Source: Desulfosarcina alkanivorans (GTDB taxonomy: Bacteria > Desulfobacterota > Desulfobacteria > Desulfobacterales > Desulfosarcinaceae). From it: a DNA stretch of 64,000 bases. The notes beneath the pieces were generated by a model. It worked only from the letters and a program-made list of their open reading frames with translations, had not been told where the DNA came from and did not search any database. Every line of letters starts with the position of its first letter. Position 1 is the stretch's first letter. The DNA lies in contig NZ_AP021874.1 of NCBI RefSeq assembly GCF_009688945.1, positions 558,001-622,000 of the forward strand. Direction: 5' to 3'. The translations under genes were made by a program, and so were the position numbers. Below are positions 1 to 64,000 of this stretch, in pieces.

Positions 1-2
1 AG

Positions 3-2201
3 GGAGAGACGCGGATCGAAAGGGTGCTGGTGGTCATGAAGGGACAGCTTTCCCTTTACCGGGACGAACAGGGGCAGCAGAAACTGACCGGATACATAAA
101 AAAAGGAGAAGTGTTCGGAGGCATCACGGTGATGCTCAATGCGGGCATCAGCCTGCGGACGACGAAAGCGGACACCGATGTGGATGCCATCAGCATCCCG
201 GATACCGTGATCATGGAGGCGTGCACCCGAAACAAGGCCTTTTACGAATACTTTCTGGACAATTTCAGTCACAACATATTTGATAAATCACTGGAGTCGA
301 TTACCAGGGCCGGGCAATCGCGTCTTTTTCTGTCCGGCATCGATCCGTTCACTTTTCTGCCGGAAGAAGAAATTGCCCATGCCGCCGGATCGCTCTCCCG
401 CGTTTCGTACCCGAAGGGAACCGTCCTGTTCGTTCAGGGAAAGACCCGCGTGGGCTACCTCTACATGCTCCAATCCGGAGCTGCTGAACGCTATTACGAA
501 GAAAACGGCGAAAAAAAGATGCGGGGGATCTTGTCCGAAGGGGATATTTACGGCGGAATTTCCATGCTCTTGAATGACGGCCTGTCCGTTCGAACCATGG
601 AAGTGATCGAAGATTCCACCTTTTGTGTTCTGCCCAGCCAGGTGTTTTATGATATTTGCCGGAAACACAGTTCGTTTTCCGATTTTTTTTCAGACACTTT
701 TGGAAAACGGATGCTCAGCCGATCCTATGCGGCGATCATTGCAAAAACCCTTCACCCCAAAGAAGACAGCCTCCAGTTTTTCAATCAGCCCCTGTCCCAG
801 ATCTACTCACGGAATCCGGTGTTCTGCGATGCCGATGCGAGCATCCGGGAGACCGCCATCATCATGTCGCGCCAGAAGAGCAGTTATGCATTCATCCGAT
901 CGGCAAACCCGGCGAAGGTCGGGATCGTCACCGAAAAAGATTTTTCCCGCAAGGTGATTGCTCGCGGCTATCCCATTGACAATCCGGTGGCGGATATCAT
1001 GTCGGCGCCCCTGCGGTCGATATCGGAAAAAGCCCTGGTGTTCGAGGCAATGATGACCATGATGGAGGAAGATTTTCAGCATGTGGGCGTCGTGGATGGC
1101 GGCGATAACATCATTGGCATGCTGTCCACCAAGGATATACTGGCATACCAGGGACAGAGCCCGCTGTTTCTGCTTCGGGAGATTCAGATCGCATCCGGGA
1201 TGGATAAAATTATCGAAAAACACGACCAGTTGGCCGGCCTGGTGCGCAGTCTGATCCACAACGGCGCCACCGCCAGAAACGTCACCCGTTTTATCACCAC
1301 CGTGTCCGATTCCATTCTGAACAAGCTCATGTCCATGACCCTCGATGAAATGGGGCCGCCGCCGGTTCCGTTTGTGTTTATGATCATGGGCAGCGAAGGC
1401 CGGCAGGAGCAGACCCTGAAGACCGACCAGGACAATGCCATCGTCTATCGGGATCCTGAACCGGCCGTCGCCGAGGCGGTGGGCCGCTATTTCCGGAAAT
1501 TCGGTGACATCGCCTGCACCCTTTTGAACCAGGCCGGTTATGATTTCTGCACGGGGGATGTCATGGCCAAAAACCCGCATTGGTGCCAGCCGCTGTCCAG
1601 ATGGAAGACCTACTTCAGCGAATGGATTCACGCCGCCGAAGCCGAGGACCTGCTTCAGGCCAGTATCTTCTTCGATTTCCGACGGGGGTTCGGTGAAGGC
1701 TCGTTAATCGAGGAATTGCGAACGCATCTGTTCGCATCCCTCGACGGGTGGTCCGGATTTTTCCGGCACCTGACTGAAAATGCCCTTAATTTCAAACCGC
1801 CCCTCGGTTTTTTCCGCAACTTTGTGGTGGAGTCCAAGGGCCGGCATCGCAATGCCTTCGACATCAAAAGCGCCATGACCCCGATTGTCGACTTTGCCCG
1901 GGTGTTTGCACTTAAAAACGGTATTGAAGAAACCAACACACTGGAACGGCTTGACCAGCTCAGGATCAGGAAAATTATTTCTGTGAAGGAATATGAGGAA
2001 ATGGAAAAAGCATACAGCTTTCTCATGCAGCTGCGGTTTGTACGGCAGATCACGGCGGTGATGGACGATAATTCAAAGCCGGACAACTACATCAATCCAA
2101 AAAAACTCACCCACATCGAACAGACCATGTTAAAGGAGATCTTCAAGCGGGTGGAGAAATTTCAGGCCAAAATGAATTTTGAATTTATCGGCATCGCCTG
2201 A
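3..2201 (+). CDS. cNMP-binding / CBS / DUF294 nucleotidyltransferase-like regulator (5' partial)
   Basis: The reading frame is open to the window edge, so the true start lies upstream; the GTG at 24 would cut through the first domain. Visible domains are the end of one cyclic-nucleotide-binding fold (to about residue 75), a second complete one (about 110-230), a CBS pair (about 260-380), and then a DUF294-type nucleotidyltransferase with the GSEGR...TDQDNA signature (about 455-475) followed by a helical C-terminal region. Family knowledge: such proteins resemble GlnD-type signal transducers, but the substrate is unknown. The next gene starts 43 bp downstream on the same strand, so the two may be cotranscribed. 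A sensory or regulatory role is inference. Confidence 0.9.
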   Translation, partial: GETRIERVLVVMKGQLSLYRDEQGQQKLTGYIKKGEVFGGITVMLNAGISLRTTKADTDVDAISIPDTVIMEACTRNKAFYEYFLDNFSHNIFDKSLESITRAGQSRLFLSGIDPFTFLPEEEIAHAAGSLSRVSYPKGTVLFVQGKTRVGYLYMLQSGAAERYYEENGEKKMRGILSEGDIYGGISMLLNDGLSVRTMEVIEDSTFCVLPSQVFYDICRKHSSFSDFFSDTFGKRMLSRSYAAIIAKTLHPKEDSLQFFNQPLSQIYSRNPVFCDADASIRETAIIMSRQKSSYAFIRSANPAKVGIVTEKDFSRKVIARGYPIDNPVADIMSAPLRSISEKALVFEAMMTMMEEDFQHVGVVDGGDNIIGMLSTKDILAYQGQSPLFLLREIQIASGMDKIIEKHDQLAGLVRSLIHNGATARNVTRFITTVSDSILNKLMSMTLDEMGPPPVPFVFMIMGSEGRQEQTLKTDQDNAIVYRDPEPAVAEAVGRYFRKFGDIACTLLNQAGYDFCTGDVMAKNPHWCQPLSRWKTYFSEWIHAAEAEDLLQASIFFDFRRGFGEGSLIEELRTHLFASLDGWSGFFRHLTENALNFKPPLGFFRNFVVESKGRHRNAFDIKSAMTPIVDFARVFALKNGIEETNTLERLDQLRIRKIISVKEYEEMEKAYSFLMQLRFVRQITAVMDDNSKPDNYINPKKLTHIEQTMLKEIFKRVEKFQAKMNFEFIGIA

Positions 2202-2244
2202 CCGGCGATGCCGGATTGGCGAGATCGTGCAGATCGGTGAAGAC

Positions 2245-3603
2245 ATGGCAACGGAAAAGAAAATGAGTCGAGACGAACTGGTGGCGCGGATACAAAAGCT
2301 GGAAGCCAAGAACCGGGAACTTGCCCGGGTGCTGTCCAGGCGAAACGAAGATTACGACGCCTTGTGTAAAATGACGCAGCTTGTTGCCGATAACGCTCCG
2401 GACATGATCTGGGCCAAGGATATGGACAACTGCTTCCTGTTTGCCAACCGGGCCCTGTGCGACCGGTTGCTCATGTGCAAGAGCACCGAAGCCGTGGTCG
2501 GTAAAAATGACGTATATTTTGCCGATCTTGAACGGGCCAACGGCCAGCACCACACGTTTGGTGAGGTCTGTGTAAATTCGGACGAGATCGTAAAAAAAAA
2601 GAAAAAAGCCATGCGGTTTGTGGAAGATGGCCAGGTCCGGGGGCAGTATCTTGTTCTGGACGTCCACAAGGCGCCGCTGCTGGACGAATCCGGCCGGATG
2701 GTCGGTACCGTCGGCTGCGGGCGCGACATCACGCACGAGCGGCAGATCCGCAAAGACCTGAAAAAAAGCCGGGCCAGCCAGAAACTGCTAATGGAGACCG
2801 CCTCCGACTTCGCGGTTTTTCGCCTTATGGTGAACACGTCCCGCCCACGGGGCCTGAAAGTCGTTTTTGTCAGCCCTTCGGCAAAAGATATCGCCGGCAT
2901 TACCCGGCCCATGCAAACCGAACGATGGTTTCAGATTCACGCGGACGACCGCAAAGCCACGCGCTACGCCTATGTCAGGGGATTCCGCGAATTCAAATTC
3001 AATCACCGGTTCCGGATCTTCCATCCCGTTCTTGCCAGTTGGCGCTGGATGCATGTCATCGCCACCGGTGTCCGGCAGGCCCGGGAATGCTATATCAACG
3101 GCATCTTTTTCGATATCACCGAACAGATGGAAAGCAACGCGGCGCTGGCCGCCAAAGGCCGTGAACTGGAGACCCGGACGGACAACCTTTCCGAGGTGAA
3201 CACGGCCCTCAAGGTGCTGCTGAAAAAACGGGATGAAGACCGCAAGGCTCTTGAGGAAAAGGTGCTGTACAACGTTAAATCCCTCATCCGCCCCTACCTG
3301 AACAAAATGAAACGCAGCGGGCTGGACGCCAAGCAGAAGGCCTATCTCGAGATAATGGAATCCAACCTCAACGAGATCGTTTCGCCGCTGAGCCGTAAGC
3401 TTTCCTACGACTACCTGGGGTTCACGCCCACCGAAATCAAGGTCGCCACCATGGTCAAACAGGGGAAAAAGGCCCGGGAGATCGCTCGCCTGCTCGGAAT
3501 TTCCACCCGGACGGTTGAAGGGTATCGCTATGCCATCCGCGATCGTCTCGGCATCAAAGGTAAAAAGGTGAATCTGCGGACCTACCTGCTCACCATCCGA
3601 TAG
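2245..3603 (+). CDS. PAS-domain regulator with LuxR-type HTH
   Basis: A 452-residue protein if started at the ATG at 2245, which follows a GGTGAAG stretch; an upstream TTG in frame at 2179 overlaps the previous gene. It has an N-terminal coiled coil, a PAS domain at about 40-165 ending in the usual GCGRDIT linker, a second PAS-like domain at about 185-300 ending in FFDITEQ, a coiled-coil spacer, and a C-terminal LuxR/GerE helix-turn-helix (LGFTPTEIKVATMVKQGK through ISTRTVEGYR). There is no kinase domain. It is probably a one-component, ligand-sensing transcription factor. Its target is unknown; the flanking genes give no clear hint. Confidence 0.85.
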   Translation: MATEKKMSRDELVARIQKLEAKNRELARVLSRRNEDYDALCKMTQLVADNAPDMIWAKDMDNCFLFANRALCDRLLMCKSTEAVVGKNDVYFADLERANGQHHTFGEVCVNSDEIVKKKKKAMRFVEDGQVRGQYLVLDVHKAPLLDESGRMVGTVGCGRDITHERQIRKDLKKSRASQKLLMETASDFAVFRLMVNTSRPRGLKVVFVSPSAKDIAGITRPMQTERWFQIHADDRKATRYAYVRGFREFKFNHRFRIFHPVLASWRWMHVIATGVRQARECYINGIFFDITEQMESNAALAAKGRELETRTDNLSEVNTALKVLLKKRDEDRKALEEKVLYNVKSLIRPYLNKMKRSGLDAKQKAYLEIMESNLNEIVSPLSRKLSYDYLGFTPTEIKVATMVKQGKKAREIARLLGISTRTVEGYRYAIRDRLGIKGKKVNLRTYLLTIR

Positions 3604-3734
3604 CCGGCGGGAATTGGAATGAAGACGGTGCCGGCGGCTGATGACCGGGCTCGGAGGACCGCCGGGTCCGGGGGGCGGGAATTCGAAAAAGCGGTTTTGC
3701 CGCGGCGTCTGCCCGGCCTGTGAATGGATGGCCC

Positions 3735-4511
3735 CTAACGAAGCATATGGAGATACCAGTAGATGAGGTCCCGGCCGAAAAACAGGTAAATGGTTGCCCC
3801 CGTTGCCAGAAAGGGGCCGAAGGGAATGGCCAGCCGCATGCCCTTTCCGGACTGGATCATGGCCCATACGCCAACGATGGTGCCGATGGCCGACGCGGCG
3901 AAAAGGGTGAACAGAATACCCTGCCAACCGACCATGGCGCCGATCATGGCCAGCAGTTTGATATCCCCGCCCCCCATGCCCTCTCTCCCGGTGATCAGCT
4001 GGTACCCCCAGGCCACGGCCAGCAGGCTTCCGCCACCGGCCAGGATGCCGATTGCGCTGGAACGCCAGGTCATGGTGGGGACAAGCAGGGCGGCCAGAAA
4101 AAAAATCGGAATCCCCGGCAGTGAAATCGAGTCCGGAATAATGCGGTGGTCAAGGTCGATAAAGGTGACCGTGATCAGCGTGGCGATAAAAGCGAAGGCC
4201 ACCAGCGCATGCAGCGTGGCCCCGAATGACAGCACGCAGGCCATGGCGAAGCATCCGCCCAGAAATTCGACAAACGGGTAACGGATCGCAATGGGTGTTT
4301 TACAGTTGCGGCATTTTCCCATGAGCAGCAGATAGCTGAGGATCGGGATGTTGTCGTAAAAAGGAATCATCGTTTTGCAGCGCGGGCAGCTAGACCCCGG
4401 ATGAACGATGGACAAGCCGGCAGGAATGCGGTAGATGCACACGTTCAAGAAACTGCCGATACAGGCACCAAGGATAAAAGCCACGATGTTTACGGGTAGG
4501 GAGGGTGTCAT
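3735..4511 (-). CDS. pilD: Type IV prepilin peptidase / N-methyltransferase
   Basis: An inner-membrane aspartic protease that cleaves the leader of type IV prepilins and type II secretion pseudopilins. I chose the ATG at 4511 (258 aa) because it is followed directly by the first membrane helix; an earlier start at 4610 adds 33 hydrophilic residues. The sequence shows the N-terminal domain with two CxxC pairs (SCPRCK and KCRNCK, a zinc-type cluster), the first catalytic Asp in FIDLDHRIIPD, and the second in the GGGDIKL motif. About eight hydrophobic segments are visible. It is convergent with the regulator at 2245 and divergent from lon. No pilin genes lie nearby. Confidence 0.93.
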   Translation of the reverse strand: MTPSLPVNIVAFILGACIGSFLNVCIYRIPAGLSIVHPGSSCPRCKTMIPFYDNIPILSYLLLMGKCRNCKTPIAIRYPFVEFLGGCFAMACVLSFGATLHALVAFAFIATLITVTFIDLDHRIIPDSISLPGIPIFFLAALLVPTMTWRSSAIGILAGGGSLLAVAWGYQLITGREGMGGGDIKLLAMIGAMVGWQGILFTLFAASAIGTIVGVWAMIQSGKGMRLAIPFGPFLATGATIYLFFGRDLIYWYLHMLR

Positions 4512-4654
4512 GTCAGTCCGGTTTTTGTGTTGGGCGGCAGGACCCGAGCCTGGCCGAAACCATGGGTAAAACGATGGTCGGAACTCGGTGCCCCCGCCGA
4601 AGAAACCCACTCGGGTTTTATCATCTACGGCTTCTTAAAAGAACCGGCGGGCCA

Positions 4655-4682
4655 TTGTCAAAGAAAAATTAAGTCTTATTTT
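4655..4682 (+). promoter_or_regulatory. Candidate sigma-70 promoter for lon
   Basis: TTGTCA (4655-4660) and TATTTT (4677-4682) are separated by 16 bp, in an AT-rich patch between the divergent pilD and lon genes and about 75 bp upstream of the lon start. The match is by eye only. No heat-shock (sigma-32) box was evident. Confidence 0.4.
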
Positions 4683-4756
4683 AGATCACATTTTGCTCCA
4701 CGACGCTTTCAGACGGGGTCGTGGATTAACACGGTATCGATATTTCAGGAGTGATG

Positions 4757-7186
4757 ATGGGTGAAACGGACAAGGATGACCTGATCAGCATTATCGAGGA
4801 GGAGGAGCCGGAAGCGGTTATTCCAACGATTCTTCCCATGATGCCGGTAAGGGACGTGGTTATTTTTACGGATATGCTGCTGCCGCTGTTTGTGGGGCGT
4901 GAAAAGTCGGTCAACGCCATTGAAGAATCGATCGCAAAGGACCGGTATCTGTTTGTGGCCACGCAGATCGACCCGGGAATTGAAAAGCCCAAAACCGATG
5001 AGATCTACCGGATTGGAACGGTCAGCCGGATTCTGAGAATGCTCAAGCTGCCCGACGGTCGCGTCAAAGCACTGGTCCAGGGCATCGCCAAGGCCAGGAT
5101 TGTCAAGTACGTACGCAAGCGGTCCCTTTTCCGCGTGAAGATCGAAATCATCGAGGATTCGGAAGCCGGCGAGGTCGATCTGGAAGCCGAGGCGCTGATG
5201 CGCAACGTGCGGGAATACAGTGAGAAGATCCTTACCCTGCGCGGGGAGTATACCAATGAGGTGGGATCAATTCTTACCAGCATCGAGGATCCCGGCCGCC
5301 TGGCGGATCTGGTGGCTTCCAACCTCCGGCTGAAGATTGATGAGGCCCAGGCGATCATCGAAATTATCGATCCCTGCGAGCGGCTGAAAAAAGTCAACGA
5401 CCTGCTGTTTCGTGAAGTTGAACTCTCTTCGATGCAGGCGAAAATTCAGTCCGAGGTGAAGGATGAAATATCCAAAAGCCAGAAAGACTATTTCCTGCGC
5501 GAGCAGGTTCGGGCCATTCATAAGGAACTGGGCGAACTGGACGAGCGCACCCAGGAAATAGAGGCGTACAAGCGCAAGATCAAGCGCGCGCGGATGAGCC
5601 GGCAAGCCAAAGACGAGGCGGAGAAACAGCTTCGCCGCCTGGAGCAGATGCATCCCGATTCGGCCGAATCATCGGTGGTCCGGACCTATCTGGACTGGAT
5701 GGTGGAACTGCCCTGGAGCAAGTCGACGACCGATGTCATTGATATCAAAAAGGCCAAATCGGTCCTGGATCAGGATCACTATGGCCTGAACCGGATCAAA
5801 GACCGCATCCTTGAATATCTGAGCGTGCGCAAGCTCAATCCCAAGACCAAGGGGCCCATCCTCTGCTTCGTGGGGCCTCCGGGTGTCGGCAAAACCTCGC
5901 TGGGCCGGGCCATCGCCAACGCCATGAAACGGAAATTCGTCCGCATTTCGCTGGGGGGGATCCGGGACGAAGCCGAGATCCGCGGGCATCGCCGCACTTA
6001 CATCGGTGCGCTGCCCGGTCGAATCATCCAGGGACTGAAGCAGGCCGGTTCCAACAACCCGGTGTTCATGATGGATGAAATCGACAAGCTGGGGGCCGAT
6101 TTTCGGGGAGACCCCTCTTCGGCGCTCCTGGAAGCGCTGGACCCCGAGCAGAATTCCGAATTCAGCGACCACTACCTCAACCTGCACTTTGACCTGTCCC
6201 GGGTCATGTTCATCCTGACCGCCAACATCTCCGATACGATTCCCTCGGCGCTGCTGGACCGCATGGAAGTGATCAACCTGTCCGGTTATACCGAAGACGA
6301 AAAGAAAATCATCGCCAAGACCCACCTGATCCCCAGGCAGGTCAAGGAGAACGGGATCAAGCCGCGCCAGATCCGTTTCAGCGATTCGGCGATCGTCCAG
6401 GTGATCGGCGAATATACTTCCGAGGCGGGACTGCGCAACCTCGAACGTGAACTGGGAACCCTTTGCCGCAAGGTGGCCCGGCGCATTGCAGAGGGGGAAA
6501 AAGGGCCGTTTCAGGTGACCCGCCTGTCCCTGGAAAAGTATCTGGGCCCGCCCAAATATTATCCGGAGCTGGACAAGGAGCACAGCCAGGTGGGGCTTTC
6601 CACCGGCCTTGCGTGGACCCAGGTCGGGGGTGAGGTGCTCTACGTGGAAGCTTCGCTGATCAACGGCAAGGGGGATATGATTCTTACCGGACAGCTGGGC
6701 GAGATCATGCAGGAGTCGGCCAGGGCGGCATTGAGCTATGCCCGGGCCAACATCGATCTGTTCAAGGTCAAGGATGCGATCTTCGACAACCGGGACATCC
6801 ACATCCACGTACCGGCGGGGGCCATCCCCAAGGACGGGCCGTCGGCCGGCATTGCCATGGCCACCGCCTTGATCTCGGCCCTCACCGAACGGCCGGTCAG
6901 CAAGGATGTGGCCATGACCGGTGAGATTACCCTGCGGGGACGGGTGCTTCCCATCGGCGGGCTGAAGGAAAAAGCCCTTGGCGCCCTCCGTGCCGGCATC
7001 CAGACGGTGATCATTCCGGAAAAAAACAAGAAGGATCTGGTCGAAATCCCGAAAAACGTCAAGCGCAAGCTCAAATTCGTTCCCGTCCAGAACATGGACG
7101 AGGTGCTGGCGATCGCCCTGGAGCCCGCAGCGAAGAGAAAAGCCCCCAAGGGCAAAAAAATGCCTGCGGGTCAGCGACGACGATGA
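4757..7186 (+). CDS. lon: ATP-dependent protease Lon
   Basis: A cytoplasmic ATP-dependent serine protease of 809 residues, full family length. CAGGAG at 4746-4751 best supports the ATG at 4757, with GTG 4751 and ATG 4754 as in-frame alternatives. The N-terminal LON substrate domain covers about 25-220, a coiled-coil region follows to about 320, and the AAA+ module has Walker A GPPGVGKTS (about 375) and Walker B FMMDEIDK. The protease domain has Ser696 in GPSAGIAM and Lys739 in GLKEKALG, 43 residues apart as in E. coli Lon. The stop overlaps the tsaB start by 4 bp (ATGA), suggesting translational coupling. Nothing appears degenerate. Confidence 0.98.
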   Translation: MGETDKDDLISIIEEEEPEAVIPTILPMMPVRDVVIFTDMLLPLFVGREKSVNAIEESIAKDRYLFVATQIDPGIEKPKTDEIYRIGTVSRILRMLKLPDGRVKALVQGIAKARIVKYVRKRSLFRVKIEIIEDSEAGEVDLEAEALMRNVREYSEKILTLRGEYTNEVGSILTSIEDPGRLADLVASNLRLKIDEAQAIIEIIDPCERLKKVNDLLFREVELSSMQAKIQSEVKDEISKSQKDYFLREQVRAIHKELGELDERTQEIEAYKRKIKRARMSRQAKDEAEKQLRRLEQMHPDSAESSVVRTYLDWMVELPWSKSTTDVIDIKKAKSVLDQDHYGLNRIKDRILEYLSVRKLNPKTKGPILCFVGPPGVGKTSLGRAIANAMKRKFVRISLGGIRDEAEIRGHRRTYIGALPGRIIQGLKQAGSNNPVFMMDEIDKLGADFRGDPSSALLEALDPEQNSEFSDHYLNLHFDLSRVMFILTANISDTIPSALLDRMEVINLSGYTEDEKKIIAKTHLIPRQVKENGIKPRQIRFSDSAIVQVIGEYTSEAGLRNLERELGTLCRKVARRIAEGEKGPFQVTRLSLEKYLGPPKYYPELDKEHSQVGLSTGLAWTQVGGEVLYVEASLINGKGDMILTGQLGEIMQESARAALSYARANIDLFKVKDAIFDNRDIHIHVPAGAIPKDGPSAGIAMATALISALTERPVSKDVAMTGEITLRGRVLPIGGLKEKALGALRAGIQTVIIPEKNKKDLVEIPKNVKRKLKFVPVQNMDEVLAIALEPAAKRKAPKGKKMPAGQRRR

Positions 7187-7872
7187 TCCTGCTGGCCATC
7201 GATACGTCCACCACCAGCTGCAGTGTGGCCCTGTTCAGCGGCGACCGGCTGCTTGCGGAATCCGTTTTCACGGCAGGGAAAACCCACTCCCGGCACCTGC
7301 TGTCCATGGTTGACCGGATTCTTCACGAGGGGGGATGCAGGGTCTCGGATGTCGATGGCATTGCCGTCACCCGGGGCCCGGGAACCTTCACCGGATTAAG
7401 GATCGGGCTGGGCACGGTAAAAGGACTCGCGGCCGCCACCCGCGCACCGGTGGTGGGGGTCAGCAGCCTGGCGGCCCTGGCCTTTCCCCTTCGACTGGTC
7501 GATGGCCCCGTGATTGCCATGATCGATGCGAGACGCGGAGAAATATACCATGCCTGCTACGATGGCGGCACTGGCAAGGCCCGGCCGGCAGCACCGGCGA
7601 TATCGGTGTGTGCACCCGAAACAGCGGCTGCGGCGCTTCCCGACAATGCCGTCCTGGTCGGTTCCGGAGCCGCACTGTACCGGGATGTGTTTGAATCCCG
7701 TTGCCCGCGCATCCGCTTCGCCGATCCTGCACAGCACATTATCCGGGCCGCATCGGTGGGTTTTCTGGCCATGGCGCGCTTCAACGAACAGGATGTGGAT
7801 GCCATCGAGGCCCTGGTGCCCGACTATATCCGCAAGTCCGATGCCCAGATTCAAATGCCCTCGCCGGTATGA
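7183..7872 (+). CDS. tsaB: tRNA threonylcarbamoyladenosine biosynthesis protein TsaB
   Basis: A partner of TsaD/TsaE in making t6A at position 37 of ANN-decoding tRNAs; it acts as the dimerising scaffold and lacks the metal-site residues of TsaD. At 229 residues it is typical in length. The ASKHA-fold start is clear: LLAIDTSTTSCSVAL, then THSRHLL and TRGPGTFTGLRIGLGTVKGLA. It overlaps lon by 4 bp and is probably cotranscribed with it. No rimI or tsaD is adjacent. Confidence 0.95.
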   Translation: MILLAIDTSTTSCSVALFSGDRLLAESVFTAGKTHSRHLLSMVDRILHEGGCRVSDVDGIAVTRGPGTFTGLRIGLGTVKGLAAATRAPVVGVSSLAALAFPLRLVDGPVIAMIDARRGEIYHACYDGGTGKARPAAPAISVCAPETAAAALPDNAVLVGSGAALYRDVFESRCPRIRFADPAQHIIRAASVGFLAMARFNEQDVDAIEALVPDYIRKSDAQIQMPSPV

Positions 7873-8031
7873 CGGATGGTCCTGCCGTCAAAGGGAAAAC
7901 GGGCAAATGCAGCCCGGTCAATCGGATGTCGGGTAGCTGTTGACATGGTTGCCGGCATTGGATATAGATAACCCTTTAAAAGGGTTGAATAATGCCTTTA
8001 TCCGGCTGGAGTTGGTGCCGGGGAGAATGTT

Positions 8032-8700
8032 ATGACACAATTGAACTGGTCTGATCCGCCAAGTCAGACTGCATTTCCAGTGGCAAAGGCCGGATATCCG
8101 TTTATCTTCGCATCCGCTTTTGCCACAGCTGTTTTTGCGCTGCTCGGCGTCGGATTCATGGCCGTTCTCGGGCTTTTCGCCACCGGTTTCATCTGTTTTT
8201 TCTTCCGCGACCCGGACCGGCTGGTGCCGGCCGGCGACGGGGTGATCGTTTCGCCGGCTGACGGCAAGGTGATCAAAGTGGAACCGGTGGACCAGACGGC
8301 CTATTTCGAAGGCGCCTGCACCCGGGTCAGCGTTTTCATGTCCGTCTTTAACGTCCACGTCAACCGGGTTCCCCACGAGGGGACGATCCGGAAGGTGACC
8401 TATTACCCGGGGAAGTTTTTTTCCGCCAACCTGGACAAGGCGTCGAAAGACAATGAGCACAACGCCCTGCTGCTGGAAAGCCCTGAGGGCAGGCCGGTGG
8501 GATTCGTCCAGATTGCCGGATTGATCGCCCGCCGCATTATCTGTGCGGTCCAGCCCGGTGACGTGCTGAAGCGCGGGCAGCGATTCGGCATGATCTGTTT
8601 CGGCTCACGGCTGGACATTTACCTGCCCCCCGAGGCGGAGATTCAGGTGGCTGTCGGCGACAAGGTTCAGGCCGGCAGCAGCATTCTTGGAAAATGGTAA
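8032..8700 (+). CDS. psd: Phosphatidylserine decarboxylase proenzyme
   Basis: Makes phosphatidylethanolamine from phosphatidylserine at the inner membrane. At 222 residues it belongs to the short Psd class. One or two hydrophobic helices (about 25-60) precede the FFRDPDR motif, followed by SPADGKV, FMSVFNVHVNR and YYPGKF. The self-cleavage site that yields the pyruvoyl group is the Gly191-Ser192 of FGSRLD near the C-terminus. The ATG at 8032 follows GGGGAG. No pssA gene is adjacent. The 158-bp gap after tsaB holds nothing recognised. Confidence 0.95.
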   Translation: MTQLNWSDPPSQTAFPVAKAGYPFIFASAFATAVFALLGVGFMAVLGLFATGFICFFFRDPDRLVPAGDGVIVSPADGKVIKVEPVDQTAYFEGACTRVSVFMSVFNVHVNRVPHEGTIRKVTYYPGKFFSANLDKASKDNEHNALLLESPEGRPVGFVQIAGLIARRIICAVQPGDVLKRGQRFGMICFGSRLDIYLPPEAEIQVAVGDKVQAGSSILGKW

Positions 8701-8959
8701 ATGGTCGGCAGGGCTCAATGCCGCCGTCTCGAGCGTGTCGCGTCGTTCCGGTCCATGACGTTCAACCTTTCGGTGACGGAAATGATCATACAGGCCCGTT
8801 CAAAGCGGTCGCGAAAGAGGGAAACGAGCCTGTAAAACCACTATAACCGATTACCGCCGAAAACACTCAATTCCCCAATGGCATGTGCCATGGGGATCTG
8901 TTTTTCTGTCACCGGACGAAAAATAAAACCGAAACCGAGAATCGTTTAGGAGTTGCCCA

Positions 8960-9427
8960 TTGGATAGAATACCCATGACGAGAATAGGGTACGAAAAGCT
9001 CAAAAAAGAGCTGGAAAACCTTAAATCCATCGAACGGCCCGCTGTCATCAGGGCCATTGAAGAGGCCCGTTCCCATGGCGACCTGAGTGAAAATGCCGAG
9101 TATGATGCCGCCAAAGAACGCCAGGCCTTTATCGAGGGGCGGCTCAGCGAACTGGGATACAAACTGGGAAACGCGGAAATCATCGATGTGGACAACCAGC
9201 CCAAGGACCGGGCGGTTTTTGCCTGCACGGTGGTGCTTGAAAATGTGGATACCGGAGCGGAAGTCGAATACCAGCTGGTCGGCCCCGAGGAATCCGATAT
9301 CGAAAAGGGCCGTATTTCGGTTACTTCACCACTGGGCAAGGCCATTATCGGCAAAAAACCCGGAGAAGAGATCGTTCTCAACGCACCGGCCGGCAAACGC
9401 GTCTATGAACTGGTGGAAATATTGTAA
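8960..9427 (+). CDS. greA: Transcription elongation factor GreA
   Basis: Rescues backtracked RNA polymerase by stimulating transcript cleavage in the secondary channel. It is 155 residues long, with the N-terminal antiparallel coiled coil whose tip carries the acidic DLSENAEYDAAKE motif (about 47-60), then the FKBP-like domain with SPLGKAIIGK. The TTG at 8960 is preferred because AGGAG lies about 7 bp upstream; the alternative ATG at 8975 lacks a good site. The 259 bp before it hold small inverted repeats but no gene. rpoZ follows after 14 bp, so both likely form one unit. Confidence 0.96.
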   Translation: MDRIPMTRIGYEKLKKELENLKSIERPAVIRAIEEARSHGDLSENAEYDAAKERQAFIEGRLSELGYKLGNAEIIDVDNQPKDRAVFACTVVLENVDTGAEVEYQLVGPEESDIEKGRISVTSPLGKAIIGKKPGEEIVLNAPAGKRVYELVEIL

Positions 9428-9441
9428 TCAGGAGGAATATC

Positions 9442-9642
9442 GTGGCACGAATCACCGTTGAAGATTGTCTGGAAAAAGTACCGAATCGCTTTAAGCTGGT
9501 TCATATGGCTGCGGCACGGGTCCGTCAGATCCGTGAGGGGTCTGAATACCTGGTCAGTTCTCCGAAAAACGAGGATATTGTCGTCGCCCTTCGTGAGATC
9601 GCCGCCGGAAAGGTGGTGACCAAAGAAGACGCCGATAACTAG
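9442..9642 (+). CDS. rpoZ: RNA polymerase omega subunit
   Basis: A 66-residue protein that helps beta' folding in RNA polymerase. MARITVEDCLEKVPNRFKLV and the AAARVRQI helix are diagnostic. The start is GTG, preceded by CAGGAGGA with good spacing. It lies 14 bp after greA, consistent with coexpression of two RNA polymerase factors. Confidence 0.95.
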   Translation: MARITVEDCLEKVPNRFKLVHMAAARVRQIREGSEYLVSSPKNEDIVVALREIAAGKVVTKEDADN

Positions 9643-9803
9643 TGCCATCCACAAATGGCCAATGGGTCCGATACATGCGTCGCGCTCAATATTTTATCCC
9701 GGTGAGATCAACCCTATGCCTGCGGTAAAATTTTTCGCGCGTCCTGCTCTCGACCCAATTTGCCTGCTTCCGGACAGACACTGACTAACCCCGCGAACCC
9801 CGA

Positions 9804-10544
9804 TTGGCCGACTTGCCCAAGTACAGCTATTCATACAAAGCACTGAACAGCCTGGTCGGAAAGGCGATCCACCGTTATGGCATGATCGAGGCGGGGGACC
9901 GGATCGCGGTGGGGGTATCCGGCGGGCAGGACAGCCTGATGCTGCTGTGGTCCCTGGGGGAGCGCCGAAAGCGGGTTCCGGTAGAATACGACCTGTTTCC
10001 CATTTATGTGGATCCCGGTTTCGACGGCGGTTTTGGTGAGGCCCTGGCCAGCACCTGCCGGGAATTTGGTTTCCCACTGACCGTCGACCGGACCGACCAT
10101 GGCATCGTCGCCCACAGTGCCTCCAACCGTGAGAACCCCTGTTTTCTCTGTTCACGGCTTCGGCGAAAGCGGCTTTTCGAAATTGCCGACCGCCTGGGAT
10201 GCACCAAGCTGGCCCTGGGACACAACAAAGACGATGTTATTGAAACGTTCTTTTTAAATGTTTGTTATGCCGGGGAAATCAGCACCATGGTACCCCGGCA
10301 GGAGCTGTTCGACGGTCGGTTCACCGTCATTCGTCCGCTGGCGATGGTTGATGAAAAGGCCATTCGCCGCCTGGCCGGGACGCTTGCCTTTCCCCTTTTC
10401 AATAATCCCTGTCCCTCGGCCGGCACGACCAAGCGATCGGAAATCAAGGCGATGCTCGAACGGCTCTACCGGTCCAACCGCAAGATCAAGGGCAACATCT
10501 ACCGGGCCATGAGTCACGTAAAAATGGAGTACCTGTTGAAATAG
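9804..10544 (+). CDS. TtcA-like PP-loop tRNA-thiolation ATPase
   Basis: About 246 residues. It has the PP-loop SGGQDSLM (about residues 39-46), a central CFLCSRLRR and the later CPSAGTTKR with Cys, matching the TtcA/TtuA pattern of Fe-S-dependent tRNA thiolation enzymes, along with GHNKDDVIETF. The likely reaction is ATP activation of a tRNA base followed by sulfur insertion; 2-thiocytidine-32 is the TtcA product, but the exact base cannot be read from sequence. The start is uncertain: TTG at 9804 has no obvious ribosome-binding site, and another TTG follows within a few codons. Confidence 0.82.
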   Translation: MADLPKYSYSYKALNSLVGKAIHRYGMIEAGDRIAVGVSGGQDSLMLLWSLGERRKRVPVEYDLFPIYVDPGFDGGFGEALASTCREFGFPLTVDRTDHGIVAHSASNRENPCFLCSRLRRKRLFEIADRLGCTKLALGHNKDDVIETFFLNVCYAGEISTMVPRQELFDGRFTVIRPLAMVDEKAIRRLAGTLAFPLFNNPCPSAGTTKRSEIKAMLERLYRSNRKIKGNIYRAMSHVKMEYLLK

Positions 10545-10698
10545 AAATCGTTTGCCCTGCCGCTGCCATACCGGAAGATGCCCCGGCGCCGGGGTGTCAA
10601 GGAAGACGCCGCAGCAGGCCTTCAACCCTCTGATAATGCCGGGTAGCGTGCCCTGCGGGTATTGCAGCGCATGACCCCCGCCGTCAGGTAGGCAGATC

Positions 10699-11484
10699 AT
10701 GAAAGATGTACAGAGCGAGCGCGATCACCGCAACATCCCGATCGACAAGGTAGGTATCAAGAACCTGCGCTATCCCATTCGCGTCAAAGACCGTCGCGAT
10801 GGCTCCCAGAGCACCATTGCCTCCATCAACATGTACGTGGACCTGCCCCAGGAGTACAAGGGGACTCACATGAGCCGGTTCGTGGAGATGCTTCACCTGC
10901 TGAATCCGGAAATTTCGCTGAAGAAATTTTCCGTGCTGCTGGAAACCATGAAACATAACCTGGACGCCGCATCGGCCCATATCGAGGTGCGTTTTCCGTA
11001 TTTTATCGAAAAACAGGCCCCGGTCAGCCATGCCCCGGGATTGATGGACTATAACTGCCGGATCATCGGATCCAGCAATTCCAAGGACGATGTCGATCTC
11101 ATTTCCGAGGTCAACGTGCCCATTACCTCGGTCTGCCCCTGTTCCAAGGAGATTTCGGACTTCGGCGCCCACAATCAGCGCGGCATCGTCCAGCTTCAGA
11201 CCCGGTTTAAAAAATTCATCTGGCTGGAGGACATGATCGAACTGATCGAATCCTGCGCCTCCTGCGATGTTTTTTCGGTGCTGAAGCGCGTGGATGAGAA
11301 AAACGTCACCGAGCGGGGCTTTTCCAACCCCAAATTCGTCGAGGATGTGGTCCGGGACATATCCGAACGGCTCAATGCCGACGACAACATCACCTGGTTT
11401 TCCGTCAGCGCCGAAAACTTCGAATCCATCCACAACCACAGTGCCTATGCCCAGATCACCAAAGGGCTCGCTCCGGACAGCTGA
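10699..11484 (+). CDS. folE2: GTP cyclohydrolase FolE2
   Basis: Type IB GTP cyclohydrolase, which converts GTP to dihydroneopterin triphosphate for folate or 7-deazaguanine synthesis. It has 261 residues. Recognisable are the N-terminal VGIKNLRYPI, FVEMLH, the metal-site region VPITSVCPCSKEISDFGAHNQ (Cys and His ligands) and NHSAYA near the C-terminus. It stands alone after a 154-bp gap that contains no other gene and is convergent with the minus-strand regulator at 11567. Confidence 0.93.
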   Translation: MKDVQSERDHRNIPIDKVGIKNLRYPIRVKDRRDGSQSTIASINMYVDLPQEYKGTHMSRFVEMLHLLNPEISLKKFSVLLETMKHNLDAASAHIEVRFPYFIEKQAPVSHAPGLMDYNCRIIGSSNSKDDVDLISEVNVPITSVCPCSKEISDFGAHNQRGIVQLQTRFKKFIWLEDMIELIESCASCDVFSVLKRVDEKNVTERGFSNPKFVEDVVRDISERLNADDNITWFSVSAENFESIHNHSAYAQITKGLAPDS

Positions 11485-11516
11485 GGACTGAGGGCTGAGG
11501 CCAGGGGACATAGGTC

Positions 11517-11559
11517 GGAGGTCGGAGATCTGAACTCAGAACCCGGTCATCCGACCTCC
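11517..11559. terminator. Inverted repeat between convergent genes
   Basis: GGAGGTCGGA (11517-11526) and TCCGACCTCC (11550-11559) form a perfect 10-bp stem with a 23-nt loop in the 82-bp gap between folE2 and the minus-strand operon. There is no T-tract on either side, so a bidirectional terminator role is inference. Confidence 0.45.
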
Positions 11560-11566
11560 GGGCCGT

Positions 11567-12991
11567 CTACCTGACGCTGGTTTCTATCTTCAGCTGGTAC
11601 TTGTCTATCTTGGCATGCAGGGTGGGTCTGGACATGCCCAGCAGCCGGGCCGCCTGGGACCGGTTCCCGCCGGTCAGGTTCAACGCTTCCCCCACCAGTA
11701 CCCCGCCGAAATGATCCATGCAGTTCTCGAACAGGTTTTCCTGCTCCCCTTTGGACAACAGGGTGCGAATCCAGGCACGAACCTGGTCGTCGCAGGCATC
11801 CTCGCTGAGATGATGGTTTTTGGCGTCATCGACGGTTGCCTGGGTAATGTCGGCCAGGCTCAACGGGGCGCCCCGGTTGAAAATCAGCGCTTTTTGAAGG
11901 GTGTTGGACAATTCCCGGATATTGCCCGGCCAGGGGCTGGAGACCAGCATGGACATGGCCTCCCGGGTGATTCCGGGGTTCTCGATGCCCAGTTCCGAGG
12001 CATAGCGGCTCAGGAAGTAGTCCGCCAGCAGGGGGATGTCACCGGTACGTTCACGCAGCGGAGGCAGCCAGATGGTGATGACCTTGAGGCGGTAGTAGAG
12101 ATCCTCCCGGAACTGGCCGTCGGCGATCAGCCGTTCCAGGTTGCGGTTGGTCGCCGCGATGATGCGCACATCCACGGGAATGGTTTCACGGCCGCCCAGC
12201 CGTTCGATGCTTTTTTCCTGGAGGAGGCGCAGCATTTTGGCCTGCAGGTTCAAGGGCATATCGCCGATTTCGTCCAGGAATACCGTCCCTCCGGTGGCCT
12301 GCTCGATCTTGCCCACCCGGCGGTGGGTGGCACCGGTGAAGGCGCCTTTTTCATAACCGAACAGTTCGCTTTCCAGGAGGGTGTCGGGGATGGCCACGCA
12401 GTTGATCACCAGGAAGGGCTTGTCCGAGCGGACGCTGTGGTGGTACAGGGCCCGCGCCACGAGTTCCTTGCCTGAACCCGATTCCCCCCGGACCAGCACG
12501 GTGGCGTCGGTGGCCGATACCCGGCCGATGGCCTTGTATACTTCCTGCATGGCCGGACTTTTGCCGATAATGACCTCTCCCTTGATCTTATCCGGAGATG
12601 CGTCCATGTCCACGGGTGACCGCATGAACCGGCCGGCCTCCAGGGCCTGGCGAATGGTGGACAGTATCTGGGGGATGTCAAAGGGTTTGATGACATAGTC
12701 GAAGGCGCCCATCTTGGTGGCTTCGATGGCCGTCTCTGTGGTGCCGAAGGCGGTCATGATGATCACCGGCAGTTTGGGTTCGATGCGGTGAATCTGTCTG
12801 TAGGCTTCCAGGCCGTTCATCCCCGGCAGGCGAACGTCCAGCAGCACCAGATCGGGAATCGCCTCGGTGATCATGCGAATGCCCGATTCTCCCGATGGGG
12901 CGGTGCGGACCCCGTACCCTTCCTCTTTCAGCAGGCGCTCGAAACTGATGCGCAGCTGGTCGTCATCATCGATAATCATTATAGTGCTCAC
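11567..12991 (-). CDS. NtrC-family sigma-54 response regulator
   Basis: A 474-residue activator. It has a receiver domain (about 1-120) with phosphoacceptor Asp in LVLLDVRLPGMNG, a AAA+ domain (about 145-380) with GESGSGKELVAR and the GAFTGA sigma-54 contact loop, and a C-terminal Fis-type helix-turn-helix (GNRSQAARLLGMSRPTLHAK). Its start overlaps the upstream kinase gene by 4 bp, so the two form a matched pair. A sigma-54-like promoter at 22444-22458 heads the same gene run, which suggests autoregulation of the cluster (inference). Confidence 0.95.
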   Translation of the reverse strand: MSTIMIIDDDDQLRISFERLLKEEGYGVRTAPSGESGIRMITEAIPDLVLLDVRLPGMNGLEAYRQIHRIEPKLPVIIMTAFGTTETAIEATKMGAFDYVIKPFDIPQILSTIRQALEAGRFMRSPVDMDASPDKIKGEVIIGKSPAMQEVYKAIGRVSATDATVLVRGESGSGKELVARALYHHSVRSDKPFLVINCVAIPDTLLESELFGYEKGAFTGATHRRVGKIEQATGGTVFLDEIGDMPLNLQAKMLRLLQEKSIERLGGRETIPVDVRIIAATNRNLERLIADGQFREDLYYRLKVITIWLPPLRERTGDIPLLADYFLSRYASELGIENPGITREAMSMLVSSPWPGNIRELSNTLQKALIFNRGAPLSLADITQATVDDAKNHHLSEDACDDQVRAWIRTLLSKGEQENLFENCMDHFGGVLVGEALNLTGGNRSQAARLLGMSRPTLHAKIDKYQLKIETSVR

Positions 12992-14460
12992 AGGTTTCCT
13001 CCTATGATGGGAAGTACGATGGAAAAGGTCGTCCCCCGGCCTTCCACCGAGGTGAGATCGACATGCCCGCCATGCTCCCGGATGATCCGGGCCACAATGC
13101 TCAACCCCAGCCCCGTGCCTTCTTCCTTGGTGGTGTAAAATGGATCGAATACTTTTTTGACGGCGGCCGGAGGGATTCCCGGCCCGTCGTCGGTGATACT
13201 GATTTCCGCCAGCTGACGGTTCGGCGGCGAGCCCAGCACCCGTTCATGGATGTCGATGGCACCGCCGCCGGTCATGGCTTCACAGGCGTTGACCACCAGG
13301 TTGACCAGCACTTCCTTGAACTGGTCCGGGTCGGCATTGATGGCCGGCAGTTCGCTGTTCCGGTGGATGGTTGCCTTGACGTTGTATGATTGCAGCCGGT
13401 AGCAGAGCAGCTTGACGGCGGTGTCCACAACGGTTGACGGGCTCACCGCCTGCATCTTCAGCCGGGGAGGGCGTGAGAATTCCAGGAAGTTCTGTACGAT
13501 GGTGTCGATGTGGTCGATCTCCTCGGAGATGACATCGAAATCCTCCTTCTGGGTGCCGGACAGCTTTAGGGAGCGGTTCAGGGAAAACAGGCGCATCTTG
13601 ACCGAGGTGAACGGGTTGCGAACGCTGTGGGCCATGCCGGCCGCCAGCTTGCCCACCATGGCCATCTTTTCGGAATGCAGCAGATTCTCCCGGCTTTTCT
13701 CCAGCTCCACCTGGGTTTGGCCGACGTCCTCAATGAGCCCCCTTACGCTCTGGCTGAGCGTCTGGACCACATCACCGGAAATTTCGACCGGGTTGCTGCC
13801 GCCGGTTTCCAGAAGCAGGGCGCGCAGCGGGTTGAGAATCTGATAGACCAGCAGGTAGGCCAGCAGAATCACCAGCAGGACGTGGGTGACGATGATCGCC
13901 ATGGCGATGTCACGCAGGCGGGCCGCCTCGTCCAGGGCCTCCTGTTTGGCGGTCATGATGGAATGGGTGTGTTCCCGCTTGTATTCTTCACAGGACTGGA
14001 GGATGGCGAAAAAGCGGTTGCGTACATCCTGATGAAGCTTGGTGCCGAATTTGACCTGACCGGTCTTGTAGTACTCGATGACCTTGTCTTTTTCCCGGAT
14101 GTAATCGTCGTACTGGGCGGCAATCCGGGCGATGGCCTGCACCTGTGCGGGGGACTTGGTCAGGGCGCGTGCCCGAACCAGCTGTTCCCGGAACACCCGA
14201 CGATAGTCCTCCAGCTGGACCAGCCAGTCCGGGTTGCCGTCCTGAAAATAATAGGAGACAAACCCCTTCTGGTTGACCAGGGCGATTTCAAGGGATTCGG
14301 CACTCTGGAACGCCACCAGGTTTTCATCGGTGATGGTGGTCAGCACGCCTTCGATACTGTAGGAATACCACACCATCACCGTCGCCCCGGATAGGGTTAC
14401 CAGAAAAATGGCGGCCAGCAGCAAATAGCCGCGGTTTTTAAGACTGATTCGAGCCCACAT
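12988..14460 (-). CDS. Membrane sensor histidine kinase
   Basis: 490 residues. One membrane helix near the N-terminus (about 12-32) and a second at about 180-205 enclose a roughly 145-residue periplasmic helical sensor. A dimerisation domain with the phospho-His in GMAHSVRNPF (about 275) follows, and then an ATPase with NLVVNACEA, DDGPGIP and GTGLGLSI. It precedes the sigma-54 activator with a 4-bp overlap and itself overlaps the PEP-synthase-like gene by 23 bp. The signal is unknown. Confidence 0.93.
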   Translation of the reverse strand: MWARISLKNRGYLLLAAIFLVTLSGATVMVWYSYSIEGVLTTITDENLVAFQSAESLEIALVNQKGFVSYYFQDGNPDWLVQLEDYRRVFREQLVRARALTKSPAQVQAIARIAAQYDDYIREKDKVIEYYKTGQVKFGTKLHQDVRNRFFAILQSCEEYKREHTHSIMTAKQEALDEAARLRDIAMAIIVTHVLLVILLAYLLVYQILNPLRALLLETGGSNPVEISGDVVQTLSQSVRGLIEDVGQTQVELEKSRENLLHSEKMAMVGKLAAGMAHSVRNPFTSVKMRLFSLNRSLKLSGTQKEDFDVISEEIDHIDTIVQNFLEFSRPPRLKMQAVSPSTVVDTAVKLLCYRLQSYNVKATIHRNSELPAINADPDQFKEVLVNLVVNACEAMTGGGAIDIHERVLGSPPNRQLAEISITDDGPGIPPAAVKKVFDPFYTTKEEGTGLGLSIVARIIREHGGHVDLTSVEGRGTTFSIVLPIIGGNL

Positions 14461-17098
14461 GCCTGTTCCTTTCCTCCGGGTGCGCGGACGGCGCGTTCAA
14501 CATCGTTTCAATGCGTTCCAGAAGCAGCGTTCGATAGTGATCCACCATGGCCGGATTGGCCGCGATCATGTCCAGCTGGCGCGTGTGGATTGTCAGATAT
14601 CCAAGAATTTTCAATTTGTCCACCATGATGTCGGCGCCGTGCTGGTCGATGCGCGCACGAAGGGCATCCTTGGTGATGTCGGTCCGAAACCCGTGGATGT
14701 CCAGAATGGTTTTGACCAGCCGCACCCGCTTCAGCCGCCGGCTGAAATCGGCAGCGCCCCCCTTGAACTGAAAACTGACGTAGTTTTCCGTGGAACGGTC
14801 TCCCACAAGCGCCTCGGTGATGGCAAAGTGGAACCCCAGACGGGACTGCAGGCTGCAGAAGTTCTTCGATATCATAAAATAATTGCGGTTGGCCATGGTT
14901 GTTCGCACCGTGGGCAGCAGGGCCTGGTTTCGCGTGGCCTGGAACATGACCGACGCGAACCCCTTGCCGTCCACCGGCGGCGGACCTTCCCAGGGGAAAG
15001 CGGTGATACCGTCCCACAGGGCACGCATGGGAATCGAGACCACATCCGAGAGGTTCACGCAACGGTCCATGGCCGCATCCGACCTGAAGCCGTCATCCAG
15101 GTTGAGTACCCACCACTGCATGGGAATATGGGCGCGCAGCTGTTTGGACGAACGTTCGGGAAACCGGTGGGCCTTGCCGAAGCGGAACATCTCGTGGACG
15201 CTTTTTTCGTGGCAGAACCGGGTGATGTCGTGAAGGGTCCGGCAATTGGAGGCCTTGAATGCCGGGCTGTCCGGGTCCAGCAGGTTCAGGGGGGTGATCA
15301 GCCCCGCGGCCCTTTCGAGGGCGGCGAACACCGGTGTGCCCGTCATCAGCGGTGTCGCGGTCCGGCGATGGTCCATGGCCAGCAGGGATTGCACCGTTCC
15401 TGCATAGATGCGGCATCCGTCGGCGTCTACGGTGAGGCGATCCTGGCCGTCTATCCGGTCCATGGCGCCGACGGCACCGAAAAGGGCAGGGACCTTGAAT
15501 TCCCGGGCCACATTGGCCAGATGGCCGGTGAGGCTGCCTTTTTCACTGACCACGGCCGCGGCCCGTGGCAGCAGGGCGGCCCACCGGGCCAGGGCGCGGT
15601 CGGTGACCAGGATGGCCCCGTCCGGGAAGGCCAGGGCATCCACCTCTTTGGTGACCCGGAATGCCGGGCCAGATGCCACCCCGGGCGAGGCGGTCATGCC
15701 GCCGTTAAACAGTGACGGCGGCAGCGCACCCGGTCTGTCGCCGGCCGCGGGCGCTGCCGGTGACCCGGCCAAGACCTGAAGGGGACGGCTCTGCAGCAAA
15801 ACGATATCCCCGGCCGAATCGATGGCCCATTCCATGTCCTGGGGGGTTCCGGCATACGCTTCGACCCGAAGGGCAAGGGCGGCCAGGTCGAGGGCCTGGG
15901 CATCGGTCAGGGAGGGGGTTTCCCGATCGGATCCGGTGTCGTCCAGGCGGCACACGCCTTCTTCCGGACGACAGACGTACTTCTGCTCCTTGACGGCGAT
16001 GTCCCGTCCGGTCACCGTCAGGGCCGGGGAGCGGCTCACCCGGAAACGGTCCGCTGCCCCCGTGCCGTCGACCACCGCCGTGGGCAGGCCCCAGACGGCA
16101 TTGATGGTGACCGCCTGATCCCGGATATCCAGGGGGTTGACCGAATAGAGGACGCCGCCGCAGACGGCATCGACCATCTCCATGACCCCCACGCACATTT
16201 CCGTATCCTCATGGGGAAGCCCGCGGCTGAAACGATAGGCCATCACCGCCGGTGAATAGGCAGCGGCCACGATCTGTTTATAGGCTTCGACCAGGTGCTC
16301 CGGGGAAATGTTGAGCGCGCTGTGATACAGGCCGGCGAAAGATGCCCCCTGACGGTCTTCATCGAGGGCGCTGCTGCGGACGGCCAGGTGAAGCGGCGCC
16401 CCCCGGCGGGCGGACAGTTGCCGGCAGGCTTCCATGATGGCCGATTCCAGATCGCCGGGAACCGCTGCGTCCTGGATCAGCTGGCGGATTTCCGCGCTGA
16501 CGGTGTAAAGGTGATGGTGCCCCTTCTCCTCTGTTCGCTGGATACGTCGCTGGATCTCGATGCCCAGATCGCTGTGATCGAGAAAATGGCGGAACGCCCG
16601 GGCGGTGACCACAAAACCGTCCGGTACCCGAATGTGCAGGCGGTTGGCCATCTCGCCAAGGGTGGCCATCTTCATGCCTGCCTCGTCGGCACGGGTTTTG
16701 TCCAGTGTCGAAAGATCGACAACCAGGGGGCCCGACCCGCCGGTCTCCCGGTGGGTACCGGTCAGGGGGGCCAGTGCCTGACGGATCTGCGCCAGGCACG
16801 GCGAAAGGGCCTTGTATTTTCCAGGCGCCAGCCTGTGCAGGTGGTTGACCATCTGATAGACCCGGGTAAAGACCCCCATGGTGCGGGAGCGAATGAATTT
16901 CATGCCGAAGGGAAGGGTGCCCTCCAGGGCCTTTTCCAGTTCGGTCATGATTTCAAGGGCCTGGTTATTGGCATTTAACAGCAGTTTGAACGCGTGGTAG
17001 CGGGATTGGAATTCAAGCTGCAGGGACCGGGCATCGTCCGGTGCCGGGTGCCTCCCGTGGGGGTTAAACCAGTTGAGAAATTGTCGCCATCGGGCCAT
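14438..17098 (-). CDS. PEP-synthase/PPDK-like protein
   Basis: 886 residues. After a helical N-terminal extension of about 130 residues comes a PEP/pyruvate-binding ATP-grasp module (about 150-450: GMKMATLGEMANR, VPDGFVVTARAF, LAVRSSALDEDRQGASFAGL). A phosphohistidine swivel domain follows (about 475-570: ASPGVASGPAF, then SEKGSLTGHLANVAREFKVPALFG with the His). The C-terminal 300 residues do not resemble the TIM barrel of true PpsA or PPDK. It may therefore transfer phosphate to something other than pyruvate, as in rifampin phosphotransferase-type relatives. Its position in an operon with two-component genes suggests a regulated metabolic role; this is inference. Confidence 0.8.
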   Translation of the reverse strand: MARWRQFLNWFNPHGRHPAPDDARSLQLEFQSRYHAFKLLLNANNQALEIMTELEKALEGTLPFGMKFIRSRTMGVFTRVYQMVNHLHRLAPGKYKALSPCLAQIRQALAPLTGTHRETGGSGPLVVDLSTLDKTRADEAGMKMATLGEMANRLHIRVPDGFVVTARAFRHFLDHSDLGIEIQRRIQRTEEKGHHHLYTVSAEIRQLIQDAAVPGDLESAIMEACRQLSARRGAPLHLAVRSSALDEDRQGASFAGLYHSALNISPEHLVEAYKQIVAAAYSPAVMAYRFSRGLPHEDTEMCVGVMEMVDAVCGGVLYSVNPLDIRDQAVTINAVWGLPTAVVDGTGAADRFRVSRSPALTVTGRDIAVKEQKYVCRPEEGVCRLDDTGSDRETPSLTDAQALDLAALALRVEAYAGTPQDMEWAIDSAGDIVLLQSRPLQVLAGSPAAPAAGDRPGALPPSLFNGGMTASPGVASGPAFRVTKEVDALAFPDGAILVTDRALARWAALLPRAAAVVSEKGSLTGHLANVAREFKVPALFGAVGAMDRIDGQDRLTVDADGCRIYAGTVQSLLAMDHRRTATPLMTGTPVFAALERAAGLITPLNLLDPDSPAFKASNCRTLHDITRFCHEKSVHEMFRFGKAHRFPERSSKQLRAHIPMQWWVLNLDDGFRSDAAMDRCVNLSDVVSIPMRALWDGITAFPWEGPPPVDGKGFASVMFQATRNQALLPTVRTTMANRNYFMISKNFCSLQSRLGFHFAITEALVGDRSTENYVSFQFKGGAADFSRRLKRVRLVKTILDIHGFRTDITKDALRARIDQHGADIMVDKLKILGYLTIHTRQLDMIAANPAMVDHYRTLLLERIETMLNAPSAHPEERNRHVGSNQS

Positions 17099-17239
17099 GG
17101 TGCCTTACCGTGTATGGATGATGAGCCCTGAAAATGGGATTCCCGCGTCCTCGTGCTTATAAGATGGCACGCCGGCCTTTCCTCTCAGGGAAAGAGGCCG
17201 GCGTGGGGGGTGATGAGGATCAACGGATGGTTTCGACCA

Positions 17240-17926
17240 TCAATGTTCCAGCTGCAGGCCCGCGCCTTCGAACAGGTACATGATGCCGAAGCCATACCAC
17301 AGGGTGTAGACCACGTAGAAAATCAGCGAGAAGAGCACCACGCCAAAGCGCTCGGAAATCTTCTGACCTTCAATACCATAATAATTGTAGGCCGTCTCCA
17401 CCGCCTTTTTGTTGACCATTTCGGCGATCCTGGCGGCATTGAACTTCTTTTGCTGTTTCAGGTCGAAATCCATGGCCTTGAGGGCGCTCCACCAGTTGTA
17501 GAGCACCGCCTTTTCGGCATACCCGTATTTCGAGGACACCGATGCCCCATCGTTGTCGTACATGAACTGGGCATCGTCCAGGCAGTGGCCGAGGACCCGG
17601 ACCATATTGCCGGTTACCGTAAGATGGGCGCCGTCCCGGCCGACCTGCGCGCCGGCTTTCATGAACAGGGGCACCGTCTGCTGGGCCTGAACCTCGCTTT
17701 TCATGGTCAGGGTGACGGTCATCTCCGGAGACTGGATGGTCTCAACCTCCGTGCGCACCGCATCGACATAGTAGGCCGATCCCTTGGAGATGGAATTGTA
17801 AAGGTTGTCGAGGTATTCCAATCCGTTCTTGCCGTCGAACAGGGGCATGAAGATGCAGATGAAGACGGCGGTGAACAGGATCATCAGGATGATGCCGGTA
17901 TAAAATTTGGATTTGATGGCAATCAT
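17240..17926 (-). CDS. Small membrane protein linked to TauE-like permease
   Basis: 228 residues with one N-terminal helix (about 8-28), a soluble, probably extracytoplasmic middle section of about 160 residues, and a C-terminal helix (about 195-217). Not assigned to a named family. Its ATG overlaps the stop of the TauE/SafE gene by 4 bp, so it is probably translated with it and may be an accessory subunit. The 140 bp after it hold no gene. Confidence 0.75.
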   Translation of the reverse strand: MIAIKSKFYTGIILMILFTAVFICIFMPLFDGKNGLEYLDNLYNSISKGSAYYVDAVRTEVETIQSPEMTVTLTMKSEVQAQQTVPLFMKAGAQVGRDGAHLTVTGNMVRVLGHCLDDAQFMYDNDGASVSSKYGYAEKAVLYNWWSALKAMDFDLKQQKKFNAARIAEMVNKKAVETAYNYYGIEGQKISERFGVVLFSLIFYVVYTLWYGFGIMYLFEGAGLQLEH

Positions 17927-19221
17927 GCGTGTTCTCCCTCCCCCCTGAGTTGTCCGATGTTTTTGAAAAAGGTCCCGATCACCCAGATGCCGAAGCCGGC
18001 GATAACGATGAAAAAGGCCCAGATCCCAATGGTTTCCAGGGTGGCCCCCATCCCCTTGGAGATGCTGATCACCCCCATTTCTCCCAGCTTGGCCGGCAGG
18101 GCGAAAAACCGGTTGACGAACCCCGCCAGCACAGCCATGGCGTAAAAGCCGCGGATGGTGATCTCCGGGACCACCTTGGTGACCATGGCGCCGATCTGGA
18201 TGCCCAGCAGGGACCCCAGCAGCATCCCCATGGCCAGGGTGTAGAAGATGAACCCGTAGATGGCGTACTGGCTGATGGAGGCGTAGCCGGCGGTGAACAC
18301 GATCTGGAAGATGTCGGTGCCCACCGTGGTCATGGAAGAGACGCCCAGCATGTAGACGAAAATCGGGAAGGTGAGAAAACCGCCGCCCACGCCCATGATG
18401 CCGGCCGCCAGGCCCACCAGACCGCCGGAAAGGACCAGGAAGACCCAGGAGATGCGCCGGCCGCCGGGGGTGAAGTCGAAGTCGAATTTGACCATCGGGG
18501 GAATGACCACCGCCTGGAGTTTTTTAGGAAGGCCGCCCAGTTCGGCCACTTCTCCCCCGCCGCCGTGGCCGCCGACGGACGCTTCACCGGCGGCGGTGGC
18601 CCGGCGGGCCTTGAGAAAATCGAGCATGGCGTAACAGCCCAGAAAACCCAGCATGAGCGCATAAATCGTGGTGATGAAGGCATCGGAAAGCACCGGGTTC
18701 AACTCGTAGAGCACCCGGTTGACCAGCCCGCCGGCCGTGGCCCCGCCGATGGCTCCGATCAGGAAGACCACGGCCAGCGGCACGGATACATTGCCCAGTT
18801 TGCGGTGGATGATGCTGCCCATGATTGCCTTGGCAAAAATGTGGAACAGGTCCGTTCCCACGGCCAGGATGCCCTTGATGCCGGCGCTCATCAGGGCCGG
18901 TGCGATGATGAACCCGCCGCCGGCGCCGATGCACCCGGTGATCAGGCCGGCGCCCAGTCCGATGAGAATGGAAACGATGAAAATTCCGTTTGAGTAAAAG
19001 GCCGGGCTGTATGCTTTCTTGCCGCCGAGGATGTCGGGGATCGTGCTGCCCAATTGGTCGGCGAACACGAGTCCCCCCATGACGATCGGCACCGTCAGCA
19101 GCAGAAGCACCAGCACCCGTTTGCGGCTGCCGAGAAGATTGCCGGCCATCTTGATTTCCCAGCGTGCATGGGCCCTGGCCCCTGCCATCATGAATCTGCC
19201 CCATTGTCTAAAGAAGTTCAT
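17923..19221 (-). CDS. TauE/SafE-family anion permease
   Basis: 432 residues from the ATG at 19221, which follows GGGAGGAT; the longer frame to 19257 has no better site. The two TauE repeats each have a Gly-rich signature (GCIGAGGGFIIAPAL at about 95 and GIMGVGGGFLTFPIF at about 285). About nine membrane helices are visible, with a roughly 60-residue Gly/Ala-rich cytoplasmic loop in between. The family exports sulfite, sulfoacetate or similar small anions. In sulfate reducers it is often placed with sensory genes, as here, but the substrate is not readable from sequence. Confidence 0.9.
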   Translation of the reverse strand: MNFFRQWGRFMMAGARAHARWEIKMAGNLLGSRKRVLVLLLLTVPIVMGGLVFADQLGSTIPDILGGKKAYSPAFYSNGIFIVSILIGLGAGLITGCIGAGGGFIIAPALMSAGIKGILAVGTDLFHIFAKAIMGSIIHRKLGNVSVPLAVVFLIGAIGGATAGGLVNRVLYELNPVLSDAFITTIYALMLGFLGCYAMLDFLKARRATAAGEASVGGHGGGGEVAELGGLPKKLQAVVIPPMVKFDFDFTPGGRRISWVFLVLSGGLVGLAAGIMGVGGGFLTFPIFVYMLGVSSMTTVGTDIFQIVFTAGYASISQYAIYGFIFYTLAMGMLLGSLLGIQIGAMVTKVVPEITIRGFYAMAVLAGFVNRFFALPAKLGEMGVISISKGMGATLETIGIWAFFIVIAGFGIWVIGTFFKNIGQLRGEGEHA

Positions 19222-19309
19222 ATCCTCCCTCACTTTTCCGGTTGAAGTTGTGTGCAAACCCCGGCAATCGGCCAGAACGAGGCCGAAGGGTCATGGTGGT
19301 CACGCGGCG

Positions 19310-19723
19310 TTACCCGAGTTCCCTGGACCGCTGACGGATCCTGCCTTCGTGGATCGTTTTCTTCTTGAAGGCGTCTTCGGCCTTGTAAAGCAGTTCGTCC
19401 ATGTCCATGGGTTTCATCAGGTAGTCGAAAGCCCCCATCTCCATTCCTTCAATGGCCACCTCCATGCTGGCGTGGCCGGTAAGCATGATCACTTCCATCA
19501 GCGGGTGGCGTTTTTTGATCGCCCGGAGGGTTTCGACCCCGTCCATGCCGGGCATGCGCACATCCAGGATCACGACATCGGTGTCGTGGGTCTCCAGCCA
19601 GGCCAGCGCCGCCTCCCCGCTGCCGACCCCATGAACATCCACCTGGCGGCGCTTCATGCGCTTGAGCAGGGTGCCCAGAAAATCCGATTCGTCATCCACC
19701 AGAAGCAGTTTCATTTCTGTCAT
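19310..19723 (-). CDS. Single-domain response regulator (third of three)
   Basis: 137 residues: a CheY-like receiver with the phosphoacceptor in VVILDVRMPGMDG, LTGHAS and the K of YLMKPMD, plus a short basic tail. It has no output domain. It overlaps the preceding regulator by 4 bp. It probably acts in a phosphorelay with the upstream dCache kinase or by protein contact (inference). Confidence 0.92.
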   Translation of the reverse strand: MTEMKLLLVDDESDFLGTLLKRMKRRQVDVHGVGSGEAALAWLETHDTDVVILDVRMPGMDGVETLRAIKKRHPLMEVIMLTGHASMEVAIEGMEMGAFDYLMKPMDMDELLYKAEDAFKKKTIHEGRIRQRSRELG

Positions 19724-20130
19724 CCGTGTTCTCCTGTACGGTGAACCGCCTCGTTGATTTTTTCCACCAGTTCAGACAGTTCGTGTGGTTTGGTCAAATA
19801 ATCGAACGCCCCGTAACGCATACCCTCGATGGATGCCTTCTTCGAACCGTGCCCGGTGAGCATGATCACCGGCATGTCCGGGTCCATTTTTTTGAAGATC
19901 TTCAGGATTTCGATGCCGTCCATGTCCTCCAGCTTCAGGTCCAGCACGGCCACATCAAAATCGGACCGCCTGAGCAGGCGGATGCCGTCGGATCCTGAAA
20001 AGGCCTGGGTGGCGTGGATGTTCCGCTTGGCCAGCCGTTTGGACAGCACCTCGACGAACCCCTTCTCGTCGTCCACCAGGAGCAGACGAATGGGGGGCTG
20101 GCTGATGTTGTCGCGGCGGCCTGGATTCAT
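19720..20130 (-). CDS. Single-domain response regulator (second of three)
   Basis: About 136 residues from the ATG at 20130, which has GGAG just upstream; an ATG at 20139 is also possible. The frame extends upstream to 20304 but that part is not receiver-like. The receiver has VAVLDLKLEDMDG (phospho-Asp), LTGHGS and YLTKPHE. Note the acidic LKLEDMDG in place of the usual MPGMDG. There is no DNA-binding domain. Confidence 0.9.
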   Translation of the reverse strand: MNPGRRDNISQPPIRLLLVDDEKGFVEVLSKRLAKRNIHATQAFSGSDGIRLLRRSDFDVAVLDLKLEDMDGIEILKIFKKMDPDMPVIMLTGHGSKKASIEGMRYGAFDYLTKPHELSELVEKINEAVHRTGEHG

Positions 20131-20189
20131 TTTCTCCATCGTGTCCGTCCAGCATGGGTGATTGGGTCCGGAATCAATGTCCGGCAATA

Positions 20190-20621
20190 TCAGGCGCGTC
20201 TGGCCGTGATCTCCTTGATCCGGGCATTGATAATTTTCTCTTCCTGTTGGCGTTTCCTGGCGGCGGCCTCGGACACCTTGGTGATCAGGTGGTCCATGTC
20301 GCACGGCTTCAGCAGGTAGTCGAAGGCGCCCATTTTCATGCCTTCGATGGCCGATTCCACGGTTGCATGGCCGGTGAGCATGATCACTTCCACCAGCGGC
20401 ACCTTGCGTTTGATTTCCTGGAGGGCTTCGATACCGTCCATGCCAGGCATCTTCACGTCCAGGATCACCACTTCCGCCTTGCTGCCGTCCATCAGCTGCT
20501 CGAGCGCATCCCGGCCGCTGAAGGCCTGTTCCACCACAAGATCCCGTCGTGTCAGGCGCTTGGTCATCGCCTCCACAAACGGAATCTCGTCGTCCACGAG
20601 CATAATGGTTGCAATTGCCAT
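20190..20621 (-). CDS. Single-domain response regulator (first of three)
   Basis: 143 residues. Receiver with VVILDVKMPGMDG, LTGHAT and YLLKPCD, followed by a basic helical tail (ARKRQQEEKI). The ATG follows AAAGGAGAAC. It lies 30 bp after the dCache kinase gene and is the most likely first phosphoacceptor of that kinase. Confidence 0.92.
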   Translation of the reverse strand: MAIATIMLVDDEIPFVEAMTKRLTRRDLVVEQAFSGRDALEQLMDGSKAEVVILDVKMPGMDGIEALQEIKRKVPLVEVIMLTGHATVESAIEGMKMGAFDYLLKPCDMDHLITKVSEAAARKRQQEEKIINARIKEITARRA

Positions 20622-20651
20622 GGTTTGTTCTCCTTTGGTTGGTGTTGATGT

Positions 20652-22385
20652 CTAATTGAAGGTGTCGGATGTCGCCGTTTCTTCGTTTTCAGACGTCTCG
20701 TCCGCTTTCACCGGGATGCGGATCTCGAAGGTGGTGCCCGCATCCACGGCGCTCTGGACACTGATGGCCCCTCCCATTTTGTGGATGATGCCGTAGCAGA
20801 TGGAAAGCCCCAGGCCGGTGCCGCTGCCCACCGGTTTGGTCGTAAAAAAAGGATCGAAAATTCGGGCCAGAATGGCCTTGGGAATACCGGGACCATTGTC
20901 CGAAACGCCGATCAGGATCTGCCCCCCCTCCTGACGGGCGCTGATCTTAAGGATCCCGCCGGTCTTGTCCATGGCATCCAGGGCGTTGTTGATCAGGTTG
21001 AGAAATACCTGCTGAAGCTCGGAGTGGGAGGCCGAGATGGCCGGCAGCCTGGGCTCGAGGTGGGAGACCAGTTCAACGTTGCTGTATTTGGCGCGCTGGG
21101 CCGACAGGGAGATCACCTCTTCGATGAGGGGCCCGATCTCGAAATCCTCGATGCGCGAGTCGGTCTTGCGTGCGAAACTGAGCAGCTTGTGGGTAATTTC
21201 CTTGCAGCGCCTGCCCTGGGTGCGGATCTGGTCCAGGGCGCGTGCGAACTCCTGAAGGTCCGATTCGGTTTCATAGGCCCCGTCTTCCATCAGGTCCTGC
21301 AGCCAGCCGGCCTCTTCCACCATGATGGCCACCGGGTTGTTGATCTCATGGGCGATGCCGGCGGCCAGTTCGCCGACCGAAGCCAGTTTCCCGGTCTCGA
21401 TCACCTGGCGGTTCATGATCTCCTTTTCCTTGTCCGAGGTGGCGATGCGGCGCACCATCTTGCCGGACATGGAGACGGCCAGGGCCACGATGGCGATGCC
21501 GCCCAGGAAGAAAAAGACCACGGCGATGGCCTGGGCCGTGCGAAGGTCGGAATAGGCATCGCTGCTGGCCTGCTTGTAAACCAGCAGCCAGTCGCCGCCT
21601 TTGAGCAGGGCGGAGACATACAGGCTTTTTACGCCCGACCCGTCCAGGCGCTCCTGTATCTCCACTTCCTTGATCCCGCGTTCCAGGGTGGCGAAATAAC
21701 GGGCGTAAATCTCCGGGTCCGGCGTAAAATCGAACAGCGGTTTGGTCTGGAACCGGCCTTTGCGGTTGAGGATATAGGCAAAGCCGGTCTCCCCGATGCG
21801 GATTTTTTCGACCAGGCGGTTGAATTCGACGAAATCGATGGTGGCCCGGATGATCCATTTTTGGCCCATGCAGGTTTTTCGGACCGAGATGATAAAATGG
21901 GGGGCCCCCCGCAGGCCCAGAAACACGTCGCTGGTGTAGTATCGGCTTTCAATGGCCTGCTTGAACCACTCCGCATCGGCGTAGCGGGCTTTCTCCAGCC
22001 GGAATGGGCCGGCGTAGGCCACCTGCTGGCCCTGTTCGTCAACCACGCCCAGATCCACGAATACGGGGCCGTATGCGCGCTGTAACCGTGCCAGGTGGCT
22101 GTCGACCAGGTTTTCCTGGCCGCAGCGGTCAAAGTCGATGCTGTCCGCAAGAAAACGGATGTTCTGCAGGCGCTCCTCCAGAAAACTGTCCATGTTCTGC
22201 TTGTGCTTGAGTACCAGTTCTCCCAGGTGGGCATAAATTTTTTCGTGATGGGAGGCACTGAACTGTTTCAGGTTGATCCCGGTGACCAGGAGCATGGGCG
22301 TCAGGGAGATGGCCATGACCAGCAGCACCATATTCCGGGTGAGCGACCGGTAGTAGGGACTCAGCGGTTTCGTATCTCGATTCAT
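20652..22385 (-). CDS. dCache-domain sensor histidine kinase
   Basis: 577 residues. Membrane helices at about 18-38 and 285-308 enclose a periplasmic double-Cache sensor (about 40-280, with [17 protein letters not shown] and [13 protein letters not shown]). The cytoplasmic part has the H-box [12 protein letters not shown] (about 345) and an ATPase with [17 protein letters not shown] and GTGLGLSI. It is the first gene of a nine-gene minus-strand run ending at 11567. A small extracellular metabolite is the likely ligand, unidentified. Confidence 0.94.
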
Positions 22386-22443
22386 AGATCTACCTGGCGT
22401 TGAGAATTGCTCGGGAGGGAAAATCGTTCCCCCCTGCTACTTA

Positions 22444-22458
22444 TCAAGTTCAATGCCA
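22444..22458 (-). promoter_or_regulatory. Sigma-54-like -24/-12 element
   Basis: Read on the minus strand the 15 bases are TGGCATTGAACTTGA. The consensus TGGCAC-N5-TTGC is matched except that the last base is A instead of C. It lies about 60 bp upstream of the dCache kinase start, and the same gene run ends in a sigma-54 activator. Confidence 0.45.
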
Positions 22459-22763
22459 GTTCCGGAGAATTGAGTAAAAGTTCTAAACCGCAGGTATTGT
22501 GAGAAAAACGAGATCCTGGAAAGGATCGCTGCAGTTTGTAAAAAATATTGACTGTCAGGATATTTTACATGCTGTAAAGGGGGGTGACAGGCGGCGGATA
22601 AAACGGATCGGTGGCGCCGAGATGCTGAGGAGGTGACGCATCGGGCCGCCGGTGACGGCGGCGTCGTGCCGGGGGGGGATTTGGGGGCGCTCGACAATCA
22701 CTTCGCAGTTGGGATCGGTCCGGCGGGATATTCAATCGGCAGAGAAGGTCTTTTTGAGGGCAG
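22459..22763. other. Gap between the two-component operon and intI
   Basis: About 300 bp with no supported gene. The part near 22500-22600 is AT-rich and could hold upstream activator sites for the sigma-54-like promoter. The part from 22610 is GC-rich and non-coding. Confidence 0.5.
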
Positions 22764-23759
22764 TCAGGAAAGGGTATCCAGCGGGCTTTTGACGGCGTCG
22801 ACGTCTGTTTTCATGACATGGGTGTAAATTTCGGTGGTCTTGACATCCGCGTGGCCCATGAGTTCTTGAACCACCCGGATATTGGTGCCGCTTTCAAGCA
22901 GATGGGTTGCAAAACTGTGGCGCAGGGTGTGGCAGCCGGCTTTCTTGTGGATTTTTGCGAGCGTCAGTGCCCGTTTGACCGCCTTTTGAAGGCCGGATTC
23001 CAGAACGTGATGCCGCCTTGTTTCTCCTGAGCGGGGATCCCGGGACATCTGCTTTGCGGGAAAAACATACTGCCAGGCCGTCTCTTTGGCCGCATTCGGG
23101 TATTTGCGGCCAATCGCCGCCGGAAGGTACACCCCACCAAACCCTCGTCCGAGGTCGGCCTTGTGCAAGGCAACCACCGACGACACCTGCTCCTGCAATT
23201 CCCTTTTAATGGTTTCCGGCAGAATGACCGTACGGTCCCTGCCGCCTTTGGGACTGCGAATAAAAATTCGTCCCTGCCCGAAATCCACATCTTTGATCCT
23301 GAGGCGCACACACTCCATGAGCCGGAGGCCGCAGCCATACAGCAGTTTGGCCATCAGTGCATGCTTGCCTTTCATCTGGCCAAGCAGCCCCTCGACCTCC
23401 TTCCGGGTCAGCACGGTGGGCAGGTTCCTGCGGCGTTTCGTGCGGGTAGGGGCGATTCCCGGTCCCAGGTCGATGTCGAGGACTTTCCGGTATAGAAAGA
23501 CAAGGGCATTCAGGGCCTGCTTCTGGGTGGCTGCCGCCACATTCCGTTTTTCCGCCAGGAAGCTCAAAAAGCGTTCAACTTCGGTTTTTCCCATATCCCG
23601 TGGATGGGTTTTCCCACCGTAGAACTTTACGTATTGAAGAACCCAGGATGTATAGGACTGCTCGGTTTTGTATGCATAATGGTAATACCGCAGCACCTCA
23701 CGCACCTGATCCATCAGGCGGGATTCCGGGTTGGGTTTGAATTTTGGCTTGCTTTCCAT
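22764..23759 (-). CDS. intI: Integron integrase IntI (tyrosine recombinase)
   Basis: 331 residues. An N-terminal SAM-like DNA-binding domain (about 15-100) precedes the catalytic domain with Arg146, Lys171, His277-x-x-Arg280, His303 and the nucleophile Tyr312. Between about 215 and 250 lies the extra segment found only in integron integrases (KYPNAAKETAWQYVFPA), which separates it from XerC/D. It appears intact. It is transcribed away from the cassette array, the common arrangement, and would recombine folded single-stranded attC with double-stranded attI. Confidence 0.96.
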   Translation of the reverse strand: MESKPKFKPNPESRLMDQVREVLRYYHYAYKTEQSYTSWVLQYVKFYGGKTHPRDMGKTEVERFLSFLAEKRNVAAATQKQALNALVFLYRKVLDIDLGPGIAPTRTKRRRNLPTVLTRKEVEGLLGQMKGKHALMAKLLYGCGLRLMECVRLRIKDVDFGQGRIFIRSPKGGRDRTVILPETIKRELQEQVSSVVALHKADLGRGFGGVYLPAAIGRKYPNAAKETAWQYVFPAKQMSRDPRSGETRRHHVLESGLQKAVKRALTLAKIHKKAGCHTLRHSFATHLLESGTNIRVVQELMGHADVKTTEIYTHVMKTDVDAVKSPLDTLS

Positions 23760-23932
23760 TGTTGCGGAACATTATAAGGTTAGGCGGAATGTTTAAGCAA
23801 AGCATAAAAATCGTTGCAATACAAGCTGTTATTTTCCGTATTTTATACAAGATAGGGTAATATGTGGACTGCGTTTCCATATATATGCACCCATAGCGCG
23901 GAAAAGATTTCCATCTATCAACACTGATAAGC
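23760..23932. other. Probable attI and cassette-promoter region
   Basis: AT-rich, non-coding DNA between the intI start and the first cassette. The crossover would be at the G at 23926, directly followed by ATAAGC of the first 182-bp unit. The integrase and cassette promoters must lie here, but I could not choose convincing boxes; TTGCAA near 23813 with downstream TATTTT is only a weak possibility. Confidence 0.6.
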
Positions 23933-24107
23933 TGGACCGCTCCGCGCTCCAGCTTATCGTCGCCGGCTGCTTCGCCATGGGCCTGAACGTGTCGCGCTGC
24001 GCGCTCCACTTATCAGGCCCATGGAGCCGACTGCGATTCTCGCCTCCGGCCCGAAATAAAAACCATTTCGTCCCGGAGCCTGCGAGTCTCGCGCCTCATC
24101 CGGCGAC
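23926..24107. repeat. 182-bp palindromic ORF-less cassette, copy 1 (at attI)
   Basis: First of five near-identical units, all exactly 182 bp. It starts with an 11-bp perfect hairpin (GATAAGCTGGA ... TCCAGCTTATC). The rest is bounded by GTCGCCGG and CCGGCGAC and contains two long inner stems (CCATGGGCCTGA/TCAGGCCCATGG and CTCCGG..CGAAAT/ATTTCG..CCGGAG). It ends just before GTTGGGC at 24108. Read as a cassette (ATAAGC...GACG), its own attC boxes would be GCTTATC (23952-23958) and GATAAGC. It encodes no protein. Here it occupies the position next to attI. Confidence 0.85.
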
Positions 24108-24133
24108 GTTGGGCTTGTATTGAATGTAAAATT

Positions 24134-24454
24134 ATGAAGTACCCTTCAGGAGAAGAAATAAAGCTATGGGATCGTGTCCAGATGTGGGACGGTTGCAAGG
24201 CTATTGTGGTTTTTTCAAATGACTCTAAGGAATATAGCCCTGCTTTCCCTGAGAAAGAATGGTCCTATCTTGGTAGCGGCGTTATGTTCGCAACTGATAA
24301 AGCTGGCTTGATATTTTCCTCGGAGGTCGATTCATGTACAGAACTTATAGGCAGGGGTAATCCTCCAAGTGATATAGAGTGGGCTCCATTCAAAGACTCC
24401 TGTTCTGCTCAAGGAGGTGCAAAACCACCTTCAGCGGAAGAATTGAATAAATGA
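24134..24454 (+). CDS. Hypothetical cassette protein, 106 aa
   Basis: Not recognised. A soluble protein of 106 residues rich in Trp, Ser and acidic residues, with no signal peptide. It starts 27 bp after the core GTTGGGC and its stop is 4 bp before the attC R'' box, the tight packing typical of integron cassettes. Its AT-richer composition differs from the chromosome. Confidence 0.7.
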   Translation: MKYPSGEEIKLWDRVQMWDGCKAIVVFSNDSKEYSPAFPEKEWSYLGSGVMFATDKAGLIFSSEVDSCTELIGRGNPPSDIEWAPFKDSCSAQGGAKPPSAEELNK

Positions 24455-24458
24455 AATG

Positions 24459-24591
24459 GCCCAACAAGCCTGTTCACTCCGACCGGAAGGGGCGTGCGCC
24501 TTTGCCATTGGCCATTGCAGGAGCTTTTCAGGCTTTTTACCATTTACATCATCTGTGTTCCCCTTCCGGCAGGTGACAGGCGGCGATAAGC
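24459..24591. other. attC site of the 106-aa cassette
   Basis: R'' GCCCAAC at 24459-24465. The left arm ACCGGAAGGGG (near 24480) pairs with CCCCTTCCGG (near 24562), and GCCTGTTCAC pairs with GTGACAGGC. The R' position is taken by GATAAGC of the next 182-bp unit (24585-24591). Confidence 0.8.
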
Positions 24592-24766
24592 TGGACCGCT
24601 CCGCGCTCCAGCTTATCGTCGCCGGCTGCTTCGCCATGGGCCTGAACGTGTCGCGCTGCGCGCTCCACTTATCAGGCCCATGGAGCCGACTGCGATTCTC
24701 GCCTCCGGCCCGAAATAAAAACCATTTCGTCCCGGAGCCTGCGAGTCTCGCGCCTCATCCGGCGAC
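24585..24766. repeat. 182-bp palindromic ORF-less cassette, copy 2
   Basis: Identical by eye to copy 1, including GCGCCTCATCC near the end. It is preceded by the attC left part ending GACAGGCGGC and followed by GTTATAC (24767-24773), which would otherwise complete that attC. Confidence 0.85.
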
Positions 24767-24823
24767 GTTATACGTCAAGTAAATAGGCTATATCGGAATG
24801 TAAAAAACAATTAGGAAAAAATC

Positions 24824-27800
24824 ATGGTAGAGATTTCATTTCTTCACTTCACCGACTTACATTGGGGTCAACATGGCCTCGGACATTTTTGGCCTACCTA
24901 CAAGACCAAACTTAAAGAAGACTTAAAGAAAATGCGAGAAAAGGTTGGAAGGAACTGGGATTTTGTCTTGTTCACTGGCGACTTGGCCTTCTCTGGGCAG
25001 AGCAACGAGTATGAGACCCTAACAGAAGTTTTGCAGGAGGTTTGGGAATGGTTTAAAGAAGACGGCTCTGAGCCATTTTTCATTCCTGTTCCGGGAAACC
25101 ATGATCTCAGGCGATTAGATGATGCCAATCCAGTGGCCATTAGCTTAAGCTACTGGGAGGACAAGCCCAATCTGCGGGAAGAGTTTTGGAGCAACCCAAA
25201 CTCCGAGTACCGAAAAACCCTGAGAGAAGCCTTCCATGGATATACAGAGTGGTTAGGCTCAAAGCCAGTACCCATGCCGGATAACTTCCAATCCGGCATT
25301 TTACCTGGTGATTTTTCGCTATCTATCTCTTTAAACGATTTCAAGCTTGGAATCATTGGCTTAAATTCCGCTTTTCTCCAGCTCACTCAAGAGGATTTTA
25401 GAGAAAAAATAGTACTCTCTGCTAAACAAATTATTCCTATTATGGATTCTTCTCCTGATGACTGGTGTAAAAAGCATCACTTTAACATTTTTATGACCCA
25501 TCATAACCCTTCATGGCTTTCGGAGTCATCCTTGCGTGAGTTCAGGGCCGAAATCTATCCTCCAGACCGATTCAACCTTCACATTTTTGGTCATCTCCAT
25601 GAGGCAATGGGCATTGAACTTTCGGAGGGTGGATCCACTTCAAGGAAATTTCGGCAAGGGCCTTCACTTTTAGGGCTTGAAAAATATGGTACCAGGGACG
25701 AAATTCGAACTCATGGCTACATTGCCAACAAGATTGAAATTCAAGGCCCCTCCGGCACGGAGCGATATTGGCCGCGCATCTTGGTTAAAAAGGCCGGGGG
25801 GTACCACGGATTTGATCCAGATACAAAATTCGAAAGAGATTCTGACGATTCGGTTTCCTCAGTTTTCAAGCTTACCCAGGATGAAGAAGCCGATTTAATA
25901 GAGAATGCTATAGAGAACAATCAAAATGAGTTTCAAAACATAGCCTCCGAGGATGAAGGAATTCACTCGATTGAAGAAAATGACGATTCTTTAGAGCAGG
26001 ACCTCACCGCGAAAGACGAGGAAAAATCTACTACGCTCCCACGTTTTATTTGGAAGCTACATTCCCACCATCAGGCAATCCGTCAGGCTGAGCAAGCATC
26101 TCTTGAGAAAACCTTGCTTGAGAAACGATGTGGGATAATAGTTTCAGACTGGGGTCTTGGAAAAATTGGCTTCATTGGAACTGTATTGGCGCGACTTGAA
26201 AAATCTGATCCTGTTGAGGTTTTCAAAGTCTCATGCAGCGAAACAGAAACATTGGAGCAAATGGACACTATTTTTAGGCAGCAGCTCGGTTTCTCGTTTC
26301 AAGAAACAATGAATCTCCTATCAAATTTACCGAGACCTGTTCTTTTTATGGATGATTTTTCTCCTAATTTACTTGAAGAAATTAGAGGGAAAGAGCAACC
26401 AGGGGAAACATTTTTGCAGCCCCTTCTCGATTTTTGTCCAACTCTCTTGATAATTATAGCGATGCGACAAGCTCCAAAAAATCCCCTCTATGATGTAATT
26501 CACCTACGGGCTCTAGAAATTCCAGACACAAAACTTTATGCCCAAAAGCACGACATAACAGTGGAAGAATTAAAAGATCCCAACATAATCGAAGCTTTAC
26601 ATATGAAATCCGATGGTCTTCCAATGCATTTGGATATGATTATTGAGCAACTTCAAGTTAGTTCTCTAAATGAGATCCTGACATTAGACGATGGGGTTTC
26701 ATCATTAGACAAAGAATCAGAGCCAGTACCTATCGCGCTCCAAAAGGCTGTGAGAAGCTTGGCCGAATCTAATGACAAGTATAAAAAACGAAGTGCCAAA
26801 CTCCTTCAAGTCCTAAGTTTCCTCCCCGCAGGAGAAAGCCTTTCTGCGTTGAAGCGTGTATTTCCAACACAGCCATTTTATCCACAAAATGCTGTAGACC
26901 TATTTAAATTCGATTTAGTTCAAGCTGAAAATCCCATGGAATTTACAAAAACCGAAGACCATGCATCCGACCTCTTTCGTAGCGGAATCACAGGAGAAGA
27001 GAAAAGGCTTGTTGTTCCCAGACAAGTCCGCGATTATGTTAAATCGATAACGCCAGAGGCAGATTTAATTGATATCACAAGGGCGACGCTGTTTTTAATG
27101 TTCGGTGATAATTGGCTTAGTGGGAATGCGTTACTTCAGCCCAAAAGAAAACGGACTCTTCGAGGGGTAAGAGGTCTGGGGCCAGGAAATGAGCATGCAG
27201 TTGCAGTCAGTTATCTTAGGCAGTCGATTAAAGAAAATGAACCTGCAAAAATTAGAAAATCAATTAAGCTTGCAATCAGCTTAGCATCAGCCTATGCCGA
27301 TGCTTCAAAATATCGTGATTGCGCTATTGTTGCGGACGAATATTTATCAATTACCACAGGGTTGTTAACAGAAGAGGAAAATAAGCACCTCTCCATTCTA
27401 TTGGCGAGGGGGCTCAGAATGACAGGAAAAAGAAATAAGGCATTGGCATTACTTGATTCAGTAATTGAGAATAATGACGAATCGATAACTAAGGATGAAA
27501 GAGCAGAAATAGAGTTATTGCGAGCTTTAATTTTAGAAAAAAATCGAGACAAGGATGGTGCCCTTGAAGCAGCTAATCGCGTACTGAATCTTGCCTCAAA
27601 AGGCTCTGGGCGACATGACCATGCACTTAGTGTGATCATTGATATAGAAACTTGTGGCAAGGAAAGGATAGAAAATCTCGCAAGACACGAAAAAGCAGCC
27701 AGGGGTAGAGGCAACTTAGTTGTTGCGAACAATATCGCATTAGACATTTATTCGGAACTAACTGATGAGGATGCCAAGAGTGCAGCTCTTGAGAGCGTTA

Positions 27801-28210
27801 TAAAGTGTAAAAAAGATCCTTACAACAAGATCAGGGCTTTGGTAAATAAGGCAAATTTAGCAAATAAGAATGGTTCTTCCATCTCTTTGAGTATTGCGGA
27901 GAAGGCGATGCTGAGGCAAGCGTACTCTTTTCTTTTTACTCAAAGATTAGGCAACCTTTTTGATGAATGCCACAAAGTATTGTGGAAATTATTTAAAATC
28001 GAGGATAATCTGAATTATCTCTTATTAATGTTCCGTTTAAGTTCTTTTGTATGGAGACTGCAAGGAAATATCGAGACAGAGAAGACATACGCAATTCAGA
28101 TACGTGAAACCGCAGAAAAGGGTCTAATTCCAAAAGCCCAAAGGAAAGTTGTGATGGCTTTTGAGTATTTTAAAAAGAGATTGGGCTTTTTCATTTCTGA
28201 TGTTAATTAA
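24824..28210 (+). CDS. Metallophosphoesterase-NTPase-helical repeat protein (candidate defence effector)
   Basis: 1128 residues, very large for a cassette gene. Residues about 5-260 are a calcineurin-like phosphoesterase with all metal motifs: FTDLHW, FTGDLAFSG, PVPGNHDL, FMTHHNPSW and IFGHLHE. After an acidic linker (about 340-405), a P-loop-like NTPase follows: SDWGLGKIGFIG at about 441-452, where the Ser/Thr after the Lys is replaced by Ile, and Walker B VLFMDDF at about 507. The last roughly 450 residues are helical and TPR-like. This effector-NTPase-sensor order is that of STAND-type immune proteins, so an antiphage function is inference. The ATG at 24824 is 57 bp after the core site. 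The cassette's attC is split by an IS. Confidence 0.82.
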   Translation: MVEISFLHFTDLHWGQHGLGHFWPTYKTKLKEDLKKMREKVGRNWDFVLFTGDLAFSGQSNEYETLTEVLQEVWEWFKEDGSEPFFIPVPGNHDLRRLDDANPVAISLSYWEDKPNLREEFWSNPNSEYRKTLREAFHGYTEWLGSKPVPMPDNFQSGILPGDFSLSISLNDFKLGIIGLNSAFLQLTQEDFREKIVLSAKQIIPIMDSSPDDWCKKHHFNIFMTHHNPSWLSESSLREFRAEIYPPDRFNLHIFGHLHEAMGIELSEGGSTSRKFRQGPSLLGLEKYGTRDEIRTHGYIANKIEIQGPSGTERYWPRILVKKAGGYHGFDPDTKFERDSDDSVSSVFKLTQDEEADLIENAIENNQNEFQNIASEDEGIHSIEENDDSLEQDLTAKDEEKSTTLPRFIWKLHSHHQAIRQAEQASLEKTLLEKRCGIIVSDWGLGKIGFIGTVLARLEKSDPVEVFKVSCSETETLEQMDTIFRQQLGFSFQETMNLLSNLPRPVLFMDDFSPNLLEEIRGKEQPGETFLQPLLDFCPTLLIIIAMRQAPKNPLYDVIHLRALEIPDTKLYAQKHDITVEELKDPNIIEALHMKSDGLPMHLDMIIEQLQVSSLNEILTLDDGVSSLDKESEPVPIALQKAVRSLAESNDKYKKRSAKLLQVLSFLPAGESLSALKRVFPTQPFYPQNAVDLFKFDLVQAENPMEFTKTEDHASDLFRSGITGEEKRLVVPRQVRDYVKSITPEADLIDITRATLFLMFGDNWLSGNALLQPKRKRTLRGVRGLGPGNEHAVAVSYLRQSIKENEPAKIRKSIKLAISLASAYADASKYRDCAIVADEYLSITTGLLTEEENKHLSILLARGLRMTGKRNKALALLDSVIENNDESITKDERAEIELLRALILEKNRDKDGALEAANRVLNLASKGSGRHDHALSVIIDIETCGKERIENLARHEKAARGRGNLVVANNIALDIYSELTDEDAKSAALESVIKCKKDPYNKIRALVNKANLANKNGSSISLSIAEKAMLRQAYSFLFTQRLGNLFDECHKVLWKLFKIEDNLNYLLLMFRLSSFVWRLQGNIETEKTYAIQIRETAEKGLIPKAQRKVVMAFEYFKKRLGFFISDVN

Positions 28211-28239
28211 ATAGTCGGTCGTCTTTACGTATAACATCT

Positions 28240-28769
28240 ATATGGCCTCCGGTTGTCAAGGAAAAAACTTCTCCCATGGATCGGAATAATCAATTTCTAA
28301 GCGAACCTCTTCCGTCTCTTTTCTCGGATCCCTTGACAAGCAATTCGTTGGTTCCGGCTTGCGTCTTCGGTCGCGAGCGTCAGCGCGTTTGGATAACGCG
28401 TCTGCACCAAACATCTATCAGGATTGACTGATTTGCCAGATGGTTCTTTGACAATCAGCGTGCCACCTTAAGGCGGCTTCAGAATATATTTCGATTCCCT
28501 TATTCCGGCGCAGTCAAAGGTATCGGCTCGTCCGACGGGCGGACGTCCAGTTAGGGTGTCACTCGGATAAGGGGCAGAACACGATCACCACCGGTCAAGC
28601 TATCCGTATGCGTGGATGGAACCGAAAGGTGCCGCCAATCAAAGCATTGAGCTTCGGGCATCGGGTCCACTCTTTTTTCGCAGTCGGGCTGCATGTCTTA
28701 AATCGAGAGACTCAGATCCGCCCGTTTGATCTCAGTTATGCGATAAGTTGACACCTTCCGGTTCCACAT
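28240..28769 (-). ncRNA. Candidate bridge/seekRNA region of IS1111 element, copy 1
   Basis: Non-coding IS DNA downstream of the transposase stop. In IS1111-type elements the guide RNA that selects the target is encoded at this end. The region is identical in both copies and contains GTTAGGG (near 28555) and GTTATGC (near 28736), both like attC R' boxes, which could be the guide sequences. Exact RNA ends are not known. Confidence 0.45.
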
Positions 28770-29813
28770 CTATTGATCGAAGAATCGTTTCATGTTGAAC
28801 GCCTCCTTGTTTTTGAGCATAAAGTAAATGGCCCGGCCCAGCTTGTGGGTGAAGATTCCCAGAGCCTTGCCTTTATTGTATTTGTGTTCCAGTTTGGAAA
28901 CGAAATACTTTGCCTGGGATGAATCCCTGAGCATGAGGATCGCGGCTTCCTTGATCGCCCATTTGAGATGGTGGTTGCCGATCTTCTTGTTGCTGTGCCC
29001 GGCCCACTTGCCGTCGGACTCTTTTACCGGCCGGATCAGCCTGGCATAGGATGAGAAATCCTGTACCCTGGGAAACCGCCTGACATCATGGACCTCGTAC
29101 AGGATTACCAGGGCCAGGATCTGCCCGACACCGGGGATTGAGCGCAGCAGATATAAAGTGTGGTAATCATGCTGGCGGGCGGTTTTTTCGATATGCCATT
29201 CAAGCTTTTTAAGAATCTGATTCATGGCATCGATCATGGCCAAGTCGACTTCGATGCTCTTTCTGACAGCCGGGTCTTCAAACCTTTCGGCGACACCGCC
29301 ATGGTTGTATTTGCGTGACAATTTTTTCCTGAACGCCGGCAGGTTGTACTGGGTATTGGTGTTGTTAATATGGGCTACCAGTTCGCTGCATCGTCTCGAC
29401 AGATACATGCGCCGGCGCAGCAGATCCCGTGTTGCCCGCCACTTGGCCGGATAGGGATAAGCGGTGGGAAAATTGCCGCCTTTGAGTAACATGGCGAGTT
29501 TGTAAGAATCGATTTTATCGTTTTTGGTTTTGCCGCCGTGGATGGCTTTCATGTATAATGCGTGTCCAAGGACGAAATCGATTTTGTGATCGGCGCACAG
29601 ATCGGCCAGCCAGTACCAGCAGAAGACACATTCAACACCGACAACAACGTCTTCGATAAACGGGAACACCAGTTCGAAAAAGAGTTCCGGGTCGGTTTTG
29701 ATATTCAGGTGAACAACAATTTTTCCTTTATGGTCGAGGATGCAGACATACATTTTCCTGGCATGCAGATCGACACCGCAGTAATACTTGTGCTGTCGGT
29801 TGTAAAATTTCAT
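28770..29813 (-). CDS. IS110/IS1111-family DEDD transposase, copy 1
   Basis: 347 residues from the ATG at 29813, which has AAGGAGG upstream; the open frame extends further but without homology. The N-terminal RuvC-like DEDD domain shows YCGVDLHARKMYVCILD, VGVECVFCWYW and KNDKIDSYKLAML. The C-terminal Transposase_20 domain shows LRSIPGVGQILALVI and the conserved Ser in DFSSYARLIRP. It catalyses RNA-guided insertion in this family. It is identical to the product at 33614-34657. Confidence 0.93.
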   Translation of the reverse strand: MKFYNRQHKYYCGVDLHARKMYVCILDHKGKIVVHLNIKTDPELFFELVFPFIEDVVVGVECVFCWYWLADLCADHKIDFVLGHALYMKAIHGGKTKNDKIDSYKLAMLLKGGNFPTAYPYPAKWRATRDLLRRRMYLSRRCSELVAHINNTNTQYNLPAFRKKLSRKYNHGGVAERFEDPAVRKSIEVDLAMIDAMNQILKKLEWHIEKTARQHDYHTLYLLRSIPGVGQILALVILYEVHDVRRFPRVQDFSSYARLIRPVKESDGKWAGHSNKKIGNHHLKWAIKEAAILMLRDSSQAKYFVSKLEHKYNKGKALGIFTHKLGRAIYFMLKNKEAFNMKRFFDQ

Positions 29814-30127
29814 GATGTGCCTCCTTTTGCTTGGGTAAGTATTTGTTAGGGGTAACAAAAGTTTACCGTTGCAAGTGAAAGGGGGCAACCCATCATCATG
29901 TTTTCTGTTCGAGAATGGGGTATTAAAAAGCTCGTCGGAGAACAGGAAATATGATGATGGGTTTACACGACAGCCCCGTTTCTTTGGGAGGCCATAACTA
30001 GTATCAATGCAATTGACGCTGACTTTGAAAAAGCTGAAAATTTTTAGTAATGCAGTAAAATTGCATTGTAAAGTAAATATTATCATGTAGCGACTCGCAA
30101 CTTTTTCAAAGCAGGTCATTGCAGACG

Positions 30128-30239
30128 TTGATCAGGCTGCGCTACGCCCGATAACCACGGAGTCGACCGGCAATTTTGCCCCAATAACCAATCACTACGT
30201 GCCTGTTATCAAGGCAAAATCGCCGGTCACCCCGGCCCG
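30128..30239. repeat. 112-bp ORF-less cassette
   Basis: Between core sites GTTGATC (30127) and GTTAAAT (30239) there is room only for an attC: CGATAAC near 30149, left arm GACCGGCAATTTTGCC, right arm GGCAAAATCGCCGGTC, then CCC and GTTAAAT. No reading frame or promoter is visible. Confidence 0.65.
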
Positions 30240-30243
30240 TTAA

Positions 30244-30900
30244 ATGCCTCAAGGTATTCCCGTGGAAATTTTGAATAATAGAGAGTTGGCCATTGCTTTT
30301 TGGTTGATTGTCATCTTTGTCTATATGCTTATCTCTAAAAAAATGGGAGAGGTAAGAAAGTCGTTTAAGAGCCTTTTATCGGCTTTTTTTGCAAGGCAGA
30401 TAGTATCAGTATTATTTTTGATGCTTATCTACATGGGCTTAATTGTTTATGTGTTGTCAAAATTTGGATTGTGGAACGTTGAACAGATAAAAAACACAGT
30501 TTTTTGGTGTGTTTCAGTAGGATTTTTATCTCTTTTTAAGCTGGAGACCATTAAAAAAGATAAAAGCTTTTTTATTAATTCCGTTATCAATAATCTAAAG
30601 TTGCTCGCTGTTATTCAGTTTATCATAGGTATATACACATTTCCGCTATTGATCGAGATTACAATTACACCAGTAATAGCGGGAATCGTAGCAATGACAG
30701 CTATTACAGATTCAGATCATAAGTATATTAAGGTCAAAAGACTGCTTGATACTTTATTATCAGCTTTTGGTTTTATTGTTATTTGCTACACAATTTTCAT
30801 GTTGGCTACGCATTTTGGAGAAATCGCTAAAGAGAAAACGCTATTCGATTTTGTAATTCCTCCATTGTTAACTCTTTTATACCTCCCATTCATTGGTTGA
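30244..30900 (+). pseudogene. Multi-pass membrane protein, 3' end cut by RAYT element
   Basis: The frame gives 218 residues with about six hydrophobic segments (near 15-30, 50-75, 85-100, 115-140, 145-155, 170-190) and ends abruptly in a seventh (LLTLLYLPFIG). The stop codon is formed by the first bases of the RAYT element at 30898. The original C-terminus is missing on the other side of the element. Family not recognised. It begins only 5 bp after the core G, so an in-frame start further in (Met36) is also possible. Confidence 0.65.
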
Positions 30901-31011
30901 AATGGGGTCGGGCCGCGCTAACATATTATAATCAAAAGGAATGAACCTAAAACACGCTATGAAAACCGGCCTATATTGCACTTTTTGGGTGCCAAAAAGA
31001 ACATTTTAGCC

Positions 31012-31593
31012 ATGGCAAGGGCAAAACGACACTATATCCCAGGACAAATTTGGCACATTACGCACCGGTGCCACAAACGGGAATTCCTGCTCAAGTTTGC
31101 TAAAGACAAGCGACGATGGCTGCAGTGGCTTTATGAAGCAAAAAAGCGATATGGGTTAGTGATCCTTAACTATACGGTTACATCGAATCATATTCATCTT
31201 CTCGTAGCTGATGATACGGACCGCAAGACAATACCCAATTCCATCAAACTGATTGCCGGCAGAACCGGGCAGGAATACAATCAACGGAAAAATCGAAAGG
31301 GGGCGTTTTGGGAAGACCGCTATCATGCAACGGCAATCGAAAACGGTGAACACCTGCTGAAGTGTATTGTATATATCGATTTGAATATGGTTCGGGCAGG
31401 GGTTGTGAACCACCCTTCCGAATGGCCTTACAGTGGCTATAATGAAATACAAAAGCCACGAAGGAAATTTGTCCTGATTCATTACGACAGGCTCAGACAA
31501 CTCATGGGTTTCGATAGTTACCAGGAAGTACGGATCAACCAAAAAAAGTGGGTTGAAGCCTGCTTGAAAGAGAAAGGGGTCGGGCTAAGCTAA
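31012..31593 (+). CDS. RAYT / IS200-like Y1 transposase, first type
   Basis: 193 residues from the ATG at 31012 (MARAKRHYIPGQIWHITH). The HUH metal motif is HIHLLV at about residue 65, with the probable nucleophile Tyr in EYNQRKNRKGAFW. The family (REP-associated tyrosine transposases) nicks single-stranded hairpins and is often domesticated. It is about 70 percent similar by eye to the second RAYT 92 bp downstream. Confidence 0.88.
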   Translation: MARAKRHYIPGQIWHITHRCHKREFLLKFAKDKRRWLQWLYEAKKRYGLVILNYTVTSNHIHLLVADDTDRKTIPNSIKLIAGRTGQEYNQRKNRKGAFWEDRYHATAIENGEHLLKCIVYIDLNMVRAGVVNHPSEWPYSGYNEIQKPRRKFVLIHYDRLRQLMGFDSYQEVRINQKKWVEACLKEKGVGLS

Positions 31594-31685
31594 CTATTAA
31601 AAATTATTTGCAATTCATATAATTCTTGACCAAAAAAACGGCCCTATATTGCATTTTTTAGGGGTAAAAAAGACGATATAGACGG

Positions 31686-32468
31686 ATGGCCAGAGCAAAA
31701 CGACATTATATTCCCGGGCAAGTTTGGCATATAACCCACCGATGCCATAAGAGAGAGTTTTTGCTCAAATTCTCAAGGGATCGTAACCGGTGGCTGCAGT
31801 TGCTTTATGAAGCGAGAAATCGTTTTGGGCTGTCAGTATTGAATTATGCCGTGACGTCGAACCATATTCATCTGCTGGTATCGGATGACGCGGGGCGGAA
31901 AGTCATACCCGATTCAATCAAAATGATAGCCGGTAGAACCGCTCAGGAATACAATCGACGAAAAAAGCGAAAAGGCGCGTTTTGGGAGGACCGGTATCAC
32001 GCCACTGCTGTCGAGGGCGGTGAGCATCTATTGAGGTGCCTGGTATACATTGATCTCAACATGGTTCGTGCCGGTATCGTGGGACACCCTTCAGAGTGGG
32101 GTTATTCTGGTTACAACGAAATACAGAATCCAAAACGGAAACAAGTGCTGATAAATTATCAGAAGCTCAGGGAGTTGCTTGGATTCGGAACTTATGAAGA
32201 GGTCAAGTCCGCTCATGAAAAGTGGGTTGAAAGCAGCCTGGCTAACGGTGACACTGGTCGCGAAGAAAAATGGAGCCGAAGCATAGCCGTAGGAAGTAAA
32301 GATTTTATTGACAGAATAAAGACCAAGATGGGGATTATGGCTACGGGGCGCCAGAGAAGTGAAATCGGGGGATCCTATCAACTAAGGGAGGGGCAAACTG
32401 TCTATGGTGACCATTTTGGTGCCCAAAAGAGCAATATAGGCCCTGAAAATGCCTATTTTTGGAGCTAA
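31686..32468 (+). CDS. RAYT / IS200-like Y1 transposase, second type
   Basis: 260 residues with the same core (HIHLLVSDD, EYNRRKKRKGAFWEDRYHAT), plus a C-terminal extension of about 60 residues not present in the first type. It is identical in sequence to the copy at 43659-44441, which has stayed intact while the first-type gene there is broken. This suggests that it is the active enzyme (inference). Confidence 0.88.
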   Translation: MARAKRHYIPGQVWHITHRCHKREFLLKFSRDRNRWLQLLYEARNRFGLSVLNYAVTSNHIHLLVSDDAGRKVIPDSIKMIAGRTAQEYNRRKKRKGAFWEDRYHATAVEGGEHLLRCLVYIDLNMVRAGIVGHPSEWGYSGYNEIQNPKRKQVLINYQKLRELLGFGTYEEVKSAHEKWVESSLANGDTGREEKWSRSIAVGSKDFIDRIKTKMGIMATGRQRSEIGGSYQLREGQTVYGDHFGAQKSNIGPENAYFWS

Positions 32469-32558
32469 AACATAAAAAATACTGTAGGTTAACTTGGCCC
32501 GACCCCATTTCGCCATTTCGCACGCCCATTTCGACCCATTTCGACATTACCAGACTGG

Positions 32559-32620
32559 GTTTAACCAGGGCTTCCAGTGTATCGCGAGGACCATGCGCCC
32601 ACTGAAGCCCGCCGTAACGG
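32559..32620. other. attC with variant R' box
   Basis: R'' GTTTAAC (32559-32565), left arm CAGGGCTTCCAGT, right arm ACTGAAGCCCGCC, R' GTAACGG (32614-32620). The R' has A instead of the third-position T, and CGG instead of RRY. It closes the membrane-protein cassette invaded by the RAYT element. Confidence 0.6.
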
Positions 32621-32628
32621 CAATAAAA

Positions 32629-33078
32629 ATGGAAATAATACGCACCAACAGCTCAAATCAAGACTTTAAAAAAATTTGCAACCAACTTGATAAGGAACTT
32701 AATGCAAGGTATGGGCATGAACAGGCAATTTACGACGAGCATAATATAATTGAAGAAAACAAAACAGTAATCGTTGGTTATATAAATGAAATTCCAATGG
32801 CCATTGGTTGCTTCAAACAATTAGATAAAGACATTATAGAAATCAAAAGAATGTATGTTTCTACTTTACAAAGAAAAAAAGGTTTTGCATTAAAAATTCT
32901 ATCAGAGCTTGAAAAGTGGGCAAAGGAACTTGGGTATTCAACAGCAGTCTTGGAAACAGGCAAAAAACAACCTGAAGCAATAAGCCTGTATAAAAAAGCC
33001 AATTATGAAGTAACTGACAATTATGGCCCTTACGTTGGTATTGAGAATAGCGTATGTATGAAGAAAATCATGTTATAA
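32629..33078 (+). CDS. GNAT-family N-acetyltransferase
   Basis: 149 residues from the ATG at 32629, about 14 bp after the presumed core site. GNAT features: central strand IEIKRMYVS, the acetyl-CoA loop LQRKKGFALKIL (Q/R-x-x-G-x-G/A type) and the C-terminal strand region LETGKKQPEAISLYKKANYEVTD. The substrate is unknown; acetyltransferases are among the commonest integron cargo. The stop lies inside the R'' box of the attC, which is interrupted by IS1111 copy 2. Confidence 0.9.
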   Translation: MEIIRTNSSNQDFKKICNQLDKELNARYGHEQAIYDEHNIIEENKTVIVGYINEIPMAIGCFKQLDKDIIEIKRMYVSTLQRKKGFALKILSELEKWAKELGYSTAVLETGKKQPEAISLYKKANYEVTDNYGPYVGIENSVCMKKIML

Positions 33079-33083
33079 CATCT

Positions 33084-33613
33084 ATATGGCCTCCGGTTGT
33101 CAAGGAAAAAACTTCTCCCATGGATCGGAATAATCAATTTCTAAGCGAACCTCTTCCGTCTCTTTTCTCGGATTCCTTGACAAGCAATTCGTTGGTTCCG
33201 GCTTGCGTCTTCGGTCGCGAGCGTCAGCGCGTTTGGATAACGCGTCTGCACCAAACATCTATCAGGATTGACTGATTTGCCAGATGGTTCTTTGACAATC
33301 AGCGTGCCACCTTAAGGCGGCTTCAGAATATATTTCGATTCCCTTATTCCGGCGCAGTCAAAGGTATCGGCTCGTCCGACGGGCGGACGTCCAGTTAGGG
33401 TGTCACTCGGATAAGGGGCAGAACACGATCACCACCGGTCAAGCTATCCGTATGCGTGGATGGAACCGAAAGGTGCCGCCAATCAAAGCATTGAGCTTCG
33501 GGCATCGGGTCCACTCTTTTTTCGCAGTCGGGCTGCATGTCTTAAATCGAGAGACTCAGATCCGCCCGTTTGATCTCAGTTATGCGATAAGTTGACACCT
33601 TCCGGTTCCACAT
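33084..33613 (-). ncRNA. Candidate bridge/seekRNA region of IS1111 element, copy 2
   Basis: The same 530-bp non-coding end as in copy 1. The lack of coding potential together with almost perfect conservation between the copies is compatible with a functional guide RNA or simply with recent transposition. Confidence 0.4.
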
Positions 33614-34657
33614 CTATTGATCGAAGAATCGTTTCATGTTGAACGCCTCCTTGTTTTTGAGCATAAAGTAAATGGCCCGGCCCAGCTTGTGGGTGAAGAT
33701 TCCCAGAGCCTTGCCTTTATTGTATTTGTGTTCCAGTTTGGAAACGAAATACTTTGCCTGGGATGAATCCCTGAGCATGAGGATCGCGGCTTCCTTGATC
33801 GCCCATTTGAGATGGTGGTTGCCGATCTTCTTGTTGCTGTGCCCGGCCCACTTGCCGTCGGACTCTTTTACCGGCCGGATCAGCCTGGCATAGGATGAGA
33901 AATCCTGTACCCTGGGAAACCGCCTGACATCATGGACCTCGTACAGGATTACCAGGGCCAGGATCTGCCCGACACCGGGGATTGAGCGCAGCAGATATAA
34001 AGTGTGGTAATCATGCTGGCGGGCGGTTTTTTCGATATGCCATTCAAGCTTTTTAAGAATCTGATTCATGGCATCGATCATGGCCAAGTCGACTTCGATG
34101 CTCTTTCTGACAGCCGGGTCTTCAAACCTTTCGGCGACACCGCCATGGTTGTATTTGCGTGACAATTTTTTCCTGAACGCCGGCAGGTTGTACTGGGTAT
34201 TGGTGTTGTTAATATGGGCTACCAGTTCGCTGCATCGTCTCGACAGATACATGCGCCGGCGCAGCAGATCCCGTGTTGCCCGCCACTTGGCCGGATAGGG
34301 ATAAGCGGTGGGAAAATTGCCGCCTTTGAGTAACATGGCGAGTTTGTAAGAATCGATTTTATCGTTTTTGGTTTTGCCGCCGTGGATGGCTTTCATGTAT
34401 AATGCGTGTCCAAGGACGAAATCGATTTTGTGATCGGCGCACAGATCGGCCAGCCAGTACCAGCAGAAGACACATTCAACACCGACAACAACGTCTTCGA
34501 TAAACGGGAACACCAGTTCGAAAAAGAGTTCCGGGTCGGTTTTGATATTCAGGTGAACAACAATTTTTCCTTTATGGTCGAGGATGCAGACATACATTTT
34601 CCTGGCATGCAGATCGACACCGCAGTAATACTTGTGCTGTCGGTTGTAAAATTTCAT
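33614..34657 (-). CDS. IS110/IS1111-family DEDD transposase, copy 2
   Basis: 347 residues, the same protein as at 28770-29813, with the same ATG after AAGGAGG. Both copies are complete, so either could supply the enzyme for further moves. The long upstream extension of the open frame into the 182-bp repeat on this strand is not part of the gene. Confidence 0.93.
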   Translation of the reverse strand: MKFYNRQHKYYCGVDLHARKMYVCILDHKGKIVVHLNIKTDPELFFELVFPFIEDVVVGVECVFCWYWLADLCADHKIDFVLGHALYMKAIHGGKTKNDKIDSYKLAMLLKGGNFPTAYPYPAKWRATRDLLRRRMYLSRRCSELVAHINNTNTQYNLPAFRKKLSRKYNHGGVAERFEDPAVRKSIEVDLAMIDAMNQILKKLEWHIEKTARQHDYHTLYLLRSIPGVGQILALVILYEVHDVRRFPRVQDFSSYARLIRPVKESDGKWAGHSNKKIGNHHLKWAIKEAAILMLRDSSQAKYFVSKLEHKYNKGKALGIFTHKLGRAIYFMLKNKEAFNMKRFFDQ

Positions 34658-34915
34658 GATGTGCCTCCTTTTGCTTGGGTAAGTATTTGTTAGGGGTAAC
34701 AAAAGTTTACCGTTGCAAGTGAAAGGGGGCAACCCATCATCATGTTTTCTGTTCGAGAATGGGGTATTAAAAAGCTCGTCGGAGAACAGGAAATATGATG
34801 ATGGGTTTACACGACAGCCCCGTTTCTTTGGGAGGCCATAACTAGTATCAAATCGCTCCACCTGACCAGATTTACCGCCTAAAATCGGCGGTAAATCTGG
34901 CAGGTGAGCTCCAAT

Positions 34916-35097
34916 GATAAGCTGGACCGCTCCGCGCTCCAGCTTATCGTCGCCGGCTGCTTCGCCATGGGCCTGAACGTGTCGCGCTGCGCGCTCCACT
35001 TATCAGGCCCATGGAGCCGACTGCGATTCTCGCCTCCGGCCCGAAATAAAAACCATTTCGTCCCGGAGCCTGCGAGTCTCGCGGCTCATCCGGCGAC
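34916..35097. repeat. 182-bp palindromic ORF-less cassette, copy 3
   Basis: Same length and structure as copies 1 and 2, with GCGGCTCATCC instead of GCGCCTCATCC near the end. Preceded by GAGCTCCAAT of the GNAT attC and followed by GTTAGCT (35098-35104). Confidence 0.85.
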
Positions 35098-35452
35098 GTT
35101 AGCTGAATAGAGATTGGAGGCACACCTATATGATTATACGATTAGAAAGAAAAGACGATTACACCCAAGTTGAAGAACTTACAAGAGAAGCCTTTTGGAA
35201 TTTATATTTTCCTGGATGTAATGAACACTATTTATGTCACATATTACGTGGGCATAAAGATTTTATCAGTGAACTTGATTATGTAGTAGAACTTGATGGT
35301 AAAATAGTTGCTTCCATTATGTATACACACTCTTATTTGATCAATAATGATGAAGAAACAGTTCAAACTGTATCTTTTGGCCCTCTCTGTGTTCATCCCG
35401 ATTATCAACGAAAAGGTATTGGCTCGGCATTAATTGAAAAGACAAAATCATT

Positions 35453-37016
35453 GTACGCGTTCACGGGATATTCCCGTATGAATCAAATCCAGGAAAGGTC
35501 AGGCATTATATTACGAAAGTAGGAAGCAATACATTCCACGAGAAATGGGAACGTGGGCTTTTCATTTAAACGGCAGGTCTCTTTCAGTGACAAGATCCGC
35601 TCGACCCACCGATTACCCTTTTCGCTTTGGGTTCCCAGACTGCGTTTTCGCCACAGCACACCAAAACGTAAGGCCCGCTCAGCGCGATTATTTGTAGGTT
35701 CGACGCCATGGTGATCGAGAAAGGTCCACAGACTGTCCATTTCCCGTACGATCTGACGGGCAAGTCTACCAGCATCGGTCTTGTCCTCCTCCCAAAGGGA
35801 GACGGTGAACAAGAAGAACGTATAAAAATCCGACCACTGTTTTGAGTCGGGAGGTTCTTTGGCAAACGATACCAGTTGCCTCAGCCAGGCGGCGACGATT
35901 TCTCCGAAGCGGCGAAGGTCGGGTTTCTTTCTTTCCGTCAGGGCATCGGCCTTGCGGATCAGGTGAGCCAGGCAGGTTTGGCGGTGCACCCATTTTTGGT
36001 ATAGGCCGTATCCATCACTGACCAGAATGCCGTTCCAATCCTGGATTAAGTTTTCGAAGGCCTCCTTAGACCGGTGTGGGTCGATACGATAAAATGCCAC
36101 CCGTTCATTTACCATGGCCCACAGCCAGTGCAGATCATTTTGCTTAAACCAGGATGTTTCGTCGATGTAGTTACACCAAAAGCGTCGGGCGATCTGGCCG
36201 ATGCGTTCGTAGACTGGCAATAGCGCATTTGAGGTGCGGTCGACAATTTTCTGGATGGTTCCGGTGGCAATGGGAATGTCTAATACAGATTCGCACAACT
36301 TTTTGACATCGTTTCGGCTCATGCCCTTGATGCCGCTCAGTTCACCGATAAAGGCGGTAAAACGAGGACCGTAACCGGTGGACATCTCAGGTGGCAGCAT
36401 GGCTTTGACCACGTTACCGCAGTTAGGGCAATCGCATTGCTGGAGAAGATAGTGATTGACTTGCATTTCGATTTCGGGAAGCTCAATATGTTGATGTACG
36501 TAAAACGTTTTCATCTTTTCCTGATCGAAAGCCGAATGCCCGCATGAGCAACGTTGCGGGGTCAACCAATAGCTCTCGGTCGGGTCCAGCACTTGCTGCT
36601 GGTGCGGCTTATGGCCTTTCTGACCGCCTTTAGCCTTTTTGCTCTTTTTTTGCTTTCTCTTCTTCCTCGCAAAAGGTGGATCGGAAGACGGTGGCTTGCT
36701 GGAGTTGTGAGAATTTTTCCGGGTCCGAACCTCGAGCTTCTCGAGCCGTTTTTCGTGGAGTGCAATCCGCTGTTCCATATCGAAAAGCGTCCGTTCCAGA
36801 GCCATGATGTAATGACGCACCGGCTCTGGCGTCAGTTGCCAATCGAGTTCCGAAAAAGGTCTTTTGAGTGCCATGAAAAGCACCCTATCATAGCCAAAAA
36901 GAAAAATCTAGATTTATTTTGAATTATTCCAGATGGTTAGGAACCTTGCTTTTGTGTATTGATTTCGGGGACTTGCGAAGCCAATCGGACCATCAAAGTA
37001 CCCCGTGAATGCTTAC
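35453..37016 (-). mobile_element. One-ORF IS66-family element, copy A
   Basis: 1564 bp. The 8-bp target duplication is AAATCATT at 35445-35452 and 37017-37024. Imperfect terminal inverted repeats have the form GTA.GC.TTCACGGG.TA. It carries only the large transposase gene and no TnpA/TnpB helpers, like the ISBst12 subgroup. It is a copy of 50629-52192 in opposite orientation. Confidence 0.92.
35483..36874 (-). CDS. IS66-family transposase (TnpC type), copy A
   Basis: 463 residues from the ATG at 36874 with AGGG upstream; a GTG at 36883 is also possible. It has an N-terminal coiled coil, a basic Lys-rich stretch, a zinc-finger-like region (RCSCGH and CDCPNCG) and the DDE catalytic core with Asp in CNYIDETSWF, Asp in GILVSDGYGLY and Glu in NNRAERALRFG. 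Identical to the product at 50771-52162. Confidence 0.94.
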   Translation of the reverse strand: MALKRPFSELDWQLTPEPVRHYIMALERTLFDMEQRIALHEKRLEKLEVRTRKNSHNSSKPPSSDPPFARKKRKQKKSKKAKGGQKGHKPHQQQVLDPTESYWLTPQRCSCGHSAFDQEKMKTFYVHQHIELPEIEMQVNHYLLQQCDCPNCGNVVKAMLPPEMSTGYGPRFTAFIGELSGIKGMSRNDVKKLCESVLDIPIATGTIQKIVDRTSNALLPVYERIGQIARRFWCNYIDETSWFKQNDLHWLWAMVNERVAFYRIDPHRSKEAFENLIQDWNGILVSDGYGLYQKWVHRQTCLAHLIRKADALTERKKPDLRRFGEIVAAWLRQLVSFAKEPPDSKQWSDFYTFFLFTVSLWEEDKTDAGRLARQIVREMDSLWTFLDHHGVEPTNNRAERALRFGVLWRKRSLGTQSEKGNRWVERILSLKETCRLNEKPTFPFLVECIASYFRNIMPDLSWI

Positions 37017-37338
37017 AAATCATTAGTTGCAAATATGGGAGTCCCAGCAATTATTATTTACGGCGATCCACACAATTATTGTAAGCATGGCTTTAAAAAC
37101 GGTATTGACTATCAAGTAAGTAATATGGATGGGGAATATCCGTTTGGATTACTCGTTCTTGAACTTCAGCCAGGATTCTTTGGAAATAAAAAGTGGAAAA
37201 TTAAGCAAAGTGATGCGTTTAATTTAGATCAAGACGAGGCAAATAAATTTGATAAAAAATTTCAAAAAAAAGAAAAGAAATATCAATATAGCCAAGAACT
37301 ATTTAAAATGACCATAAGAGCTTACTTAAAAAATAACA

Positions 37339-37418
37339 GCTAACAAAACGTTTCACCATCGCTCCACTACGTTACGCTGGACGCGCGTGATCGCGCGCCG
37401 GTGAACTTACCGATAAGC
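37339..37418. other. attC of the split GNAT cassette
   Basis: R'' AGCTAAC (37339-37345), left arm AAACGTTTCACC, inner palindrome GCGCGTGATCGCGC, right arm GGTGAACTTACC, then GATAAGC of the next 182-bp unit (37412-37418). Confidence 0.78.
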
Positions 37419-37593
37419 TGGACCGCTCCGCGCTCCAGCTTATCGTCGCCGGCTGCTTCGCCATGGGCCTGAACGTGTCGCGCTGCGCGCTCCACTTATC
37501 AGGCCCATGGAGCCGACTGCGATTCTCGCCTCCGGCCCGAAATTAAAACCATTTCGTTCCGGAGGCTGCGAGTCTCGCGGCTCATCCGGCGAC
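37412..37593. repeat. 182-bp palindromic ORF-less cassette, copy 4
   Basis: The most diverged copy, but still 182 bp: AAATTAAAACC for AAATAAAAACC and GTTCCGGAGGCTG for GTCCCGGAGCCTG. The arm changes are partly within stems. Followed by GTTAACT (37594-37600). Confidence 0.85.
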
Positions 37594-37615
37594 GTTAACT
37601 GATAATCGAAATAAT

Positions 37616-38476
37616 ATGGATAAGTCGGAAGTTTTAGAAACATTTAAGATGTCGTCATCTATGAGAGGCCTAATCATTGTGGGGCTATTACTATTTGGGA
37701 TAGGCCTCGTTGCCAGCATCGTCATTCCAATATTTGACAAGCGAATATTTAATATTTTGTGGATTTGGATACCAATTATAATTGGATACGTTTTCTTTTT
37801 AAAATTATTCATTACAGCCTGGAAACAACGCAATAATTACATTGCAACAAATAATGATGGTATCTCTCTTTGTTCTCCTGAATCACAATTAGAATTTATA
37901 AGATGGTCTGATATTGATCGTTTTAAAGAAAATAACATTTTTGAGAGGCTAACAGTTATTGATAGGTTTGAAAAACATATAAATGTAGAATATGAGCTTG
38001 AGAATTTGAATAAATTTTTATCCATTCTGATTGCCAATATAGCTCACCTTAAAGAAAAATACTCGTCTTTGAAAATTTTTCATAGAACAATTCATCATCA
38101 TACATTCTATATTGCTTTTACCCTGTTTCTGATTCCTTTTATTGTCTACAGCATTTATTCAGGTTTATACTTACCTTTTATATTTTTTACTGGTTTATTT
38201 GTCTTTTTTGTTTACCTTGCTCTTGCAGAGTTTATTAAAATCGAAATTAAAGATGATAGAATATTGATAGTCTATCCTATTTGGAAAAAAATCATAAATA
38301 TATCAGACTTAGAGAGAGTCACAATTGAGAATTTTCGGGTTGGCGGTGGCAAAGCATCCCAATGCGTTTTTTTGAAAGTATCTGATGGAAAAAAAATAAA
38401 ATTGAATTCTATTAAAGAAGGAACTATTCCTTTATATCTATCGATAAATAGAGAAGTGGTACAGGGAATCAGTTAA
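37616..38476 (+). CDS. Membrane protein with PH-like repeats, unknown function
   Basis: 286 residues in two similar halves. Each half is a pair of membrane helices (about 18-65 and 160-205) followed by a soluble beta-rich segment (about 75-145 and 210-280). The second segment (RILIVYPIWKKIINISDLERV) resembles bacterial PH-like membrane domains. The function is not recognised. It starts 22 bp after GTTAACT and its stop sits inside the next R'' box. AT-rich codon use suits a horizontally acquired cassette. Confidence 0.75.
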   Translation: MDKSEVLETFKMSSSMRGLIIVGLLLFGIGLVASIVIPIFDKRIFNILWIWIPIIIGYVFFLKLFITAWKQRNNYIATNNDGISLCSPESQLEFIRWSDIDRFKENNIFERLTVIDRFEKHINVEYELENLNKFLSILIANIAHLKEKYSSLKIFHRTIHHHTFYIAFTLFLIPFIVYSIYSGLYLPFIFFTGLFVFFVYLALAEFIKIEIKDDRILIVYPIWKKIINISDLERVTIENFRVGGGKASQCVFLKVSDGKKIKLNSIKEGTIPLYLSINREVVQGIS

Positions 38477-38601
38477 CCTATCACTTAAGCGGGACCGGGA
38501 AAAGCGGCGGCATTTTGAAAGGTCATATTTTATTTAAAATCTGAAGTCTATTGAAAATATGTCAGGGCTTGTTTCCCGGCCCCTTAGTTCAAACGATAAG
38601 C
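38471..38601. other. attC of the PH-like membrane protein cassette
   Basis: R'' AGTTAAC (38471-38477), left arm GCGGGACCGGGAAA, right arm TTTCCCGGCCCC, and GATAAGC of the next 182-bp unit at 38595-38601. The loop between the arms is AT-rich. Confidence 0.7.
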
Positions 38602-38776
38602 TGGACCGCTCCGCGCTCCAGCTTATCGTCGCCGGCTGCTTCGCCATGGGCCTGAACGTGTCGCGCTGCGCGCTCCACTTATCAGGCCCATGGAGCCGAC
38701 TGCGATTCTCGCCTCCGGCCCGAAATAAAAACCATTTCGTCCCGGAGCCTGCGAGTCTCGCGGCTCATCCGGCGAC
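38595..38776. repeat. 182-bp palindromic ORF-less cassette, copy 5
   Basis: Same as copy 3 by eye. Preceded by TTAGTTCAAAC and followed by GTTAGCA (38777-38783). It leads directly into the GHKL ATPase cassette. Confidence 0.85.
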
Positions 38777-38812
38777 GTTAGCACCTCATAATTACCAATG
38801 GAGGCACAAAGA

Positions 38813-40450
38813 ATGACATCAACAGATTCTACAAAAATAAAGCCGAAAGTCCATGATCTTAGTACATTTAAACAAATCATGGAAAGTCGTTCCCATCCTC
38901 TTGACATGCTTCGAGAAGCAATAAGCAATATGATGGCTCCAGAGGTAAAGGCATCTGAACTTAAAATTCAGCATTACAGTCATCCAGAACATAATGCATC
39001 ATTTATATTAAAAGATGATGGCATAGGTATGACTTATACCGAAGATACCGATAACCCTGGCAGGTTGGATCGTTTTATTGGCTTGGCATTTTCCCGTGCT
39101 GCTGGACTTGAAGCTGACTATTGGGGCTGGAAGGGACTTGGTTCAAAATTGATGCTGAATTGTAACAAATTGGTTCTCGAAACATGGACAGGAAATAATA
39201 AAGACAAGTTCATTATTCTAAATATCATCAACCCAAGAAATTCTCTACTTTCAGAACCTCCTTTGGCACCTGATTATTATCTGACACAACGTGAATCTTT
39301 ACCATCAGATACAAAAGGCACAAAAATAGAAGTCTTAGGATATGATGGCGGTCAAAAAATGTACTCTATTGACGAAATAGAAAGATATTTATATTGGAAT
39401 ACTGCTGTTGGAATAACAAAAGAAATCAATCACAAACCAAGAATATCACTCAAGGTGAATTCAGAAGAAAAAGAATTAGAAATTGGATACAAATTCATAA
39501 CACCACAATTTTTGCTGGATGGCAAAAATGATTGGCGTACTGTTGTTATTGGAGAACCAATTTCTAAATCTAATAAAGTGGTTATTGACGGTAACGACAA
39601 AGAAATAAATGTCACTTTGAAAGGAGGATTCACTCTTGATACAGGGAAGTTTGGTTTATCTCCCCATCGTTACAACACTGGTTTAAGGTTATCTGTGAAG
39701 GGAATACCGTACTTTCAATTCCCTTTCTACGAATACAAGGGAAAGAAATTCCAACAATACAAAGACTTATGTAGTTTTGTGGTTGAGTGTGACGAAATTG
39801 AGTCTAAGCTAAATCTTGACAGAAGTAATATAAGCAATCAGATGGGTGATGATCCCGCTGTAAAGGCTTTCAGGAAATTAACATCAAAATGCTTCGATGA
39901 ATTTACAGAATCATCATCATATAAAGAATTTGAGAAAAATAGAAAAAAAGAAGACGAAAGGAATAAAGCTGCTGCTGTCAGGAAACGTCAATCTGCTTTA
40001 AGTAAGCCAGACCAAGAGTACGCATGTATTGAATCTAATGGAGAAATTAAGCTAATCCATAGGGTTCCAGACAAATCAGAGATGCACACATTATGTATAT
40101 TCTGGAAACTTGAAGCTTTAGGTAAATTGCCATTTGAGAATTTTATTACATGGGAACATACAAAAAAGGATGGCATAGATGTAATTGCATCATTCCAAAT
40201 AGATGATGAATCATCATTAGAAAATTTTGTTCCTGTTGAGTTTGAGGCAACATTTGAAAATTACATCAATCATGGACACAACCCAAAGCAAACTAAATGC
40301 ATAATATGTTGGGAAATAAATAATAAAGCTGTATTGCGTAAAATCAAAGATTATCTGTTCTATTATGATGTTGATGATACTTCAATTCCAGTATACGAAA
40401 TCAAGTCTTTTCCTGAAATTCGAATACATAAATATTCAGAAGTGAGCTAA
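38813..40450 (+). CDS. GHKL (Hsp90/MORC-like) ATPase with nuclease-like C-terminus (candidate defence gene)
   Basis: 545 residues from the ATG at 38813, which has GGAGG 8 bp upstream; the ATG at 38798 lies before that site. GHKL motifs: N-box MLREAISN (about 34), G1 KDDGIGM (about 66) and G2 GWKGLGSK (about 105), as in MORC and Hsp90. The last 100 residues contain DGIDVIASF (about 451), PVEFEATF (about 474) and TKCIICWEI (about 493), the D...ExE/K layout of PD-(D/E)xK-type nucleases. An ATP-gated nuclease acting in defence is inference. It stands alone in its cassette, next to a Gabija cassette. Confidence 0.75.
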   Translation: MTSTDSTKIKPKVHDLSTFKQIMESRSHPLDMLREAISNMMAPEVKASELKIQHYSHPEHNASFILKDDGIGMTYTEDTDNPGRLDRFIGLAFSRAAGLEADYWGWKGLGSKLMLNCNKLVLETWTGNNKDKFIILNIINPRNSLLSEPPLAPDYYLTQRESLPSDTKGTKIEVLGYDGGQKMYSIDEIERYLYWNTAVGITKEINHKPRISLKVNSEEKELEIGYKFITPQFLLDGKNDWRTVVIGEPISKSNKVVIDGNDKEINVTLKGGFTLDTGKFGLSPHRYNTGLRLSVKGIPYFQFPFYEYKGKKFQQYKDLCSFVVECDEIESKLNLDRSNISNQMGDDPAVKAFRKLTSKCFDEFTESSSYKEFEKNRKKEDERNKAAAVRKRQSALSKPDQEYACIESNGEIKLIHRVPDKSEMHTLCIFWKLEALGKLPFENFITWEHTKKDGIDVIASFQIDDESSLENFVPVEFEATFENYINHGHNPKQTKCIICWEINNKAVLRKIKDYLFYYDVDDTSIPVYEIKSFPEIRIHKYSEVS

Positions 40451-40451
40451 G

Positions 40452-40538
40452 TGCTAACAAAGCAAATGCACTCGGACTGCCAAAAGCTGCGCCGCTTCGC
40501 TCTGCACCTTTTGGCAGCCGGTGATTTGCGGGTTGGGC
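40452..40538. other. attC of the GHKL ATPase cassette
   Basis: R'' TGCTAAC (40452-40458), left arm GCAAATGCACTCGGACTGCC, right arm GGCAGCCGGTGATTTGC, R' GTTGGGC (40532-40538). A canonical, complete site. Confidence 0.88.
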
Positions 40539-40631
40539 GGGTTAAATTTTGACCTACTCACATGATACAGCGAAGAGCCAATTATAATGTAAGATCTGAA
40601 GCGCTAATCGGTGCTCGAAAGGAGTACATCT

Positions 40632-42698
40632 GTGTATATTTCGAAAATTAAGCTGAAAAACTTCCGAAATTTCAGTGAAAGCGAACTTGTATTTAACGAT
40701 GGCGTTAATGTTATCATAGGACACAACAATTCGGGTAAAACAAACCTGTTAAAAGCTTTATCCTTGATATTTGATAATAACACTTCAAAAAAGCTAACTG
40801 TCGATGATTTTAACCAATCGATTAGCGATTTTCAAAACCCACCGCGGATAGATATTTCAGCCATTATGAAACAGTCAGAAAAGCCTGAAAACGAAAACAA
40901 AGAAGATCAGAATACTGTTTCAACCTGGCTGTTAGACATCACCCCTCCTTATGAAGCGATGCTTACTTACTCATTCTTCCTTCCTGATCAGGAATTAGAA
41001 GAATACGAAAAAGAGCTTGAAAAGTTATCCAAATCAAACCCGACTGTCAAAGACTATTGGAGGATGATCAAAAGAAAGTTTATAAGAAAATATATTTCGA
41101 GAATATACGGAGGGAGGCTTGAATTAAACAATAGAGCTGAATCGGAAAAATTGGACAGATTTGATTTTCAATTTTTAGGTCCTGTAAGGGATGTGGAAAA
41201 GACCATGTTTACAGGCAGAAATCCTATGTTGAAAGAAATTTTGGATTACTTCCTCGACGATGATATAGCAAAAAATGACAAGTTGGATGAAGATCATAAA
41301 CGAGAGGAAATCGATAAAAGGGAAAACCAATTTTATAATGATTCAAAAGCAGTCATCGATTTATTAAAAAGAAGGGTGGAAGTTAATTCGATTTTAGAAT
41401 ATTCGAGCGACACAGGCGCTTCATTGGGAGGGAAACCAAAGTTTGAAGGCGAAATTAGTGAATCAGAATTGCTTTCCGCCCTAAAGCTCTTGATTGAAAA
41501 TAAGACAGGAATAACCATCCCAGCAACCCACAATGGGCTTGGGTACAATAACTTGATTTATGTCGCCTTAGTTTTAGCAAAAATGCAGATGGATTGTTCG
41601 AGCTATGTTGGAGTTGAAAATGCAAAAGTTTTTCCTATGCTAATCATTGAAGAACCGGAAGCGCATTTACATCCTGCAATGCAATTCAAGCTTTTAAAAT
41701 TCCTGAAAGAGAATATTAATCAAGAGAAGCAAGTGCGACAGCTTTTCATCACAACCCACTCAACCCATATTACGGCAGCTGTTGCCCTTGATGAGATTAT
41801 ATGCATGTATGTTGATGATTCTGATACCCTATGCGTTTCTTATCCGGGAAATGTTTTTGATCTGACAAAAGATGAAGATAGAAAGTCAAAAGCATATGTG
41901 GAGCGTTTTTTAGATGCAACAAAATCCGATATGCTTTTTTCAGATAAAGTAATTTTAGTTGAAGGATTGGCTGAACAGATCTTGCTTGACTGCCTTAGCG
42001 AATATGAAAACAAACCTTTGGTTGACAGGCATATTTCCGTTGTGAACATTGGCGGCAGGTATTTTGAGCATTTTTTAAAGCTTTTCAATTTTGATAAAAA
42101 AGATGTTTTCAAAAAGCATGCAATTAATAGAATGGTCGCGTGCATTGTTGATTCCGACCCCACTCGCTTAGAAGATACAAAATGGAAAAAGTGCTTTCCT
42201 TTTGAAATTAAAGAAGATGAAAAACATAAAGGAATCGCAGATAATGTTAGTTCCTTAGAGAGTGATAAATCATCCAATATCAGTATCTTCTGCAATGAAA
42301 CAGGGAAAGGTAAAACATTGGAATACGATATTGCTTTTGAAAATCCAGATTGCAAACTTCTTATTACAGACAGCGTCATTCCTATGCATAGAAAAATTAT
42401 AGAGCAAATAATGGATAACTATTCAACTGCAAGTTTTAAATCCTTAAAAGAGACCCCAAATGTTGATGCTGATGTTTGCAATTTGCTTGAGGAAACTGGT
42501 TGGGATGAGGATGATAAGAAAAAAGGAATTGTCGCTTATCATTACTTTAAGGCTGTATCTAATGCAAAGGGCGAACATGCAATGCAGCTTGAATATAATT
42601 TAAGGAAAAATCTGGAAAGTGATAAGCCCGTATCATTCAATATTCCAACTAATTTTAATGAAGCAATAACCTGGATAAATGGATTATCACATGATTGA
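40632..42698 (+). CDS. gajA: GajA-like OLD-family ATPase/TOPRIM nuclease (Gabija)
   Basis: 688 residues from the GTG at 40632, which has AAAGGAG 7 bp before it; the earlier GTG at 40611 would place that site inside the gene. The N-terminal ABC-type ATPase has Walker A IGHNNSGKTN (about 29) and Walker B IIEEPEAHLHP (about 338). The TOPRIM domain has ILVEGLAEQILL (about 440) and IVDSDPTRLED (about 504). Together with a UvrD-type helicase gene overlapping its 3' end, this is the Gabija antiphage layout. The partner is truncated, so the system is probably inactive. Confidence 0.85.
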   Translation: MYISKIKLKNFRNFSESELVFNDGVNVIIGHNNSGKTNLLKALSLIFDNNTSKKLTVDDFNQSISDFQNPPRIDISAIMKQSEKPENENKEDQNTVSTWLLDITPPYEAMLTYSFFLPDQELEEYEKELEKLSKSNPTVKDYWRMIKRKFIRKYISRIYGGRLELNNRAESEKLDRFDFQFLGPVRDVEKTMFTGRNPMLKEILDYFLDDDIAKNDKLDEDHKREEIDKRENQFYNDSKAVIDLLKRRVEVNSILEYSSDTGASLGGKPKFEGEISESELLSALKLLIENKTGITIPATHNGLGYNNLIYVALVLAKMQMDCSSYVGVENAKVFPMLIIEEPEAHLHPAMQFKLLKFLKENINQEKQVRQLFITTHSTHITAAVALDEIICMYVDDSDTLCVSYPGNVFDLTKDEDRKSKAYVERFLDATKSDMLFSDKVILVEGLAEQILLDCLSEYENKPLVDRHISVVNIGGRYFEHFLKLFNFDKKDVFKKHAINRMVACIVDSDPTRLEDTKWKKCFPFEIKEDEKHKGIADNVSSLESDKSSNISIFCNETGKGKTLEYDIAFENPDCKLLITDSVIPMHRKIIEQIMDNYSTASFKSLKETPNVDADVCNLLEETGWDEDDKKKGIVAYHYFKAVSNAKGEHAMQLEYNLRKNLESDKPVSFNIPTNFNEAITWINGLSHD

Positions 42699-42829
42699 CT
42701 GGGATAAATGCGAAACAATTGATTCTGATTCTGAGATACCAGATATAGAAAGACATTTCCGTGTTTTTGCCGGACCAGGTGCTGGAAAAACTCATTGGCT
42801 TATAAAACATATCAAGAATGTTGTAAAAC
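42679..42829 (+). pseudogene. gajB: GajB-like UvrD/Rep helicase, truncated after Walker A
   Basis: Only about 50 residues remain. They include FAGPGAGKTHWLIKHI, the Q-less UvrD Walker A that begins GajB helicases. It starts at ATG 42679 or 42691, overlapping the end of gajA, as in coupled Gabija operons. At 42830 the sequence changes to the left end of a RAYT element, and the rest of the helicase is absent from the window. Confidence 0.8.
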
Positions 42830-42943
42830 TGAAATGGGGTCGGGCCGCGCTAACATATTATAATCAAAAGGAATGAACCTAAAACACGCTATGAAAACCG
42901 GCCTATATTGCACTTTTTGGGTGCCAAAAAGAACATTTTAGCC

Positions 42944-43120
42944 ATGGCAAGGGCAAAACGACACTATATCCCAGGACAAATTTGGCACATTACGCACCGG
43001 TGCCACAAACGGGAATTCCTGCTCAAGTTTGCTAAAGACAAGCGACGATGGCTGCAGTGGCTTTATGAAGCAAAAAAGCGATATGGGTTAGTGATCCTTA
43101 ACTATACGGTTACATTGTGA
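42944..43120 (+). pseudogene. RAYT first-type fragment
   Basis: The first 58 residues of the RAYT identical to 31012, broken just before the HUH motif (after LNYTVT) by the second left end. Confidence 0.85.
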
Positions 43121-43231
43121 AATGGGGTCGGGCCGCGCTAACATATTATAATCAAAAGGAATGAACCTAAAACACGCTATGAAAACCGGCCTATATTGCA
43201 CTTTTTGGGTGCCAAAAAGAACATTTTAGCC

Positions 43232-43567
43232 ATGGCAAGGGCAAAACGACACTATATCCCAGGACAAATTTGGCACATTACGCACCGGTGCCACAAACGG
43301 GAATTCCTGCTCAAGTTTGCTAAAGACAAGCGACGATGGCTGCAGTGGCTTTATGAAGCAAAAAAGCGATATGGGTTAGTGATCCTTAACTATACGGTTA
43401 CATCGAATCATATTCATCTTCTCGTAGCTGATGATACGGACCGCAAGACAATACCCAATTCCATCAAACTGATTGCCGGCAGAACCGGGCAGGAATACAA
43501 TCAACGGAAAAATCGAAAGGGGGCGTTTTGGGAAGACCGCTTGGAGAAAGGGGTCGGGCCAAGCTAA
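43232..43567 (+). pseudogene. RAYT first-type, internally deleted
   Basis: Matches 31012-31593 through the HUH motif and the putative catalytic Tyr, then jumps from GAAGACCGC directly to the final codons (LEKGVGPS). The catalytic core is kept but the roughly 80 residues after it are missing. Confidence 0.85.
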
Positions 43568-43658
43568 CTATTAAAAAATATTTGCAATTCATATAATTCT
43601 TGACCAAAAAACGGCCCTATATTGCATTTTTTAGGGGTAAAAAAGACGATATAGACGG

Positions 43659-44441
43659 ATGGCCAGAGCAAAACGACATTATATTCCCGGGCAAGTTTGG
43701 CATATAACCCACCGATGCCATAAGAGAGAGTTTTTGCTCAAATTCTCAAGGGATCGTAACCGGTGGCTGCAGTTGCTTTATGAAGCGAGAAATCGTTTTG
43801 GGCTGTCAGTATTGAATTATGCCGTGACGTCGAACCATATTCATCTGCTGGTATCGGATGACGCGGGGCGGAAAGTCATACCCGATTCAATCAAAATGAT
43901 AGCCGGTAGAACCGCTCAGGAATACAATCGACGAAAAAAGCGAAAAGGCGCGTTTTGGGAGGACCGGTATCACGCCACTGCTGTCGAGGGCGGTGAGCAT
44001 CTATTGAGGTGCCTGGTATACATTGATCTCAACATGGTTCGTGCCGGTATCGTGGGACACCCTTCAGAGTGGGGTTATTCTGGTTACAACGAAATACAGA
44101 ATCCAAAACGGAAACAAGTGCTGATAAATTATCAGAAGCTCAGGGAGTTGCTTGGATTCGGAACTTATGAAGAGGTCAAGTCCGCTCATGAAAAGTGGGT
44201 TGAAAGCAGCCTGGCTAACGGTGACACTGGTCGCGAAGAAAAATGGAGCCGAAGCATAGCCGTAGGAAGTAAAGATTTTATTGACAGAATAAAGACCAAG
44301 ATGGGGATTATGGCTACGGGGCGCCAGAGAAGTGAAATCGGGGGATCCTATCAACTAAGGGAGGGGCAAACTGTCTATGGTGACCATTTTGGTGCCCAAA
44401 AGAGCAATATAGGCCCTGAAAATGCCTATTTTTGGAGCTAA
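43659..44441 (+). CDS. RAYT / IS200-like Y1 transposase, second type, copy 2
   Basis: 260 residues, the same protein as at 31686-32468, with HIHLLVSDD and EYNRRKKRKGAFW. It is the only complete gene of this element copy. The 91 bp upstream contain the leader hairpin half CCTATATTGCA. Confidence 0.9.
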   Translation: MARAKRHYIPGQVWHITHRCHKREFLLKFSRDRNRWLQLLYEARNRFGLSVLNYAVTSNHIHLLVSDDAGRKVIPDSIKMIAGRTAQEYNRRKKRKGAFWEDRYHATAVEGGEHLLRCLVYIDLNMVRAGIVGHPSEWGYSGYNEIQNPKRKQVLINYQKLRELLGFGTYEEVKSAHEKWVESSLANGDTGREEKWSRSIAVGSKDFIDRIKTKMGIMATGRQRSEIGGSYQLREGQTVYGDHFGAQKSNIGPENAYFWS

Positions 44442-44485
44442 AACATAAAAAATACTGTAGGTTAACTTGGCCCGACCCCATTTCG

Positions 44486-45000
44486 ACCATTTCGATGATA
44501 ATACGTTCGACGTTTCGATGGCACTACTGACCATCCATCACTGGTCAGATATCAGCAGGGGATTAAGCGAAATGCTTCGAGTCACAACAGAAAAAGTCAT
44601 CCTTTTTACATGGATAGGATACGGTAATGATTTCTGGCTTGAGGAATATATTCCCGAAATTTGTGGCATTGATAAAGCACTTTTCCCTACTTTAATGGAA
44701 ATGGAAAAAATGATTGGACCCATTACCGTGGAAACTGTTGAGATTCCGTATAATTGTACCGATGGATTTATGTGTGCTTATTGGCGAAGACCAAAATCAT
44801 ATCTGGATTCAGATGTTAGGAAAGCCATATCGACATTCTCTCGGGTAAACGAATTACAAAAGAGCTTACAGAACCTTGATGCTGATCTATCTAATGGAAT
44901 CTGGGATAAAAAATATGGCCATTTACTTATGAAAGAGAGCATGGACTTCGGCTATCGTGTTGTCGTTCGAAATAAGGAAATCGCCCAACAACCGAATTAA
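44486..45000 (+). pseudogene. SAM-dependent methyltransferase, 5' end lost
   Basis: The frame enters from the RAYT right end. The first native residues (DDNTFDVSMALLTIHHWSDISRGLSEMLRV) are motif IV-V of a class I methyltransferase, here with HHW as in UbiE/BioC-like enzymes. The N-terminal SAM-binding GxGxG part is missing. The C-terminal 100 residues look intact and end inside the attC R'' box, so this was a complete cassette gene before the RAYT-linked deletion. Confidence 0.82.
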
Positions 45001-45070
45001 CGGCGGACTGGTAAAAGCCGCTCCGCTTCGCTATGCGCCTTCCGCCAACCGGTTATGCGAAGCGTTAGAT
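44983..45070. other. attC of the methyltransferase cassette
   Basis: R'' GCCCAAC (44983-44989), GC-rich arms around GGCGGACTGG and CCGCCAACCGG, R' GTTAGAT (45064-45070). Resembles the next attC in its central CCGCTTCGCT loop. Confidence 0.8.
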
Positions 45071-45080
45071 GGAGAATATA

Positions 45081-45473
45081 ATGCAAAAACTGACAATTCA
45101 GTGGCAAAGGCTACTTAACGATAAAAACCAAACCTGTCCACGGTGTAGTGAAACCGGAGAAACAGTGAATACTGGAGTTTTAAAACTCAAAAATGCGTTG
45201 GCCGAGTTGGGTATCGAAGTTGAATTGATACAAAAAGCTATAGATTTTTCAGTATTTGAAAACAATCCTCTCCAGTCAAACAGCATATTGATCAACGGCA
45301 AACTTCTTGAGGATTGGATAGGCGGTGAAACAGGCAAAAGCAAATGCTGTGATGTTTGCGGAGACTCCGAGTGCCGGACAATATCTTTCGGTGAAAATAC
45401 ATTTGAATCTATCCCGGAGAATTTAATCATCAAAGCAGGTCTACTGGCAGCAGCGGAACTTATTGAAAATTGA
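45081..45473 (+). CDS. DUF2703-family protein
   Basis: 130 residues from the ATG at 45081, with GGAG 6 bp upstream (an ATG at 45069 lies inside the core box). An N-terminal CPRCSETGETV pair and a later CCDVCGDSEC pair suggest a metal-binding, thioredoxin-like small protein of the DUF2703 type. In other genomes such proteins occur with arsenic or mercury genes; none is present here. It is cytoplasmic and has no signal peptide. Confidence 0.8.
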   Translation: MQKLTIQWQRLLNDKNQTCPRCSETGETVNTGVLKLKNALAELGIEVELIQKAIDFSVFENNPLQSNSILINGKLLEDWIGGETGKSKCCDVCGDSECRTISFGENTFESIPENLIIKAGLLAAAELIEN

Positions 45474-45483
45474 AAAAACCATA

Positions 45484-45555
45484 TAGCAACCGCATTAACT
45501 CGGACTGGCCATTCCGCTTCGCTCCATTGCCAGCCGTTTATGCGGAGCGTTCAGC
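45484..45555. other. attC of the DUF2703 cassette
   Basis: R'' TAGCAAC (45484-45490), left arm CGCATTAACTCGGACTGGC, right arm GCCAGCCGTTTATGCG, R' GTTCAGC (45549-45555). Confidence 0.85.
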
Positions 45556-45685
45556 AGCAAAACAAGAACAATTGTTAATGAACATTTTGAAGATATGCAA
45601 AATGCTTTACAGGACTATTTAAAAGATTACAAATCGAGATTTATGCATTTTTTTAAACCTGATGAGTTTATTACAGGTGAATAAT

Positions 45686-46459
45686 ATGAATATGATTTTA
45701 CGGTGTTTGATTTTAATAGCCCCTTTATTATTAGTCACGGGGCATACAGCTTCTGCTTCTGAAATAACTTTTTTAACTCATGGAGTTGAGGGTGCTACTT
45801 TTCTAGATGACAACGGGTTGCTTAGAGGAAAATATAAGAATGGTAAACGGGCGTTTACAATAGAATTAGTACTAAAAATGATGTCCATGCTCAATCATCC
45901 ACCGTTATTTGAAATTGTCCCATTCAAAAGGGGTTTTATGTATGTGCAGAAAAAACCTGATTATGCCCTATTCAATGTTTCCAGAAAACCCGATCGTGAA
46001 AAAATGGTACAGTGGGTTGGCCCTCTACTAGACGAAGTCACTTTCCTTTATGAACTGGCAGACACGCCAACACCGGTTCTGTCACGTGATGATGCAAGAA
46101 AAGTCGATAAAATCTGCGTTCGAATGGGGACTGCTGACTATGAGGTTTTGGTTGAAGAAAATTTTAAAAATATTTATCAAAATTCTATCGGGGCAAACTG
46201 CTTTAAGATGTTGGTTATTGGGAGGGTTAATCTCGTTTCCAGTGATAAGCATTCTTTGAATAACAAACTGAAACAGGCTGGCATCCCTGAAGATAAAATT
46301 CGCCAGACACCTGTAATTGTACATAAATCCCAAGGGTATATTGCCTTTTCAAATAATATTCCCAAAGCTGTGATAGCGCAGTGGCAAAATGCCTTGGATT
46401 CCCTGAAGCAATCAGGAGAGTATGTCCAACTGGTAGAAAAATATCTTCTTACCGAGTGA
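45686..46459 (+). CDS. Periplasmic solute-binding protein (SBP_bac_3 type)
   Basis: 257 residues from the ATG at 45686, which has AGGTG upstream. A signal peptide is clear (MNMILRCLILIAPLLLVTG, cleavage after SAS). The mature part has the layout of amino-acid-type binding proteins (GKYKNGKRAFTIELVLKMM, FNVSRKPDREKMVQWVGPL, ALDSLKQSGEYVQLVEKYLL). No permease or ATPase gene accompanies it, common for stand-alone proteins of this type in Desulfobacterota and Vibrionaceae. Upstream, 45556-45683 codes for a 43-residue remnant ending FFKPDEFITGE that I cannot identify. Confidence 0.85.
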   Translation: MNMILRCLILIAPLLLVTGHTASASEITFLTHGVEGATFLDDNGLLRGKYKNGKRAFTIELVLKMMSMLNHPPLFEIVPFKRGFMYVQKKPDYALFNVSRKPDREKMVQWVGPLLDEVTFLYELADTPTPVLSRDDARKVDKICVRMGTADYEVLVEENFKNIYQNSIGANCFKMLVIGRVNLVSSDKHSLNNKLKQAGIPEDKIRQTPVIVHKSQGYIAFSNNIPKAVIAQWQNALDSLKQSGEYVQLVEKYLLTE

Positions 46460-46462
46460 CCT

Positions 46463-46526
46463 GTCCAACGAATAAGGATAGGTCGTGAGAGCGCGAGCGA
46501 GCCACGATCTTATCCGGTGGTTGAAC
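46463..46526. other. attC of the solute-binding-protein cassette
   Basis: R'' GTCCAAC (46463-46469), left arm GAATAAGGATAGGTCGTG, right arm CACGATCTTATCC, inner GCGCGAGCGAGC loop, R' GTTGAAC (46520-46526). A short 64-bp site. Confidence 0.85.
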
Positions 46527-46548
46527 AAGCCCGATATTGAATGAGGAT

Positions 46549-47098
46549 CTATTTATAAAGGAAATAGCTTTTCCGGAAGGATGTGGGCATCACAGTTCTT
46601 TGAAAATCGAAAAAGTGTATGGACGTACTTGTGCGGCTGCCTGGAACAGGCGTAAAAATCATCGAATTTTTTCATAAAGTCGGTGATTCCTCCTGTATTT
46701 CTCGTGAACAGCAGCCCACCGATGTTGTCGGTTATCCCGGTTTTAATCGAAAACCAATAATCACCATCGGTGATTTGCAACAAGGGCACGTAAAGGCCGG
46801 ACGATCGCGAAGCGGAATTTCATAAATCGCCACATGCAAAACCAATTGGACCAGAGATAGGAGCTTTTTGGCATTGGCGTGTAAAAAGCCGTAGTCTCTC
46901 ACTCTGCGAAAGCCCTTGGGGAGTACATGCTGCACGAGCAGGTAAATGAAATCCTCGCCGGGTAGTTTGCGGTATTTTATGGTTTCGGTTTCACTGTCGA
47001 CATACCGAAAGGTAACTTTACCACTCCTGTTGGCGGTGATGTTCCTTTCGCTGATTACCCCTTTGTACAAGTATTTGGAAAGGTATTTGATGGACAAC
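46549..47098 (-). pseudogene. IS91-family HUH transposase, 3' part
   Basis: Readable part: SIKYLSKYLYKGVISERNI, KVTFRYVDSET, LPGEDFIYLLVQHVLPKGFR, RVRDYGFLHANAKKLL and a CPCC pair, the C-terminal half of IS91/IS801-type transposases. The catalytic HUH and Tyr region is missing, and the frame breaks near the end (LLQITDGDYWF in another frame). Confidence 0.82.
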
Positions 47099-47254
47099 AG
47101 TGAGTTTGTCCGGGCAGCAACCAAAATGATCCCGCAAGCGCCGGATGGCCCTTGCGTATGCGTCCCGGGTCTTTTCACTCTTGCCCTGGAGCTTGAGCAT
47201 TCGTAAATGGCGCTGATACAGTTTTTCGAATCGTTTGGTTTCTTTTGGGCCCAT
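47099..47254 (-). pseudogene. Tyrosine recombinase, N-terminal fragment
   Basis: About 52 residues (MGPKETKRFEKLYQRHLRML, KTRDAYARAIRRLRDHFGCC) match the N-terminal SAM-like domain of the recombinase carried by some IS91-like elements. The catalytic domain is gone. Confidence 0.75.
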
Positions 47255-47348
47255 TGTATACTCCCTTCTTGTGATAACCGTCCGGAATTGGACGATTATG
47301 GAGAGTATACAGGTTTTGAATATTTTTTTCCGCCGCGTTAGCGGCTTC

Positions 47349-47411
47349 GTTCAACCAATCATTCCACTGGATTTCGCAAACAGCGCGAAACCAGTGAATT
47401 CAACGTTATAA
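47349..47411. other. attC after the IS91-like remnant
   Basis: R'' GTTCAAC (47349-47355), left arm ATTCCACTGGATTTCGC, right arm GCGAAACCAGTGAATTC, R' GTTATAA (47405-47411). A very regular hairpin. Confidence 0.82.
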
Positions 47412-47433
47412 CGCAGAAAAAAGAGAAACGAAA

Positions 47434-47700
47434 TTAGGATAGATTCCTATAAATATCTTTTCGGTGTCCGATTTTTACTATCAGAATTAGGAGAACGTCT
47501 TCTTGGACCTCGTAAATGATTCGGTAATCACCAACACGAACTTTGTGAAAAGGGTTGTTCCCCTTCATTTTAGTAATATCTGGACTTGGAAGACTTTTAG
47601 CCAGAAAATTAATTTTATCGATGATGCGTTTTCGTTCTGCCTTCGGTACCTTTTTAAGTGCTTTTGCCGCAGACCTTTTGACCTCTATCCGGTGACTCAA
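47434..47700 (-). CDS. RelE/ParE-superfamily toxin
   Basis: 88 residues. RelE fold signatures: VKRSAAKALKKVPKAERKRI, then NPFHKVRVGDYRIIYEV and VKIGHRKDIY. Such toxins cut mRNA at the ribosome. The start is a TTG whose first bases overlap the stop of the antitoxin gene (TTGA, 4 bp), so translation is coupled. The pair is transcribed against the direction of the array and must therefore use its own promoter, common for toxin-antitoxin cassettes that stabilise integrons. Confidence 0.92.
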   Translation of the reverse strand: MSHRIEVKRSAAKALKKVPKAERKRIIDKINFLAKSLPSPDITKMKGNNPFHKVRVGDYRIIYEVQEDVLLILIVKIGHRKDIYRNLS

Positions 47701-47948
47701 GACTCAAGTTCCTTTTTCAACTCTTCCCAGGGGATCGGTTCACCAGGTTCAGCCTTCGCCTTCCACGCATCCTCAATATCTATCTGGTCTTCTAATTCTT
47801 GCAAGAGCTTAAGTTCCTTCATTGAAACAAGAGCGGCGATTGGCTCTCCACGGCGTGTAAGAACAAAGGACTCGTTACCGAATGCTACCCTATTGATGAT
47901 ATTTGAAAATTTCTTTCTGGCATCGGCGGTTGTAATTTTGTTGAGCAT
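47697..47948 (-). CDS. Phd/YefM-family antitoxin
   Basis: 83 residues from the ATG at 47948, which has GAGGTG upstream. The N-terminal DNA-binding half TTADARKKFSNIINRV and VLTRRGEPIAALVSMKEL is typical of Phd/YefM; the acidic C-terminus (EDAWKAKAEPGEPIPWEELKK) would wrap the toxin. Probably represses its own promoter through the repeats at 47963-47991. Confidence 0.92.
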   Translation of the reverse strand: MLNKITTADARKKFSNIINRVAFGNESFVLTRRGEPIAALVSMKELKLLQELEDQIDIEDAWKAKAEPGEPIPWEELKKELES

Positions 47949-47962
47949 AATAATCACCTCAA

Positions 47963-47991
47963 ATGTACAAAATATTTAATATGTACAAAAT
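47963..47991 (-). promoter_or_regulatory. Toxin-antitoxin operator: direct repeat
   Basis: ATGTACAAAAT occurs at 47963-47973 and 47981-47991, 18 bp apart start to start, in an AT-rich stretch just upstream of the antitoxin gene. A promoter-operator is inferred from its position. Confidence 0.5.
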
Positions 47992-48019
47992 GTATATATG
48001 ATAATCCAAAATGTCAACA

Positions 48020-48940
48020 ACAATAATTTATAATAATATCGATCACGACTGGTTGCTGCGGATGGTCCGGGAGCGGATCGACGATGCCGCCTTTCTGAAC
48101 CTGATCCGCAAGTGGTTGAAGGCAGGCATCCTGGACACGGATGGGAAGATCATCCATCCGGAATCGGGAACGCCGCAAGGCGGAATCGTCTCCCCCGTGC
48201 TGGCCAACGTCTACCTTCACTTCGGTCTGGACCTGTGGTTCGAAAAACGGGTTAAAATCAACTGTAAGGGCAATGTATTTCTCCTCCGGTACGCTGACGA
48301 CTTCATTTGCGCGTTTCAATATCGAGATGATGCCGAGCGGTTTTACCACGAACTACCCAAGAGGTTGGCCGAGTTCAATCTTACAGTGGCCCCGGAAAAG
48401 ACCGCAATGTTACGCTTCAGCCGCTTCCACCCGGGAATGGAAAGGCGAATCGTCTTTCTGGGATTTGAAACCTACTGGATGGAGGACAGCAGCGGTGCTG
48501 TGAAAGTAAAACAGCGAACGGCACGCAAAAAGTTCCAAAGTGCCTGCAGGCGTATCAAGGAATGGATCAAGGAGAATCGGCATCTGAAAGGGCGCGAGTT
48601 TATAAAGGCGCTGAACCGCAGGTTGCAGGGGCATTACAATTATTACAACATCCCTGGTAATCTGGGTTCGATATGGCGCTTCTATTTCTGGGCATTGGAA
48701 TGTGCATTCAAATGGCTGAATCGCCGGGGAGGCAAACGCAAGAGCTTCACCTGGAAGGTATTTAACAGGGCCATTGAACTATTAGGCATCGCCAAACCGA
48801 AGATGCGGATTGTCAACCGACAACATCGCGTGTTTGCCTGAACTTACGTCTTACGCGAAAGCGAGTACAACCGAGGAACCGGATGCGGGAAAACCGCACG
48901 TCCGGGTCTGTGCGGGGGGGGGCCGGGTAACTATCGTTCC
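48020..48940 (+). mobile_element. Group II intron, 5'-truncated
   Basis: The last two thirds of the reverse-transcriptase gene, followed by domain V (around 48874-48908, with the GAACCGGATGCGGG / CCGCACGTCCGGGTCT hairpin) and a short domain VI. The 5' ribozyme domains and N-terminal RT are absent. The exact 3' splice site was not fixed. No HNH endonuclease domain follows the maturase region, as in group IIC introns that favour attC sites or terminators. Confidence 0.8.
48041..48841 (+). pseudogene. Group II intron reverse transcriptase/maturase, N-terminus missing
   Basis: About 267 residues. The sequence enters at RT block 3 (DHDWLLRMVRERI), then GTPQGGIVSPVLANVYLH (block 4), LLRYADDFICAF with the catalytic YADD (block 5), and the maturase X domain (RRLQGHYNYYNIPGN). 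The first blocks, including the first catalytic Asp, are lost. An in-frame ATG at 48011 in host DNA is accidental. Confidence 0.88.
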
Positions 48941-48960
48941 TATCGTGAGATACATAAAAA

Positions 48961-49308
48961 ATGAATAAAAATACAATAACTACAATCTTAATTCTTGCTA
49001 TTATAGTTTTTACATTCACTACTATTAAATCACAAAGCCAAAGCTTAAATATGTCCCCGGAAATAAGGTATAAAATCAAAAAGAATGCTTTTAACGCTTA
49101 TTTCAAGAAAATGAATCTTAATGTGCTAGCCGAAGAAGGTGTACGTGATATTAATATAATTAAATTAAAATCTTCGATAAAAGGTTTTGCTTCTAAAAAC
49201 GAAGAAGTATATGAAGTAAGAATTAAAACCATTGGCAATGAACTTAGAGCAATATTGTATGTTAACTCAAAAGATAAAGTGCATTTTGTTTCTGGTCAAT
49301 GGGATTAA
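48961..49308 (+). CDS. Small exported protein, unknown
   Basis: 115 residues with an N-terminal hydrophobic segment (MNKNTITTILILAIIVFTF) acting as a signal or anchor, then a Lys-rich soluble domain ending DKVHFVSGQWD. Not recognised. It lies about 20 bp after the intron remnant and 15 bp before an attC, so it is the last gene of that cassette. It may have been the original cargo of a cassette whose 5' boundary was lost with the intron. Confidence 0.65.
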   Translation: MNKNTITTILILAIIVFTFTTIKSQSQSLNMSPEIRYKIKKNAFNAYFKKMNLNVLAEEGVRDINIIKLKSSIKGFASKNEEVYEVRIKTIGNELRAILYVNSKDKVHFVSGQWD

Positions 49309-49322
49309 AATAATTTAAAAAT

Positions 49323-49403
49323 GTATAACAAATCGATTCAGGGGATTTTTATTTACGGCTGAAAAGCGCCGTAAATAAAAACCCCTGATCTCAAACGTTA
49401 TCG
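49323..49403. other. attC before the TIR cassette
   Basis: R'' GTATAAC (49323-49329), long arms GGGGATTTTTATTTACGGC and GCCGTAAATAAAAACCCC, R' GTTATCG (49397-49403). One of the most regular hairpins in the array. Confidence 0.88.
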
Positions 49404-50628
49404 CGTACAATAAATGAGGAGTATATGAAAAAATACCAAATTGCTCTGTCATTTGCAGGTGAAGATCGTGACTATGTTGAGAAAGTTGCAACCATTCTTC
49501 GTGAAAAAGGTGTTAATGTTTTTTACGACAAATTTGAAGAAACGAAACTATGGGGGAAAAATCTATACACTTATCTTAGTGATATTTATCAAAACAAGGC
49601 CCTTTTTACGGTCATTTTTGTTTCGAAAGCTTACAGGGACAAAATGTGGACCAACCATGAAAGAGAAAGTGCCCAAGCAAGAGCATTTACAGAAAGTAAA
49701 GAATATATTCTTCCGGCCATGTTTGATAATACGATCGAAATCCCGGGTTTATTGAAAACGACAGGGTATATAGATTTAAATGACTTATCACCGAACGACT
49801 TTGCTATCAAAATCATTGGCAAGTTGAAAAACGAAGGGTCTATGTCAACATCTGAGACATCAAAACCGAAAACAAATTCACCAGGCTTTATCCATCCCGA
49901 AAAAGACTTAAAAAAAATAATCGCTGAAGATGAGCTGTTTGATCGATACTTTTCAACAGATGACGAAACAAAGGGATTGATAAAGAATTTCGGTATTCAA
50001 TACCACCAATACAGCAAGAAAAGTGTCCAAGAAGAAATTACCCTCCACTATTCTTTTCCTTTGATGACCAGAGCTTTAACAATGCCTTCATGTCTGTATT
50101 TTTTAAAAAATGGTTTTGAGCGTTGGAGCCAGTCTTATCGATTTTTTAAGGTTAAACCCGATGATGGTATAAAAATAGGAAAAGGATATCAAATACTGGA
50201 GGAGTTCAATAAAACTCCTTGGATACTGGTTCATTACAAATATTCTGGGGCCAGCTACCCATATTTAAAATTATTTTTTCTCAGAAAACATGAAAACTAT
50301 AATACTAGTAACGCTCAGTATTTAACCATACATGCTAGGCCATTTGAAAGAAATAGTACAAAAATAACTTTAGAGTATCGGCATTGTTTCAAACCCAGTA
50401 TTTTGAATTATTTGTTTGATCAGCTGGATAAAATCTTTGATAAGCAAAAAACCTTTGAGAATATAAATGGCCCAAACCTTAGTCGAAATTTAAAAACGAT
50501 GGCAAAAGCCATCGACAAATTTGCTTACAATATTTTTCATTTTAAAAAGCTACTGATATACGAAAGTGAGGATACCCCTTATTGGCAGGAGTACATAGGC
50601 GGAGGAGACGGCTTTATTTATTATTATC

Positions 50629-52192
50629 GTAAGCATTCACGGGGTACTTTGATGGTCCGATTGGCTTCGCAAGTCCCCGAAATCAATACACAAAAGCAAG
50701 GTTCCTAACCATCTGGAATAATTCAAAATAAATCTAGATTTTTCTTTTTGGCTATGATAGGGTGCTTTTCATGGCACTCAAAAGACCTTTTTCGGAACTC
50801 GATTGGCAACTGACGCCAGAGCCGGTGCGTCATTACATCATGGCTCTGGAACGGACGCTTTTCGATATGGAACAGCGGATTGCACTCCACGAAAAACGGC
50901 TCGAGAAGCTCGAGGTTCGGACCCGGAAAAATTCTCACAACTCCAGCAAGCCACCGTCTTCCGATCCACCTTTTGCGAGGAAGAAGAGAAAGCAAAAAAA
51001 GAGCAAAAAGGCTAAAGGCGGTCAGAAAGGCCATAAGCCGCACCAGCAGCAAGTGCTGGACCCGACCGAGAGCTATTGGTTGACCCCGCAACGTTGCTCA
51101 TGCGGGCATTCGGCTTTCGATCAGGAAAAGATGAAAACGTTTTACGTACATCAACATATTGAGCTTCCCGAAATCGAAATGCAAGTCAATCACTATCTTC
51201 TCCAGCAATGCGATTGCCCTAACTGCGGTAACGTGGTCAAAGCCATGCTGCCACCTGAGATGTCCACCGGTTACGGTCCTCGTTTTACCGCCTTTATCGG
51301 TGAACTGAGCGGCATCAAGGGCATGAGCCGAAACGATGTCAAAAAGTTGTGCGAATCTGTATTAGACATTCCCATTGCCACCGGAACCATCCAGAAAATT
51401 GTCGACCGCACCTCAAATGCGCTATTGCCAGTCTACGAACGCATCGGCCAGATCGCCCGACGCTTTTGGTGTAACTACATCGACGAAACATCCTGGTTTA
51501 AGCAAAATGATCTGCACTGGCTGTGGGCCATGGTAAATGAACGGGTGGCATTTTATCGTATCGACCCACACCGGTCTAAGGAGGCCTTCGAAAACTTAAT
51601 CCAGGATTGGAACGGCATTCTGGTCAGTGATGGATACGGCCTATACCAAAAATGGGTGCACCGCCAAACCTGCCTGGCTCACCTGATCCGCAAGGCCGAT
51701 GCCCTGACGGAAAGAAAGAAACCCGACCTTCGCCGCTTCGGAGAAATCGTCGCCGCCTGGCTGAGGCAACTGGTATCGTTTGCCAAAGAACCTCCCGACT
51801 CAAAACAGTGGTCGGATTTTTATACGTTCTTCTTGTTCACCGTCTCCCTTTGGGAGGAGGACAAGACCGATGCTGGTAGACTTGCCCGTCAGATCGTACG
51901 GGAAATGGACAGTCTGTGGACCTTTCTCGATCACCATGGCGTCGAACCTACAAATAATCGCGCTGAGCGGGCCTTACGTTTTGGTGTGCTGTGGCGAAAA
52001 CGCAGTCTGGGAACCCAAAGCGAAAAGGGTAATCGGTGGGTCGAGCGGATCTTGTCACTGAAAGAGACCTGCCGTTTAAATGAAAAGCCCACGTTCCCAT
52101 TTCTCGTGGAATGTATTGCTTCCTACTTTCGTAATATAATGCCTGACCTTTCCTGGATTTGATTCATACGGGAATATCCCGTGAACGCGTAC
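50629..52192 (+). mobile_element. One-ORF IS66-family element, copy B
   Basis: 1564 bp, with target duplication TTATTATC at 50621-50628 and 52193-52200. Ends GTAAGCATTCACGGGGTA and, inverted, GTACGCGTTCACGGGATA. Same element as at 35453-37016, opposite orientation. Confidence 0.93.
50771..52162 (+). CDS. IS66-family transposase (TnpC type), copy B
   Basis: 463 residues from the ATG at 50771 with AGGG upstream; GTG 50762 is an alternative. The same protein as in copy A, with a complete DDE core (YIDETSWF, VSDGYGLY, NNRAERALR). A likely source of recent transposition, since both copies are identical and both target duplications are perfect. Confidence 0.94.
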   Translation: MALKRPFSELDWQLTPEPVRHYIMALERTLFDMEQRIALHEKRLEKLEVRTRKNSHNSSKPPSSDPPFARKKRKQKKSKKAKGGQKGHKPHQQQVLDPTESYWLTPQRCSCGHSAFDQEKMKTFYVHQHIELPEIEMQVNHYLLQQCDCPNCGNVVKAMLPPEMSTGYGPRFTAFIGELSGIKGMSRNDVKKLCESVLDIPIATGTIQKIVDRTSNALLPVYERIGQIARRFWCNYIDETSWFKQNDLHWLWAMVNERVAFYRIDPHRSKEAFENLIQDWNGILVSDGYGLYQKWVHRQTCLAHLIRKADALTERKKPDLRRFGEIVAAWLRQLVSFAKEPPDSKQWSDFYTFFLFTVSLWEEDKTDAGRLARQIVREMDSLWTFLDHHGVEPTNNRAERALRFGVLWRKRSLGTQSEKGNRWVERILSLKETCRLNEKPTFPFLVECIASYFRNIMPDLSWI

Positions 52193-52485
52193 TTATTATC
52201 CTGATTTGGACGGGAAAATAACGCCATATATAGGGCAGAAAGTTGAAGAGAGTGAAAGGGTTGGGTATGTGCATATTCCAGAGTCACATTCTACAAAGGA
52301 AGAGGCGAAAGAGGACAATTATATTCAAGTTGAAAAAGAAGGGTACATTTCTCATATAAAAAAAATTGATGGAGATAGGATAAATGGCGGAGATCATGTT
52401 TTCATTATTTGTAAAAGCCTTGAAGATGTTGACGCGTTTCAGAAAAAATATGGTTCTCACCAAAGATGATTAAAATAGCCATAGT

Positions 52486-52543
52486 AGCTAACCTTCCGTT
52501 TCACTGGACAAGCTGAAGCTTGCCTGTGAACTCAGCGTTAGGG
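52486..52543. other. attC of the TIR cassette
   Basis: R'' AGCTAAC (52486-52492), left arm GTTTCACTGGACAAGC, right arm GCTTGCCTGTGAACTC, R' GTTAGGG (52537-52543). 58 bp, the compact form typical of proteobacterial integrons. Confidence 0.9.
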
Positions 52544-52552
52544 TGAAATATC

Positions 52553-52963
52553 ATGGATAAATATACTAAACATATTATCATTGGAGTTGTAGGCAATTAT
52601 TTAATCATGACTATTGCATGCATTATTTTTAGCAAACCAGGGACATCAATTATTGCAAGCAGATTTGATGCCTGTATGCTGTGTATATTTGTAGGTTGGT
52701 TTTCAGTTATCCTCAATTTGATTTTTCCAGTAGTTCTCATAACAGTTTTTTTTGGAATAGCACGTTTAAAAAAATATAAATTATCTCCTTTTTTTATATC
52801 ATCTTCTATGATCTTGTATCCGATATGGATGATTATATTTCAAAAAATGTTTGGATTTTATGAAAAATCTGGAGGATTGTGGCAGCCAGTTATTATCGGT
52901 GCAGTTAGTTTTTCATTAAGCTTTTTTCTTGATAGAAAATTGATAGTAAATAATAGAAATTAA
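52553..52963 (+). CDS. Small four-helix membrane protein, unknown
   Basis: 136 residues with four hydrophobic segments (about 7-27, 43-68, 80-100 and 110-127). Family not recognised. It starts 10 bp after the attC and is followed by a terminator-like hairpin. Confidence 0.7.
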   Translation: MDKYTKHIIIGVVGNYLIMTIACIIFSKPGTSIIASRFDACMLCIFVGWFSVILNLIFPVVLITVFFGIARLKKYKLSPFFISSSMILYPIWMIIFQKMFGFYEKSGGLWQPVIIGAVSFSLSFFLDRKLIVNNRN

Positions 52964-53019
52964 TGTATATATATACTATTCTTTGCAGTTTGCATTTCAA
53001 TTGGGATTGGTGCACAATT

Positions 53020-53090
53020 AAACTGATGATATCTTATACGAGCCAAATAAATAGTTATGCAAATCTTATGTATCGTCATCAGTTTTTTTA
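53020..53090 (+). terminator. Hairpin with T-tract
   Basis: AAACTGATGA (53020-53029) and TCATCAGTTT (53076-53085) form a perfect 10-bp stem with further pairing inside, followed by TTTTA. The 46-nt loop is long for an intrinsic terminator, so it may instead be a decayed attC (it contains GTTATGC). Confidence 0.4.
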
Positions 53091-53122
53091 TAGTATGTCA
53101 TTTGTCATGAAAGAGGTGCTTT

Positions 53123-53899
53123 ATGACAGGACCACCCGAGAAAAATTGTAAGCTACTCGAAGAGAACTCATTTTTAAAACAAAAAATTCAAAATTTGGAG
53201 CAATCTTTATCCGAACGCAGGGGGGTAGAGGAATTGCTTCAGCTTGAACGCGAATTGTATATAGATTTGCTCAAATATCAACCTGCTGGGATATATCGTC
53301 TTCGCGTATTTACTAGTAAGAAACTCCCCAAGAGTGCATGGAGCAGTTCGGATAACCCTCCATATATTTTAGAGTTGGTTAATGATCGCTTCTGCGAAAT
53401 TTTGAGGATTAACAGAGAAATATTTAAAAACAACCCCGGTATAATAATCGATTTGATTCATCCAGAAGACAAAGCAGAATTCATACGTGAAAACGAAGAA
53501 TCAAATGCCAACATGAAGCCATTTATGTGGGAGGGGCGTTTATCTATTGGGGGAAAAATCCATTGGATACATTTCGAATCACTGCCACGATTAGTCGCAA
53601 ACAAAGATGTTCTCTGGACAGGAATCCTCTATGATATCACAGAACGTAAAATACAAGATCAGGAGATGAAAGAGCTTGTTTTCAAACTTCAAAAAGCCTT
53701 AGAGGAAATCAAGACATTAAGAGGTATTGTCCCCATTTGCGCCAACTGTAAAAAGATACGAGACGATAAAGGATTCTGGGATCATGTTGAGATCTATGTG
53801 GCAAAACACACCGATGCTCAATTTTCCCACGGTATTTGTCCTAGTTGCGTGAAGAGCCTCTACCCTGAATTCTCTGAAAATGAAAATGCAGAGTTATGA
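53123..53899 (+). CDS. PAS-domain protein with Cys-rich C-terminal tail
   Basis: 258 residues with AGAGGTG before the ATG. A coiled-coil N-terminus (about 10-40) leads to a PAS domain (about 50-180, ending LYDITERK). A second helix is followed by the C-terminal module LRGIVPICANCKKIRDDKG, then a FSHGICPSCVKSLYPEF end with two CxxC pairs. The same tail ends the response regulator at 62221. It has no kinase or DNA-binding domain and is probably a sensory adaptor. Confidence 0.82.
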   Translation: MTGPPEKNCKLLEENSFLKQKIQNLEQSLSERRGVEELLQLERELYIDLLKYQPAGIYRLRVFTSKKLPKSAWSSSDNPPYILELVNDRFCEILRINREIFKNNPGIIIDLIHPEDKAEFIRENEESNANMKPFMWEGRLSIGGKIHWIHFESLPRLVANKDVLWTGILYDITERKIQDQEMKELVFKLQKALEEIKTLRGIVPICANCKKIRDDKGFWDHVEIYVAKHTDAQFSHGICPSCVKSLYPEFSENENAEL

Positions 53900-54186
53900 A
53901 TAGGATTCATTCGTGTTCAATCCACACTTTATTAAGAGTATACCAATAAAAAAGCACCCTTCATAAAATAAGTACCCAAAAATTAGATTTTATGGCAGCA
54001 ATTTTTTACAAGTGAACTCTTCATGGTGCATCTCCATTGGTTTTGTTTGTGAATAACGTATAGAAGGTAAAAAGGTTACAGTTTATTTTTTTGAAGGGGA
54101 TCTGCAAAACCATCGACAACTTTAGTTAAATCAGTAAAGGGGGCGCCCATTTGAACCCCATTTGCCCATTTGACGGAATGAAATAA
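53900..54186. other. Gap without gene before the S41 peptidase
   Basis: AT-rich DNA with no supported frame. Near 54148-54178 CCCATTTG occurs three times, resembling the CCCATTTCG repeats next to the RAYT right end at 32512. A decayed RAYT scar is possible. Confidence 0.4.
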
Positions 54187-55455
54187 ATGAAAAATTTTTT
54201 GATTAGCTTTTTTGTTCTATTTGCGTTCGTCACACCGTGTTGTGCGCAAAACCAGACTGCTGACAATTTGAAAAGCTTTGATATGGTCTGGAAAACGGTG
54301 AACGAAAGCCATTTCGACCCGACCTTTGGCGGTATTGACTGGAAGGCCATGCGCGACCGCTATCATCCCCAAATAGTATCATCCAGCGGCATTGAAGATT
54401 TCAACCGGATAACCAATAACATGCTGTTTGAACTTAGATTGTCTCATCTTCTTGTCGCCACAGAAAAAATGCTAAAGACATACATGCCGACTCTGTTTTC
54501 AGAAGGCACCGTTGGCATCGATGTGCGATGGATGCAAAACAAGGTTGTCATCACTAAAATCAACCCCGGATGTCCAGCCCAAAAGGCCGGCTTGAAAACG
54601 GGGTATGAAATTAAGGAAATCGATGGCCGGGATGTCAATGAGATAATCCAGATCGCTGAAGTACTGCCACCATACAATGTCCGTAACCGCAGAGGCGGAA
54701 TTTCAAACTTCATTATCGGTCATCTCAACGGCCCGCCGAATACCTTGGTTTCCATTCGCTATGTGGATGAAAATTCTTTGTTAAAGGAAGCAGCGATTTT
54801 GCGCCAGTCAAGAGGAACAGGCAAGATCATCAGTGATGCCATGCCGCCTGTTTTTATCGAATTCGAGGCCAAAAGGTTGGAGCGCAATATAGGGTACATC
54901 TGGTTCAACCATTTTGCAGACCCTGTGGATAAAGATTTTGTTCAAGCGCTTGAGATCATGCGGGATACGTGCGGGCTCATTTTCGATTTGCGTAGCAACC
55001 CTGGAGGAAATTTTCGTGTAGTGGATACTATTATTGAACAGTTGATTACCGCAAAAACACCACTATACCGATTCCGATTCAGAGAAAAAACTGTCGAAAG
55101 AAGTTTAAATCCTTCGAAACACCCGTATGAAAAACCAGTTGTCGTGCTGATTGATGTGACCAGCATGTCATCCAGCGAACATTTTGCGGCCTGCCTGAAG
55201 GCGATTGGACGTGCAGCTATTGTCGGAGAACGAAGTCCTGGCTATCTTTTGGGGTCCAAATGGATAAAACTGCCAAATGGCCTATCGTTTATGCATTCAT
55301 TTCTACAACCAATTCCCTTCGATGGACAGATTGTTGAAGGCCATGGAATAAAGCCTGATCTTGAAATCGGACTCAACCGAAATGATTTGCTGAAGGGAAG
55401 AGATAATCAGCTGGAAGCCGCCATAGAGTATATTTTGGAAGAGAACCTACAATGA
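54187..55455 (+). CDS. S41-family (C-terminal-processing-like) peptidase
   Basis: 422 residues. Signal peptide (MKNFLISFFVLFAFVTPCCA), helical N-terminal domain with YHPQI...LFELRLSHL, PDZ domain (about 105-190: GIDVRWMQNKVVITKINPGCPAQKAGLKTGYEI), then the S41 core. The catalytic Ser is in VTSMSSSEHFA, followed by GERSPGYLLGSKW; the usual Lys context is altered. It acts in the periplasm or as a lipoprotein (Cys near the cleavage site). It lies in the last long cassette, upstream of an attC. Confidence 0.85.
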   Translation: MKNFLISFFVLFAFVTPCCAQNQTADNLKSFDMVWKTVNESHFDPTFGGIDWKAMRDRYHPQIVSSSGIEDFNRITNNMLFELRLSHLLVATEKMLKTYMPTLFSEGTVGIDVRWMQNKVVITKINPGCPAQKAGLKTGYEIKEIDGRDVNEIIQIAEVLPPYNVRNRRGGISNFIIGHLNGPPNTLVSIRYVDENSLLKEAAILRQSRGTGKIISDAMPPVFIEFEAKRLERNIGYIWFNHFADPVDKDFVQALEIMRDTCGLIFDLRSNPGGNFRVVDTIIEQLITAKTPLYRFRFREKTVERSLNPSKHPYEKPVVVLIDVTSMSSSEHFAACLKAIGRAAIVGERSPGYLLGSKWIKLPNGLSFMHSFLQPIPFDGQIVEGHGIKPDLEIGLNRNDLLKGRDNQLEAAIEYILEENLQ

Positions 55456-55488
55456 GGGTTAAATCCTTCGCGACGATCTATGAATGAT

Positions 55489-55563
55489 CTTCAACCACAA
55501 CCATCAGCTTCACAAGGATTCGGGCCACTTCGTGACCCTCACCTGTGAGCTGGCGCGTTATAC
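55489..55563. other. attC after the S41 peptidase
   Basis: R'' CTTCAAC (55489-55495), left arm CAGCTTCACAAGG, right arm CCTGTGAGCTG, R' GTTATAC (55557-55563). The first R'' base deviates from purine. Confidence 0.75.
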
Positions 55564-55586
55564 AAAGGAATTGAAACAGATAATTG

Positions 55587-56408
55587 ATGACTGGTTTAGG
55601 CTGGGAAGAAAATAAGCGTATTGGTATTTATGGAAATAAAGGGCCAACTGCAATTGTTTTGCATGGAGGACCGGGGGCATCAGGGAGCGCAGCACCTGTT
55701 GCTATAGGGCTTTCTTATCACTTCAGGGTATTGGAGCCTTGGCAGCGCCGCAGCAGTGACATCCCACTAACTGTTGCTGTTCATATTTCTGATATTTACG
55801 ATTTAATAAAATCTTGCTGTAGTGATGAAAAACCAATCCTTGTGGGTGAATCCTGGGGCGCAATGCTTGCGTTGGCTTATGCCGCTGAATATCCTGAAAC
55901 TGTTGGGCCTATTGCACTCATCGGTTGTGGTACTTTTGACAAAAAGGCTCGCGCAGAAGGAATTAAAATACGCCAAAATAGAATTAAAGATTATATAAAA
56001 AATCACCCGGAGCATCGTTCCGATCTGAAACTTTCGATTTCCGAACAAATAATGAAATGGCACGAAATGACAGATTCATACGAGTTGGATCCAATCAAAA
56101 CCGAATATCCATTAACAGAGCCATTTGATATGAAAGCGCATACTGAGACATGGAGCGATATGTTACGTTCCCAGGATGAAGGGAAATATCCTCAGGCATT
56201 TACATCAATTAAATCCCCAGTAATTATGTTGCATGGTGCTTATGACCCGCATCCTGGAAAGCTCATAAGAAATAACCTGAGACAATATATACCTCAATTA
56301 GAATATTTTGAATTTGAAAAATGTGGTCACGCCCCCTCGGTTGAAAAATATGCAAAAGATGATTTTTTCAAAGTAATGCAAAACTGGTTGATGAATATGC
56401 CTGAATAA
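55587..56408 (+). CDS. Alpha/beta hydrolase (proline iminopeptidase-like)
   Basis: 273 residues from the ATG at 55587 (a TTG directly precedes). The oxyanion motif HGGPGASG (about 27-34), nucleophile elbow GESWGAML (about 93), Asp in HGAYDPHPG (about 216) and His in CGHAPSVE (about 248) complete the triad. Peptidase, esterase and lyase activities all occur in this family, so the substrate is open. It is the last recognisable cassette gene of the array, 24 bp after the core GTTATAC. Confidence 0.88.
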   Translation: MTGLGWEENKRIGIYGNKGPTAIVLHGGPGASGSAAPVAIGLSYHFRVLEPWQRRSSDIPLTVAVHISDIYDLIKSCCSDEKPILVGESWGAMLALAYAAEYPETVGPIALIGCGTFDKKARAEGIKIRQNRIKDYIKNHPEHRSDLKLSISEQIMKWHEMTDSYELDPIKTEYPLTEPFDMKAHTETWSDMLRSQDEGKYPQAFTSIKSPVIMLHGAYDPHPGKLIRNNLRQYIPQLEYFEFEKCGHAPSVEKYAKDDFFKVMQNWLMNMPE

Positions 56409-56450
56409 CCGAGTACCGCGGTTGTTTCAACCCCGTGAACAGGTACAAAA
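56402..56450. other. Degenerate attC-like hairpin at the array end
   Basis: GAATAAC followed by GTACCGCGGTTG and, after a short loop, CAACCCCGTGAACAGGTAC. Arms pair imperfectly and no GTTRRRY box follows. It probably marks the old right edge of the integron. The stretch from here to 56606 holds nothing else recognised. Confidence 0.4.
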
Positions 56451-56606
56451 AAATAGGAATTGAAAAATGGGCAGAGAATGCGGCAGGATGCTATTGAAGG
56501 CCTCGGTGATAGGAATGACGGAACATCTTAGAAAGACAAACCGGCGTTCATAACGGATGTGCCCGCCGGAGACGCAAAGCACATTTCGGCAGCGCAAAGG
56601 GGAAAA

Positions 56607-57447
56607 ATGCAGCAGATCGTCAACGTTCCGGTTGTGGCCCTCGCCAACGCCATTCGTAATCGGGAGATTTCCTCGAACGGGACATATTTTCCCTTTTGGC
56701 GGGGTGCTGGATTCTTTTCAACAAATGGGGCCAATGGCCCGCTCCGTTGATGACCTCTCTTTGCTTCTGCCTCTTATCGCCGGTCCAGACCACATCGATC
56801 CCGGTTTGGTGCCAATGCCCCTGGATGATCCCAAAGCGGTGGCATTGACCGATCTCCGCGTTGCTTTCCATTCGGACAACGGAATCATCACTCCATCACC
56901 GGAAACAGCGAAAGTGGTACGTGATGCAGCGGCAATCCTTGATGATCGGGGTTTGATCATCAACGCGGTCCGCCCGCATGGCATCGAGCAGTCCTATGAT
57001 CTGATGATCGGGCTGTTATCGGCGGACGGGGGGGCGTCGATCCGAAGATTGCTGCAGGACGCCGGCACAAAGGCGCATACCCTCCCGTGGCTGGGGCTCG
57101 CAGAGCCCGCCGATGCGACCCGGTTCGATGCACTGATGTTGAAATGGTCCCGATTTCGCAGCATTATGCTGTCATTTTTTAAAGACTACGATCTGATCCT
57201 GAGCCCCGTAAATGCCTTTCCGGCCATGCTGCCTGGATCATCGGGCGCTGATTTGGAGGCGTTCAGTTATACCATGGCCTACAATATGACCGGCTGGCCG
57301 GCTGCCGTTGTACGAGGCGGCACCTCCCCGGACGGGCTTCCCGTTGGCGTGCAAATAGTTGCCCATCCGTGGCGGGAAGACGTTGCCCTGGCCGTTGCCG
57401 GATATCTTGAAAAAGCGCTTGGTGGGTTTAACCCGCCCCCGATATAG
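56607..57447 (+). pseudogene. Amidase-signature protein, internal deletion
   Basis: The gene start is recognisable (MQQIVNVPVVALANAIRNRE from the ATG at 56607). Near 56675 the frame changes and the sequence jumps to the C-terminal half (GHIFPFGGVLDSFQQMGPMARSVDDL, then RSIMLSFFKDYDLILSPVN and NMTGWPAAVVRGG). The segment with the catalytic Lys-Ser-Ser triad, about 140 residues, is missing. GC content is again that of the chromosome, so this gene belongs to the flank, not the array. Confidence 0.8.
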
Positions 57448-58003
57448 TAAAAAATCGCGGGATCACTTTCCGGGGGGGCGCACGTCGACCGAAAACTGAA
57501 CAGGGGCTGCCCGGACGCCGGCCAAATGGGGCGCGATCAGGCCGCGCGACCAGTTTTACCTTGGATTTAACCGCAGGCATATGGCTGATATTCCGAGGAT
57601 AAAATTTTTCGCATAACGCAGATAGGGGGTCAAATACCCTTTTATGGATAAACACTGACGACACTTCATGGTATCATGGCACCGGAAGTTGATGCCGGCA
57701 CCCCGGTAACGGCATACCATTTGGCTATCGCTTCAAGGGAAGCCACTTGAAGTGCCCGGCGTCAAGCGTTCCGACAGGAAAACGGGATCCTGTGATCCTG
57801 ATGACAGATGAATTTTTTGAAAACACCGTTGACAGCGATCTTTATTTCCTCCTTTGAAAAGAAAGTTGTCCATACTGCATGCGCCATGGTGAAAACGACC
57901 GATACCGGTGTGTTCACCGCTGAGGAAAACATATGTGTCACCCGACGGCACGGATCGAGCGGTCGGTGACAAGGGCCGTCGTGCCGTCGGCGAAAGGGGG
58001 CGA
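57448..58003. other. Gap of about 550 bp without a supported gene
   Basis: No frame shows coding character. A few inverted repeats and GC-rich patches are present. The region directly before 58004 contains AAAGGGGG, the ribosome-binding site of the next gene. Confidence 0.45.
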
Positions 58004-59041
58004 ATGCTGGCCACCAACTGGAGCACGTGGGTTGAAATGTTTCTGGGCCTGGCGGAAATCGGGCTGCTCGTAGCCGCCGTATACCTTATCATCGCCCAGT
58101 TCACGAGAAGCCGGGCGTCCATGTACATCGAGCGCTTCAACAGCAGTGATGCGATGGAGAGTCGCGTCGCCGTGGACCGCTGGCTGGAGGCCCATGTCAC
58201 GGCCAAGGCCCGCCTGGAGGAACTGGAACGGGACCCCGCGCTCCGCACCCATCTCCGGCGGTTCACGAACCTGTTCCAGGAACTCGGTGCGGCTTACCAG
58301 TTCGGTGTCGCCCATCGGAAGACGGTTCGGGTGCTGTTCGATGCACTCGTCGTCATGTACTGGGAGCGATTGCGGTTCTGGGTCGAGGATTACCGGGCCA
58401 ATTCCGACCCCACGCTTTATTCGAGATTCGAATATCTCTACAACGAGATCAGGACTCGCGAACGGAAGACGCGACCCCGGCTGGACTATGTCGTCGCGTA
58501 CGGTTCGCTGATGAATCCGGCCAGTCTCAGTGCCGGGCTGGGCAGGGATGCCTCGATCGATGAACTCATCCCTATAGAGGTCGTGGATTGGGAACGACGA
58601 TGGACCGTGGGAGAAACCGTCAGATTGTCGGGTGCGGGCCAGACGACCACCGCCGCATTCCTCAATCTCGAGCCCTCGCCCGGCCAGCGTACGGCGGCTG
58701 CAATGATCAGGGTGTCCCGCTCCGAACTGGCGCGGCTGACCGTTCGGGAGAAGAACTACGACGCGAGGGACCTCAGGGATGCCGTCCGGCTGATTGGTGG
58801 ACGGCGCGTTGGTCCGGGCGCGGCCGTATGGTGCTTTGTCGGTCGAAGGCGGCATCGCGTGATCGCCGGGGACGATGACGTCGTTGTCCTGGAAGAATAC
58901 GTCAGCAAGGTCGAACAGGCGGCGGAACGGATAGACCCGACGATGATTGCCGAGCTTCGCGCCTCTGTTGCCGCAGCCGGGTTCGAGCCGGCATCAGGGC
59001 CCTACCAGTTTGCCGATCCGGACCAGCGGTCGCTGGTTTGA
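58004..59041 (+). CDS. Membrane protein fused to gamma-glutamylcyclotransferase-like domain
   Basis: 345 residues from the ATG at 58004 (AAAGGGGG upstream); the frame continues to 57908 but without homology. The N-terminal half (about 10-160) has one membrane helix and a helical domain of DUF4760-like appearance. The C-terminal half has DYVVAYGSLMNPASL, the substrate loop of the GGCT/AIG2 fold, and an acidic residue in VREKNYDARDL at the place of the catalytic Glu (Asp here). The fusion is unusual. A role in glutathione or peptide turnover at the membrane is only a guess. Confidence 0.72.
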   Translation: MLATNWSTWVEMFLGLAEIGLLVAAVYLIIAQFTRSRASMYIERFNSSDAMESRVAVDRWLEAHVTAKARLEELERDPALRTHLRRFTNLFQELGAAYQFGVAHRKTVRVLFDALVVMYWERLRFWVEDYRANSDPTLYSRFEYLYNEIRTRERKTRPRLDYVVAYGSLMNPASLSAGLGRDASIDELIPIEVVDWERRWTVGETVRLSGAGQTTTAAFLNLEPSPGQRTAAAMIRVSRSELARLTVREKNYDARDLRDAVRLIGGRRVGPGAAVWCFVGRRRHRVIAGDDDVVVLEEYVSKVEQAAERIDPTMIAELRASVAAAGFEPASGPYQFADPDQRSLV

Positions 59042-59059
59042 TCAACAGGGGGTATTGAA

Positions 59060-62000
59060 ATGAACCACCACAAGGGCGTCACCGTGCCGGAGGGCAAAAA
59101 AACCGATCGGGCTGTCAAGGAAATATCCGACAGATACGAATGGTTGCTAAACTATATTCCCGGAATGGTTTTCGTTCTCGTACGGCATTCCGACGGGACC
59201 TATATGTTTTCCTACGTCAGCGATTCATCTTTCAAACTGTTTGATTTGGACCCCCAGGCGTTAACGCGTGACTGGACCCTTTTTTTTCGTCTCATTCATC
59301 CGGATGATCAAACAAGATTTCTCGAATCGGCCAGAATATCTGCTCAGACGATTCAACCCTGCAAAGAAAAATTACGTTTTATCGTTAACGGGGAAGCGCG
59401 CTGGTATGACTACCTGTCCCGTCCGCAACGTCAGCCCAACGGTGATACGTTCTGGGATGGCATTGTTCTGGAAGGGACGGATCCTGAAGGGACAGAAGCG
59501 GTCCTGCATGAAAAGGAGGAAATGTTTCCAGGCACCTCGAAACAGGATGCCGTGGGCATTGGCCATGTCGGGCTCGACGGTTCATGGCTTCACGTCAACC
59601 AACGATTATGCGATATGTTGGGCTATTCACGAGAAGAACTGATGAACCTCACCCTTCAGGATGTCACCCATGCCGATGGCCTGACAACGGATATCGACCA
59701 CGTCCGGAAGATGCTCAAGGGAGAAATACAGACCTACGCAATTGAAAAACGCTGTGTCCACAAAAAGGGAACCCCGGTCTGGACCAATCTCACGGTTTCA
59801 CTGGCAGGGCATAGGAAAGGGGACGCCAGCCATTTTCTTCTGTTAGTGGAGGATATTTCAGCCCGTAAGAATTCGGAAAAGATACAAAAAAACCATCTTT
59901 ACCTGCTGACCAATCTGGAACGGATCAACCGGGTTGTCAGTTCCGCGATCAATCTTGAACAAATGATGCGGGATGTGCTCGAAGCCGTATTGTCAATATT
60001 CGACTGTGACAGGGCATTTCTCCTTTTTCCTTGCGACCCGGATTCTTCCTTCTGGCGGGTGCCCATGGAACGAACCGTACCGGGATATCCGGGTGCCGAG
60101 GCTTTAAACCGGGACTTTCCCATGCAGCCATGGGTTGTTGAAATCCTCCGGGTGTTGCTCGAAACTGACGGTGTTGCGGTATTTGGCCCGCAGGAGGGAG
60201 AACCCCTTCCTCCGGAGGGATGGGACCAGTTCCACATCCAGTCCGCTATGGCAATGGCTGTGTACCCCAAGGGGGATAAACCATGGATGTTCGGGATGCA
60301 CCAGTGCGCTTTCCCGCGCATCTGGTCGGAGGATGAAAAGACATTATTCCGGGAAATCGGTCGCCGGATTTCCGATTCCCTGACCACACTCCAGGCGTTT
60401 CGTAAGCTGCAGAAAAGTGAAGACCGATTCCGTACGCTGGTGGAAAACCTTCCCGGTTGCGTTTATCGCTCTGAACTCAAAAACCCCTGGCGGCTGGAGT
60501 ATGTCAGCGAGTCGGTTCTTGAACTTACCGGCTATTCCCCCAGTCAGTTTACAGAGACGAACGAGATCAATTTCGGCGACCTGATCCTGGATGAAGACCT
60601 GCAGGAGGTGGGCCGTCTTGTCGAGGAAGGGGTATCGAATCGAAGCCATTACGAAAGTGAATACCGGATCCGGCATGCCTCAGGCGATGTCCGGTGGGTT
60701 TTCGAGAAGGGGCGGGCCAGTTACGATGAGGGGGACAATCCCCGCTGGCTCGACGGTGTGATTGTTGATATCACGGAGAGAAAAAATATTGAAAACCGAC
60801 TGCGAAACAGCGAGGCTCGACTGAAAGAAGCGCAGAAAATGGCTAAGCTTGGCCATTGGAAATTGGATGTCAAGACCGGCGATTGCGAATGGTCGGATGA
60901 AACTTACCGAATTTTCCGGCTTGACCCTGAAACATTCAAACCACAAATAGATTCGATTATGGCACTGTCTCCCTGGCCAGGCGACCATGAACGTGACCAG
61001 GAAATTATCAAAAGAGTGACAGAGAACCGCGAGCAGGGGTCGTTTGAACAGCGGTTCCTCCGCCCTGATGGCAGCATCGGCTATTACGTCTCGATTTTTC
61101 GCGGCGTTTTCGATGACCATGACAACCTTGTCCGAATTATGGGAACCATACAGGATGTCACCGAACAAAAACGAACCAATGAGGCATTGAAGAAAAGCGA
61201 GGCCACGCTCCGCAGCATCTTTGAAAGCTCTCCGATGCTGATGGGAATCGTCGAATTAACCGCGGATGACAAAATCGTTCATATCTACGACAATCCGGCA
61301 ACCGCCCGGTTTTTTAATGTTGAATCCCAAGGTGCTGGAGAAATAGCTGCCGATGAGTTAGGGGCGCCTTCAGAAGCAATCAGCGAGTGGTTGGTACACT
61401 ACCGCCAGAGCCAGAACGAGGGCAAACCGGTGCGCTTCGAATACATCCATCCCGCGCCGGACGGCCCGCTCTGGCTGTCGGCAACAGTCTCGACAATCGG
61501 CCCGGGCCGCAATGGACGCACACGGTTCAGTTACGTGGCCGAGGATATCACCGAGCGTAAGCAGGGAGAGGTGAAACTGCAGGAATATGCCGAAACCCAA
61601 GAGGTGCTGCTGCGGGAGGTCAATCATCGTGTCAAGAATAATCTGGCCGTGATCATCAGTATGCTGCACAAGGAGGAGGACCTTGCAAAACTCAAGGGCC
61701 AGACCGCCCCGCTCTCTCTCCTGCACGATCTGGAGGGGCGTATCAGAGGGCTGCTTACGGTTCACAGTATGTTTTCAGCAAGTAACTGGCAGCCGTTGTT
61801 TTTGAGCCAGCTTTGCAGACAGATCATTAAAGGGAATATTGACTCGAATACCGCAGCCATAAAACTATCTGTTTCAGCGTCGGACGTGCTGGTCGACAGC
61901 AACCAGGCCCACCATCTGAGTATGGTGATCAATGAGCTGACGACAAATACCCTAAAATATGCCATCCGTAAAGGAAACCGGTCCCGTATCGATGTTGATA

Positions 62001-62209
62001 TTAAAGATGACGCCGGCAAGGTCTTTCTGACTTTCCGGGACAATGGCCCGGGGTATCCCGAAAATATCATTAAGGGAAACTATGCCGGCGCAAGTATTGG
62101 TTTTGAGCTTGTAACCGGAATCGTGAAAAAAAGCCTGCGCGGGACCATTTCGTTCAAAAATGAAAACGGCGCTGTTATTGAAATAGGATTTGACACGATC
62201 GGAAAATAA
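59060..62209 (+). CDS. Multi-PAS/GAF sensor histidine kinase (HisKA_2 type)
   Basis: 1049 residues, soluble. In order: PAS (about 20-145), PAS (about 155-275, ending VEDISARK), GAF (about 290-440), PAS (about 450-575), PAS (about 585-705), PAS (about 715-840), then a HisKA_2 dimerisation motif LLREVNHRVKNNLAVIISML (phospho-His in NHR) and an ATPase with INELTTNTLKYA and FRDNGPGYP. The family often signals to receiver-only or ANTAR-type partners. The response regulator begins 11 bp downstream, making an evident pair. Confidence 0.93.
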   Translation: MNHHKGVTVPEGKKTDRAVKEISDRYEWLLNYIPGMVFVLVRHSDGTYMFSYVSDSSFKLFDLDPQALTRDWTLFFRLIHPDDQTRFLESARISAQTIQPCKEKLRFIVNGEARWYDYLSRPQRQPNGDTFWDGIVLEGTDPEGTEAVLHEKEEMFPGTSKQDAVGIGHVGLDGSWLHVNQRLCDMLGYSREELMNLTLQDVTHADGLTTDIDHVRKMLKGEIQTYAIEKRCVHKKGTPVWTNLTVSLAGHRKGDASHFLLLVEDISARKNSEKIQKNHLYLLTNLERINRVVSSAINLEQMMRDVLEAVLSIFDCDRAFLLFPCDPDSSFWRVPMERTVPGYPGAEALNRDFPMQPWVVEILRVLLETDGVAVFGPQEGEPLPPEGWDQFHIQSAMAMAVYPKGDKPWMFGMHQCAFPRIWSEDEKTLFREIGRRISDSLTTLQAFRKLQKSEDRFRTLVENLPGCVYRSELKNPWRLEYVSESVLELTGYSPSQFTETNEINFGDLILDEDLQEVGRLVEEGVSNRSHYESEYRIRHASGDVRWVFEKGRASYDEGDNPRWLDGVIVDITERKNIENRLRNSEARLKEAQKMAKLGHWKLDVKTGDCEWSDETYRIFRLDPETFKPQIDSIMALSPWPGDHERDQEIIKRVTENREQGSFEQRFLRPDGSIGYYVSIFRGVFDDHDNLVRIMGTIQDVTEQKRTNEALKKSEATLRSIFESSPMLMGIVELTADDKIVHIYDNPATARFFNVESQGAGEIAADELGAPSEAISEWLVHYRQSQNEGKPVRFEYIHPAPDGPLWLSATVSTIGPGRNGRTRFSYVAEDITERKQGEVKLQEYAETQEVLLREVNHRVKNNLAVIISMLHKEEDLAKLKGQTAPLSLLHDLEGRIRGLLTVHSMFSASNWQPLFLSQLCRQIIKGNIDSNTAAIKLSVSASDVLVDSNQAHHLSMVINELTTNTLKYAIRKGNRSRIDVDIKDDAGKVFLTFRDNGPGYPENIIKGNYAGASIGFELVTGIVKKSLRGTISFKNENGAVIEIGFDTIGK

Positions 62210-62220
62210 AAGGATGCCCT

Positions 62221-62856
62221 ATGCCCATCGATAAAACCATTAAAATCCTTGTTGCGGAGGACGACTACCTTATCAGCGAGGACATCATCCGCGGGCTGAA
62301 GATGCAGGGGTATGCCAATATCATAGAGGCGGTTGACGGTGAAGATGCCTATGAAAAGACCTGCTCTGTGCACCCCGACATTGTTCTGATGGACATAATG
62401 ATGCCGAGGCTTGACGGTATCGCGGCCGCGCAGAAAATCCAGGCGTGCTGCCCCACACCCATCGTCATTCTCACCGCATACGAATCGTCGGATTTCGTTA
62501 TCAAAGCCCGTGCTGCGGGCGTGTCCGCATTTTTAACCAAACCTCCCCGGCAGGATGACCTTGAACGGGCTATCGTCATCGCCATGGCCCGTCACGCGGA
62601 CCTGATGGAACTGCGCAGGCTGAACCAGGCGCTTGAACTGGCATTGGTGGAAATAAAAAGATTGCAAGGGATCCTGCCGATCTGTGCCAAATGCAAAAAA
62701 ATAAGGGATGACAAGGGGTATTGGCAGCAGATTGAAGCCTATATCAGCGATCATTCCGAAGCCGAGTTCAGCCATAGCATATGTCCGGATTGTGCCAGGC
62801 AGCTCTATCCTGAATTGTGTGACCAGGATCAGCGTCCAACCGACGGATCCGGTTGA
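62221..62856 (+). CDS. Response regulator with Cys-rich C-terminal tail
   Basis: 211 residues. Receiver domain (about 8-125) with the phospho-Asp in IVLMDIMMPRLDG, ILTAYES and FLTKPPR. A coiled coil then leads to the module LQGILPICAKCKKIRDDKG followed by FSHSICPDCARQLYPEL, with two CxxC pairs that could bind a metal. It follows its kinase directly. The tail is nearly the same as that of the PAS protein at 53123. The output is unknown. The next 231 bp hold no supported gene. Confidence 0.9.
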   Translation: MPIDKTIKILVAEDDYLISEDIIRGLKMQGYANIIEAVDGEDAYEKTCSVHPDIVLMDIMMPRLDGIAAAQKIQACCPTPIVILTAYESSDFVIKARAAGVSAFLTKPPRQDDLERAIVIAMARHADLMELRRLNQALELALVEIKRLQGILPICAKCKKIRDDKGYWQQIEAYISDHSEAEFSHSICPDCARQLYPELCDQDQRPTDGSG

Positions 62857-63087
62857 CATTAAAAACCGTACCACCGATTTAAACGTTGGGAATAAGCAGC
62901 ATGGCGCCGGTCAACCGTTATGCCCCTGCATTGAAGATGTGAAAATCGTATTTGAAGCCCAACCAGGGGAAAACGAGATCGCTTTCCCGGAGCAGAAATT
63001 ATTCAGGTTCAACTGTTCACGCGTCGTCCCTTATTCATATGAGAATTTTATGATCAAAGCCATCTTCCATGAAATTGAAGGCCACGT

Positions 63088-64000
63088 ATGAAAGCCGTTG
63101 TGTATGAACGATATGGACCGCCCGATGTCCTTGAAGTGAGGGAGGTGGCGAAACCGGTCCCCGGGGACCATGAGGTTCTGATCAAAACCTGTGCGACAAC
63201 GGTGACCTCAGGGGACTGGCGGGCGCGCAGTCTCGATGTCCCTGTCGGCTTCGGGTTCATCTCGCGTTTGGTCTTTGGCGTATCCGGACCGAGGAACCCC
63301 GTTCTTGGAACGGAGCTTGCCGGTGTCGTTGAATCAGTCGGCAAAAGGGTAAGCCAATTCAAAGCCGGTGATCCGGTTTTTGCCTTCAGCGATGCCGGTA
63401 TGGGCTGTCATGCCGAGTACAAATGCATGCCTGAAGACGGGGCGGTGGCGCCAAAACCCGCCACGCTGAGCTTCGATGAAGCCGCCGCTCTGTCTTTTGG
63501 CGGCACCACGGCGTTGGATTTCTTTAAAAGAGGAAAACTCCAAAGCGGCGAAACGGTGCTCGTCAATGGCGCTTCCGGAGGGGTGGGCACCGCCGCGGTG
63601 CAGCTGGCCAGGTATTTTGGCGCCCGCGTAACCGGGGTGTGCAGTACCGCGAACCTGGCGCTGGTGAAATCGCTGGGGGCCCATCGGGTGATCGATTACA
63701 CCCGGGCGGATATCACCCAGCGCGACGAAACCTATGACGTCATTATGGATACCGCCGGCACGCTGCCGTTTCCCCGGGCCAGGGGGCTGTTGCGGGAACA
63801 TGGCCGCCTTCTTCTGGTTCTCGGACGTCTGCCGGACATGCTTCGAATCCCCTGGGTGTCGATGACCAGCGGCAAAAAAATCATCGCCGGGCCGGCATCC
63901 GGGCGCCGGGCGGACCTGCTCGTCCTCGCCCGGCTGGCTGAGGCGGGAAAATATAAACCGGTGGTTGACCGGCGTTATCCGTTCGAGCAGATCGTGGACG
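63088..64000 (+). CDS. Zinc-free MDR / NAD(P)H:quinone-oxidoreductase-like dehydrogenase (3' partial)
   Basis: The ATG at 63088 opens a frame that runs off the window (304 residues visible). MDR features: MKAVVYERYGPPDVLEV start, PVLGTELAGVVESVG, GDPVFAF, and the Rossmann motif VNGASGGVGTAAVQLAR at about 155-171, followed by VTGVCSTANLALVKSLGA. Zinc-ligand Cys positions of true alcohol dehydrogenases are not evident. It probably reduces quinones or activated alkenes with NADPH. It is not linked to the neighbouring two-component genes by spacing. Confidence 0.9.
   Translation, partial: MKAVVYERYGPPDVLEVREVAKPVPGDHEVLIKTCATTVTSGDWRARSLDVPVGFGFISRLVFGVSGPRNPVLGTELAGVVESVGKRVSQFKAGDPVFAFSDAGMGCHAEYKCMPEDGAVAPKPATLSFDEAAALSFGGTTALDFFKRGKLQSGETVLVNGASGGVGTAAVQLARYFGARVTGVCSTANLALVKSLGAHRVIDYTRADITQRDETYDVIMDTAGTLPFPRARGLLREHGRLLLVLGRLPDMLRIPWVSMTSGKKIIAGPASGRRADLLVLARLAEAGKYKPVVDRRYPFEQIVD

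Follow-up and report, generated by a model that had tools for sequence, protein, structure and literature searches.

The locus and its integron setting

The window, by which we mean the whole stretch of 64,000 nucleotides analysed here (Desulfosarcina alkanivorans, contig NZ_AP021874.1), carries on its plus strand at 38813..40450 a gene for a protein of 545 aa that combines a GHKL ATPase with a nuclease-like C-terminal domain (CTD). The longer mechanical open reading frame, 38798..40450, encodes 550 aa, and the residue numbers given below follow this reading (minus 5 for the 545-aa protein). Position 38813, the start adopted in the preliminary description, is the better one because an SD-like GGAGG (38800-38804) lies 8 nt ahead of this second ATG and because a close relative, L001 (about 87-88% identical), begins at the same residue. 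The PADLOC search returned no match for the protein itself.

Also encoded, on the minus strand at 22764..23759 and divergent from the array, is an integron integrase (intI; TIGR02249, 430.8 bits against a cut-off of 265). The first copy of a 197-nt repeat starts less than 200 nt from this gene, and the copies in the window are near-identical and all lie on the plus strand (23926-24110, 24584-24770, 34907-35103, 37411-37597 and 38586..38782). Several copies stop just ahead of a gene start, namely those of a GNAT gene (35130), an ORF of 286 aa (37616) and the GHKL gene, whose 5' cassette boundary is the copy at 38586..38782, ending in CGACGTTAGC. The repeat is taken as the array's own attC-type repeat, with a putative core. 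At the other end of the gene, 3 nt past the stop codon, is an attC on the plus strand (40453..40547; R'' GCTAAC ... R' GTTAAAT) with a bottom-strand hairpin that has extrahelical bases (z -5.0). More attC-like sites were identified at 49324-49403, ahead of the TIR gene, and at 52487-52543; a scan for attC in the 22 kb across intI from the array found none. With intI nearby, an attC directly 3' and an attC/attI remnant 5', the GHKL-nuclease gene belongs as a cassette to a chromosomal integron, a setting that the preliminary description had overlooked. The L001 gene is placed likewise.

The integron region (22764-54000) includes among its cassettes genes for a metallophosphoesterase, the GHKL-nuclease, GajA and a TIR protein, and is heavily interrupted by IS110, IS66 and IS200-like elements. 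The calcineurin-like metallophosphoesterase (1128 aa, 24824-28210) lies directly behind a repeat copy and has weak similarity to the PDC-S60/DS8 anti-phage proteins; the TIR protein is encoded at 49425-50708 in the same array. Within 33614-35103, an IS110 element directly adjoins one of the 197-nt repeats, which looks like its target. The two IS66 copies (35453-37016 and 50629-52192) are 1564 nt long, 100% identical and inverted, and flank 13.6 kb that include the GHKL gene; such a pair could invert or move it. Outside the window, a second array at G000:C1:5999490-6049585, far from the window intI, has some twelve further 197-nt repeats of nearly full length, and another intI-like gene (392 bits) occurs in the same genome as the window at 5153016-5153945.

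The next cassette encodes GajA, an OLD-family nuclease with an intact frame (40611..42698, plus strand; PADLOC GajA, 842 bits). It is followed by a truncated GajB (42691..42829, plus strand) that retains the first ~46 codons, including the Walker A motif GPGAGKT, and is broken by an IS200-like copy. The remnant reads MIDWDKCE...FRVFAGPGAGKTHWLIKHIKNVVKL and then runs into repeated IS200-like sequence; GajA is thus an orphan, and the locus does not have the intact GajA and GajB that make up Gabija. As GajA starts 160 nt downstream of the GHKL gene on the same strand, next to a broken GajB, it could be proposed that the two form a two-gene system in which the GHKL protein replaces GajB. We consider this highly improbable and reject it on the intervening attC, the GajB remnant and the lack of co-occurrence. 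The attC places the two genes in different cassettes, L001 has no GajA, and the GajA relatives in G398 and G408 have a full GajB and no GHKL gene, so that GajA and the GHKL gene belong to separate systems.

ATPase module, linker and C-terminal domain

In the predicted structure, the parts follow in the order GHKL ATPase, transducer-like domain, helical linker and a CTD of ~145 residues. The GHKL ATPase domain (38846..39490, plus strand; residues ~17-231) has an N-box with E40 and N44, DDGIGM at 73-78 and GWKGLGSK at 110-117. These motifs, which the preliminary description had picked out, are all intact and are kept across the relatives in the alignment. The N-box lacks the usual DA and has a 2-residue insertion, both of which are common to L001, L011 and L077. 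Pfam HATPase_c_3 matches below threshold (18.6 against a 25-bit cut-off), and a profile built from eight relatives matches the structures of MORC2 (E 1e-7) and MutL (E 6e-7). The full-length model (mean pLDDT 71) matches GyrB, topoisomerase VI, MORC3/4, MutL and Hsp90 at Z about 16, with the GyrB, MutL and MORC alignments covering residues 17-399 of the model. The motifs and this fold similarity place the protein in the GHKL ATPase superfamily.

A second, S5/transducer-like domain (39491..39847, plus strand; residues ~232-350) falls in a low-confidence region of the model. It is followed by a long helical linker (39854..40000, plus strand; residues 353-401), delimited from the secondary structure of the model. 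The earlier label "MORC-like" holds insofar as MORC2 is the nearest solved GHKL structure, but the S5 motif that defines MORC proteins, GhXhhpXXRhl (Iyer 2008), is absent. A pattern search did not find it in the window protein or in 13 of the 14 relatives, and membership of MORC sensu stricto is ruled out by the absence of this motif.

The CTD (40004..40447, plus strand; residues 403-550) contains D461, the VEFE segment with E481 and E483, and CIICW (501-505) ending in W505. An HGH (H492 and H494) stands ahead of the CW, and a conserved E428 completes the E-D-ExK/E residue set. Modelled alone (pLDDT 82, pTM 0.77), the CTD has, in its own numbering, a helix at 27-38 with E26 at its start, strands at 49-53 and 58-63 (D59), a strand at 75-83 (E79 and E81), a helix at 84-90 and a strand at 99-104. 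In this predicted model the order helix(E)-strand-strand(D)-strand(ExE)-helix-strand is that of the PD-(D/E)xK fold, with E, D and ExK in their expected places and E for K in the window protein.

The best Foldseek match to the CTD in the PDB is NucS of Pyrococcus abyssi, which is weak (E 0.02); EndoMS ranks fourth and Hjc resolvase eleventh. VIA realignment gives Z values of 4.7 for NucS (rmsd 4.2, 91 aligned), 4.2 for EndoMS, 4.0 for YaeQ, 3.9 for Can1 and 3.3 for SPO1766, with BamHI (3.3), NucC (2.8), Ecl18kI (2.8) and AgeI (2.7) further down. The top eight rows are, we take it, all PD-(D/E)xK proteins. Each structural score is below certainty, and the absence of a fold from the VIA list is not evidence against that fold; the argument for PD-(D/E)xK is therefore made by the enrichment of such matches together with the placement of residues. 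A sequence profile of the CTD found nothing in the PDB (best E 2.3), and a search of a viral fold library gave no match under E 0.1. We predict that the CTD is a PD-(D/E)xK-type nuclease domain of a family without a library name. This agrees with the restriction-nuclease-like C-terminus first proposed, as D461, E481 and E483 are placed on the predicted core and E428 fits as well.

Relatives were drawn from whole genomes, plasmids and viral contigs, and 15 full-length proteins, the window protein included, were aligned; the CTD part is too poorly conserved to serve as a scan query. In 13 of the 15, E428, D461 and E481 are retained, which bears out the expected conservation of the D and E residues. 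The fourth residue of the set is E in six members (the window protein, L001, L003, L011, L013 and L077) and K in seven (L004, L005, L008, L014, L015, L016 and L076). The Lys-to-Glu replacement suggested earlier for the EFE of the window protein is real because these seven bear the canonical ExK where the window protein has ExE. BamHI also has Glu at the Lys place and is active (PMC4081073), and its E113K mutation abolishes cleavage (PMC8845596).

An HxH is present in all six ExE members and a single H after N in all seven ExK members, a perfect split across the 13 proteins with D and E. Also ExE with HGH are L006, in which the CTD occurs alone, and L007. In a tree of the GHKL part, the split is explicable by as few as one or two changes; it is thus weak evidence for compensation, and a role of the histidines in place of the missing Lys is suggestive, no more.

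The two remaining proteins, haloarchaeal L009 and L010, lack D and ExE and keep the GHKL domain; the CTD can thus do without catalysis somewhere. W505 is invariant even in these proteins, so the CW part looks structural. It could be argued from L009 and L010, from the ExE where ExK is expected and from the similarity to MORC2 that the CTD is a DNA-binding relic of a nuclease fold, and that the protein entraps or compacts foreign DNA in a MORC-like, ATP-driven manner without cutting. The retention of E, D and E in 13 of 15 members would be hard to understand in a relic, however, and ExE is active in BamHI. We regard this non-cutting reading, the second alternative in order of likelihood, as quite improbable.

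Spread and genomic contexts of the relatives

L001 is encoded in a MAG labelled Caldisericota, where the gene lies between lepA and rRNA-like sequence. GTTAGC is present ahead of its start and an attC-like sequence past its stop, followed by a second small cassette. DNA similarity between the window and L001 (78%) begins at the gene start and stops ~30 nt past the stop codon, within the attC. The L001 copy is a second, independent attC-flanked cassette in a distant MAG.

The distribution is patchy. The GHKL-nuclease gene was absent from all 12 genus-mates examined, and is present in four of 389 genomes of the class, the D. alkanivorans genome included. L004, from the same order, is 69.5% identical to a protein of a Caballeronia plasmid. 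L011-L016 are located on virus-like contigs, and a tblastn search of phage records gave no match. On these comparisons, the gene is one that moves horizontally. This distribution bears on the idea of a housekeeping GHKL protein, mismatch-repair-like or involved in signalling, with no defence function. A MutL-like GHKL domain and the resemblance of the CTD to NucS/EndoMS would suit such a role; absence from the 12 genus-mates, presence in four of 389 genomes of the class and carriage on cassettes, plasmids and virus-like contigs argue against it and make it exceedingly improbable.

Neighbourhoods of the homologues vary. L003, L005 and L079 are found among unrelated genes. L004 lies directly upstream of a gene for an adenine-type DNA methyltransferase. 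On haloarchaeal plasmids, the GHKL relative directly follows a TGT (archaeosine/DpdA-like) gene (L009, 4952-7554; L010, 3667-7539), and in L010 a DpdK-like phospholipase-D gene is nearby; these genes may possibly constitute a DNA-modification system. In L007 (1330-2085), the CTD is joined to a segment that matches EVE weakly (E 0.016, under the cut-off), with no Pfam name for the nuclease part, making it a candidate modification-dependent nuclease. We conclude from these contexts that the family is mostly single-gene and tied at times to DNA-modification genes. The cassette structure and the stand-alone relatives support the single-gene status first assigned to the window protein.

The links to modification genes suggest, as the main alternative, a modification-dependent restriction component instead of a general defence nuclease. 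It would cut DNA that has, or that is missing, a base modification made by a methyltransferase or by an enzyme inserting 7-deazaguanine, whose gene is in some cases its neighbour. In addition to L004, L009, L010 and L007, this would be consistent with the reading of modified bases by EVE domains (PMC7641849, PMC7897488) and with the location of published paraMORCs mostly in R-M loci (PMC2292703). Against it, a methyltransferase is present neither in the window cassette nor in L001, most relatives stand alone, and in the archaeal members the nuclease site has been lost. We consider such dependence unlikely for the window protein.

Proposed function and comparison with known systems

The analysis shows how the domains are laid out, which motifs are kept, that the gene lies in a cassette and that its horizontal spread is patchy. 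It is most likely a one-gene defence system, because the mobile cassette sits beside the remains of other anti-virus genes. We consider it fairly probable that the protein acts on its own as a defence (restriction) nuclease, its gene being housed as a cassette in a chromosomal integron. An ATP-gated nuclease is the best reading of the protein, with putative activity. ATP binding would drive dimerisation via the GHKL domains, and the transducer and helical linker would close round or reorganise DNA. Closure of this clamp would bring two C-terminal PD-(D/E)xK domains into cutting position, where D461, E481 and E483 would bind the metal ions, with E428 assisting and H492 and H494 perhaps replacing the missing Lys. 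We infer dimerisation, ATP gating, DNA cutting and the anti-phage role. Points against a nuclease are the fold scores (Foldseek E 0.02, Z 4.7), the ExE of the window protein and the L009/L010 proteins without D and ExE. Also against the proposal, a cassette at a large distance from the integron promoter may go unexpressed.

More tentatively, the relatives could form a new family, separate from Shedu and HgiDII, of nucleases that are encoded by a single gene and gated by their GHKL domain. The family would have a Pfam-unnamed PD-(D/E)xK domain in ExK and ExE+HxH forms, with histidines replacing lysine, and integron cassettes would carry it from one distant bacterium to another.

Defence of bacteria by proteins in which a GHKL is coupled to a nuclease is now established, and the tested case, VcSduA, uses DUF4263. 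Were the window protein to carry, on the same ATPase module, a nuclease domain unrelated to DUF4263, the ATP clamp would prove to be a gate that can serve more than one nuclease. With its cassettes in two distant genomes, the gene extends integron defence cargo by a large, predicted single-gene nuclease, and it offers a small system for asking how a protein of this kind leaves its own DNA uncut. The CTD is found on its own and next to an EVE-like domain as well, so a CTD family would give a name to several proteins that have none.

In a paper on Darracq 2025 and Kieffer 2025 (PMC12409362), integrons of the chromosome are presented as places where anti-phage genes are stored. The defence cassettes of sedentary chromosomal integrons share with the window array an intI, conserved attC-like repeats, cassette-sized homology and several defence genes per array. 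Unlike these, the window array is interrupted by IS110, IS66 and IS200-like elements.

NucS/EndoMS and other PD-(D/E)xK nucleases share with the CTD the core fold and the placement of D-ExE, and BamHI uses E-D-ExE. The structural score for NucS/EndoMS is low, a sequence relation is not detectable and the companion domain is different. Eukaryotic and prokaryotic MORC ATPases likewise have a GHKL and S5 module, and among solved structures the family profile matches MORC2 best. The window protein differs from them in its nuclease-like C-terminus, where MORCs have a CW zinc finger, and in the missing MORC S5 motif.

Published precedents exist for the combination of GHKL and nuclease (paraMORC3/VcSduA and HgiDII/BbrUII). 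The preliminary description, whose interpretation is supported in part, had missed these precedents. BbrUII/HgiDII (NCBIfam NF050001) is the nearest curated family of several relatives, with the match in the N-terminal GHKL region. The best relative, L009, reaches 47.5 bits in the GHKL part only (cut-off 550), and the search with the window protein gave no match. Membership is ruled out, as the cut-off is far off and the match ends after the GHKL domain; the window cassette also differs in having no methyltransferase.

A similar architecture is that of VcSduA (GHKL+DUF4263; Shedu type I-D), a kind formerly called paraMORC3 (PMC12137116; PMC2292703), which likewise has an N-terminal GHKL, a clamp-like middle and a C-terminal PD-(D/E)xK domain in a single gene. 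The single gene of VcSduA has been proven to defend, and protection is lost when either the ATPase or the nuclease is mutated (PMC12137116); it therefore matters whether the window CTD is DUF4263. Pfam found no match to SduA_C (DUF4263, PF14082) in the CTD up to E 1, a PF14082 search of the D. alkanivorans genome found none, and hhalign of the CTD profile against three DUF4263 proteins gave a probability of 0.9%. Shedu/VcSduA membership is ruled out by the Pfam search and the profile comparison. In paraMORC3, GHKL+S5 is followed by a C-terminal restriction-fold domain that has E-D-ExK and kinship with RecB nucleases. The window protein has an E-D-ExK/E set and the predicted fold; a profile link to the paraMORC3 CTD (now DUF4263) was not found. 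In contrast to VcSduA, the window protein has a CTD that is not DUF4263 and an ExE plus HxH rather than ExK, and is carried on an integron cassette. The idea of a GHKL-gated nuclease is thus known, and the novel part is a nuclease domain without a library name, together with its carriage by an integron.
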